A stretch of 38,919 nucleotides of DNA from Candidatus Peregrinibacteria bacterium (GCA_016932495.1 JAFGCR010000042.1:1-38919), one strand, 5' to 3'; shown: positions 1-38,919, counted from the stretch's first letter. Notes: generated from the letters alone by a model not told the origin. Program-made: numbers and translations.

Positions 1-87
1 ATCACCATGCGCTTCTGGATCATCGGGGCCATGGCGGCCGCAATCGGACTGATCATCGGACTCATCGGAATGGGAAGCGGATTATAA
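1..87 (+). CDS. mraY: MraY C-terminus (partial)
   Basis: This is the last 28 codons of a gene that enters from the left edge and ends with TAA at 85-87. The fragment reads ITMRFWIIGAM followed by a hydrophobic stretch and a short glycine-rich end. The R-F-W-I-I block followed by a final membrane helix matches the extreme C-terminus of phospho-N-acetylmuramoyl-pentapeptide transferase, which moves phospho-MurNAc-pentapeptide onto undecaprenyl phosphate at the inner face of the membrane in peptidoglycan synthesis. The match rests on a short but characteristic motif. The rest of the gene lies outside the window, so length and active-site aspartates cannot be checked. A terminator follows directly. 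Confidence 0.72.
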   Translation: MTMRFWIIGAMAAAIGLIIGLIGMGSGL

Positions 88-134
88 AAACAGCTTCAGA
101 AATCATCTCACCCTTGAGATAAAGGCTGTTTTTT
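86..134 (+). terminator. Terminator after mraY
   Basis: An outer stem AACAGCtt/aaGGCTGTT encloses an inner hairpin (ATCTCA, loop CCCT, TGAGAT) and ends in a run of T at 129-134. The stop codon of mraY is at its foot. The right half also holds the promoter of the next gene. Confidence 0.75.
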
Positions 135-142
135 GGTATAAT
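114..142 (+). promoter_or_regulatory. Promoter of GGDEF gene, probably leaderless
   Basis: A -35 box TTGAGA (114-119) and a -10 box TATAAT (137-142) are 17 nt apart. Only seven bases separate the -10 box from the ATG at 150, so transcription should start on or next to the start codon. The -35 box sits in the inner hairpin of the preceding terminator, and the T-run forms the spacer. Confidence 0.7.
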
Positions 143-149
143 AATAAGA

Positions 150-1148
150 ATGAAAAAACATAAACAGGAAAAAATCATCGATTCGATCAAAGAGCTGGAA
201 ACAGCCTTATGGCCCGACCCTGAGGAATCAATTGAAGAAGCCGTAAAAATTCTTCAGGAACTGGAACCTAATTTAACAAAAAAACAAGCCGGAGAATGGG
301 TACAGGACCGGGCCACCGCCATTCAGGAAGCACGGGCGCGCATTTTCGCGGAAATGGAAGCGGAAATCGAAAAACAGCGCGCGGATAAAGCAGAAGAAGG
401 GATTATAACTGATCACTTAACTGGGATCGGGAACCGGGGTGCTTATCACCAAAGAATCGATTTTCAGATCTCAAATGCGGAACGATATGGCCGGCCCTTT
501 GCTTTAATCATGGCTGATATCGATCATTTTAAACGGGTCAACGATACCTATGGCCATGCGATGGGAGACAAAGTGCTGAAAGAGGTGGCAAGAACCCTTA
601 AAAACAATCTCAGAGCTGTGGACATGGTAGCCCGTTATGGCGGAGAAGAATTCGTCGTAATATTACCGGATGCCGAAATGCGCGAAGCAGGATTGGTTGC
701 CGAAAAATTAAGAAAAGCGATAGAGGAACAGGTGCGCATTATCCATAAAGGTGAATCATTGCAAATAAATATCTCAGCCGGATTCGCTGAATATAATCCC
801 GTAGGCCTTAATACGGCTGATCGGCTGCAGTCCGCCGCTGACAAAGCGCTTTATCATGCCAAAGTCGAAGGAAGAAACCGGGTAAAAGCCTATGAAAAAA
901 AGATGACTATGCCCGAAGATATAAAGCTTTTGAAGGAACTGGATGAGCTGATCGTCCGCTTTGATATATTAAAAGGACAGTTCAAATATAAAAAAGAGGT
1001 TCTGGGATTGATTGAAAAACACAAGCCGCATCTGGCAGAAGCAATCCGGGATGAAATAACTCACATAAAAAAACAGCTGAGTGTCCTTAAGGAACAGATT
1101 GAGGACAAACGGGCTGAAGTCAAAAAACTGAAAAAAAGAACAGCCTAA
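150..1148 (+). CDS. GGDEF-domain protein (putative diguanylate cyclase)
   Basis: This 332-residue soluble protein has a helical, charged N-terminus (about 1-85), a GGDEF domain (about 86-245) and a coiled-coil C-terminus (about 255-330). The signature is present as GGEEF at residues 164-168. An RxxD product-inhibition site (R155, D158) lies five residues upstream, as in feedback-controlled diguanylate cyclases. From the family, it would make cyclic di-GMP from two GTP. No membrane segment, PAS or receiver domain is visible, so the trigger is probably carried by the coiled coils or by dimerisation. The predicted promoter leaves essentially no 5' leader and there is no Shine-Dalgarno site. The stop codon overlaps the stop of the convergent gene by 4 nt. 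No c-di-GMP receptor gene is visible in the window. Confidence 0.92.
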   Translation: MKKHKQEKIIDSIKELETALWPDPEESIEEAVKILQELEPNLTKKQAGEWVQDRATAIQEARARIFAEMEAEIEKQRADKAEEGIITDHLTGIGNRGAYHQRIDFQISNAERYGRPFALIMADIDHFKRVNDTYGHAMGDKVLKEVARTLKNNLRAVDMVARYGGEEFVVILPDAEMREAGLVAEKLRKAIEEQVRIIHKGESLQINISAGFAEYNPVGLNTADRLQSAADKALYHAKVEGRNRVKAYEKKMTMPEDIKLLKELDELIVRFDILKGQFKYKKEVLGLIEKHKPHLAEAIRDEITHIKKQLSVLKEQIEDKRAEVKKLKKRTA

Positions 1149-1552
1149 TCAGTCTCTTCGGAGACTCGCTTCCTATGTTTGTCAGTTTCCTCCTCAAGGC
1201 GTTTTTGCCCTACATACTTAATATATTTGGCGAGTTCCATGCGTTCGCCATCATCAGCTAAAATAAAACAATCTCCTGTCTCGGGATCGATTTCAACTTG
1301 TTCATCTCTTAAATGGCCAGCCTCTTTCAGGACCTCTAAAGCATCATCTCGTATAGTTGTTATCAGGATTTCCCCCTGATGAAGCTGAAGTCTGGCATCC
1401 GCCAAAGACAAACTATCAACAGGGATGACGCTCTCTTCTTCTACAATTTCAATAGCCGGTCTGCCTAAGCACTGTCGGGGGGCGGAGCGCCGGTCATCAG
1501 GAAAAGGGATGACGCCATCGGTTTGCCCCTGCTTTTTATCATGAACGGCCAT
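1145..1552 (-). CDS. Hypothetical protein, 135 aa
   Basis: I do not recognise this protein. It is acidic and soluble, with no membrane segment. The N-terminal third looks disordered, the middle (about residues 40-110) has alternating hydrophobic and charged residues with one cysteine, and the end is a highly charged helix. The open frame extends upstream to a TTG at 1558, but the ATG at 1552 is the better start. A strong promoter lies 29 nt upstream at 1581-1609 and a second possible one at 1682-1710, so the gene looks individually controlled. It converges on the GGDEF gene with a 4-nt stop overlap. The promoters support a real gene, but its function is unknown. Confidence 0.6.
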   Translation of the reverse strand: MAVHDKKQGQTDGVIPFPDDRRSAPRQCLGRPAIEIVEEESVIPVDSLSLADARLQLHQGEILITTIRDDALEVLKEAGHLRDEQVEIDPETGDCFILADDGERMELAKYIKYVGQKRLEEETDKHRKRVSEETD

Positions 1553-1580
1553 AAGCAAAATAACAGAGAAATAGGATAAA

Positions 1581-1609
1581 ATTGTAATAAGTTATTTACA
1601 AAATGTCAA
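1581..1609 (-). promoter_or_regulatory. Promoter of the 1145-1552 gene
   Basis: Read on the minus strand, a consensus -35 TTGACA (1609-1604) is followed after 17 nt by -10 TACAAT (1586-1581). The -35 is preceded by TA, giving the word TATTGACA that recurs in front of several genes here. Confidence 0.75.
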
Positions 1610-1643
1610 TATAGTTGTTTAATAATAGCTAAAATTAAAATTC

Positions 1644-1665
1644 TGGCTTAATTAAGCCATTTTTT
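1644..1665. terminator. Hairpin with T-run between two promoters
   Basis: The perfect palindrome TGGCTTAATTAAGCCA (1644-1659) is followed on the plus strand by six T. On the minus strand it is followed by a weaker T-rich tract, so it may work in both directions. It lies between the two minus-strand promoters of the 1145-1552 gene and could attenuate the distal one. Confidence 0.5.
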
Positions 1666-1681
1666 AAATATTAAAATATAT

Positions 1682-1710
1682 ATTAAAAAATATTATTTAT
1701 ATTATGTCAA
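1682..1710 (-). promoter_or_regulatory. Second, distal minus-strand promoter candidate
   Basis: On the minus strand TTGACA (1710-1705), a 17-nt spacer and TTTAAT (1687-1682) form a promoter-like pair about 130 nt from the gene at 1552. The -10 box differs from consensus at one position. The surrounding DNA is extremely AT-rich, which raises the chance of accidental -10 matches. Confidence 0.45.
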
Positions 1711-1761
1711 TATAAAAATACCTTAAAAAGAAGGCTTTTTGGATTTTTGAGGTCTAAGGCA

Positions 1762-1790
1762 TTGAGTTTTCCTCTGAAATATGATAAAAT
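1762..1790 (+). promoter_or_regulatory. Promoter of the VirB4-like gene
   Basis: TTGAGT (1762-1767) and TAAAAT (1785-1790) are 17 nt apart. The predicted start leaves a leader of about 13 nt before the ATG at 1811, with no Shine-Dalgarno site. Confidence 0.6.
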
Positions 1791-1810
1791 ATTAAGATTA
1801 AATAAAACAA

Positions 1811-4021
1811 ATGGACATCAAAAAAGGATCACCGGCTGAAACCCCGAAACCGACTTTTGTGTACCAGACAGTAGAAACTCCCCCGGCCGTTCAGGCCCAA
1901 ACCGTTCCGCCCCCGCCAGGAATCCCTGATTCCCTGAAAGAAAAAAAAGTGCAGGAGGAGCCTAAAAGTGTTGTCTTTGACGAAAAAACGAAACAGGAAG
2001 CCCAGTCCAAAAAAATGGGCTTTTGGCAAAAACTGAAATACACGCTTTTTCCTCCTAAAAAACCTAAAATAGACAGCGTGGATAGGGGGGGACGGCAGGC
2101 GGCTCCTGGAGAAGAAAAAACAGACCCTAAAACGGAGGCGCAAAAAATACGCGAAGCGGAAAAGATCTACCGTGAAGGCCTGGCCACGATCAAAGACATG
2201 ATCGCTCCGTCTTCCATGGAATTTATGTATGATAAATTCAGCCTGAACGGAGTATATGGCAAGAGCTTTTTTGTTTACGCTTATCCCCGTTACATCGAGG
2301 CCAACTGGCTGTCGCCCGTGGTCAATTTCGATGTGACCATGGATATTTCGATGTTTGTCTATCCTACCAGCAGTGCGGCCATTATGAAATTCCTGAAAAA
2401 AAAGGTGGCTCAGATCCAGTCCACCATGCGCATTGAAAAAGAAAAAGGCATGGTCAGTGATCCGGCTCTGGAAACCGCCCTGCAGGATGCCGAAGAACTG
2501 CGCCGGAACATCCAGCGCGGGGAAGAAAAATTCTTCCAGTATGCCCTGTACTTCACCATCTACGCGGATGATGAGGAAAGGCTGAAAAAAATCCAGACCC
2601 GCCTGGAAAGTGCTTTGGGCGGAAAACTGATTTTGACCAAATCCGCAGACCTTCAGGTAGAACATGGGTTTAATTCCACCATCCCGCTGGCTATGGATGA
2701 ACTCGAGGTAACACGAAACATGAACACGGACCCTCTGTCGACGACCTTCCCTTTCACATCGTCCGATCTGACTTCCAATCAGGGCATCCTTTATGGGATC
2801 AACCGCCACAATGACAGCCTGATCATCTTTGACCGGTTCGCCCTTGAGAACGCCAACTCAGTGGTCTTCGCCACCTCTGGCGCTGGTAAGTCGTACGCGG
2901 TAAAACTCGAAGTGCTCCGTTCTATGATGATGGGGACCGACGTGATTGTCATAGACCCGGAAAATGAATACGAAGCACTGGCCAACATGATAGGGGGGAC
3001 ATATTTAAAAGTCTCTCTGAATTCCGACCGTCGTATCAATCCATTCGACCTTCCCGTTCCCTTAAAAGACGAGGAAAGCAAACCGGGCGATCTGCTCCGG
3101 TCCAATATCATCACTCTGCATGGCCTTTTGAATCTGATGCTCGGCAAACTGACCCCCGAAGAAGAAGGGCTGATGGATAAAGCGCTGATCGACACCTATG
3201 CCCTGAAAGGCATTACCATGGAAATAGCAGACCCCTCCCGGATGGAACCGCCGACCATGGAAGACCTGTACGATGTTTTAAGCAGCATGAAAGGGGCCGA
3301 AAATCTGGCCCAGCGTCTGCAAAAGTACACAATCGGCACCTTTGCGGGTATCTTCAACAAACCAACCAATGTGGATTTAAATTCAGGCATGCTCGTATTC
3401 TGCATCCGGGACCTGGAAGATTCCCTGCGGCCGATTGGCATGTATATCATCCTGAATTATATCTGGAACCGTGTGCGGTCGGAATTAAAAAAACGCCTGC
3501 TGATTATTGATGAAGCCTGGTCGCTGGTACAGCACGAAGATAGTGCGCGCTTCCTGTATGGTCTGGTAAAACGCGCCCGTAAATACTACCTGGGTATCAC
3601 CACCATTACACAAGACGTAACGGACTTCGTCAATTCCGATTACGGACGTCCGATCATCACCAACTCTTCCATGCAGCTCCTTTTGAAACAAGCACCCAGC
3701 TCAGTGGAAGGACTGACAAAAATCTTCAACCTGACTGAAGGTGAAAAATACCTGCTCTTAAATTCGACTATCGGGCAAGGTTTGTTCTTCGCGGGCCTTA
3801 AGCATGTGGCCATCCAGATCATTGCGAGTTACGCGGAAGACAAGGTTATCACCACCAAACCGGATGAGATCCTTCAGCAGAGGAAAGATGTCGCGCATCG
3901 CGCCGCCCCGGAACCGCCCATGGAGACATTCGAAGAACAGACACAGGAACCGGAAGAACCGACCACTCCCGATGAAACAGCCGGGGGAGGGATGGAAACA
4001 CCATCCGCTCCGCCGCTTTAA
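1811..4021 (+). CDS. VirB4/TraC-like type IV secretion ATPase
   Basis: This 736-residue protein has a proline- and lysine-rich N-terminus (1-110), a conserved VirB4-type N-domain (about 115-320) and a RecA-fold ATPase domain (about 330-690). The Walker A motif is SGAGKS with K360; Walker B is LLIIDEAW with D567 and E568. The tail after about 695 is rich in Pro, Glu and Thr. VirB4 proteins are cytoplasmic-face ATPases that power pilus or DNA-transfer machines, and lone VirB4 homologues are widespread in CPR genomes. No PrgI, VirB6 or pilin gene lies beside it; the VirD4-like partner is 14.6 kb away. The gene has its own promoter and converges on the next gene with a 4-nt overlap at the stop codons. 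The family call is firm; the machine it serves is inferred. Confidence 0.9.
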   Translation: MDIKKGSPAETPKPTFVYQTVETPPAVQAQTVPPPPGIPDSLKEKKVQEEPKSVVFDEKTKQEAQSKKMGFWQKLKYTLFPPKKPKIDSVDRGGRQAAPGEEKTDPKTEAQKIREAEKIYREGLATIKDMIAPSSMEFMYDKFSLNGVYGKSFFVYAYPRYIEANWLSPVVNFDVTMDISMFVYPTSSAAIMKFLKKKVAQIQSTMRIEKEKGMVSDPALETALQDAEELRRNIQRGEEKFFQYALYFTIYADDEERLKKIQTRLESALGGKLILTKSADLQVEHGFNSTIPLAMDELEVTRNMNTDPLSTTFPFTSSDLTSNQGILYGINRHNDSLIIFDRFALENANSVVFATSGAGKSYAVKLEVLRSMMMGTDVIVIDPENEYEALANMIGGTYLKVSLNSDRRINPFDLPVPLKDEESKPGDLLRSNIITLHGLLNLMLGKLTPEEEGLMDKALIDTYALKGITMEIADPSRMEPPTMEDLYDVLSSMKGAENLAQRLQKYTIGTFAGIFNKPTNVDLNSGMLVFCIRDLEDSLRPIGMYIILNYIWNRVRSELKKRLLIIDEAWSLVQHEDSARFLYGLVKRARKYYLGITTITQDVTDFVNSDYGRPIITNSSMQLLLKQAPSSVEGLTKIFNLTEGEKYLLLNSTIGQGLFFAGLKHVAIQIIASYAEDKVITTKPDEILQQRKDVAHRAAPEPPMETFEEQTQEPEEPTTPDETAGGGMETPSAPPL

Positions 4022-4359
4022 CAGGTAAGATGGAAAGCGCCGGCAACACTTTTCTTTTCGCTTAAAAGCCGGTTATAGGTCTTTACGGCCTCACCGGTCA
4101 TTTGGACGATGACATCCGCCCCCCTATTTTTAACGTATTCAATGGTTTCCGCAGGTACTTGGCATACCCCGCTCGCTCCGTTTCCGATGACCAGAACGTC
4201 GAAAGATTCAGGAAGGTCTTTCAAGTCTTCAATAGTCATATTATGCCCGTCCTCACGCCACCAGTTATCATTCAAAAGCCTTTCACCGTGCAAAATGAGG
4301 TCATGGGTATATATTTTGCCGTTAATGGTCATCGAGCCGAACTCATAATCCTCTATCAT
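4018..4359 (-). CDS. Mth938-like domain protein
   Basis: This protein of about 113 residues matches the Mth938/NDUFAF3/AAMDC fold: an EFGSM-TINGKIY start, a central D-V-L-V-I-G-N-G-A-S-G block and a C-terminal Y-N-R-L-L motif. Members are small single-domain proteins of poorly known role; the eukaryotic relative NDUFAF3 helps assemble complex I. I chose the ATG at 4359 because the longer frame starts with TTG at 4392, inside the upstream gene, and the family normally begins just before the FGS motif. The gene follows the 4370-4804 gene with a 10-nt gap, so the two are probably co-transcribed. Its stop overlaps that of the VirB4-like gene by 4 nt. Confidence 0.8.
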   Translation of the reverse strand: MIEDYEFGSMTINGKIYTHDLILHGERLLNDNWWREDGHNMTIEDLKDLPESFDVLVIGNGASGVCQVPAETIEYVKNRGADVIVQMTGEAVKTYNRLLSEKKSVAGAFHLTC

Positions 4360-4369
4360 ACAGCGGAGC

Positions 4370-4804
4370 TTATTCTTCAAAATCCGGGACAATCAAAACA
4401 GGCTCATCTCCCAGTTCAAATGTATCACGGATTTCCGTTTCGAGGGCCGTAGTATCGATATCATTGGGATTATAATCCCCGTAAACCGTGCTTTTCCCGT
4501 ACAACCGGCATTCCGCATAATCATCAAACAATTCAATCTCGATTTTCCCGCCTCCGATGATCACCTCTTTCACATCCATACTTTTAGCGTCTTTCACGCC
4601 CAATTCACGGATCAGGTCGTCATGAAAAAAAGACACACTATCCCATTCCCTTTTAGGGAAAAGCTTGGCGAAAAACTGGCCCTCATCAGATAAGACAAAC
4701 TTTCCTTTATAAGCTTTAATGGCCTTAAAATCATCCAAATCCTCCCCCCACAGCTTAGTGCGGGGCTGATCTTCGATCACGGCGATATCGGTAGCGGCGG
4801 ACAT
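4370..4804 (-). CDS. Janus/Ocnus (PHPT1-like) family protein
   Basis: This 144-residue protein resembles the Janus/Ocnus family, whose animal member PHPT1 is a 14-kDa phosphohistidine phosphatase. The pattern that supports this is a candidate catalytic histidine in FFHDDL (H61), then 22 residues later GGGKIEI (84-90), then RLYGKSTVYGDY (100-111). PHPT1 has the same order: H-A-D-I, G-G-G-R-I, V-Y-G-Y-S-x-x-Y-G. The first 40 residues are not part of that core. If active it would remove phosphate from phosphohistidine or phospholysine, but no substrate is evident. The downstream Mth938-like gene is likely in the same operon. A -10-like TACAAT sits at 4835-4830, just after the tRNA-Glu terminator. 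The assignment is from pattern alone. Confidence 0.6.
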   Translation of the reverse strand: MSAATDIAVIEDQPRTKLWGEDLDDFKAIKAYKGKFVLSDEGQFFAKLFPKREWDSVSFFHDDLIRELGVKDAKSMDVKEVIIGGGKIEIELFDDYAECRLYGKSTVYGDYNPNDIDTTALETEIRDTFELGDEPVLIVPDFEE

Positions 4805-4837
4805 ACTTTTATTTTTATTGGCTATTTTAATTGTATC

Positions 4838-4866
4838 AAAAAAACCACGATAGCGGAATATTGTGG
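4838..4866 (-). terminator. Terminator of tRNA-Glu
   Basis: On the minus strand a stem CCACxATA/TATxGTGG (4866-4845) is followed by seven T (4844-4838). It begins immediately after the encoded CCA end of the tRNA. Confidence 0.75.
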
Positions 4867-4941
4867 TGGCAGGGCCACGGGGAATCGAACCCCGGTTACC
4901 GGAATGAGAATCCGGCGTCCTAACCGCTAGACGATGGCCCC
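4867..4941 (-). tRNA. tRNA-Glu (TTC)
   Basis: The minus strand folds as a complete tRNA. The acceptor is GGGGCCA with TGGCCCT (first pair G-U), the D-loop contains TAGCGGTTAGGA, and the anticodon arm is CCGGA-TTCTCAT-TCCGG with anticodon TTC. The T-arm contains GGTTCGATTCC. Discriminator G at 4870 is followed by an encoded CCA (4869-4867). A possible promoter lies upstream (TTTACA 4991-4986 and an AT-rich -10 near 4968), and a terminator follows directly. Confidence 0.96.
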
Positions 4942-5005
4942 TCGTTAGGATTTTGCTTCATTATTTTTATGGAAAAACCTTTTTTTGTAAAGCATTAAAA
5001 CAAAC

Positions 5006-5035
5006 TTGCCAGAATCTTCGTTTTTCTGATACGCT
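5006..5035 (+). promoter_or_regulatory. Promoter of tRNA-Val
   Basis: TTGCCA (5006-5011) and TACGCT (5030-5035) are 18 nt apart. The tRNA begins 14 nt after the -10 box. Confidence 0.45.
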
Positions 5036-5049
5036 TTTTTGGCAAAAGG

Positions 5050-5126
5050 GGGCGCTTAGCTCAGTTGGTTAGAGCGTCTGGTTTACACCCAGAAGGTCAA
5101 TGGTTCGACTCCATTAGCGCCCACCA
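5050..5126 (+). tRNA. tRNA-Val (TAC)
   Basis: The acceptor stem is GGGCGCT/AGCGCCC, the D-loop contains AGCTCAGTTGGTTAGAG, and the anticodon arm is TCTGG-TTTACAC-CCAGA with anticodon TAC. The T-arm contains GGTTCGACTCC. Discriminator A is at 5123 and CCA is encoded at 5124-5126. The next base, 5127, already belongs to the stop codon of the convergent sod gene, so no terminator can sit between them. Confidence 0.96.
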
Positions 5127-5732
5127 TTATTTCCCCGTATACGCCTTTTCCGCGTACGCCCAGTTCACCACATTCCACCAGGCTTCGACAAAATCAAGGC
5201 GGCGGTTTTGGTATTTCAGGTAATACGCGTGTTCCCATACGTCGATGCCGATAAGCGGGGTAAGGCCTTTTGAAACGGGACTGTCCTGATTGGGCGTCTG
5301 GAGGATGGATAAACGGCCCTCCTGATCCTTCACCAGCCACGCCCATCCGCTCCCGAAAACAGTCGACGCGGCAGCGGTAAATTCCTGCTTAAAAGACTCG
5401 AAACTGCCGAACATTTCATCAATGGATTTAGCCAACTCACCCCCTGGTTGTCCCCCTCCCTCCGGGCTCATCATCTCAAAGAAAAGATTGTGGTGGAAAT
5501 AACCCCCTCCGTTATTCCGGACAGCCGTACGGATGGCTTCCGGAACTGAATCCAGATCGCCTAAAACCTGTTCCACCGGCTTAGCCGAAAGGTCATCATG
5601 GCCTTCAAGCGCCGCCAGATACTTGGTGAGATAAGCTTGGTGATGTTTGTCATGATGGACTTTCATGGTCGCTTCATCCACATGGGGTTCGAGCGCGTTA
5701 TACGCGTAAGGCAGATCGGGTAAGGTGTTCAT
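5127..5732 (-). CDS. sodA: Superoxide dismutase, Mn/Fe family
   Basis: This 201-residue enzyme converts superoxide to oxygen and hydrogen peroxide. Length and motifs match the Mn/Fe family throughout: HHDKHHQAY near residues 26-34 (first ligand), [14 protein letters not shown] (second histidine ligand), and [15 protein letters not shown] (Asp and His ligands). The GGG-Y-F-H-H block and the Gln in the TPNQDSP segment favour the manganese or cambialistic type over strict Fe-SOD; this is inference from family patterns. No signal peptide is visible, so it should act in the cytoplasm. The stop codon abuts the 3' CCA of tRNA-Val. Upstream, an inverted repeat at 5773-5808 lies between this gene and the divergent NUDIX gene. 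Confidence 0.95.
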
Positions 5733-5772
5733 AATAATCAGGTTAAAAACTAAAAATTTGTTTTGAAACCAT

Positions 5773-5808
5773 AAGGTTTAAGGGTAGATTTAAAATACCA
5801 TAAACCTT
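5773..5808. promoter_or_regulatory. Inverted repeat between sod and NUDIX
   Basis: The arms AAGGTTTAaGGGTA and TACCaTAAACCTT face each other over an AT-rich centre, seven bases before the NUDIX start at 5816. It could be an operator shared by the divergent genes. The T-run after it also makes it look like a weak plus-strand terminator. No regulator can be named. Confidence 0.45.
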
Positions 5809-5815
5809 TTTTAAA

Positions 5816-6238
5816 ATGAATGAACCGTATGACCATCCATGGGTAGGATCTCTCAATCTGATCACGGATGATGATGGAAAAATCCTTTTAATGAAACGGG
5901 CCGATCAGTCATCCATGTACCCCGGCTATTGGGGGCTGGTAGGGGGTTTTATCGACTGGGGGGAAACCGGGGAGCAGGCCGCCATCCGGGAAGCAAAAGA
6001 AGAGATAGGTGTCACCGTAAAAGTGGAGCGGTTTATCGGCCGCTATTACAACACGCCCACACCTAAAAAATCTATTGTCACCAGCCTCCCTCATTACTCA
6101 AAAATCGTTGCCGGCACCCCGCACTGCGCCCAGCAGGAAGAGTGTTCCGATGTGGGGTGGTTTGCGCCCGATGAGGTACGGAGGATGGAACTGGCCTACG
6201 ACCACAAACAGATATTGGAAGATGAAGGGCTTATCTGA
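5816..6238 (+). CDS. NUDIX hydrolase
   Basis: This 140-residue protein carries a full Nudix box, G44-x5-E50-x7-REAKEEIG (58-65), which binds the divalent metal and cuts nucleoside diphosphates linked to another group. The length is that of a single Nudix domain. The GxWGLVGGFIDWGE context is typical of MutT/ADP-ribose-pyrophosphatase-like members, but the substrate cannot be read from the sequence. The start ATG follows a T/A-rich leader without a Shine-Dalgarno site and lies just after the inverted repeat at 5773-5808. The gene ends with TGA, followed 42 nt later by a small gene on the same strand. Confidence 0.93.
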   Translation: MNEPYDHPWVGSLNLITDDDGKILLMKRADQSSMYPGYWGLVGGFIDWGETGEQAAIREAKEEIGVTVKVERFIGRYYNTPTPKKSIVTSLPHYSKIVAGTPHCAQQEECSDVGWFAPDEVRRMELAYDHKQILEDEGLI

Positions 6239-6280
6239 TAAAATAATGACAAGTCGTTAATCTTTAATCATCGACCGAAA

Positions 6281-6565
6281 ATGGAACACAAAATAAAAGA
6301 ACTGGCCGACGCCATTGTAAGCGCGCGGACCAAATACCTGGTACTGGGCCATGTGAAAGAACTGCATTTTGAAAAAAATCACTTAATCATCGTCGTTGAT
6401 AACGCCGGCCCTTTGCACGAACTGGAAGAAAAAGAAATCGACCATCACCTCCAGCAGGGAATGGAAAAGGTATATGGGGAAGACATCACCTATGAATTAA
6501 GGCTTTTTAAAGAACATCATCCCCATGACCGGGAAAACGAAGTCCCGCACGAGATAAATCAATAG
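6281..6565 (+). CDS. Hypothetical protein, 94 aa
   Basis: I do not recognise this protein. It is small, charged and soluble: a helix (1-25), a likely beta pair (about 18-42, with LIIVVDN), then a long charged helix with a strand near ITYELRLF (66-73) and a His-rich tail. The order loosely resembles the C-terminal part of DUF721/DciA proteins, but not strongly enough to name it. It sits on the same strand as the NUDIX gene, 42 nt downstream, and converges on rnhB with about 20 nt between the stops. Confidence 0.6.
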   Translation: MEHKIKELADAIVSARTKYLVLGHVKELHFEKNHLIIVVDNAGPLHELEEKEIDHHLQQGMEKVYGEDITYELRLFKEHHPHDRENEVPHEINQ

Positions 6566-6585
6566 CGGAGCGATGGTGTCCACTA

Positions 6586-7212
6586 TCACCCCACAATAGC
6601 CTCACGCGAAGCAGCCCCGCCATCGATTCTAAGTGGCGTGAAGCTCATGCGGTGGATTGGACAGGGGCCGTGTTTTTTGATGGCAGTTAAATGGATTTCC
6701 GTTCCATACCCCTTATGCTGATCAAACCCGTAATGGGGATATTTTTGATGGTATTTCTGCATCAGCCGGTCCCGGCTGACTTTGGCTAAAATCGAAGCGG
6801 CGGCAACGCAAAAAACACTTCCATCGCCTCCGATAACTGCTTTCTGGGGGATGCCGGTGATGCTCAGGGGAACCGCGTCGGACAGAACAAAATCAGGCGC
6901 GGGATTGAGTTTTAAGACCGCCTGGCGCATGGCCAGTTTTGCGGCTTCCAAAATGCCCATCTCATCGATCTGCTTCCAGCCCACCACGCCCACCCCGTAA
7001 GACAGGGCAGTATTTTTGATCTCAATAAATAACTGTTCCCTTTTAAGCTCACTCAGTTTTTTGGAATCCTGGATGTCTTTGTTCCGATACCTTTCGGGGA
7101 GTATCACCGCCGCAGCCACCACCGGCCCGGCTAAAGGCCCTCTCCCCGCCTCATCGACCCCGGCGATCAGCTGATAACCCCGTTTCCTAAGCTTTTTTTC
7201 CTCTTTATGCAT
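6586..7212 (-). CDS. rnhB: Ribonuclease HII
   Basis: RNase HII removes the RNA strand of RNA-DNA hybrids and single ribonucleotides misinserted in DNA. All motifs are present: AGVDEAGRGPLAGPVV near the N-terminus (catalytic D20, E21), DSKKLSELKR, the SDAVPL block with the third aspartate, and AAASILAKVSRDRLM with the fourth. At 208 residues it has the usual length. The open frame reaches a TTG at 7215, but the ATG at 7212 is the natural start. No operon partner is evident: the next gene upstream on this strand starts at 8877 and ends 132 nt before this start. Confidence 0.96.
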   Translation of the reverse strand: MHKEEKKLRKRGYQLIAGVDEAGRGPLAGPVVAAAVILPERYRNKDIQDSKKLSELKREQLFIEIKNTALSYGVGVVGWKQIDEMGILEAAKLAMRQAVLKLNPAPDFVLSDAVPLSITGIPQKAVIGGDGSVFCVAAASILAKVSRDRLMQKYHQKYPHYGFDQHKGYGTEIHLTAIKKHGPCPIHRMSFTPLRIDGGAASREAIVG

Positions 7213-7344
7213 CAAATAAAAAAATGTGAAAAAATAATGAGTTTTGCTTTGTCATGAATCAATCTGAAGACAATGAGGGTGTTCAAAAATTGAAGAAATG
7301 GCAATTAGTGTTTTCTGCAAATTTTTTCAAATTTTTTCAATTTT

Positions 7345-8877
7345 TTATTTCTTGCGGAGCAGGCTCATCATCTCCGGCGTAATCGCTTTTGTTTTAAACA
7401 TCAGTAAAAGATACACCAGTCCGCCCAGAGGGATTAAAACAGCTAATTGCCAGATAAACCACATCTCCGCCATCCACTCAAAGCCGATCCAAACTACTGC
7501 CCCCATCACCAAAGCGGCTGCCAGCGTGCGGATAAATGTTCGCAAAGACAAATGAAAGCCAAGAAACTTCTGCGCCATCCAGTAAGTAAAAATAAGAATA
7601 ATCGCTTCGGACAGCGTGGACGTGATGGCCGCCCCCCGGAAACCCCAAACCGGGATCACCAGAATATTGCCGATAAGATTAAAAAGGACCGCGCCAGCAT
7701 TGATGAACATGAGTCTGACCTGTTTATTGAGAACGACAAGGGTAAAACCGAAAAGGGCGTTTACAAAAGAAAACAGCATGGCGAACATCAGAATCCGGAC
7801 AGCTATATCCGATCCGAAGGTAAAAAGGCTTCCGCTCAGAAACTGCGGATCGGATATAAAATGGATAATCGGACGGGCTAAAATGAAACTGCCGACAAGG
7901 ATCGGCAGACCTGTGGCTACCAGAAAATCAAAAGAATATTGCATCAGGCTTCGGATTTTTTCGCTCTGCTCTTCGATATAACGGGTCATGACCGGGAGGA
8001 CTGAATTCATAAAATAGACCGGGATGATCACCAGCATCTCAAGCATACGCATGGCCACCCCATACAGGCCGATTTCCGTATCAGAACAGAGCGCGGAAGC
8101 GCAGACCATCTCTCCGCCAATGGATTGGCTGTGAGGAAGGATAAATGTCATCAAAATAACATCCAGACGGAAATAAATCGTGTTTAAAATCAAGGCTACT
8201 CCGAAGGGAAGGGACGTAAAAAAGACCTTCTTCCAGTAAGCGAGATCAAACTGATAAGTGATTTTACAGAATCGCCGCACATAATAAGCCGTGATAAGAA
8301 ACATCACCAGATTTCCCAAAACGCCCGCCCATAAGAGATGGTAAAAGCCATTGATCAGGTCACCGGTAAAAGCGATATAAGCCACCCAGCCCATATAAAC
8401 AACTGAAACGATCTTCCCGACTACCAAACTGACGGTGGCGTAATGCATTTTTAAATAAACCTGCAAAACACTGGAGACCGTGCCATTCAGCAGAGTAAAA
8501 AAGGTGGCCAGTGTGGCGATCAGCACCCCTAAGGGAATCAGCGTGTTGTTATAAGTGGGTACCAGAAAAACCGTCAGAACTGCCAGCCCCATCGCCACAA
8601 CCGCCAGAAACGTGCGAAGCCCCATGATGTTTCCCAGGATCATAGGAATTCTGGATTCATCACGTGACATCTCCCTGACCGTGATGGTGTAGATGCCGAA
8701 ATCCGCGATGATGCCAAAAAACGCTAAAAACTGGTAAACCGTGGTGTAATCCCCGTAACCGGACGTGCCCAGATAACCGGAAATGATCTTCAGGACTACG
8801 ATAGAAAGGGCGGCCGTGAGCAGCTTACCGAGGACCTGCACAAAGGTGTTTTCAAGGATTTTCCGGGCAATAGACAT
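7345..8877 (-). CDS. Polysaccharide flippase (Wzx/MATE-like)
   Basis: This 510-residue integral membrane protein has about 12-14 hydrophobic segments across its whole length. The N-terminus IARKILENTFVQVLGKLL and repeated small-loop architecture match the oligosaccharide flippase (Wzx/MVF) family, which moves undecaprenyl-linked sugars across the membrane. The loop with Cys near 230-245 is unusual in being long. Surface-sugar genes elsewhere in the window (rfbB, the GT4 enzyme, glmS) fit a role in exopolysaccharide or S-layer glycan export, although none is adjacent. MurJ is an alternative within the same superfamily but is less likely by motif. The start ATG lies beside a palindromic repeat (8888-9069). 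Confidence 0.88.
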   Translation of the reverse strand: MSIARKILENTFVQVLGKLLTAALSIVVLKIISGYLGTSGYGDYTTVYQFLAFFGIIADFGIYTITVREMSRDESRIPMILGNIMGLRTFLAVVAMGLAVLTVFLVPTYNNTLIPLGVLIATLATFFTLLNGTVSSVLQVYLKMHYATVSLVVGKIVSVVYMGWVAYIAFTGDLINGFYHLLWAGVLGNLVMFLITAYYVRRFCKITYQFDLAYWKKVFFTSLPFGVALILNTIYFRLDVILMTFILPHSQSIGGEMVCASALCSDTEIGLYGVAMRMLEMLVIIPVYFMNSVLPVMTRYIEEQSEKIRSLMQYSFDFLVATGLPILVGSFILARPIIHFISDPQFLSGSLFTFGSDIAVRILMFAMLFSFVNALFGFTLVVLNKQVRLMFINAGAVLFNLIGNILVIPVWGFRGAAITSTLSEAIILIFTYWMAQKFLGFHLSLRTFIRTLAAALVMGAVVWIGFEWMAEMWFIWQLAVLIPLGGLVYLLLMFKTKAITPEMMSLLRKK

Positions 8878-8887
8878 ATTAACAACA

Positions 8888-9069
8888 AGCTAACGAGATA
8901 ACGAAATAACGATACAACGAAATAGTAAAAAACCGAAATTAAATTATGGGTTGTTTTTTATTGACAATTATTAAAATTTATGGTATATTATTATTCAAAA
9001 TTCAGAAAAGGACGATATCAGAGATAAAAAGCTATCTCATTATGTCGTCATTTTGTTACTTCGTTAGCT
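8888..9069. repeat. Long imperfect palindrome enclosing a promoter
   Basis: The left arm (8888-8925) and the reverse complement of the right arm (9032-9069) agree at 30 of 38 positions, and all eight differences are transitions. Each arm contains an imperfect short tandem word (ATAACGAA-type). The 106-bp centre carries the promoter at 8961-8989. The arms start 11 nt from the flippase start codon and end 46 nt before the next plus-strand gene. Confidence 0.75.
8961..8989 (+). promoter_or_regulatory. Promoter of the 9115 gene
   Basis: Consensus -35 TTGACA (8961-8966), a 17-nt spacer ending in TGG, and -10 TATATT (8984-8989). The leader would be about 120 nt and would contain the right arm of the palindrome. 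Confidence 0.75.
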
Positions 9070-9114
9070 AAAAGAAAGACTAAAAACAAAAGGAGTCCCT
9101 TAATTTTACCCTCC

Positions 9115-9960
9115 ATGTTGTTTAAAGTCTTTTCTTTATTTTTGGTCATCCAGTTTGCCTCCTTTGCCTTATGGCAAGGGGTTCAGGCATGGAATAAAAA
9201 CGACCTCAAGCCAGTAAGCGCTGTCGAGGAAGCCGTGGAAGAACCGGTTAAGCCGATCGTGGTCGATGACCAGGTGATCCGCGAACCGGATTTAGGCCAT
9301 GTACGCTTTGCGGCCCGCGATGAAAAAGCGGGGTATCGTATTGTGGATACGGAAAAAAAGGAAGAAATCGTCACCGTGCTCAAAAAACTGCCCGAATATC
9401 ACACAAAGACCCTTAAAAATCTGATTTTGGATTACAACCCCGACGCCCATCGCGGCCTGGGGGGCAAAAGCATGATCATCCTCCGTGCCGTAAATATGGA
9501 TTCGGAAGAGTTCTTCGGTGTTATGATCCATGAGATCGGTCACAATGTAGACCTGGGGGCCCTGAGCGAAACCGATGAAGAAGTAGTAAGTGAGTTCAAG
9601 GACGACAAAAAGCCCATCTACGAAAGCGACCCCAGCCTTGGCTTCTACCGTATCAGCTGGCAGAACGAACAGAAACGCAAAAATGAAGCGAGCAATTTAG
9701 ACTTTGTTTCTGGTTACGCCATGACTGACCCCTTTGAAGATTTCGCGGAAACCTATGTGTATTACGTCCTGCACAACAAGGACTTCAAAAGTAAAACACA
9801 GACCAGTGAAGCGCTTCTGAAAAAATACCAGTTTATGAAAAACGAAGTATTCCGTAGTCAGGAATTCGACACCGGTGAGTACCTGACGGACAAGCTAAGC
9901 AGCCGTCCGTGGGATATCACCGTACTGAATTATGATCTGGACCATTTTCTGAGCCTTTAA
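9115..9960 (+). CDS. Membrane-anchored HExxH protein (putative metallopeptidase)
   Basis: This 281-residue protein starts with a hydrophobic signal or anchor (about residues 4-26). The outer part holds a zinc-peptidase motif, HEIGHN (H139, E140, H143), and a downstream FEDFAETYVYYV helix where E212 (or E208) could be the third ligand, as in gluzincin-type proteases and lethal-factor-like folds. The exact family is not recognised. It should act outside the cytoplasmic membrane, on wall or surface proteins. An AAGGAG at 9091-9096 is too far (18 nt) from the ATG to be a normal ribosome site. The stop overlaps that of the convergent gene by 4 nt. Confidence 0.75.
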   Translation: MLFKVFSLFLVIQFASFALWQGVQAWNKNDLKPVSAVEEAVEEPVKPIVVDDQVIREPDLGHVRFAARDEKAGYRIVDTEKKEEIVTVLKKLPEYHTKTLKNLILDYNPDAHRGLGGKSMIILRAVNMDSEEFFGVMIHEIGHNVDLGALSETDEEVVSEFKDDKKPIYESDPSLGFYRISWQNEQKRKNEASNLDFVSGYAMTDPFEDFAETYVYYVLHNKDFKSKTQTSEALLKKYQFMKNEVFRSQEFDTGEYLTDKLSSRPWDITVLNYDLDHFLSL

Positions 9961-10751
9961 AACAAACTACCCTGAGCGGAAAGGTCAGCACGCGATAAAC
10001 CTTCCTCTTTTTCAATAGCCTCGTGAAGCCCTTCTACTAACTCCGCCATGATCTGGTTAAGTCTCTGGATCTTTTTTTTGTGGGGTTTATGCGTTTTTTC
10101 GCCCATATACAGGCGTTCATTCACTTCGATCTGGATACCCGGAAGCCCCCGCCGGGAACAATGGTAACCGATGATATACCGGCCCTTATAAGGATTATTG
10201 ATTGCCACGGAAAAACCTTTTTCCTCAAAAAATTTCATGATTTTCCGCGTCATCTTCCGGGAACAGGTAGTATAATCGCGGTTTCCCAGCACGATATCCG
10301 CCCGCCCCTGGCCGGCATCAGCCTTAGTGACCGGCCCTTTGGAACGCATGGAATGACCATCAATCAGAAACCGGACTTTTGGCTTCAGTTCTTCGATGGT
10401 CTCGTGAAACATATCATGATATTTGTTTACCCGCTCAGAAATGGTCTCAAAAGAAGGGGGGTCTTTGTAAATAGGCTTCCCGTCCAGATCCACACTCACC
10501 ACCACGCCGTCCGCAGACAATTTCAGTTCCATCTCAATGTCATCCGGCGCCCGGTTCAGATCAACCACCAGGCGGGAAATCCGGGCTTTGACCACATAAG
10601 CGTTGGGGACATCAAAAATATCCACCGTGTAAGGGTCGCTTTGTAATTTAATCCCACGGTCCGTCATATGCATGCGCCGGCGGAGCTCCGCCGGAACAAA
10701 GGTGGAACCATGGGGAATGCTGACTAAAATTGGATGTTTTTTATCGCCCAT
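9957..10751 (-). CDS. N-formylglutamate amidohydrolase family protein
   Basis: This 264-residue protein has the family layout: an N-terminal VSIPHGSTFVP block, LVVDLNRAPDD near residues 60-72, FLIDGHSMRSKGP around 128-141, and IQIEVNERLYM towards the end. Family members hydrolyse N-formyl-L-glutamate in histidine breakdown or similar amide bonds. No hut genes are nearby, so the true substrate is open. It is the last of three minus-strand genes (11641 to 9957) with one-base spacing or overlap, so it is probably co-translated with acylphosphatase. The stop overlaps the convergent HExxH gene by 4 nt. Confidence 0.85.
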   Translation of the reverse strand: MGDKKHPILVSIPHGSTFVPAELRRRMHMTDRGIKLQSDPYTVDIFDVPNAYVVKARISRLVVDLNRAPDDIEMELKLSADGVVVSVDLDGKPIYKDPPSFETISERVNKYHDMFHETIEELKPKVRFLIDGHSMRSKGPVTKADAGQGRADIVLGNRDYTTCSRKMTRKIMKFFEEKGFSVAINNPYKGRYIIGYHCSRRGLPGIQIEVNERLYMGEKTHKPHKKKIQRLNQIMAELVEGLHEAIEKEEGLSRADLSAQGSLF

Positions 10752-11024
10752 TTAGTAACGGATATGAAAATCATCAAATTCTTCCATATAAGGAGCGTGA
10801 TCGATCTCGACCTTTTCAACCTGGGAAGTGCTCGGACCCCCATGGCACCAGTCGACCAGATTATTCACCTTATTCTCCGGCCCTTCAGCCACCACTGAAA
10901 CGGTGCCATCCGCTTCATTGGCTACCCACCCCTTCACGCCCAGTTCTTCAGCCTTTTCCTGAGTGTGGGCGCGGAAGAAAACACCCTGTACCCTGCCGCT
11001 GATGGTTAAATGAACTCGTATCAT
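10752..11024 (-). CDS. acyP: Acylphosphatase
   Basis: This 90-residue enzyme hydrolyses acyl phosphates such as acetyl or carbamoyl phosphate. The two catalytic residues are visible: the Arg of SGRVQGVFFRAHT (R18) and the Asn of GVKGWVAN (N36). I chose the ATG at 11024 because it overlaps the stop of the DUF1361 gene as ATGA, a usual coupling arrangement, and because the family begins this close to the RVQGV motif. An ATG at 11039 would add five residues. The stop codon abuts the start of the 9957-10751 gene. Confidence 0.93.
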   Translation of the reverse strand: MIRVHLTISGRVQGVFFRAHTQEKAEELGVKGWVANEADGTVSVVAEGPENKVNNLVDWCHGGPSTSQVEKVEIDHAPYMEEFDDFHIRY

Positions 11025-11641
11025 TTTTTCTTTTTCCATAGAAAAATGTCCGTACCATAGTAAATCAGGTAAAAGCTCAACGTAAAGGCAAAGAGATTAA
11101 GCAAGTGATTCCCGTCCGTAAAATAACTGGCTAAGGTCTTCAGGATCTCATCCGCTCTCGTCAAGACATCCCAACTGTTATAACGCTCAAAAAGCCCGAA
11201 CATTACACCGATCGCCGCTAAAGGAATGACGACAACTGGCAAAAAAACAGCCGAACGCGGACTAAAAAGCATCTTAAATACTTCTTTCATTTTATGGATT
11301 GCATAATAAAAAGTCGGTACACCGGCCAGCGCGTACACGAAGAAAAACATCACCATCCACGTCTTGCCCGGGCAGACCCTATAGCAGTCAAAATCGCGGC
11401 AGTAATTCACCAGATGCCGGACCATGGTAAACAGATAAGCGGTATTGGGGAGCATCAAAAGCCAGAACAGAAACAAAAAGACAAATGCCCACTGACCTTT
11501 TCCCAGCTTATCCCATTTCTTCTTCCCGACAGCTTTCGCCAGATAATAAGCCGTTAAACAAGGAACTAAAGCGAGAAAAAGGTTCCAGAAGATCATCAGG
11601 ATCTTATATTTGTTGATGACGGCGCTGAAAAGAAATTCCAT
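11021..11641 (-). CDS. DUF1361 membrane protein
   Basis: This 206-residue protein has about six hydrophobic segments. Family markers are LMLPNTAYL (near residue 62), a central RDFDCYRVC loop, and GLFERYNSWD (near residue 148). The function of DUF1361 is not known. It is the first gene of a tight minus-strand operon with acylphosphatase (ATGA overlap) and the formylglutamate amidohydrolase family gene. A terminator at 11675-11707 separates it from the gene upstream, so its promoter should lie in the short gap 11642-11675; I see no clear consensus there. Confidence 0.88.
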   Translation of the reverse strand: MEFLFSAVINKYKILMIFWNLFLALVPCLTAYYLAKAVGKKKWDKLGKGQWAFVFLFLFWLLMLPNTAYLFTMVRHLVNYCRDFDCYRVCPGKTWMVMFFFVYALAGVPTFYYAIHKMKEVFKMLFSPRSAVFLPVVVIPLAAIGVMFGLFERYNSWDVLTRADEILKTLASYFTDGNHLLNLFAFTLSFYLIYYGTDIFLWKKKK

Positions 11642-11674
11642 AATAAAACGTTAATATCGAAAATCAGTGTAACA

Positions 11675-11707
11675 CAAAAAAGCCATCCAAGCGGAGACGG
11701 CTTTTTA
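11675..11707 (-). terminator. Terminator after the 11729 gene
   Basis: The stem AAAAAGCC/GGCTTTTT closes a loop of about 15 nt with further pairing. On the minus strand six T follow. A run of A on the other side makes it nearly symmetrical. Confidence 0.7.
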
Positions 11708-11728
11708 CATAAGATAGCTGATGTAAGA

Positions 11729-11989
11729 TTAAGCGACTTTAGGAACCGGATAACGCACATTGACGATCGTCTGGCCTACTTCCGTCAATTTATCGGCAGA
11801 CGTGTTTGGGCTGTTGGCCAAAACGGACTCAAGGACCTGACGGATGATACCTCGGACCCTTTCAGCGACGATCTTAGGACGAGGCTGACCATTTGGAAGA
11901 ACACCAAAATCAATTCCTTTCAGCGCTTTTGCCACAACGGGATGCTCAGGAACAAGACATTCCTGCGGAAGAACAGGGACAACTTTCAT
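11729..11989 (-). CDS. Hypothetical protein, 86 aa
   Basis: I do not recognise this protein. It is small, soluble and slightly basic, with a Pro-rich first half (PVLPQECLVPEHPVV) and two probable helices (about 45-60 and 68-80). The frame extends to a GTG at 11995; the ATG at 11989 is the better start. A near-perfect promoter lies 30 nt upstream and a terminator follows, so this is a single-gene transcript, probably well expressed. Confidence 0.65.
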   Translation of the reverse strand: MKVVPVLPQECLVPEHPVVAKALKGIDFGVLPNGQPRPKIVAERVRGIIRQVLESVLANSPNTSADKLTEVGQTIVNVRYPVPKVA

Positions 11990-12018
11990 AATCACAAAAT
12001 AAAATAATAGAGTATTTT

Positions 12019-12046
12019 ATTATAACAAATAAATATATTTTGTCAA
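12019..12046 (-). promoter_or_regulatory. Consensus promoter of the 11729 gene
   Basis: On the minus strand TTGACA (12046-12041), 16 nt, then TATAAT (12024-12019) preceded by TGT, which gives an extended -10. Both hexamers are perfect; this is the strongest promoter in the window. Confidence 0.85.
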
Positions 12047-12073
12047 TATATTATGACCTTTACCATTTTTAAA

Positions 12074-13837
12074 CTATTTCACTGTCACGCTTTTGGCCAG
12101 ATTCCTCGGCATATCCGGATCGAGCCCGCGAAGGACCGCGATGTAATAAGCGAGCAATTGAATGGGAATGATGTTCACCAAAGGGGAAGCCACCCCTACA
12201 TCCGGTACCTTGATCCATTCATCAAAAACTTCATGGTTGTCGGGGCTGATACCGATGATATAAGCACCACGGGCTTTCAGCTCCATGGTGTTATTGATAA
12301 CATCCTGTTTGACCTCATCATTGGCCACAAACGAAATACACGGAGTGCCTTCGGTAATCAAAGCGATCGGCCCATGCTTCAATTCACCCGCGGCAAAACC
12401 TTCGGCGTGCACATAGCTGACCTCCTGGATCTTGATAGCCGCCTCCAATGCCATGGGATAGTTCTCGGCTTTTCCGATGATATAAGCATTTTCCTGACCT
12501 TTGATCTTCTCGGCCACGCTTTTGATGTAAGTAAGAAAGCGCGGATTAAGCATGTCATTTATTTTTGACGCCACCTCCGCCAGAATACGCCGCCCTTCCT
12601 GAAGTTCCCCGATCATCGCCGTGGCGATCAGAAGAAGGAGTGCCATTTGGGACGTGGCCGCCTTAGTGGACGCCACCGCTTTTTCGGGGCCGGCTTTGAT
12701 ATGAAGGGAGAAATCCGATTGGCGGGCAATGGTGGAACCCTCGACATTTACAATGGAAAGCACTTTGGCGCCTTTTTTCTTAGCCGCCTCCATGGCTTCC
12801 AGTACATCCGCCGTCTCCCCGCTTTGGGAGATGACAATCAGGAGGCTTTCCGGGCGTAAAAAGTGATGGTAAACCGGAAATTCAGAGGAAGGAGCAAAAT
12901 TCACATGCCGGCCAGCGATCAGCGAAAAGAAATATTCCCCGGCCATGCACACCTTACCGGCGGTTCCGCAGCCGGACAGAAAACAGCCCCGTGAATCCTT
13001 GATCTGCTGGGCAATATGCATGATCTCGTCCGTGTCCTGGTTGATGGCGCGGTGGATGCAGTCCTTCTGTTCCATGATCTCTTTCAGCATAAAATGGTCA
13101 TAATCCCCCTTCTCCGCAGACTCCGCCTGCCAGTCGATATTGACCAGCCTTTTTTTAATCGGTTCACCCGTTTCTAAGTTTAAAAATTCCACCCCGCCGT
13201 TCACGATCACCATCTCATTATCATCCAGATAATTGACGTTTTGCGTGTATTCCAGAAATGCCGGGATGTCGGAGGCCAGAAAGTATTCATCCTCACCGAT
13301 TCCAACGATCAAAGGAGATCCCCGGCGCGCCGCGACCAGGTAATTTTCCCCTACATTCAGCACCACAATGGCGTACCGGCCCTCCAGGCGCTGGACCGCC
13401 TTTAAGACCGCCTCTTTAAACGGGTAATCTTTGCGGTATTTGGCAATCAGATGGGCAATCACCTCCGTATCGGTTTCAGACACAAAATTTTTCTTCCCCA
13501 GTTCATCCCGGATTTCCTGATAATTCTCAATAATCCCGTTGTGCACCACTGCAATCTTTTTTTCGGGATCAAAATGCGGATGGGCGTTGACATCGGTGAC
13601 TCCGCCATGGGTCGCCCAACGGGTATGACCGATAGCCAACGTCGCTTTCTTGTCTTTAAAATTCTCCAGATTTGCCTTCGAGATCTTGCCGACTTTTTTG
13701 TGGTAAAACAATTCACCGTTAAGATCGGTGGTCACACCCCACGAGTCATACCCGCGGTACTCCAGCTTCTGCAGTCCTTTGATGACGATCTCGAGGGCAT
13801 TCTCGCGCTTACCGAGATAGCCGAATATTCCGCACAT
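12074..13837 (-). CDS. glmS: Glucosamine-6-phosphate synthase
   Basis: GlmS makes glucosamine 6-phosphate from fructose 6-phosphate and glutamine, the first step to UDP-GlcNAc. The protein (587 residues, slightly shorter than usual) starts MCGIFGYLG, so Cys2 becomes the N-terminal nucleophile of the glutaminase domain (about 2-225). Two SIS domains follow (about 270-400 and 440-575), with SQSGETADV and EVSYVHAEGFAAGELKHGP motifs, and it ends with the conserved PRNLAKSVTV. No glmS ribozyme is visible upstream; that gap holds only a GC-rich stem-loop. Together with mraY it points to a cell wall built by the cell itself. Confidence 0.97.
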   Translation of the reverse strand: MCGIFGYLGKRENALEIVIKGLQKLEYRGYDSWGVTTDLNGELFYHKKVGKISKANLENFKDKKATLAIGHTRWATHGGVTDVNAHPHFDPEKKIAVVHNGIIENYQEIRDELGKKNFVSETDTEVIAHLIAKYRKDYPFKEAVLKAVQRLEGRYAIVVLNVGENYLVAARRGSPLIVGIGEDEYFLASDIPAFLEYTQNVNYLDDNEMVIVNGGVEFLNLETGEPIKKRLVNIDWQAESAEKGDYDHFMLKEIMEQKDCIHRAINQDTDEIMHIAQQIKDSRGCFLSGCGTAGKVCMAGEYFFSLIAGRHVNFAPSSEFPVYHHFLRPESLLIVISQSGETADVLEAMEAAKKKGAKVLSIVNVEGSTIARQSDFSLHIKAGPEKAVASTKAATSQMALLLLIATAMIGELQEGRRILAEVASKINDMLNPRFLTYIKSVAEKIKGQENAYIIGKAENYPMALEAAIKIQEVSYVHAEGFAAGELKHGPIALITEGTPCISFVANDEVKQDVINNTMELKARGAYIIGISPDNHEVFDEWIKVPDVGVASPLVNIIPIQLLAYYIAVLRGLDPDMPRNLAKSVTVK

Positions 13838-13860
13838 AATTTAACTGGTTAAAAGGTGTG

Positions 13861-13894
13861 GTTGTAACCGCTGGATTCGTCCAGCAGCCACAAC
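13861..13894. terminator. Stem-loop between rfbB and glmS
   Basis: A long stem, GTTGTaACC-GCTGGA-TTCG-TCCAGC-aGCCACAAC, with a TTCG tetraloop on the plus strand. On the minus strand only four T follow a few bases later. It could terminate or attenuate transcription from rfbB into glmS, or protect an mRNA end. Confidence 0.55.
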
Positions 13895-13914
13895 TAAAAC
13901 CACGCCATTCAAGG

Positions 13915-14862
13915 TTAGAGTTTATCAACAAATCGTTCTTTGTACCACAGCACAGTGTCCCTAAATCCTTCCTCAAAATCAACCGTCGGTTTCCAGCCGA
14001 GCTCATTCCGGATTTTTGTGGCGTCGATGGCATAACGGATGTCGTGACCAGGGCGGTCTTTCACAAAAGTGATCCTATCCTCTGGTAAACCGAGGATTTT
14101 AAGCATTTTTTTCGTGATTTCCAGGTTAGAATGTTCATTGTTCGCCCCGACATTATAGATCTCACCGACTTTCCCCTTATGCAAAACCAGGTCGACCGCC
14201 CGGCAATGGTCGGTTACATGCAGCCAGTCGCGGACGTTTAAGCCGTCTCCGTATAAAGGGACATTTTCGCCTGCTAACAGCTTTTTAATGAAAAACGGCA
14301 CAACTTTTTCGGGATACTGATAAGGGCCGTAGTTATTGGAACAGCGGGAAATCACGGCCGGCAGACCATAAGTGCGGACCGCCGCCAGCGTCAGCATATC
14401 CCCGGCCGCCTTGGAAGCCGAATAAGGTGAACTGGGTTTTAAGGGGGAATTTTCGCTAAATTGCCCTTTTCCGATATCTCCGTACACCTCATCAGTGGAG
14501 ATCTGGATATAGCGGGGATGCTTGTGCTTTAAAGCAGCCTCCAGAAGCACCTGCGTGCCGATGACATTGGTGGTCAAAAAGGGGGTAGGATCGGCAATGG
14601 AGTTATCCACATGGGTTTCGGCCGCGAAATTGATGATTATATCCGCTTTTCCTGCCAATTCATCCACCAGCTTCCGGTCGGCAATATCTCCCTGAACAAA
14701 AGAGTATGCAGGACTGCCCGATACATCGGACACATTGCCCAGATTCCCGGCGTACGTCAGTTTATCCAGGTTTATGACCCGGTATTCAGGATACTTGCCA
14801 AGCAGATAGCGGACGAAATGAGAGCCGATAAAACCAGCTCCTCCCGTAATGAGCAGTCTCAT
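13915..14862 (-). CDS. rfbB: dTDP-glucose 4,6-dehydratase
   Basis: This 315-residue short-chain dehydrogenase-type enzyme would turn dTDP-glucose into dTDP-4-keto-6-deoxyglucose for rhamnose-like sugars. It shows the NAD-binding GGAGFIG (7-13), the catalytic STDEVYGD with T123, D124 and E125, and the YxxxK pair Y147/K151. RCSNNYGPYQYPEKVVP is typical of RfbB rather than of other epimerases. It is a little shorter than the usual 330-360. The rfbA, rfbC and rfbD genes are not in the window. It lies upstream of glmS on the same strand, 77 nt apart with a stem-loop between. There is no Shine-Dalgarno site. Confidence 0.93.
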   Translation of the reverse strand: MRLLITGGAGFIGSHFVRYLLGKYPEYRVINLDKLTYAGNLGNVSDVSGSPAYSFVQGDIADRKLVDELAGKADIIINFAAETHVDNSIADPTPFLTTNVIGTQVLLEAALKHKHPRYIQISTDEVYGDIGKGQFSENSPLKPSSPYSASKAAGDMLTLAAVRTYGLPAVISRCSNNYGPYQYPEKVVPFFIKKLLAGENVPLYGDGLNVRDWLHVTDHCRAVDLVLHKGKVGEIYNVGANNEHSNLEITKKMLKILGLPEDRITFVKDRPGHDIRYAIDATKIRNELGWKPTVDFEEGFRDTVLWYKERFVDKL

Positions 14863-14923
14863 AGGAGGTTGTTAAAACGAAGGCATTTTACCATATTTCC
14901 ATTATTTTTAAGCCCCTGAAGTA

Positions 14924-14952
14924 TTGATTTTAAGCCCAATTTGTGCTATAAT
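14924..14952 (+). promoter_or_regulatory. Promoter of the 14984 gene
   Basis: TTGATT (14924-14929), 17 nt, then TATAAT (14947-14952) preceded by TGC (extended -10). It overlaps the first codons of a longer open frame starting at 14924, and so shows that the real start is the ATG at 14984. Confidence 0.8.
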
Positions 14953-14983
14953 ATTAAGATTTAAAAAATTAAGAATAAAAATC

Positions 14984-15736
14984 ATGCCGGATCTATCCAT
15001 AAAACAAGGCCGAAGCCATGACGCTTCTGTTATCATCGAAAACCTGGAAGGCAAGACTATTGAAGAGGTCAGGACCGACCTGACTAAACGGGAAGCCGGT
15101 CAGGTAAAAGACGTGAGAGACCTGGTCGACCAGCTATTAGCTCCCGGCCATGAAGATGACCGCCAGAAATACGGCGCCATCAAACAGGCGGCGGATATCG
15201 TGTACGGGGAAAAGCTGGAAGGCAAAAAAAGCCAGCTTCTTCCTGACGAAGCCATTGAGCAGGCTTTAAAACCCTTAGAGCTGGCAGAAGAAGGTGCCGT
15301 GGCTGAAGGAGTAGAAGTAGGACAATTACGGCAGCAACGTGCCGTCAAAGCCCGGCCCAGGGTTGAACGGATGGCGGAAGAAGCCGCCAAAGCTGCCCCT
15401 CCGGCTAAAGAAGTGCTGAAGCTCGAAGGTAAGCATGAAAAATTAAGCAGCGGACTGGTAGCGGCATGGCTCGAACAATACGGGAAAGAAAAAGTAAAAA
15501 AAGGTTTACTGCATATGTTTGGAAGAGAAAACCAGAATTTTGCCGATGAAAAATTAGACCGTTTTCTTTATGCATTGGAAAAAAATCCCGATAACCTGCC
15601 TTCTCCCGAATTGGATGAAATCAGGCTAGCCCTTAAAGCAGAGGTTTCTTCGGAGGTAGTAGCCGATATTCTAAAAGACCGTATAATGAGAGGGGCCTCT
15701 CCTTTGCCGGATGACCAGGAAGCTAAAGCCGCATAA
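14984..15736 (+). CDS. Hypothetical helical protein, 250 aa
   Basis: I do not recognise this protein. It is soluble, acidic and almost wholly helical, rich in Glu, Lys, Ala and Leu. Three segments can be told apart: a helical region (1-100), an Ala/Glu/Val-rich linker (about 105-150) and a compact C-terminal helical domain (about 155-235). The start at 14984 is fixed by the promoter, because a longer frame would run through the -35 and -10 boxes. A strong terminator at 15754-15784 follows, so it is a single-gene unit. No cysteine, membrane segment or nucleotide-binding motif is seen. Confidence 0.7.
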   Translation: MPDLSIKQGRSHDASVIIENLEGKTIEEVRTDLTKREAGQVKDVRDLVDQLLAPGHEDDRQKYGAIKQAADIVYGEKLEGKKSQLLPDEAIEQALKPLELAEEGAVAEGVEVGQLRQQRAVKARPRVERMAEEAAKAAPPAKEVLKLEGKHEKLSSGLVAAWLEQYGKEKVKKGLLHMFGRENQNFADEKLDRFLYALEKNPDNLPSPELDEIRLALKAEVSSEVVADILKDRIMRGASPLPDDQEAKAA

Positions 15737-15753
15737 ATAAAAAATCAATACAG

Positions 15754-15784
15754 GAAGCCTGATCAAAAGTCAGGCTTCTTTTTT
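15754..15784 (+). terminator. Rho-independent terminator
   Basis: A perfect 9-bp stem, GAAGCCTGA (15754-15762) and TCAGGCTTC (15770-15778), with a 7-nt loop and a run of T to 15784. Confidence 0.92.
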
Positions 15785-15797
15785 AAAAAAATTTATA

Positions 15798-15826
15798 TTG
15801 ACAAATAATAAAATATATATTAATGT
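15798..15826 (+). promoter_or_regulatory. Possible promoter of the 15856 gene
   Basis: A perfect -35 TTGACA (15798-15803) sits in the recurrent word TATTGACA. The -10 region about 17 nt further (TAATGT or overlapping TATTAA) is weak, so only the -35 is convincing. Confidence 0.45.
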
Positions 15827-15855
15827 AATAACCTTTTGATTAACTTTCGTATTTT

Positions 15856-16368
15856 ATGATGCCAGCCGAAAACGACAAACCACTTACTGATGGTGACGTT
15901 GATATATTGGAGCGCAGTATGGAAGAACTGGAAGCGATGAGTATGGATGAACGCCGTGAATTTTATCAAAAATTCTCTGCGCTAGTTCTCTTTCGTTATC
16001 TGATTTCAAAAAATCTGCTAATAGAAGGGGCAAAAAAAGAAGATATCGCAATGCTGAAAGGATGCACGCTGGAAACAGGCGCAGGAATCTCCGCAATATA
16101 CGATGTTCTCGGATCCCGGTGGCAGGTCTTTCTGGAAAGACTGGAAGAATATAGAGTTATTATTATGAAAAAAGAGGCAGAAGTCGAAAAAATACAGGAA
16201 AAATTAGATAAACTGGATGAGTCATCTGAAGAAAGGAAATTAATGGAAAGGCGGATGAAAAAACTGGAAAATGAAATCGACGCGTTACTGAAAGACCCCA
16301 AATTATATGTAATGGATCTGAAGAAATCAGCAAAAGTCGTCAACCGGAATGATCTATTCTACAACTAA
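15856..16368 (+). CDS. Hypothetical coiled-coil protein, 170 aa
   Basis: I do not recognise this protein. The first half (about 10-90) is helical with a short hydrophobic stretch (LVLFRYLI, not long enough for a membrane segment). Residues about 95-150 form a clear coiled coil of heptads rich in Glu, Lys and Leu. It starts at the first of two adjacent ATG-type codons (15856). It lies after a terminator and near its own -35 box, so it is probably transcribed alone. Its stop overlaps that of the convergent tyrA-pheA gene by 4 nt. Confidence 0.68.
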   Translation: MMPAENDKPLTDGDVDILERSMEELEAMSMDERREFYQKFSALVLFRYLISKNLLIEGAKKEDIAMLKGCTLETGAGISAIYDVLGSRWQVFLERLEEYRVIIMKKEAEVEKIQEKLDKLDESSEERKLMERRMKKLENEIDALLKDPKLYVMDLKKSAKVVNRNDLFYN

Positions 16369-18050
16369 TCCACCGCGTAACACCCCAATACCTTTAACTT
16401 CGCGACCCTCTTCCGCACACGGTTGAGGGTTTTTTTGACGTTTAAATCCGCAATACTGCCTTCAAAATCCGTGTAAAACACATATTCCCCGCTGATTTTA
16501 GGGTTCGGACGGGATTCGATCTTAGTGAGGTTGATTTTAGCCTCTGCAAAATCCTGAAGCACTGTGTAAAGCGAACCTGGAGAATCCTTGGAAAAATGGA
16601 AAGCAATGGAGGTTTTACAGGCTTTTTTAAGATTCAATTTACCTGATTTCTTACGAATAACGGCAAAATAAGTGGTATTGGTTTTATTGTCTTCGATGGA
16701 TGATCCAATCACTTTAAGGCCGTATGTTTTTGCGGCGATTTCGGAACCAATCGCAATGGCTGTCGGGTTTTTTTCTTTAGCCACACGGGCCAGGGCCGCG
16801 GCAGTACTGGAAACCGGAATACAAGCGGCTTTCGGGAAGTGTTTTCGGATATATCGTCGGCTTTGCAGGAAAGGCTGAGGATGAGAATAAATGAATTTTA
16901 TGTCCTTTTTCGGGACTTTTTTAATGCCGATTAAAGACAGATGAATGGGCAATGATACTACTTTTTCTATCCATACATTTTCCTGATACAGCTCATCTAA
17001 AGTCTCTCGCACAGAGCCTGTCAGACTGTTTTCAAGCGGAACAAAACCGACTTTGATCTCCCCTTTGCAAATCAGATCAAAAATCGAATTAATAGATGAC
17101 GTGAAGCAGATTTTGGCCTTTGGATCATAACGTTTGGCCGCAATATCCGAGTAAGTATTTTCAGGGCCTAAAACCGCCATATCGCATTGCTTTGCCAGTT
17201 CAGGTGACGGGTTTTGCGGAACACCGCTCCCCTGCATTTCACGGATCAGCCGGTCGCTTTCCACCATGGCCTCCTTGGCAAAGGGGCCAAGATAACGTGA
17301 ACAGGCATTAAAGTAATTGATAAATTGTTTACCGTTCTTTTTAGAGACGATTTCTTTGAGTTTCTGACAGCTGTCGATAAAATCCTCCAAAACCTGTGTG
17401 CTTAATGGATTGTCCATTTCGATATTAGCGTACAACTGAGGATCCTGATGTAAAATCCGCCCCATCATATCCAGTTCCAGCCGGTACACCGGACTTTGGA
17501 CTGTGACCATCTCGCGGATAGGAATTTTGGATTTTCGGAGCGTGTCAGCTAAGGCAATATCGGAAAAATGAGTAAGCACCTGCACATAAGCCATCAGCTG
17601 ATCGTGTTTTTGAGAAGTCAACGTTTTGACGATTACTTTATTTTTTACCAGTAAATCCTTTAACCATTTAAACCACTTCCGGCCGCAGCCAGGGCATAAT
17701 ACGACTAACTGACCCTCGATTGGATTAGTGGGGCCGAAAATCGGATGGCAGCCCAAATAGGAAGCCCTGGTTTTCTTCATAGCCTCCATCGGGAAGACTT
17801 TAAGGGAAGTAAGGTCCATCAGCAAAGCGGATGGCCGGACATGCGGAGTAATCACATCGATCACAGACTGAGTTTTATCGATCGGCACTGACACCACCAC
17901 CACGTCCGCCTTTTTGGCCAATTGGATATTAGTAAGCGCAGTGCCTTTATCACTGATCAGGATGTCGTAACCGTTGCGCTCAAAAAACTCAGCAAAATAT
18001 TTGCCCATCTTCCCTTTTCCGCCGATGATTCCGACTAACTTCTTTTCCAT
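16365..18050 (-). CDS. TyrA-PheA fusion with ACT domain
   Basis: This 561-residue fusion combines both routes from prephenate. The N-terminal TyrA part (about 1-280) has the NAD site IIGGKGKMG (8-16) and the LGCHPIFGP block that holds the substrate histidine. The prephenate dehydratase part (about 288-470) begins AVLGPENTYSDIA and contains GFVPLENSLTGSV and SHPQPFLQSRR. The ACT domain (about 478-561) has the ESRP motif that binds phenylalanine. There is no space for a chorismate mutase domain. The dehydratase's normally near-invariant T-R-F motif reads T-Y-F (in NTTYFAVI). The ATG lies directly after a palindromic element whose end is identical to the leader of the glycosyltransferase gene at 21631. 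The stop overlaps the convergent gene by 4 nt. Confidence 0.92.
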   Translation of the reverse strand: MEKKLVGIIGGKGKMGKYFAEFFERNGYDILISDKGTALTNIQLAKKADVVVVSVPIDKTQSVIDVITPHVRPSALLMDLTSLKVFPMEAMKKTRASYLGCHPIFGPTNPIEGQLVVLCPGCGRKWFKWLKDLLVKNKVIVKTLTSQKHDQLMAYVQVLTHFSDIALADTLRKSKIPIREMVTVQSPVYRLELDMMGRILHQDPQLYANIEMDNPLSTQVLEDFIDSCQKLKEIVSKKNGKQFINYFNACSRYLGPFAKEAMVESDRLIREMQGSGVPQNPSPELAKQCDMAVLGPENTYSDIAAKRYDPKAKICFTSSINSIFDLICKGEIKVGFVPLENSLTGSVRETLDELYQENVWIEKVVSLPIHLSLIGIKKVPKKDIKFIYSHPQPFLQSRRYIRKHFPKAACIPVSSTAAALARVAKEKNPTAIAIGSEIAAKTYGLKVIGSSIEDNKTNTTYFAVIRKKSGKLNLKKACKTSIAFHFSKDSPGSLYTVLQDFAEAKINLTKIESRPNPKISGEYVFYTDFEGSIADLNVKKTLNRVRKRVAKLKVLGCYAVD

Positions 18051-18060
18051 AATTATTTAT

Positions 18061-18160
18061 ATTCCGATTGTAGACCGGCGCTTCGCGCATAGGCCCAATT
18101 GTTGACCCTATTGTATAACTACGATTGGACCTACCATTGGGTCTGCCATGGGTCTGTAAT
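18061..18160. repeat. Palindromic element, copy A
   Basis: An imperfect palindrome of about 100 bp built from words of the type ATTGTNGACC and their complements. The left end is GATTGTAGACC and the right end GGTCTGTAAT. It fills the space between the SMR gene stop (18164) and the tyrA-pheA start (18050). Read on the minus strand, its last bases plus the leader and ATG (18076-18048) are identical over 29 nt to copy B at 21605-21633. Confidence 0.85.
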
Positions 18161-18163
18161 TGG

Positions 18164-18481
18164 TTACCGGATATTCAAAAACACAATCCCCAGCACCACA
18201 CACCCCATTCCCACAAACTGCCAGAATGTGATGGTTTCCTTAAACACATAATAACCCATCACCGCTACCAAAATAACCGAAATGGCGATCCAAAGGACAT
18301 TGGTCACGCCCATACCTTCGTATTTAAGCGACAGGGCAAAAAAAATGCCGGCCAGTGCGAATCCCAGCGCCGTTCCTGCCAAATAATAAGGTTTATTGGT
18401 GATATGCCACAGTTTGGCCGACAAAATAGCCAGAAGGTCGAGTGTATTGATCAGCGCAATGTATAGGTAAAATCGTCCCAT
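18164..18481 (-). CDS. Small multidrug resistance (EmrE-like) transporter
   Basis: This 105-residue protein has four membrane segments (about 4-21, 31-52, 58-78, 84-103) and the length and spacing of the SMR branch of the drug/metabolite transporters. Such proteins work as dimers and exchange cationic compounds for protons. The essential membrane-embedded acid, Glu14 in EmrE, appears to be Asp15 here (in NTLDLLAI). The Ala-Tyr-Ala-Ile-Trp helix is replaced by VTNVLWIAI. The substrate is therefore uncertain and may be a lipid-linked sugar or polyamine. The stop touches the palindromic element (copy A) before tyrA-pheA. Confidence 0.8.
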   Translation of the reverse strand: MGRFYLYIALINTLDLLAILSAKLWHITNKPYYLAGTALGFALAGIFFALSLKYEGMGVTNVLWIAISVILVAVMGYYVFKETITFWQFVGMGCVVLGIVFLNIR

Positions 18482-18515
18482 AGTAAAAAATAATCAAGTG
18501 AATTAATTGTACACG

Positions 18516-18592
18516 AAAAAAAAGACCAGCAATAGTTAGGAGTTAGGAGCAATAGCAAGCATTTTTAAACTACTATACTACTAACTATTGCT
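18516..18592 (-). terminator. Terminator overlapping the VirD4-like stop codon
   Basis: On the minus strand the 12-nt arms AGCAATAGTTAG (18592-18581) and CTAACTATTGCT (18539-18528) are perfectly complementary and are followed by eight T (18523-18516). The stop codon TAG at 18587-18585 lies inside the first arm. Inside the stem, the word TAGTTAG/GAGTTAG is repeated. Confidence 0.85.
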
Positions 18593-21362
18593 TCTTAGGT
18601 TTATCGGATTTTGGCTTTGGCAATTCGGATTTTGGATTTTGTTTCGTATTTCGGGATTCGGATTTTGGATTTTGTTTCGTATTTCGGGATTCGGATTTTG
18701 AATTTTCCCCTTTAGGTCTGTTCAATTGTTTCTTCCCTTCTTCTTCCAGTTTCTTTTTATCCGCATAGGACGACTGTGACCATCGGTTGATCTTATCTTC
18801 CACCACTTCACGCGGGGTGCAGTACCGTTCGCGCGACAAACGGACGATCTTCTCACGCCGGCCTTCCTCGGGGTTCGCTTCCGGAGGGGGAAGGGTGGAA
18901 AGAGAAAAAGTCTTGCTCGGCATGCCGTCGATCATCAGTTTCGTATAGCAATTATATTTAGGCAGGGATACGATATCGTTCGGCAGCACCTCTTCGGAAA
19001 ACTGGTTGCTGAAATATTCCGCGTCATCAAAGCCGACCTGAAAACAAAGCGATGTGCCCACATTACCGAACACCGCGTCACGCACCTCATCAGGCATCTG
19101 GGCAATATACTGGTTGGCCATCGTGAGGTTGAGCTTATATTTCCGCGCCTCGGAAAGGATAGTGGCAAACGCATCGGTCGCAAAATTCTGGAACTCATCC
19201 ACATACAGATAAAAATCTTTACGATTTTTCTCCGCCGTGTCCGCCCGGCTCATGGCGTCCAGCTGGAATTTGGTGATCAGCATCGATCCGAGCAGGCTGG
19301 AGTTATCTTCACCGATCTTACCTTTGGAAAGATTGATGATGATAATTTTTCCTGAATCCATCATGAAACGGATATTGACTGTTGATTTTACCTGACCCAC
19401 GATATTGCGGATCATGGGAGAAGACAGGAACTGGCCGACTTTGTTCTGAATGGGGGAAATAGCTTCCGTGCGCATACGGTCCTGCATCTTACCGAATTCA
19501 TCGACCCAAAAACTGCGCACCATGGGATTAGTGAGTTTTTCGACAATTTGTTTTCTGTATTTGTCATCCACCAGAATACGCATGATCCCCATCATGGAGG
19601 TATTGGGGGTTTCCGCGAGCGCCAGCAGGCAATTCCTTAAAATATGTTCCAGCCGGGGCCCCCAGCTCTCGGAATACATCTTTTTAAACACACCCAAAAG
19701 ACCGGAAGCGATGAGATTTCGTTTGTGCGGGTCATCCCCGCTTTCCAGCATATTAAAAGCAAAAGGGTGAGAGATATCGGATGGATCTAAAATCACCACA
19801 TCATTGGTACGGCGTGAAGGGACAAAGTCGATCACTGCTTCAGCCAGATCCCCATGGGGATCGATCACCGCCACGCCTTTTTTCTGTTCCACATCGCTCC
19901 GGATCATGTTTTCAAGGAGAACGGATTTCCCCATGCCGGTTTTACCGATGATATAGATATGACGTCGGCGGTCGATTGTTTTGATGCCGAACCGCTGGCG
20001 GTGCCCTCGAAAATTCGTTTCACCGATGAGAGTAAGCTCATCATCCGGCACAGAGCCGACCGCTGGCAGGTCATGAGGCGGTTCCAGACGCCGTGAATTG
20101 ACCCAGAAGACATTAGGCGTGCCGACATCCTTGGAGGGCATATGGTAGATTGTAGCCAGTTCTTCCACATTCAGAATGAGCGGGTTCACGACCAGCCGCT
20201 GCTGGTAACGGCGGAGGATCTGGCGGTTATGCTGGTCGATATGCCCTACCTCCAGGCTGTTCATATTTGGCAGATTGAATTGATGGAAACTGCCCGCGAT
20301 CTCGTTCAATTTCACTTCAGCCAGATCCCGGTTTTCCGGGCGTGGCAGGTAAACGATGCGGATATTTACGTCATAAGTCAGGCGGGTCACTTTATCCACC
20401 GCGGCGACGATGGGGTCTTCCCGGTCATGGGTCCGGCTGACTTGTTCATCGAGCTCTTCTTCGGAAACGCTGCCCTTGCCTTTCGGCAAGTCGCCTGTGC
20501 GGAACCCGCGTATCATCCAGAAAAACAGATAAATGGGTGAATAAAAAAACCGGCGCCAGAACCCACGGGCCAGATAAATATTGGTGGCTAAAGTATTGAG
20601 CCAGAACACACCGGCAAACAACCCGTTGTTTACGATTTTTAAACATTTTAGACCTCGCTTACGCCACCAGTCCCCTGTCGGCTCCATCGTGATCTGGATC
20701 CAGGCCTGTTCATCGGTAGCATTGAGCTTAGAAAGCGTCGCCGTGATGCCGGCCAGAGGTTCCGTGGCCAGGCGGGTGAGTTTATCTTCAAACTGGGGAT
20801 ACCGTTTAATGGGATAAACATAGGGATCGGTCAATTTCATCTCAGCGGTCACCGCCATGTCCATCGCAGACGAAGAAAGTTTGGCTTCCATGGAAGCGTT
20901 CTGGGGCGTGTATTCCACCAGTTCGGAGGAACCGGCGGACGGTTTGGGTTGCGGGATATTCACTTCGTAAACCGCAAACGCTTCTTTGGCGTAATCGGGC
21001 ACTTCCTGGATCTCCACATCCGGATACTGCGCATAGATCTGACTTTCGATGACGTTACGGTATCGTTTGGGCGTCCAGATAAAAAACTGGATCACGTTTT
21101 TGACTGACGCGATCTCTAAACTAAAACGCGGCTTAGGCCGGCCCAGCAGATAATCCGCAAAATTATAATTCTCCTCCAGGCCATGCAGGGCGGAATAGAT
21201 CTGTTCGGCTACAATGGGACCGCGCTCATTGGTCTTGGATACAGCGACACGCAAAACGACACTTCCCATCCTCATGTTGTTCGCGCTAAGGCGCAACGCC
21301 CGGAGGAAATGGAAAAGGAGGTAAAGAAAGCCAATGGTCAGACAAATAGCCAGAACAGTCAT
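18585..21362 (-). CDS. VirD4/TraG-like DNA-transfer ATPase
   Basis: This 925-residue protein has an N-terminal membrane segment (about 3-23), a second hydrophobic region (about 245-285), and a HerA/VirD4-type ATPase domain (about 430-850). The Walker A motif is GKTGMGKS with K479; Walker B is LYVDEFQNF with D722 and E723. Coupling proteins of this kind bring DNA or protein to a type IV secretion machine. The VirB4-like ATPase at 1811 is the only likely partner in the window. The C-terminal tail (about 885-925) is low-complexity and contains two identical 11-residue repeats encoded by perfect 33-bp tandem copies. A strong promoter lies at 21468-21440, and the stop codon is inside a terminator. 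Confidence 0.88.
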   Translation of the reverse strand: MTVLAICLTIGFLYLLFHFLRALRLSANNMRMGSVVLRVAVSKTNERGPIVAEQIYSALHGLEENYNFADYLLGRPKPRFSLEIASVKNVIQFFIWTPKRYRNVIESQIYAQYPDVEIQEVPDYAKEAFAVYEVNIPQPKPSAGSSELVEYTPQNASMEAKLSSSAMDMAVTAEMKLTDPYVYPIKRYPQFEDKLTRLATEPLAGITATLSKLNATDEQAWIQITMEPTGDWWRKRGLKCLKIVNNGLFAGVFWLNTLATNIYLARGFWRRFFYSPIYLFFWMIRGFRTGDLPKGKGSVSEEELDEQVSRTHDREDPIVAAVDKVTRLTYDVNIRIVYLPRPENRDLAEVKLNEIAGSFHQFNLPNMNSLEVGHIDQHNRQILRRYQQRLVVNPLILNVEELATIYHMPSKDVGTPNVFWVNSRRLEPPHDLPAVGSVPDDELTLIGETNFRGHRQRFGIKTIDRRRHIYIIGKTGMGKSVLLENMIRSDVEQKKGVAVIDPHGDLAEAVIDFVPSRRTNDVVILDPSDISHPFAFNMLESGDDPHKRNLIASGLLGVFKKMYSESWGPRLEHILRNCLLALAETPNTSMMGIMRILVDDKYRKQIVEKLTNPMVRSFWVDEFGKMQDRMRTEAISPIQNKVGQFLSSPMIRNIVGQVKSTVNIRFMMDSGKIIIINLSKGKIGEDNSSLLGSMLITKFQLDAMSRADTAEKNRKDFYLYVDEFQNFATDAFATILSEARKYKLNLTMANQYIAQMPDEVRDAVFGNVGTSLCFQVGFDDAEYFSNQFSEEVLPNDIVSLPKYNCYTKLMIDGMPSKTFSLSTLPPPEANPEEGRREKIVRLSRERYCTPREVVEDKINRWSQSSYADKKKLEEEGKKQLNRPKGENSKSESRNTKQNPKSESRNTKQNPKSELPKPKSDKPKKQ
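18623..18710. repeat. 33-bp tandem repeat in the 3' end of the VirD4-like gene
   Basis: Two perfect 33-bp copies (18623-18655 and 18656-18688) and part of a third are made of words such as TTCGGATTTTGG and TTTCGTATTTCGG. The same words build the intergenic palindrome at 33135-33263, so the gene's tail appears to have absorbed an intergenic repeat. Confidence 0.85.
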
Positions 21363-21439
21363 TTTTTATTTTGGAGTGAATTCAGCGGTTAAATAATAGC
21401 GGATTAAGGGGGAAATGAATAGAATTTATTTTATATTTT

Positions 21440-21468
21440 ATTTTAGCATATTTTATTATTTATGTCAA
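21440..21468 (-). promoter_or_regulatory. Promoter of the VirD4-like gene
   Basis: On the minus strand TTGACA (21468-21463), 17 nt ending in TGC, then TAAAAT (21445-21440). The leader to the ATG at 21362 is about 70 nt, AT-rich and without a Shine-Dalgarno site. Confidence 0.75.
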
Positions 21469-21511
21469 CTAAATCATTCCTGCTGATTTGATGTATAATG
21501 CATTTATTCCC

Positions 21512-21614
21512 ATTGTAGACCCGCGCTACGCGTGTAGGCCCAATTGTTGACCTTGTTGACCCTATTGTGGCACTACAATCGGACCTACAATTGGGTCTAC
21601 TATGGGTCTACAAT
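21512..21614. repeat. Palindromic element, copy B
   Basis: A palindrome of about 100 bp. Outer arms ATTGTAGACCC (21512-21522) and GGGTCTACAAT (21604-21614) are perfectly complementary; inner arms 21535-21547 and 21587-21599 match at 12 of 13 positions. It is related to copy A (18061-18160) along its whole length, with one extra TTGTTGACC word. It ends 16 nt before the ATG of the glycosyltransferase gene. Confidence 0.87.
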
Positions 21615-21630
21615 CGGAATATAAATAATT

Positions 21631-22704
21631 ATGAAATTAGCGATTGCCCACGAAATGCTGGTCAAACTGGGAGGCGCGGAGCGGGTCATTAAGACACTTT
21701 CTGACCAGTACCCGAAAGCCCCCATCTACACGCTTTTTCATGACAAAAAAAGAACTGATGACTGGTTTCGAGATCAAAAAATCCACCCCAGCACGCTTCA
21801 AAAATGGTACAAACTGGGAATCCGCCCAAAATATCTATTATCCGGCATGGGGAAAGCGGTGGAACAATGGGATTTCAGTCATTATGATGTGGTGATCTCC
21901 AGCAGTTCCGCCTTTATGCACGGAATTAAAACGGGTAAAAACACAAAACACATCTGCTACTGCCACTCCCCCATGCGCTACGCCTGGGATTACGTGCACG
22001 AATACACTGAAAATTTCTCCCCGTTCCTGAAATTTCTGATCGCACAGAAAATGAACAGAATACGGCAATGGGATTTCCTTTCCGCCAGCCGCCCCGATAT
22101 TCTTATCGCCAATTCGCATCATGTCAAAAAACGGATTCAGAAATACTGGCGCCGGGATGCTGAAGTAATCTACCCGCCTGTGGATGTGAAACGGTTTACT
22201 CCGACCAAGCACCATGAAGGCTATTTTCTCATCGTCTCCGCCCTCTCTCCTTTCAAACGCCTCGACTTGGCCATCCGCACCTTCAACAAGATCAACCGGA
22301 AACTCATCATCATCGGCGAAGGTTCACAAAAAGCGTATCTCAAATCCATCGCCAAACTCAATATCGAATTTTTAGGTTATAAAGACGACCACACCATCCG
22401 CGATTATCTGGAAAACTGCCGCGCGCTCATCTTCCCCGGCGAAGAAGATTTCGGTATCACCCCCGTGGAAGCCATGGCCGCCGGCAAACCGGTGCTGGCT
22501 TACGGCGTGGGTGGAGTAACGGAAAGCGTGGTTTCCGGCGTGAGCGGTGAATTTTTCACCCGCCCGGCTCCTGAATCACTGGAAGACGGCCTAGCCAGGC
22601 TGCTGGCCAATGAAAACAGGTATGACCTCCATAAAATCCGTTCCATCGCGGAGGATTTTGATAAGGAAGTGTTTGTGAAGAAAATGGAAAAAATAATAAA
22701 TTAA
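21631..22704 (+). CDS. GT4-family glycosyltransferase
   Basis: This 357-residue GT-B enzyme starts with the N-terminal Rossmann part (LVKLGGAERV, the usual sugar-acceptor loop) and has the C-terminal nucleotide-sugar part with PGEEDFGITPVEAMAAGKPV, which contains the E-x7-E signature of GT4. It would add a sugar from an activated donor to a lipid-linked or surface glycan on the cytoplasmic side. Donor and acceptor are unknown. The 5' leader and ATG are identical to those of tyrA-pheA because both follow a copy of the same palindrome. A small membrane protein gene follows 10 nt downstream, probably in the same transcript. Confidence 0.93.
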   Translation: MKLAIAHEMLVKLGGAERVIKTLSDQYPKAPIYTLFHDKKRTDDWFRDQKIHPSTLQKWYKLGIRPKYLLSGMGKAVEQWDFSHYDVVISSSSAFMHGIKTGKNTKHICYCHSPMRYAWDYVHEYTENFSPFLKFLIAQKMNRIRQWDFLSASRPDILIANSHHVKKRIQKYWRRDAEVIYPPVDVKRFTPTKHHEGYFLIVSALSPFKRLDLAIRTFNKINRKLIIIGEGSQKAYLKSIAKLNIEFLGYKDDHTIRDYLENCRALIFPGEEDFGITPVEAMAAGKPVLAYGVGGVTESVVSGVSGEFFTRPAPESLEDGLARLLANENRYDLHKIRSIAEDFDKEVFVKKMEKIIN

Positions 22705-22714
22705 TCAAAAAAAC

Positions 22715-23065
22715 ATGATTCAAAAACAATTAAAAATAACCAAATGGTCTGCCAGGATCATCGCCTTAGCGGTCATCTTATTCGGCCTGCCATTTTACTT
22801 TGGCTACGGAAACCCGCTGCCGTTCATCAACCCGGACTACACATGGGGAGATAACGCTGTGCTGACCCTATACCCTTTAATTTTTATAGGGCTTGGGCTA
22901 GGGTGGAAATATGAAAAAATCGGAGGTTATCTGGTAACCGTCCCAATAACAATAGGCTTAGTGCTGGGATTAACAACAGGGGCAGGATTTTCTATAAATA
23001 TGCTTGTCCCGCTGATTGCAGGCGTATTGTATTTAGTCGCGGGATATAAAAAAGAAGCTCATTAA
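22715..23065 (+). CDS. Small membrane protein, 116 aa
   Basis: I do not recognise this protein. It has four predicted membrane segments (about 12-30, 48-66, 71-88, 91-110) with a loop containing NPDYTWGDN between the first two, probably outside the membrane. The 10-nt gap to the glycosyltransferase gene suggests co-transcription and perhaps a role in the same surface pathway, but this is inference from position only. Confidence 0.7.
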   Translation: MIQKQLKITKWSARIIALAVILFGLPFYFGYGNPLPFINPDYTWGDNAVLTLYPLIFIGLGLGWKYEKIGGYLVTVPITIGLVLGLTTGAGFSINMLVPLIAGVLYLVAGYKKEAH

Positions 23066-23096
23066 AAAAACTTAATAATCCGCTGAATCATTAATC

Positions 23097-23525
23097 TTAT
23101 TTTTTCTTCGCCTTCTCCGCCTTTTTAGCAGGTTTTTTCTCCGCCTTCTTCACGATGACTTTCTCGGCCTGTTTCTTGGCCACCTTCTTTTTCTCCTCTT
23201 CTTTCTTAGCCTTCTCCGCAGCTTTTAAAGCCTCTTTTTCCTCCGCCTTACGGGTCACCCGTTCTTCAACCGTTTCTTTTTTGACTTTTTTACCCGTACG
23301 GGCTTTTTCTTCGGCCCGTTTCATCTCAAAAGCCTTCTGACGTTCTTTAAATTTATCCACGCGGCCAGCGGTATCGACCAGCTTCTGCTTGCCAGTATAA
23401 AAAGGATGGCATTGGGAACAGATATCCACATGATAAGACTCGAGTGTAGAACCCAGTTCAAACTTTGCCCCGCAGGCGCAGGTGACTTTCGCTTTGTGGT
23501 AAGTGGGATGAATATCGGCTTTCAT
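23097..23525 (-). CDS. rpmE: Ribosomal protein L31 with long basic tail
   Basis: The first 65-70 residues are a complete zinc-type L31 ([10 protein letters not shown], then cysteines C16, C18, C36 and C39, then HPFYTGKQK and DTAGRVDKF). L31 bridges the two ribosomal subunits. The remaining 70 or so residues form an unusual Lys/Ala/Glu-rich extension, probably a long helix or a disordered RNA-binding tail; most bacterial L31 proteins end near residue 70. The four cysteines suggest it holds zinc. No partner gene is adjacent. Confidence 0.94.
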
Positions 23526-23598
23526 TTCGAAAAAACGTTAATTCGTATAGTGCGGAAGGATTTTAAAGTATTTCCTCCTTTTAGACAAGGGCTTTTTC

Positions 23599-23706
23599 AT
23601 TTCAGATTTCATCCTGAATCAAGTCCAGGATCAGATTTCAGAATCAAATGTGACATTTTTGAATGTTAAATAAAATGAAGAATCTGAAATCAGAAATCTG
23701 AAATAC
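23599..23706. repeat. Imperfect palindrome of TTTCAGATTTC words
   Basis: The left part (23599-23645) has two copies of a TTTCAGATTTCA-like word. The right part (23678-23706) carries their complements (AATCTGAAATCAG and AATCTGAAATAC). It lies between the stop of the PKD-domain gene (23707) and the L31 gene start (23525) and may act as a transcript end. Confidence 0.7.
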
Positions 23707-24846
23707 TCACCCTTTATTAAACCGATCCACATGATGCACCTCGAGCAGTTTTTTGTGGTGGAAACGGCTGCGCGGAATGATAAGGCCGAGGAGAAGCAGG
23801 ATCAAAAGGATGGTGCAGATAACCAAAAGAAGGGCAAGCAGGCTCCAGGTCACTTTTACCTGGATCTGCTGCTGACGGGATTCGCCGAGATTATCAGTAA
23901 CCGTTAAGGTGGCGATGTATTTGCCTGTTTTTTCATACACATGCTCTACAATGACCCCCATGCCCCCCACTCCGTCTCCGAAATTCCATTCATATTTAGT
24001 GACTTCGCCATCCGGATCGCTTGATTTTAAGGCATTGAAGGTGAGGGATTGCCCCACCCGCACCTTCGTCTTGTCCATCTGAATAAAAGGAATCGGGGAA
24101 TGGTTTTCATCATTCGGATCCGCATTATCCCCCAGGCCATCCGCGTCAGCGTCAGACCATTCATCAGAGTTGTAAGGGAACTGGTCACGGTTATCACCAG
24201 CCCCGTCGCCGTCAGTGTCTTTGCTTTCAGTGGGGTCGACCGGAAACACATCCTCCACATCCGGTACGCCGTCGCCGTCGTCATCGGTGTCGGCGTTGTT
24301 GCCGATGCCGTCGCCATCCGTATCCTCCGACTCGCTGGGATCGTAAGGAAAGTCGTCCTCGCTATCGGGCGTGCCGTCATTGTCATCATCCGGGTCTACG
24401 CTGTCGCCAGCGCCATCCCCGTCGCTGTCAGTATCTACATATACGGATTTGGTGATCTTATTATTGCTGGGATCGTCTCCGTCGCTGTGCCAGGGCACCA
24501 CGCGGATGGCAATGGGATGGCTGCCCACGGAACTGGCGCTCCAGTCCACAAACACATCATCTGTCTTCTGCGCGAGAATAGAAACCGGCTGGTCCGGACC
24601 GATAAAAGAACTGGTCTTTTCATCGTAAAACTTCACCACTCCGGACAGATCAAAATAAGAATGGTTCTGGACGGTCACATAAACCCGCACAGTATCCCCC
24701 TTTAAGACATTGCCGGCCACCCGCACGTCCGCCGGTGAAATGGAAATATCTTTAAAAAACTCCTGCGCCCGGACGGAAGAAAACGGAAATGCAAAGAACG
24801 CAAAAATAGCAAAACAAAAGAGTTTTTTTAAAAAAGAAGGAGTCAT
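23707..24846 (-). CDS. Anchored surface protein with Ca-binding repeats and PKD domain
   Basis: This 379-residue protein has a signal peptide (1-27, cleavage after VRA), a CARDB-like beta domain (about 30-135), a run of thrombospondin type-3-like DxDxDGxxD repeats (about 137-245) that should bind calcium, a PKD domain (about 248-332, with YEWNFGDG), a membrane segment (about 336-359) and a short basic tail. The order shows a protein exported and held in the membrane with its repeats outside, suited to adhesion or a surface scaffold. A palindromic repeat follows the stop codon. The L31 gene downstream on the same strand is separate. Confidence 0.87.
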   Translation of the reverse strand: MTPSFLKKLFCFAIFAFFAFPFSSVRAQEFFKDISISPADVRVAGNVLKGDTVRVYVTVQNHSYFDLSGVVKFYDEKTSSFIGPDQPVSILAQKTDDVFVDWSASSVGSHPIAIRVVPWHSDGDDPSNNKITKSVYVDTDSDGDGAGDSVDPDDDNDGTPDSEDDFPYDPSESEDTDGDGIGNNADTDDDGDGVPDVEDVFPVDPTESKDTDGDGAGDNRDQFPYNSDEWSDADADGLGDNADPNDENHSPIPFIQMDKTKVRVGQSLTFNALKSSDPDGEVTKYEWNFGDGVGGMGVIVEHVYEKTGKYIATLTVTDNLGESRQQQIQVKVTWSLLALLLVICTILLILLLLGLIIPRSRFHHKKLLEVHHVDRFNKG

Positions 24847-24870
24847 AGAGACTTTGTTTGTCTTTGTACT

Positions 24871-27486
24871 CTATTGTAATGGCAATTCCTGCTCATTACC
24901 AGCCTTCTTTTCCTCTTCAATCAGAGAAATGGACGCGACTTTGTCCTGGTCTTTTAAGCGCATGACATACACCCCTTGGGTAGCGCGGCCGCTGGTGGGG
25001 ATTTCTTTTAATGGCAGACGGATCATTTGTCCCGCACGGGAAATAATGATCATATCGCCGTCCATTCCCTCCTCCAAAATCCGGGCGCCGACCAGCTTGC
25101 CGGTACGCGAGGTGAGCGAAGCGGTTTTCACGCCAGTCCCGCCGCGGTTCTGGAAGCGGTATTTGGAAACATTAGTACTTTTGCTTAAGCCGTTTTCCAT
25201 AACAACCAGCAGGCGGCTGGCCTCCTCGTTTGTCACGACATCCATCTGTACCACATGATCCTGGCCCTTCAGACGGATGCCGCGGACACCCATGCTGTTG
25301 CGGCCCATAGGACGCACATCTTCCTGCTTAAAACGGATACATTTCCCTTCATGGGTCACGATGACGATCTGGTTGCCCTCTTTAGTGGGTTTGACCCAGC
25401 GAAGGAGATCGCTGGGGCGGAGTTTGATGGCGATCAGGCCGGTTTTGCGGACATTTTTAAAGTCTTCGATCTTTGTTTTCTTCACTGTCCCGCTGGTCGT
25501 GGCCATAAACAAAAATTCGTTCCCCTCTCTCTTAAAATCGTCAAACATCACCGTCACATGCTCATTATCGGTAAGCTGGAGCAGGTTGACGATCGCCTGC
25601 CCGCGGGCAGTACGGCTGGCCTGGGGGATCTCGTAAACCGGCAGACGGAACACGCGGCCCTTATCGGTGAAGAAAAGGAGGTTATTGTGCGTACGGGTGT
25701 GGATGATCTGGCTGATCTCGTCTTCCTCTTTGGTCGTCATGCCGATCACCCCCTTACCGCCGCGCCCCTGAGTACGGTACACCGTCGGCGACAGGCGTTT
25801 GATGTAACCGCCTTTGGTCAGAATCACCACCATATCCTCATCAGGGATCAGCTGTTTAACGTTAAACTGGCCGATGGCATTAGGGATGACTTCAGTACGG
25901 CGGTCATCGCCGTATTTGTCGATGATCTCCTGTGTTTCTGACGAGATGATAGCGAGCACCCGTTTCGGATCGGCCAGAATGATTTCGCATTCTTTAATAA
26001 AATCGAGTTTTTCTTTCAGTTCGTCTTCGATCTTTTGGCGCTCCAGCCCGGCCAGAGTCTGCAGGCGCATTTCAAGGATAGCCTTGGCCTGAATCTCGGT
26101 GAGCTTAAATTTTTTCATCAGCCCCTCCTTGGCGGTTTCTTTGGTTTCGGACTTTTTGATCAGGGCGATCACTTCATCAATATGGTCGAGAGCGACCTTG
26201 AGCCCTTCCAATATATGGGCGCGCGCCTGGGCGACTTTGAGTTCATATTCAGTGCGGCGGCGGATCACTTCCTGTCGGTGTTCGATGAACTGGGACAGGA
26301 TCAGTTTCAGGTCGAGCAGGCGCGGCTGGATGCCGTTCACCAGTCCGATCATATTGAAACCGAACGACGTCTGGAGATTGGTATATTTGTAAAGCTGGTT
26401 CAGGACTTTCTTGGGATAAGCGTCGCGCTTGAGCTCGATGACGACCCGGACGCCTTTTCTGCTGGATTCATCGCGGATATCCGAAATGCCTTTAAGGGTT
26501 TTGGCTGTTACCAGCATAGCGATCTTTTCCACCAGAGCGGCCTTATTGATCTGAAAAGGGATCTCGGTGACCACAATGCGGAATTTGCCGCCTTTCAGCT
26601 CTTCGATCTCTGCCTTCCCCCGCATCACAATGCTCCCGCGGCCAGTGGCATAAGCAGTTTTAATAGCCTCGATATCATAGATCATACCGCCGGTCGGAAA
26701 ATCAGGCCCTTTAACAAACTCCATCAGATCTTCGATCGTGGCTTCAGGATTTTTAATCAGGTGTAAAATCGCGTTCATCACCTCCCTGAGGTTATGAGGG
26801 GGAATATTCGTGGCCATACCGACTGCGATTCCCATAGAACCATTTAAAAGCAGAGCGGGGATCCGGCTGGGTAAAACGACAGGCTCCTTGAGCCGGCCAT
26901 CGTAGTTGGGCCGGAAATCAACCGTTTCTTTTTCAATGTCAGCCATCAGTTCATCCGTGATCTTATGCATCTTGGCCTCGGTATAACGCATGGCCGCGGC
27001 ATTGTCTCCATCCATGGAGCCGAAGTTCCCCTGACCATAAACCAAGGGGTAACGCATCTTAAAATCCTGCGCCATATGCACCATGGAATCGTACACGGCG
27101 CTGTCGCCATGCGGATGGTACTTGGCCAGCACATCACCGACCACGGCCGCGGATTTACGGAATTTGGCGCCGCTCCTTAAGCCCAGTTCGTGCATGGAAT
27201 AAAGAATACGGCGGTGCACCGGTTTCAGACCATCGCGGACATCCGGCAGCGCGCGGGAAACGATCACGCTCATCGCGTAATCCAGATAACTTTCTTTCAT
27301 TTCATTCACAATATCCCGGCCATCCACTTTGCCGATCTCAACAAAAGCAGGAGTGTCTCCGTTATCATCGTCATCCGCCGGTCCGGCAGTTATTTCATCA
27401 GCCTCCTCCTCATCGGAGATATCTTCTTCAGGGATCATGTCTTCTTCGGATTCATCCAAAGGTTTTTTATCTTCGTCTTTAGCCAC
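24871..27486 (-). CDS. gyrA: DNA gyrase subunit A
   Basis: GyrA cuts and rejoins DNA in the gyrase that introduces negative supercoils. The 871-residue protein has an acidic N-terminal extension of about 46 residues, then the usual breakage domain with [11 protein letters not shown] (Ser and Asp of the quinolone pocket both present) and the catalytic Tyr168 in [10 protein letters not shown]. The C-terminal beta-pinwheel holds the GyrA box as QGRGGKG, which favours gyrase over topoisomerase IV. The start is GTG at 27486; no ATG is better placed. No gyrB lies nearby, and no clear promoter is visible upstream. Confidence 0.95.
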
Positions 27487-27674
27487 TTTTAAATAAGGTT
27501 AGAGTTACAAAATCAATAAAGTTGCGAAAATCGCATACTTATATATAAGCAGACGCTTACCAGATGAATATTACCAAAACACGAACGGTTTTCAAAGGGA
27601 ATTTTAACTTGAAATCCAAATTTTTTGGTGCGAAATCTGATTAATTGTCAAGATAATTTTAAACATATGGAAGA
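27487..27674. other. AT-rich gap upstream of gyrA
   Basis: This stretch holds a short palindrome, CTTATATATAAG (27538-27549), and a lone minus-strand TTGACA (27651-27646) without a convincing -10 box at the right distance. The gyrA promoter is presumably here, but I cannot fix it. The GC-rich DNA of the next gene starts just beyond. Confidence 0.4.
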
Positions 27675-27704
27675 GCCCCGGTCCGATTTTCATCAGACCG
27701 GGGC
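27675..27704 (-). terminator. GC-rich stem-loop after the lipoprotein gene
   Basis: Perfect 9-bp arms GCCCCGGTC (27675-27683) and GACCGGGGC (27696-27704) with a 12-nt loop. On the minus strand only a short TCTTCC follows. Two smaller hairpins lie between it and the stop: CCCG-TT-CGGG (27723-27732) and GCGCGATT-CACT-AATCGCGC (27741-27760). Confidence 0.65.
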
Positions 27705-27759
27705 CCAAGAAGGCAAGATTCCCCCGTTCGGGAACTGAAGGCGCGATTCACTAATCGCG

Positions 27760-30700
27760 CTAGTACGTGAGGGTGTGGGGCGAGAGGTTCTCGATCCGGA
27801 GGTAGTAACCGTTGGTCCAGTCGCAGGACCCGGTGCCAGCCTCGGTCAGTCCGTCGGTCACGGTGGGGTAGGCGTGCGCGTCGGCGGAGCGGTCGCTCCA
27901 CACCACGCGGGCGCCGTACACGTCGATCGACGAGAAGCCGTCCGGTCCGGTGAAGATACCGGCGCCACCCGCGTCGTGAACGCGGCCGGTGTTCGTATTG
28001 GCGTGGCAGGTGTTGGGCAGATCGAGCTCGAGGCTGTCGCCCAGCATACGGGTCTGCACCACGTCGTCCACGGTGGCTCCGCTGACCGTGGCCCCCAGGA
28101 AGTAGTTCTGGCTCGTGCCAGAGGTAATCACCTCCTCCTGTTCGAAGGAGACGATGACCTTGTCGTCCACCTGCACGCAGTTGGCCGTATCGATGAGCGT
28201 GGAACCGCGGTAAAAGTGGAAGTCGCTCAGCGGAACGGTACTGGTTAGCTGGAAGGTGAACCGGCCGAAGCCGACCGACCCGCAGCTCGAGTTGGCCTGG
28301 AAACCGAACAGCGTGTTCTCGCCGTTGACGAGCACCGTGGTGCCGGTGACGCCCGAGAAGTACGGATAGGCCTTGCGCACGAACGAGGGCAGGTACGTGG
28401 TACCGCCGCCCCAGTTCGCGTTGAAGTCGTGCAGCGTGGTACTGGTCGTCTGGCCGACGGCCTCGAAGGTCGCCAGCGTGTTATCGGAAAGCAGACCAAT
28501 GCGGAACGCCTCACCGGAGAGCGCCTCGCCGATCTCGATCATATGATGAGTGTTGCCGGAAATCTCCAGCCGCACCATCTCGCCCGCGGGGACGTAGAAG
28601 CCGAGGTCACGGAACGTGACCTGGCCGTTGATGAGGGGGGCGTACGCCATCTGCTCCACCCCGTTGATGTCGGGGTAGCGAATCTGGACCTGGTTGACCG
28701 CGAGGGTGTCTTCGACACTGTCGCCGAAGCTGCCCGTAAGGTCGTTCACCAGCGTGAGCTTGTTGATCACGAAGTCCTCGTGATCCGCCAGGAAGGCGTA
28801 CGTGGCCCACTTGCCGCCACCGAAGCCGGCACACTCCACGAAGGAGCTGGTCTCCTCGAGCATGTAGCCGAGGGTGCCGTTCTGCTTCACCGTCATGATC
28901 CAGCCGGGGAGGAAGGTGTTATCCTGAGCGGTGTAGCCGTTCACCATCAGCAGGTTACCGTCTGCGTCCTCCGCGTTGACATCACTTCCCGGACGCATGC
29001 TGACCGTGCCGTACAGGAAGAGCTCCTGGGTCGGTGTGTTCAGGAAGTCCACCTTCACGGTGAACCGCGTACGCGTGTCGGCCTCGAACGCGTAGTCGAG
29101 ACCGTTGAAGCGGACGTAGTAGAAGTCGTCCGTATCGGGATCGAACGCGTAGGGGTCGGCACCGTAGTGCACCGCCGGCTGGAGCAGCTCCGGACCGGCG
29201 ATGACCTCGTCCTCCCGGTACAGGGTGGCGCTGGCCACCAGCTGGTTCGCCGGGAAGTCGTCGAACCCTCCGTCGAAACCGCCGGTGTCCGCCCTGAAGC
29301 GAACCTGCAGCGAGCGGAGGACCGCCCACTCCTTGGCCTCGAACTCCATGGTGACCAGCGGAACGGTATGCGCACCCCTGACCGTCACGAGCTCGTTGGG
29401 CCTCACCTGCTGGACGTTGAAGGTGCTGACCTCGTAAACGCCAGTGGCGACGATCGTGACAGGCATCAGCGGCAGGGTAATCTGAACGGGCAGAGGTGTC
29501 ACGAACCCCCACTCGTGCCGGAAGAAGATATGGTAGTCTCCCGGCGCCAGCCCCACGATCTGAGTGGAGCCGGTCCCGCTGAACACCTCGTTCAAGGTGT
29601 CATCGAGAATCTTAAAGTGGCCGCTGAACGCGGCGCCATCCTCGTCCGTCACCTCGACCTGGAGGATCGGGGCGGGGTTGGAGTTCCCGGGCAGGTAGCC
29701 GCCATCGGCGGCCCGCCGGAGGACTTCGTCCATCCAGCAGGTCGTCGCAACGTCGCCCGGACCGAACAGGCCGGTCAGGTTTCCCTGGTCGTCCGTGTAT
29801 CCGCGAATGAGGCCGAGCTGGAGCGCGCCTTCGATCCAGTCGAAGTGCCACGCACCCTCAGCCACGTCATCGAAGGTGGGGGTGGCGGGGGGCTCGTAGC
29901 CCGCCAGACCGTCGATGGCCACCATCAGCATCTTGACAAAGGCAGCCCGGAGAACTGCATCTTCCGGACCGCAGTTGCCGGGGTTACCGCTCGCATCCGT
30001 GTAGGGGGACACGATACCGTCTCCAACGAGGGCGGCCCACTGACAGGCCTGCAGACCGTCCGGGATGTCCGGGCACAGGTTCTCGTACGCGGTCATCGGG
30101 CAGCCGGTGTAACCGAACGCCACATAGAAGGCCGAGACGAGCTCCCGCCGAGTCAGGGCGGGGCAATACGGGTCGTCCAGGCAATAGCAAGTCCCGCCGA
30201 AGCAACGGGGAACGTGAGTCTCGAAGCAATCGCAGTCCGTATCCTCGGTGCAGCCCGGTCCGTCGAGCAGGGTGTAGTTGCCCGGCGCGTAGCTGAAGAG
30301 GTTGTCCTCGGAAAGCGTGAACCGGACGGGAGCCGGCTCCTGGTAGCCCTCGAGGGGCAGGAAGGTGACCGTGTAGTCGCCGAACCAGAGCATGAGCGAG
30401 GCCGTGCCGGTACCGGTCGCGATGCGGTTGCCGTCCTTGGCGATCTCGTAGGAGGCGTCGGACGGATCCACGGCGATCAGCACCCGGCCCTTCGTCGGCT
30501 CCTGCACCTGGATGTCGGTGCAGTGGCAGAGGCCCGCGTTACAGGCGAAGGTGTCGGCCTCGGCGCAGCCGGCGGCGCAGTCGCCGTCGGCCTCACACGT
30601 GAGCGTGACCTCCGTGGTGCAGTAACAGGCGTTGTCACGGCAGGAGGGCGTACCCTCGGTGCAGTTGCAGTCGCTGACGTTGGTGCAGGACGGGAGCGTC

Positions 30701-31299
30701 TCGGTCTCGGTGTTGGTGCAGTGGCACATGCCGCCCTTGCAGGCGAAGGAGTCGGCCCCGAAGCACCCCGCGGCGCAGTCGTCGTCCGCGTGGCACTGGA
30801 GCTCGGCCTCCTTGTTGCAGTAGCACTGTCCGGCCGAGCACGAGAACGTGTCGTAGCCGGCGCATCCATCGGTGCAGTCATCGTCCGCGTTGCACTGGAC
30901 GACCTCCTGCGGGATGGCGTCTGCACAGAAGCAGACACCCGCGGCCGAGCAGACCGCGTTGTCGTAGCCGGTGCACCCAGGGGCGCAGTCGGCGTCCTGG
31001 GAGCAGGCGGGGCGGGTCTCGGTCGTGGTGGTGTTGCAGTAGCAGTCGCCGGCAGTGCAGCTGGCGGTGCCCTCGGTGCAGGTGCAGTCCTCGTCGTCGG
31101 TGCAGGCGGCCTTCACGACCACCTCGGTGCAGGCACAGACGCCCGCGTTGCAGGCGAAGGTGTCGGTCTCGCACCAGTCGGCGCACTCGCTGTCGGTCTC
31201 GCACTGGTTGAGGACGGTGGTGGTGGTCTTGTCATCGCAGCCGGTGAGGGCGGCGATGAGGACCATGAAGCAGAACAGGGCCTTCTTCGAACGGAACAT
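27760..31299 (-). CDS. Cysteine-rich SLH-like surface lipoprotein
   Basis: This is a 1179-residue lipoprotein. It starts MFRSKKALFC and has a lipobox LTGC with C21. Residues about 30-260 hold seven cysteine repeats of about 32 residues with spacing C-x5-C-x3-C-x7-C-x4-C-x-C (some variants); an eighth follows a PEGA-like beta domain. Next come SLH-like segments (FDDVAEGAWHFDWIEGAL), a second beta domain, and a long C-terminal beta-rich part. It should sit on the outer cell surface. The ATG at 31299 is chosen because AAGGAGG lies just upstream; an in-frame GTG at 31323 is poorer. GC content (60-70% in sampled stretches) and codon choice differ sharply from all neighbours, suggesting transfer, special expression, or an assembly join. 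The family is not recognised. Confidence 0.85.
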   Translation of the reverse strand: MFRSKKALFCFMVLIAALTGCDDKTTTTVLNQCETDSECADWCETDTFACNAGVCACTEVVVKAACTDDEDCTCTEGTASCTAGDCYCNTTTTETRPACSQDADCAPGCTGYDNAVCSAAGVCFCADAIPQEVVQCNADDDCTDGCAGYDTFSCSAGQCYCNKEAELQCHADDDCAAGCFGADSFACKGGMCHCTNTETETLPSCTNVSDCNCTEGTPSCRDNACYCTTEVTLTCEADGDCAAGCAEADTFACNAGLCHCTDIQVQEPTKGRVLIAVDPSDASYEIAKDGNRIATGTGTASLMLWFGDYTVTFLPLEGYQEPAPVRFTLSEDNLFSYAPGNYTLLDGPGCTEDTDCDCFETHVPRCFGGTCYCLDDPYCPALTRRELVSAFYVAFGYTGCPMTAYENLCPDIPDGLQACQWAALVGDGIVSPYTDASGNPGNCGPEDAVLRAAFVKMLMVAIDGLAGYEPPATPTFDDVAEGAWHFDWIEGALQLGLIRGYTDDQGNLTGLFGPGDVATTCWMDEVLRRAADGGYLPGNSNPAPILQVEVTDEDGAAFSGHFKILDDTLNEVFSGTGSTQIVGLAPGDYHIFFRHEWGFVTPLPVQITLPLMPVTIVATGVYEVSTFNVQQVRPNELVTVRGAHTVPLVTMEFEAKEWAVLRSLQVRFRADTGGFDGGFDDFPANQLVASATLYREDEVIAGPELLQPAVHYGADPYAFDPDTDDFYYVRFNGLDYAFEADTRTRFTVKVDFLNTPTQELFLYGTVSMRPGSDVNAEDADGNLLMVNGYTAQDNTFLPGWIMTVKQNGTLGYMLEETSSFVECAGFGGGKWATYAFLADHEDFVINKLTLVNDLTGSFGDSVEDTLAVNQVQIRYPDINGVEQMAYAPLINGQVTFRDLGFYVPAGEMVRLEISGNTHHMIEIGEALSGEAFRIGLLSDNTLATFEAVGQTTSTTLHDFNANWGGGTTYLPSFVRKAYPYFSGVTGTTVLVNGENTLFGFQANSSCGSVGFGRFTFQLTSTVPLSDFHFYRGSTLIDTANCVQVDDKVIVSFEQEEVITSGTSQNYFLGATVSGATVDDVVQTRMLGDSLELDLPNTCHANTNTGRVHDAGGAGIFTGPDGFSSIDVYGARVVWSDRSADAHAYPTVTDGLTEAGTGSCDWTNGYYLRIENLSPHTLTY

Positions 31300-31584
31300 C
31301 TCTTCCTCCTTGGTGAAGCGCACTCTTATACTACGGGTCTGGGGAGAAGTGAAAGGTTTATCGAACTCTGTGAGCCATTGCCCATCCAGTTTGTAAAGGG
31401 TAAAGCAAATCTATGTGAATCGGGAGCACTCGCTCAACCGATTAAAAAAAGTACTAATTATTGAACTGGGGGAATCTTCTCTTCTTTCGATTCCACCAGA
31501 GCCTGTTTCCAAGCTCAGTAAAAACCGAAAAGAAGATGTCCCAGTTCAATGGCCTGTTTTTTAAAGATCAGAAAAATGCCAATA
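31300..31584 (-). promoter_or_regulatory. Long leader of the lipoprotein gene
   Basis: If transcription starts from the promoter at 31614-31586, the leader is about 280 nt. It contains a large hairpin: 31460-31490 pairs with 31524-31550 (TTGAACTGGG against CCCAGTTCAA plus a CTTCT/AGAAG part), followed on the minus strand by a T-rich tract near 31448-31442. A second, weaker promoter (TTTCAC, 18 nt, TATAAG at 31331-31326) lies near the gene. The Shine-Dalgarno site AAGGAGG is at about 31312-31306. Confidence 0.5.
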
Positions 31585-31585
31585 T

Positions 31586-31614
31586 ATTTTACAATATTAA
31601 TGTTAATTTGTCAA
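31586..31614 (-). promoter_or_regulatory. Promoter reading toward the lipoprotein gene
   Basis: On the minus strand TTGACA (31614-31609), 17 nt, then TAAAAT (31591-31586). The -35 lies in the word TATTGACA seen before other genes in this window, so it is a promoter of local type in front of a gene of foreign composition. Confidence 0.7.
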
Positions 31615-31698
31615 TACTATTTATCTCTAAAAAACATATAAAAACAATGTCCAAAAAACAATCATCAAAAAAGCCTTTTAAATACCTCCAAAAACCCC

Positions 31699-31728
31699 AA
31701 AAAAAGACTGCCTAAAGCCCTTAAGCAG
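31699..31728 (-). terminator. Terminator of the DUF1003 operon
   Basis: On the minus strand the arms CTGCTTAA and TTAGGCAG (31728-31708) form a hairpin followed by a run of seven T. It overlaps the stop codon at 31723-31721. Confidence 0.75.
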
Positions 31729-32272
31729 CCAGACGCGTAAAAGGCGGAAGTGAATCAAAAAGCTCTAAAATGACCTCTTTCAGCACCGCAGAAGCCTTCT
31801 GCGGGCGGTCATGCTCAAACTGCCCCAAAAAGCGACGCAAGTCATCCGGGTGAGAGCGCATATAACTGATAAGCGGATTAACAAATTTATGGCCAACTAG
31901 TTTATTTTTTTCAAATCGCATGCTATCCGCCAAATGAAGAGCGTCCCAGACATCTGTCGGGATATTATACTGGACTTCTGAAATCCGTTTACGTATCTGA
32001 ATGATCGCTGGCTCATGGGCCAATGCTTTGTCTTCAAAAACCGAAAACAGGAGGTTTGCCAGAAACTGAGCCTGCTGATTGGTGTTGAGTGAGTCAAAAA
32101 AACGCATCAGCTCATCATCTCTGTCCTCATCCTCTTCCCAATGCTCATCATTCAGAAAATAATCCATGATCTGATGAAAATGCTCTTCAAGGCCGTATCT
32201 CCCCTCCGCCGCCTGGATGACGTCGTTTAAGTCGGTAAGAACACTGGGGTTGAAATGGTCGATTTGGGACAT
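31721..32272 (-). CDS. Hypothetical protein, 183 aa
   Basis: I do not recognise this protein. It is soluble, helical and acidic, with a cluster of Asp/Glu around residues 43-54 and helices throughout, and it lacks cysteine or a nucleotide-binding motif. It follows the DUF1003 gene with a 9-nt gap on the same strand and ends in a terminator, so the two are almost certainly one operon. That suggests, but does not prove, a cytoplasmic partner for the DUF1003 membrane protein. Confidence 0.72.
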   Translation of the reverse strand: MSQIDHFNPSVLTDLNDVIQAAEGRYGLEEHFHQIMDYFLNDEHWEEDEDRDDELMRFFDSLNTNQQAQFLANLLFSVFEDKALAHEPAIIQIRKRISEVQYNIPTDVWDALHLADSMRFEKNKLVGHKFVNPLISYMRSHPDDLRRFLGQFEHDRPQKASAVLKEVILELFDSLPPFTRLAA

Positions 32273-32281
32273 TTTATATAT

Positions 32282-33070
32282 TTACGATTTTGGAGGCTCT
32301 GTAACAGGCGGAGCGGAAGAAGTGGCAGGTGCAGGCACAGCGGCCGGTGGCTTGGAAATGCCCGCTTTTTTCGCGGCCACTTCCTCCATCAGGTCGAGCT
32401 GGATCTGCTGGATCTCGAGAAGGCGCTGCCACTGACGCCCTAAAAAGTGATCCAGTTTTTCATTCAGATGCCGGACTTCCAGTTCCGCTTTCAGGTTCAC
32501 GCGGTAATCCTCTTCGGAACGCAGGCGGTCGCGGTCTTCCTGCCGGTTCTGGCTCATCATGATGACCGGAGCCTGAATGGCGGCCAATGTCGACAGGACA
32601 AGGTTTAATAATATGAAAGGATAGGGGTCAAAAGGCCTGGCGATCAGCACCCATGAATTAAGCGCGATCCAGAAAGCAAGCACGCCGCCGAAAATAAGGA
32701 TGAATTTCCAGCTTCCGCCGAATTCCGCCACTTTATCCGCTATCTTTTCGCCAAAAGTCAGCTGCCGGTCGAACGCCTGGTTGATGTTCTCGGAAATGAT
32801 CTCCTGCTCCTTAAGGCTTTTTAACACCCTTCTGTCCAGGGCGGAAATATCGCGGTGCTGCTTTATTAAAAGCTCCTCCATATACGCACTCCGGAAACGG
32901 CTCAGGTCTTCCTGACAGATCATGCCGGTGCCGTCCCATTCAGGATTGGACTTCCGGATAAACTGGATAAGCAGGTCCCTCACCAGCTCGACAGGCATGA
33001 GCTGTTTGACAGGTTTTTGCTGGCCGCACAGGGCGCAGGTGCCCATTTGGGATGTATGACCATTCGGCAT
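32282..33070 (-). CDS. DUF1003 membrane protein
   Basis: This 262-residue protein has an N-terminal cysteine motif (CALCGQ near residue 12, with another cysteine in MICQED) that may bind zinc, a helical segment, and a DUF1003 core (about 110-225) with two membrane helices (about 121-145 and 150-172) followed by QAPVIMMSQNRQEDRDRLRSE, the family signature. The tail is rich in Ala and Pro. DUF1003 proteins are membrane proteins of unknown role. The gene is first in an operon with the 183-aa protein and has a well-formed extended promoter upstream. Confidence 0.9.
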   Translation of the reverse strand: MPNGHTSQMGTCALCGQQKPVKQLMPVELVRDLLIQFIRKSNPEWDGTGMICQEDLSRFRSAYMEELLIKQHRDISALDRRVLKSLKEQEIISENINQAFDRQLTFGEKIADKVAEFGGSWKFILIFGGVLAFWIALNSWVLIARPFDPYPFILLNLVLSTLAAIQAPVIMMSQNRQEDRDRLRSEEDYRVNLKAELEVRHLNEKLDHFLGRQWQRLLEIQQIQLDLMEEVAAKKAGISKPPAAVPAPATSSAPPVTEPPKS

Positions 33071-33097
33071 TTAACTAATGCATTAATTTATCTATAT

Positions 33098-33126
33098 ATT
33101 ATAGCATATTTTAGCTCTGAAAACAA
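33098..33126 (-). promoter_or_regulatory. Promoter of the DUF1003 operon
   Basis: On the minus strand TTGTTT (33126-33121), 17 nt ending in TGC, then TATAAT (33103-33098): an extended -10 with perfect hexamer. The -35 box lies next to the palindromic repeat that starts near 33135. Confidence 0.7.
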
Positions 33127-33134
33127 TACTTCAG

Positions 33135-33263
33135 ACTAAAAATCCGAATATCGAAATCCGAAATACTATCAAATATCCAAAATCCGAATTCACAAAATGT
33201 TTTGAACATTGAGTATTTAAGTTTAGAATTTGTTTCGGATTTCGAATTTCGTATTTCGAGTTT
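33135..33263. repeat. Palindrome of TTTCGGATTTCG words
   Basis: Left arm 33135-33191 and right arm 33213-33263 are imperfectly complementary; the core CGAAATCCGAAA (33152-33163) and TTTCGGATTTCG (33233-33244) pair perfectly. It fills the space between the divergent DUF1003 and EndoQ genes and gives a false 24-codon extension of the EndoQ frame. The same words occur in the tandem repeat at 18623-18710. Confidence 0.8.
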
Positions 33264-33273
33264 ATTAAAAAGT

Positions 33274-34548
33274 ATGTTTATCGCCGACTTACACATCCAT
33301 TCCAAGTACTCCAGAGCCTGCAGTAAAAATCTGGATCTTCCGCATATCCACGCCTGGTGCCAGCTGAAGGGGATCGATATGGTGGCCACCGCGGACTTCA
33401 CGTATCCTGCCTGGTTTAAAGACCTGCATGAACAATTGGAAGAAACGGATAAGGGTGTGTTTGAGCTAAAAAAAGAATTCACGGAACAGCATGAAGTGCT
33501 CATCCCGGATTCCTGTAAACGGCCGGTGCGGTTCGTTCTGAGCACGGAACTCAGCCTGATCTACAAAAAAGGAGACAGGTGCCGGAAAGTGCATCACGTG
33601 GTGCTGGCACCGGACCTGAAAACCGTGGCGAAGATCAATGTGGAACTGGATAAACGGGGGAATATCAAATCAGACGGGCGGCCGATCCTGGGGCTGGACA
33701 GCAAGGAGCTTTTAAAAATCCTTCTGGATATTTCGCAGGATATCGAACTCATCCCCGCCCATGTATGGACGCCCCATTTCGCCATCTTCGGTTCCCAATC
33801 CGGCTTTGACAGTGTGGAAGAGTGTTTTGAGGAATTGTCAGATCACATCCACGCGCTGGAAACCGGCCTTTCTTCCGATCCGCCCATGAACTGGCGGCTC
33901 AGCCGGAATGATAAATATGTTTTGGTTTCAAACAGCGACGCTCACTCCCCCCAAAAACTGGGGCGCGAGGCCATTGTGTTTGATTGTGATATGAATTACC
34001 CGGCTATTTTAAATGCTCTCCGGCATGACCATAAAAAGGTAGCGGGGACTATTGAGTTCTTCCCGGAGGAAGGCAAATACCACGCGGACGGCCTGCGGGC
34101 TGAAAACCTGTGCCTCACGCCGGAAGAGACCAAAAAATACGATTATCTTTCCCCGAAAACCGGCAAAAAGATCACGGTGGGCGTTTTACACCGTATCAGT
34201 AAACTGGCCGACCGGAAGATGGGCGAAAAGCCGACAACAGCCCGCGGAGTATGGTATGTCATTCCGCTGACAGAAATCATTTCCGAAATACTCCAGGTAG
34301 GGCCATGCAGTAAAAAAGTAGATGAACTGTATCGGCATCTGCTTCAGAAGATCGGTCCGGAATTTTACATCCTGAAAGACGCGCCGGTTAAAGACATCAA
34401 AGCCGTGCATGAAATGGTGGGAGAAGCGGTTTCCCGGATGAGGAACGGCAAGACCATCATCCAGCCGGGTTATGATGGGGAGTATGGTATAATTAAGCTC
34501 TTCCGTGAGGAAGAATTATTATCCAAAGACCAATTAACTTTGCTCTAG
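33274..34548 (+). CDS. Endonuclease Q family PHP nuclease
   Basis: This 424-residue protein belongs to the PHP-domain family that includes endonuclease Q, which nicks DNA 5' to deaminated bases and abasic sites. It begins MFIADLHIHSKYS with metal ligands D5, H7 and H9. Other family blocks are LSTELSLIYKKG, SDGRPILGLDS, LIPAHVWTPHF, ALETGLSSDPPMNWR and SNSDAHSPQKLGREA. The segment that usually carries a CPxCG zinc finger before LTVGVLHR reads LSPKTGKKI, so those cysteines are missing. The start at 33274 is chosen because the upstream 24 codons are encoded by a palindromic repeat. The UvrD-like gene starts one base after its stop, so the two are coupled. Confidence 0.88.
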   Translation: MFIADLHIHSKYSRACSKNLDLPHIHAWCQLKGIDMVATADFTYPAWFKDLHEQLEETDKGVFELKKEFTEQHEVLIPDSCKRPVRFVLSTELSLIYKKGDRCRKVHHVVLAPDLKTVAKINVELDKRGNIKSDGRPILGLDSKELLKILLDISQDIELIPAHVWTPHFAIFGSQSGFDSVEECFEELSDHIHALETGLSSDPPMNWRLSRNDKYVLVSNSDAHSPQKLGREAIVFDCDMNYPAILNALRHDHKKVAGTIEFFPEEGKYHADGLRAENLCLTPEETKKYDYLSPKTGKKITVGVLHRISKLADRKMGEKPTTARGVWYVIPLTEIISEILQVGPCSKKVDELYRHLLQKIGPEFYILKDAPVKDIKAVHEMVGEAVSRMRNGKTIIQPGYDGEYGIIKLFREEELLSKDQLTLL

Positions 34549-34549
34549 C

Positions 34550-36268
34550 ATGCTTAATCTGGAACAGCAGCAGGCCGTCAAAATGACCGACGGTCCGGTC
34601 CGGATCATTGCGGGCGCGGGGACGGGCAAAACCCACACGCTGATTTCGCGCATCGCCTATTTGATCGAAGAAAAAAAAGCTGACCCGCGGAAGATCCTCG
34701 CGCTGACATTTACAAATAAGGCGGCCCATGAACTGAACGAACGTCTGCAGAAAAAAGACCTGCCCCTCGTCAATGCCATGACCTTCCACGCCCTGGCCGC
34801 GCGGTTACTGCGGCAGTTCTGGAATCCTGATTTCAGAATCCTGACCTCGAAAGAACAGGAGGAGATATTAAAAAAAATCATTGGTGAACGGGACGACTGG
34901 AAAGAAATTATTACAAAAATTGACCAAATCCGTAATAAATCTGAAGGCCGGAATGATCATCCCGGCATGAATGAAATGATTGATAAATACCACCAGCGTC
35001 TCGCCGACCAGAACGCACTCGATTTTACCGACCTTCTCACCACACTCCTCCGGATATGGGATGAAAACGCGGACATACTCATAAAATGTCAATCGCTTTA
35101 TAATTACCTGATGGTGGATGAATATCAGGATGTAAACGCGCTCCAGATCGAAATCATGCGCCGGCTCGCCGAACCGCACCGCAATCTGTGCGTGGTGGGC
35201 GATCCGGATCAGACCATTTATTCGTGGCGCGGTTCACAGGCACAAAGTATGGCGGATTTCGAAAATCTTTATCCGGATACGGTATCTATCACCCTTACTA
35301 AGAACTACCGCAATCCGCCCGCCCTTTTAAAAGGCGCGGAAAAACTGATTTCCGAAAACCCGGGCCGGATCAAAAAAGAGCTTCAGCCTGTCAGCGCTAA
35401 AACAAAAGGGACCACTTTGTGGGAAAGCGACACGGATTTTCATCGGTCGGAAATCCTGTTTCATCTGCTGGAAAAATGGATCGGCAGTCACAGCGCCATG
35501 CACCTGGCTGATCAGCTGGATGTGGACCGTGAGGAGGACTGCAGAAAACTGAGCGACATCGCCATCCTGTACCGAACGCAAGGAGAAGGAAAAAGACTAT
35601 ACGCCGACCTGTCAAAACGCGGTTACCCCTGCCAGCTGTCCGCCCCGGAATCGTTCTGGCAGAAAAAAGTGATTGTGGATTTTCTGGAAGGCCTGGACAA
35701 CCTGCGCCAGTGGTCAGCCATTGAAAACGACCGGAAATTCAGCAAATGGCTGCGGGAGAAGATCACAAAATTCATCGAAGCTGAAGAACTCACCAAAGCT
35801 CAGATAAATCGGCTCAGCCACCTGATCTCTTACGCCATGGCACTGGACCATCTGCCAGTGAATGAGGCGTTAATACAATTTCTGGACGAGGCAAAACTCC
35901 AGCAGGAAACGGATAACCTGATACAGGCTGACCGCATCAGTATGCTGACCCTGCACGCGGCCAAAGGGCTGGAATTCCCGATCGTCCTCATCATAGGGCT
36001 GGAAGAAGGCAATCTGCCTCATAAAAAAGGAAAAGACGACCCGTACTGGCCGACCGAAGAGCGCCGCCTGATGTATGTGGGCATGACGCGCGCGACGGAA
36101 GAACTCCATCTTTTCCGTAAGCGGAAAAAAGAAGACCGGAATCTGGAACCCTCACGGTTTTTGGAGGAAATCGGCAGCGAAAACATGGTCCCGGGCGCCA
36201 TGCCGGAAGTGAAGATCGAGCAGATCCGCAAGCGCGAGATCAAAAAAGCGCAGATGAAGTTATTCTGA
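34550..36268 (+). CDS. UvrD/Rep-family DNA helicase
   Basis: This 572-residue superfamily 1 helicase has Walker A AGAGTGKT (K27), the Q-motif LNLEQQQAV, motif II VDEYQD (D190, E191), motif III GDPDQTIYSWRGS, motif V TLHAAKGLEFP and motif VI RRLMYVGMTRA. It is shorter than PcrA or UvrD (about 720), mainly in the 2B and C-terminal regions. It should unwind DNA 3' to 5' during repair. It starts one base after the EndoQ-type gene, which suggests that the nicked strand is unwound by this helicase. Its last nine bases overlap the stop of a convergent gene. Confidence 0.94.
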   Translation: MLNLEQQQAVKMTDGPVRIIAGAGTGKTHTLISRIAYLIEEKKADPRKILALTFTNKAAHELNERLQKKDLPLVNAMTFHALAARLLRQFWNPDFRILTSKEQEEILKKIIGERDDWKEIITKIDQIRNKSEGRNDHPGMNEMIDKYHQRLADQNALDFTDLLTTLLRIWDENADILIKCQSLYNYLMVDEYQDVNALQIEIMRRLAEPHRNLCVVGDPDQTIYSWRGSQAQSMADFENLYPDTVSITLTKNYRNPPALLKGAEKLISENPGRIKKELQPVSAKTKGTTLWESDTDFHRSEILFHLLEKWIGSHSAMHLADQLDVDREEDCRKLSDIAILYRTQGEGKRLYADLSKRGYPCQLSAPESFWQKKVIVDFLEGLDNLRQWSAIENDRKFSKWLREKITKFIEAEELTKAQINRLSHLISYAMALDHLPVNEALIQFLDEAKLQQETDNLIQADRISMLTLHAAKGLEFPIVLIIGLEEGNLPHKKGKDDPYWPTEERRLMYVGMTRATEELHLFRKRKKEDRNLEPSRFLEEIGSENMVPGAMPEVKIEQIRKREIKKAQMKLF

Positions 36269-36511
36269 ACTCTCTAGGGCATTCCCAAAAACCTGCCGGA
36301 CCGCCTCGATGATCTCAGCGGTTTCTTCAAATTGTTCCGCGCCATTAAGGTACTGGATACCGTCTTCAAAAGACCGTCGCATAAAATCAAATTCCAATTG
36401 AGGTTTCATTTTTTTAGACATATCAGAATCCAGATCAGATTTGGTAAGCAAGTCCGCCCAATCAGAAGGGACTTCCGGTAAAATAATGTCCCCATGACGG
36501 AAAACTCGCAT
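36260..36511 (-). CDS. Hypothetical protein, 83 aa
   Basis: I do not recognise this protein. It starts MRVFRHGDIILPE, so a short beta part is followed by an acidic helical domain (about 35-80). The frame reaches a TTG at 36517, but the ATG at 36511 is the likely start, two bases after the stop of the 36514-36759 gene. The tight spacing shows the two are co-translated. The pair has the size of a toxin-antitoxin unit, but no motif supports that. It converges on the helicase gene with a 9-nt overlap. Confidence 0.65.
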   Translation of the reverse strand: MRVFRHGDIILPEVPSDWADLLTKSDLDSDMSKKMKPQLEFDFMRRSFEDGIQYLNGAEQFEETAEIIEAVRQVFGNALESSE

Positions 36512-36513
36512 AA

Positions 36514-36759
36514 TCAATCATTAAAAAGTTCAGACTCATCAATAACCCTTCCCTCCGCATTAACCCACGGGTGCCGGGGGCTTCTGCGGGCGCCTTTGAG
36601 CTGGGGCAATCTTCCGCCATCGCTTAAAATCGTCAGCACATCGTCTATTACCTGACGAGACTGGCCCAAACCGCCGGCGACTTCTTCAATAAACACAAGG
36701 ATTTTATTCTTTTCGGCTTCCTGCTCAGGAGTAAGTATTCCTATTCTTTTGCCTGTCAT
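36514..36759 (-). CDS. Hypothetical protein, 81 aa
   Basis: I do not recognise this protein. It is small and soluble: a helix (about 10-30), a second helix that could be part of a helix-turn-helix (VIDDVLTILSD, about 37-47), and a basic loop RRSPRHPW (58-65) before an acidic end. It is the first gene of a two-gene unit with the 83-aa protein and has a strong TTGACA promoter. DNA binding is possible but not shown. Confidence 0.65.
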   Translation of the reverse strand: MTGKRIGILTPEQEAEKNKILVFIEEVAGGLGQSRQVIDDVLTILSDGGRLPQLKGARRSPRHPWVNAEGRVIDESELFND

Positions 36760-36788
36760 GACTAAAGGGAGTTATTTATTAGGTTATT

Positions 36789-36817
36789 AATTTAGTATAA
36801 AAAATAAAAAATGTCAA
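36789..36817 (-). promoter_or_regulatory. Promoter of the 36759-36260 unit
   Basis: On the minus strand TTGACA (36817-36812), 17 nt, then TAAATT (36794-36789). The -35 again forms the word TATTGACA. The leader is about 25 nt. Confidence 0.72.
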
Positions 36818-36852
36818 TAACTTTATCTGGTCAAGCGTCCCCTTTTAAATAA

Positions 36853-36882
36853 TAATTAGATAGTTTTACAATTATCTAATTA
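36853..36882. promoter_or_regulatory. ArsR operator
   Basis: A perfect inverted repeat of 10-bp arms, TAATTAGATA (36853-36862) and TATCTAATTA (36873-36882), with a 10-nt gap. It ends two bases before the ArsR start codon, and a -10-like TACAAT (36867-36872) lies between the arms, so a bound dimer would block transcription: the usual autoregulation of the family. Confidence 0.8.
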
Positions 36883-36884
36883 AA

Positions 36885-37199
36885 ATGACTAAAAAAATCC
36901 AAAACTTATCATTGCTTTTCAAAGCCCTTTCTGACAAAAATCGTCTGAAAATCCTGTCCTACGTCCAAAAACGTGATTTAAAATGCAAATTGGACCAAAA
37001 GGGAAAATGTGAAGATCAGACTTGTATTAAAGACTTGCAAAAACACCTTAAGATCAGTATGCCAACGGTTTCCCATCATGTAAAAGAATTATCGGCATCG
37101 GGATTGATCGTCACTAAAAAACAGGGTCAGTGGTCATATCTCCGGATTAATTCGAAACATTTTGAAGAAATCAACACTTTCATCTCTTCATTTTATTGA
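36885..37199 (+). CDS. ArsR-family transcriptional repressor
   Basis: This 104-residue winged-helix protein follows the ArsR/SmtB layout, with a recognition helix at about 60-71 (MPTVSHHVKEL) and the wing GQWSYLRIN. Thiols C34, C42 and C47 lie in and before helix 3; C47 fits the first cysteine of the classic arsenic site CVC, but the second is missing, so the metal-binding geometry must differ. It probably represses its own operon through the palindrome at 36853-36882. The permease gene follows 28 nt downstream, and the pair forms a metal or metalloid response unit. Confidence 0.92.
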   Translation: MTKKIQNLSLLFKALSDKNRLKILSYVQKRDLKCKLDQKGKCEDQTCIKDLQKHLKISMPTVSHHVKELSASGLIVTKKQGQWSYLRINSKHFEEINTFISSFY

Positions 37200-37227
37200 G
37201 TATATATTTTCAACCTACTTTTAAAAC

Positions 37228-38181
37228 ATGCTCCAATCCATTGCCGGTTTCATCACCTTCCGCCTTTTTCATCTTCAGCCGGATACCCCCCTGGCCGTTA
37301 GTGTGAATTTCTTTTTTTACGATGTGTTTAAAATCCTGTTTTTGATCTTCACCGTCGTCACGGTCATCAATTTTATCCGGACATTTTTTGAACCGAACCA
37401 AGTCAAAGAAACGGTCGGAAAGATGCGATGGGGTCTGGGAAATATAGTGGCCGCCCTGTTCGGCGCCGTGACACCCTTCTGCTCTTGTTCTTCCATCCCG
37501 CTTTTTATCGGTTTTATAGAAGCCAGAATAGCCACCGGAATCGCCTTTTCTTTTCTGATCACCTCTCCTTTGGTAAATGAAGTGGCTTTTGTGATCATGG
37601 GCGGGTTATTCGGATGGCGTCTGGCTTTTTTATACGCGCTGTCAGGCATCGTGCTCGGCGTGATCGGCGGCCTTTTGATCGGCGCGCTTAAAATGGATAA
37701 GGAAATCATACTGGAAAACGCGAAGGAGAAAAAAAATGAAAACTATATGCCTAAAACATTTCACGGCAAACTAGCCTTCGCATTAAGAATCGGTAAAAAC
37801 ACCTTTAAAAAATTACTCCCTTACGTCATAGGGGGTGTGGGGATCGGCGCCATGATACATGGCTATGTGCCTCAGGAATTTTTTATGGAAACCGTTGGAC
37901 GTTACGAAATGTTTTCAGTCGTCATCGCGACTCTTATGGGAATTCCGATCTACGCGGGCTGTTCAACCGTCGTACCCCTCATCTTTTCAATCACGGCCAA
38001 CGGAGTCCCGCTTGGCACATCGCTCGCTTTCATGATGGCGATCGCGGGACTCTCTTTACCCGAAGCGATTATCTTAAAAAGGGTAATGCGCCTTAAATTA
38101 CTCGCCGCCTTTTTCGGTATCGTAGCAATCGGCATCATAATGGTCGGCTACCTTTTCAATACACTTTACGCGCTTCACTGA
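37228..38181 (+). CDS. ArsP/DUF318-type permease
   Basis: This 317-residue protein has about eight membrane segments and two conserved cysteine sites: TPFCSCSSIP (C85, C87) in the first half and YAGCSTVVP in the second half, the usual marks of the ArsP/YraQ permease family. Members export trivalent organoarsenicals or other soft metals. A central hydrophilic loop (about residues 155-185) is rich in Lys and Glu. It is the second gene of the ArsR operon, so expression should rise when the metal releases ArsR. The stop overlaps the convergent DUF4405 gene by 7 nt. Confidence 0.87.
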   Translation: MLQSIAGFITFRLFHLQPDTPLAVSVNFFFYDVFKILFLIFTVVTVINFIRTFFEPNQVKETVGKMRWGLGNIVAALFGAVTPFCSCSSIPLFIGFIEARIATGIAFSFLITSPLVNEVAFVIMGGLFGWRLAFLYALSGIVLGVIGGLLIGALKMDKEIILENAKEKKNENYMPKTFHGKLAFALRIGKNTFKKLLPYVIGGVGIGAMIHGYVPQEFFMETVGRYEMFSVVIATLMGIPIYAGCSTVVPLIFSITANGVPLGTSLAFMMAIAGLSLPEAIILKRVMRLKLLAAFFGIVAIGIIMVGYLFNTLYALH

Positions 38182-38438
38182 CCGGATTTCCAGAACCGCG
38201 GGATATTCTTAACCCATTTCCAGTGAACGATCAGGTGGATCAGGACAACAACTGCAAAAAACAGGCTGGCGTATAAATGGAGATCTCCCCAGTCATGGCG
38301 CGCCCAGCCCCAAAAGGTAAGGCCGGACTGCCCGCTCCTATAGGGTAAAACCAGCCACATAATAAAACCTGAAAAAAGACTGACCGCAAAAGCGGCAAAC
38401 GCCAGGATATCGATGATGATAAACCATCGTTGTTTCAT
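38175..38438 (-). CDS. DUF4405 membrane protein
   Basis: This 87-residue protein has two membrane segments (about 8-31 and 55-74). Conserved histidines lie in HDWGDLHLY and LIHLIVHW, a pattern typical of small DUF4405 proteins thought to be related to b-type cytochromes. Haem binding is possible but not shown. It overlaps the end of the permease gene and lies 22 nt after the ABM-type gene on the same strand, so the two may be co-transcribed. Confidence 0.78.
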   Translation of the reverse strand: MKQRWFIIIDILAFAAFAVSLFSGFIMWLVLPYRSGQSGLTFWGWARHDWGDLHLYASLFFAVVVLIHLIVHWKWVKNIPRFWKSGQ

Positions 38439-38460
38439 ATATTCAAAATTAAAAAATAAA

Positions 38461-38766
38461 TCAGCAAACCTTATTCGACCGTATCATATCGAGTTCAGTA
38501 AATATATTTTCTTTTGAGCAACGATGAGAAAGGGTTTCCATGAACGCCTTGGTGTAATCCGCTGCCTCATGAAAATTTTTGGCTTCCTCATTTTCGAAGC
38601 AGACAAAATGGATAAAAGAAAGCGGATCGTCCTTTTTATGGAACGATGTGTAAAAAATGGTATTGGGCTCATTGTCTTTAACCGAGCCTACAAAATCGAT
38701 CAGGGCTTGTTTCACCTCATCAAGGGCTTCTTTTTTGACCTGATAGGTGGCCATATAGTGAAGCAT
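38461..38766 (-). CDS. ABM-family (antibiotic biosynthesis monooxygenase-like) protein
   Basis: This protein of about 101 residues has a ferredoxin-like fold pattern: a first strand (HYMATYQVK), a helix (EALDEVKQALIDFV), strands TIFYTSFHK and SFIHFVCFENEEA, and a helix with HEAADYTKAFMETL. This order is that of the ABM family, which includes quinol monooxygenases and haem-degrading enzymes. The frame reaches a GTG at 38793; I chose the ATG at 38766, which fits the first strand. An ATG at 38754 is also possible. It heads the possible DUF4405 operon. Confidence 0.75.
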   Translation of the reverse strand: MLHYMATYQVKKEALDEVKQALIDFVGSVKDNEPNTIFYTSFHKKDDPLSFIHFVCFENEEAKNFHEAADYTKAFMETLSHRCSKENIFTELDMIRSNKVC

Positions 38767-38837
38767 AGTACCGATCTTAAATAATAATCCCACTCATCAT
38801 TTTAACCTCGAAATCTGAAGAAATAAATCAAAAAAAG

Positions 38838-38866
38838 TTGGTTTTTCAGCCAAAAGAACATACAAT
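38838..38866 (+). promoter_or_regulatory. Promoter of tRNA-Ser
   Basis: TTGGTT (38838-38843), 17 nt, then TACAAT (38861-38866). The tRNA starts seven bases after the -10 box. Confidence 0.6.
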
Positions 38867-38872
38867 CTCTTT

Positions 38873-38919
38873 GGAGAGTTGGCAGAGTGGTCGAATGCGG
38901 CGGTCTTGAAAACCGTTGG
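38873..38919 (+). tRNA. tRNA-Ser (TGA), 5' part
   Basis: The window ends inside this gene. GGAGAGT (acceptor), GGCAGAGTGGTCGAATGC (D-arm) and the anticodon arm CGGTC-TTGAAAA-CCG with anticodon TGA are visible. The long variable arm expected for tRNA-Ser lies beyond the window. Confidence 0.92.

Follow-up and report, generated by a model that had tools for sequence, protein, structure and literature searches.

The GC-rich lipoprotein gene of a Candidatus Peregrinibacteria bacterium studied here is probably a native surface-lipoprotein gene that belongs to a specialised transcription unit built like an rRNA operon. Comparison of sequences demonstrates the anatomy of this unit, two covarying helices, its distribution in the family, an offset in GC3 and a bias towards Shine-Dalgarno (SD) sites. 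As far as its sequence tells, the RNA signal in the message of this surface protein is previously undescribed and resembles that of rRNA genes. rRNA-type antitermination and leader-trailer pairing have so far been regarded mainly as devices of rRNA synthesis; the presence of both devices, with covariation, around protein genes would mean that they have been adopted for surface-protein messages in a tiny uncultured lineage.

Composition and start signal of the lipoprotein gene

The window, by which we mean the whole stretch of 38,919 nt that was analysed, corresponds to contig C9. The genome measures 1.175 Mb in 50 contigs and is 98% complete; we sampled it in 512 kb of stretches with 341 ORFs. 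The lipoprotein gene (1179 aa) occupies 27760..31299 on the minus strand. That it is far richer in GC than its neighbours and deviates in codon choice, as the initial annotation had stated, was borne out by our analysis. The GC profile gives 0.62-0.67 across 28-31 kb (0.65 for the gene overall) and 0.39-0.53 in the remaining window, and the GC3 of the gene is 0.886 compared with 0.567 in the sampled genome, with a z-score of 3.8 relative to the 341 ORFs (mean 0.56, sd 0.08). The shift in codon use is general (AAG at 1.00 and GAG at 0.92, for example) and sets the gene apart from the ribosomal-protein and EF-Tu genes, which prefer GAA and GAT. Selection for high expression had been suggested as a cause, and comparison with ribosomal-protein genes as a check. 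In this comparison, GC3 was 0.531 both for the ribosomal-protein operon and for EF-Tu, and the lipoprotein gene did not have the codon preference of these genes. Since the ribosomal-protein and EF-Tu genes lack the bias, simple codon selection for high expression is no explanation and was ruled out.

The ATG at 31299 is preceded by the SD sequence AAGGAGG (31305..31311, minus strand), and the annotated scarcity of such sites in other genes also holds: an SD-like motif is found at 2.8% of the first ATGs of other ORFs in the genome, which is not above the 4.4% at internal ATGs. The 3' end of the 16S rRNA of this genome (ACCTCCTT) is intact despite the rarity of SD sites. The facts given for the gene were right, but it is not a "single" case. 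Three further secreted-protein genes on contig C45 are SD-led with GC3 of 0.78-0.90, and other SD-led high-GC3 genes, including NhaA and a radical-SAM gene, are located elsewhere in the genome, where SD sites and high GC3 are associated genome-wide.

A leader RNA element with a boxA-like sequence

Upstream of the gene on the minus strand (31586..31614) is a promoter with TTGACA at 31614-31609, a 17-nt spacer and TAAAAT at 31591-31586; a similar arrangement is found 5' of the element in many family instances. The initial annotation had located this promoter and was right that a promoter of the local type argues for a native gene. The RNA element downstream of the promoter was overlooked there. 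This leader RNA element (31458..31571, minus strand) consists of a boxA-like antiterminator sequence, TGATCTTTAA (31561..31570, minus strand), followed by a long hairpin with an 11-bp outer stem and an asymmetric internal loop. In the outer stem, the 5' arm ATTGAACTGGG (31540..31550, minus strand) pairs with the 3' arm CCCAGTTCAAT (31460..31470, minus strand).

The outer stem is supported by covariation. In the first eight sequences, 7 of 10 pairs were changed on both sides. With 25 sequences, whose alignment was fitted to the model and leans toward it, 98% of the cells were paired and 9 of 10 pairs changed on both sides, and the covariation score was reached by none of 500 shuffles. Sliding the partner by one column reduced the paired cells from 98% to 42-49%.

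With the covariance model R1, 24 elements were recovered from 11 of the 18 family genomes, with E-values starting at 1e-17; at E<=0.01, the 127 other genomes of the class contained no match. In its own genome, the element of the window is the sole strong match (E 3.8e-12); a DNA-similarity search of this genome with the leader returned nothing, and its relatives are visible only by the covariance model. The boxA-like sequence stands at the aligned position in all 24 elements, with its core matched in each. A second model, R2, built without boxA, recovered the same loci with boxA upstream of them, so that boxA is no artefact of the first model. The rRNA leaders of five family genomes (G000 not among them) have the same motif at 245-290 nt before the 16S gene, where it reads TGCTCTTTGAA, TGTTCTTTAAA, TGTTCATTAAC (in two) and TGATCTTTTGA. 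For gamma-proteobacteria, GYTCTTTAANA has been published as the boxA consensus (PMC5725501). Our literature search returned no paper combining boxA, antitermination and S-layer, and nothing relevant on boxA in the candidate phyla radiation.

Among the own-genome genes, boxA-like leaders were found in 5 of 10 with GC3>0.7 versus 10 of 290 (p = 3e-5), and SD sites are enriched there too. Genes of the S-layer type (1400 aa) in other family members have boxA-like leaders yet a low GC3, showing that boxA alone brings no high GC.

A trailer complementary to the leader

The GC-rich hairpins that had been annotated 3' of the stop codon (27760-27741 and 27704-27675) are real. The first, GCGCGATT-AGTG-AATCGCGC (27741..27760, minus strand), is located directly at the stop codon, and the second is a terminator-like GC hairpin, GCCCCGGTC...GACCGGGGC, followed by TCTT (27671..27704, minus strand). 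Between them is the trailer GGGGGAATCTT (27715..27725, minus strand), which is an exact 11-nt complement of a strand of the leader loop, AAGATTCCCCC (31468..31478, minus strand). Homologues in other genomes follow a common plan, in which a promoter, a boxA-like sequence and a stem with an internal loop precede an often SD-led gene, and the complement of the 3' loop strand comes soon after the stop codon and is followed by a terminator-like hairpin. A large hairpin stands behind the trailer in most family instances.

As a control, we searched ordinary genes of the same genome; in 3-5% of them, the upstream and downstream flanks shared a complement of at least 11 nt. The pair of the lipoprotein gene (P0001) by itself is therefore weak, and the claim rests on comparison within the family. 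In 18 genes, the trailers fitted their own leaders better than those of others, with a mean duplex energy of -25.7 versus -20.2 kcal/mol (permutation p 5e-5). We also aligned 13 distinct gene types, anchoring the alignment on a motif identified independently of the leader, and showed that the leader-trailer helix is 93% paired over 11 pairs, of which 5 change on both sides; the covariation score was reached by none of 500 shuffles. For example, two positions are changed on both sides between AAGATTCCCCC/GGGGGAATCTT of P0001 and GGATTCTC/GAGAATCC of several relatives. A further leader/trailer pair, GTGAGTCCCCCC / GGGGGGACTCAC, was found in G008 beyond the automatic window.

Two genes of contig C45 (c322 and c503) were tried as further cases of leader-trailer pairing and rejected, their complements being 8 nt next to boxA and not significant alone. 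The NhaA and radical-SAM/B12 genes have exact complements of 16 and 18 nt, which reach from directly after boxA to behind the stop codon. These complements suggest that P0001 is one variant of a probably wider arrangement.

The encoded surface protein and its relatives

The lipoprotein has a signal peptide with a lipobox (LTGC), cysteine-rich repeats, an SLH-like region (about 378-532) and a long C-terminal part. Its SLH region scores 13.9 bits against a Pfam cut-off of 20.8, and homologues in G005 and G017 are above this cut-off with 34.4 and 48.7 bits. The C-terminal 556 residues are predicted to form consecutive beta-sandwiches (model with mean pLDDT 73); a fold search with this model returned generic beta-sandwich matches alone, with TM-scores < 0.25, and a sequence search of the PDB with the lipoprotein gave no meaningful match. 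The C-terminal part has clear relatives in the same Peregrinibacteria family and, within the limited distance covered by a pattern-based search, in no other group. The protein search returned relatives under the names Candidatus Peregrinibacteria or Patescibacteria, and no relative was found in viral contigs.

A proposed class of GC-rich, often SD-led messages

The genes led by the element encode almost exclusively secreted or lipid-anchored surface proteins, namely cysteine-rich/SLH, PDTG-rich, glycine-rich and collagen-like lipoproteins, together with one nucleotidyltransferase-like gene, and many of them are SD-led. In GC3, all 22 element genes measured exceed the background of the genome in which they lie, by 0.22 on average (sign test 5e-7); ORFs were called mechanically, and the backgrounds of some genomes rest on few of them. 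Their coding regions are more strongly folded than synonymous shuffles, with a mean z of -3.1 (n 17) versus -0.7 for 45 ordinary genes of the own genome, a value to which repeats in low-complexity proteins may contribute. Homologues at about 40% protein identity have leader, trailer and architecture in common, suggesting that the unit is old. Element-led units stand directly upstream of gyrA in G015 and G017, as in the window, and close to gyrA in G009; gyrA served as the marker of synteny, the neighbour at 31721-32272 being too divergent in most genomes.

We tentatively propose that Peregrinibacteria may have a separate, rRNA-style class of mRNA that is antiterminated by boxA, closed by leader-trailer pairing, GC-rich and structured, that includes the messages of the antiporter and the radical-SAM enzyme, and that would be the main user of SD sites.

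Could the gene instead have come from elsewhere? The initial annotation had raised transfer from a high-GC donor. Coding regions of a high-GC, SD-using donor, or of an unsampled high-GC member of the family, would then have come under a family-specific leader and trailer, and the high GC and SD sites would be left-overs of the donor. Such an origin would agree with the codon shift being general and unlike that of ribosomal-protein and EF-Tu genes, with SD sites and high GC3 coinciding genome-wide, NhaA and radical-SAM genes included, and with the low-complexity linkers of such proteins (PDTG, GGTGG, TTGGETDST), which may resemble those of myxobacterial lipoproteins. The idea is weakened because relatives of the protein were found in the same family alone and the GC3 of element genes follows that of the host (rho 0.87), as expected for long residence. 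Moreover, the stretches of family genomes examined have a GC of 0.37-0.55, well under the 0.65 of the gene, the unit is old, and its counterparts recur at gyrA. No closest relatives in a high-GC lineage were found in the pattern-based search within its limited distance. We consider a donor origin of the coding regions, whether foreign or within the family, unlikely, though it deserves serious weighing; for the unit as a whole, a recent arrival from a high-GC donor of foreign origin is unlikely.

Other explanations of the leader and trailer

The leader could also be an element that senses a protein or ligand, either riboswitch-like or autoregulatory, with the trailer competing for the loop strand and boxA being repressive as in suhB. 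The internal loop is conserved beyond pairing (NCAU / GAUUCY), and boxA, which is present in the suhB mRNA of E. coli, can repress suhB translation (PMC5725501). We find a sensing role distinctly unlikely: Rfam gave no match for the element up to E = 5 in 27600-31700, and two tRNAs and nothing else at the gathering cut-off; the surface-protein cargo is diverse, with no common metabolite; and the stem is well upstream of the SD site and does not overlap it.

More doubtful still is a role at the level of DNA, in which leader and trailer would be the terminal inverted repeats flanking a gene cassette that is mobile or exchangeable. Tandem units with different cargo in G010 (4) and G017 (4) would be in line with this. 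So would the situation in G001 of the same genus, where gyrA has a similar promoter region and the corresponding neighbours have no unit between them, which suggests that the unit was gained or lost at a recurrent place. However, the repeats do not include the promoter, boxA or the terminator, the leader strand is also part of a covarying hairpin, and no recombinase was seen next to the lipoprotein gene. Repeat pairs vary between genes yet match within a gene, G-U pairs included.

A wrong assembly join that brought in a high-GC fragment of another organism, also considered in the initial annotation, would account for the abrupt change of composition at both edges in a MAG of 50 contigs, but it is very unlikely and merits next to no credence, because leader (low-GC side) and trailer (high-GC side) fit base by base according to the family pattern, the protein relatives are of the same family, units of this type stand upstream of gyrA elsewhere, the same arrangement is found in independent MAGs, and a second locus with the same signature lies on contig C45.

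A proposed mechanism

To understand how a native unit of this kind may work, we compared it with rRNA synthesis in E. coli, where the leader-trailer helix is essential and where, in a published model, NusB-bound boxA retains the leader strand beside the polymerase until transcription has reached the trailer (PMC10250234). By analogy, as the parts stand in the same order, the units may work like the rRNA leader-trailer system. RNA polymerase would start at the sigma-70-type promoter and transcribe boxA. This sequence would probably serve to recruit the Nus antitermination complex and to keep the leader near the polymerase; binding of NusB-S10 and resistance to termination would be conferred by the candidate boxA. 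The leader would fold into its hairpin and, once the coding region has been made, the loop strand could pair with the trailer before the terminator. Both formation of the leader-trailer helix in RNA and its processing by RNase III are putative. The outcome would be a long-lived message with tied ends that is made processively despite its strong internal structure, and whose translation would begin at an SD site, a signal hardly used elsewhere in this genome. High GC would be a feature that this class of messages maintains, giving a more structured and stabler RNA, instead of being left over from a single recent transfer. From the arrangement of the units we infer Nus binding, pairing of the ends in the cell, stability of the message and a selective cause of the high GC.

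The proposal offers a cause other than transfer for isolated high-GC, SD-using genes, signals that are routinely read as transfer. It also allows a test of whether structured messages with tied ends yield more protein in very small genomes.

Comparison with known systems

The encoded proteins are like SLH surface proteins in the SLH domain of the homologues and in the lipoprotein signal, and unlike them in being cysteine-rich, in their PDTG- or glycine-rich linkers and in a C-terminal region found here in the Peregrinibacteria family alone. Pairing between the 5'UTR and 3'UTR within one bacterial mRNA is known from icaR of S. aureus, where it masks the SD site. The likeness is the end-to-end pairing within one mRNA; the pairing strand here is about 160 nt upstream of the SD site.

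The suhB mRNA likewise has boxA in its leader. There boxA blocks translation from nearby, and trailer pairing is not described in the account drawn on here (PMC5725501). In the present unit, a hairpin and the SD site separate boxA from the start codon, which is about 260 nt away.

The E. coli rrn leader (PMC10250234) shares with the element a boxA downstream of the promoter, a structured leader and complementarity between a leader strand and a trailer located past the gene. The helix measures about 8-13 bp in the element and 16-18 in the two other genes, whereas E. coli 16S needs >17 bp (PMC10250234). Unlike in E. coli rrn, the leader strand also forms a hairpin of its own, and what is enclosed between leader and trailer is a protein-coding gene.

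GC3-rich genes and leaders elsewhere in the genome

In the same genome as the GC-rich lipoprotein gene, a cluster of three genes for secreted or membrane proteins (contig C45, stretch L049, 6851-13404) has a GC3 of 0.78-0.90 across its members. These genes carry Shine-Dalgarno (SD) sites and boxA-like leaders, and one of the encoded proteins has a C-terminus that is beta-barrel-like in appearance and ends in F. An NhaA antiporter gene (contig C20, L058, 7813-9010) and a radical-SAM/B12 gene (contig C8, L144, 17397-18963, minus strand) are both preceded by an SD and have a GC3 of 0.72-0.74. Upstream of each is a boxA-like sequence, and the 16 nt and 18 nt, respectively, that come directly after it are exactly complementary to sequence past the stop codon.

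In the window itself, an open frame of 1011 aa (28429-31464, plus strand) runs antisense to the lipoprotein gene and is most likely a mechanical by-product of its GC-rich codon pattern. At 18585-21362 the minus strand encodes a 925-aa ATPase that is either TraG/TrwB-like (type IV coupling) or HerA-like.

Leader elements in other genomes

The leader element in genome G015 (C1, 16103-16204; L106) is the same as that of the lipoprotein gene, and its cargo is a heptose/cytidylyltransferase-like gene, not a surface protein. Upstream of the elements in stretches L032, L033, L038 and L051, an AT-rich block, TTGGTCAATAACAAAA...GTTCA...GAACAAAAAAATGGTTCA, is conserved 5' of the promoter and is possibly an activator site or the element end.

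The S-layer-type genes of the family (ORFs of 1400-1500 aa in L035, L036, L037, L041, L043, L044 and L045) have boxA-like sequences, TGTTCATTAACAAC and TGCTCTTTAACAATTAG, within long 5' leaders upstream. Despite these leaders, their codon bias is the opposite, the GC3 of their neighbours being mostly higher.
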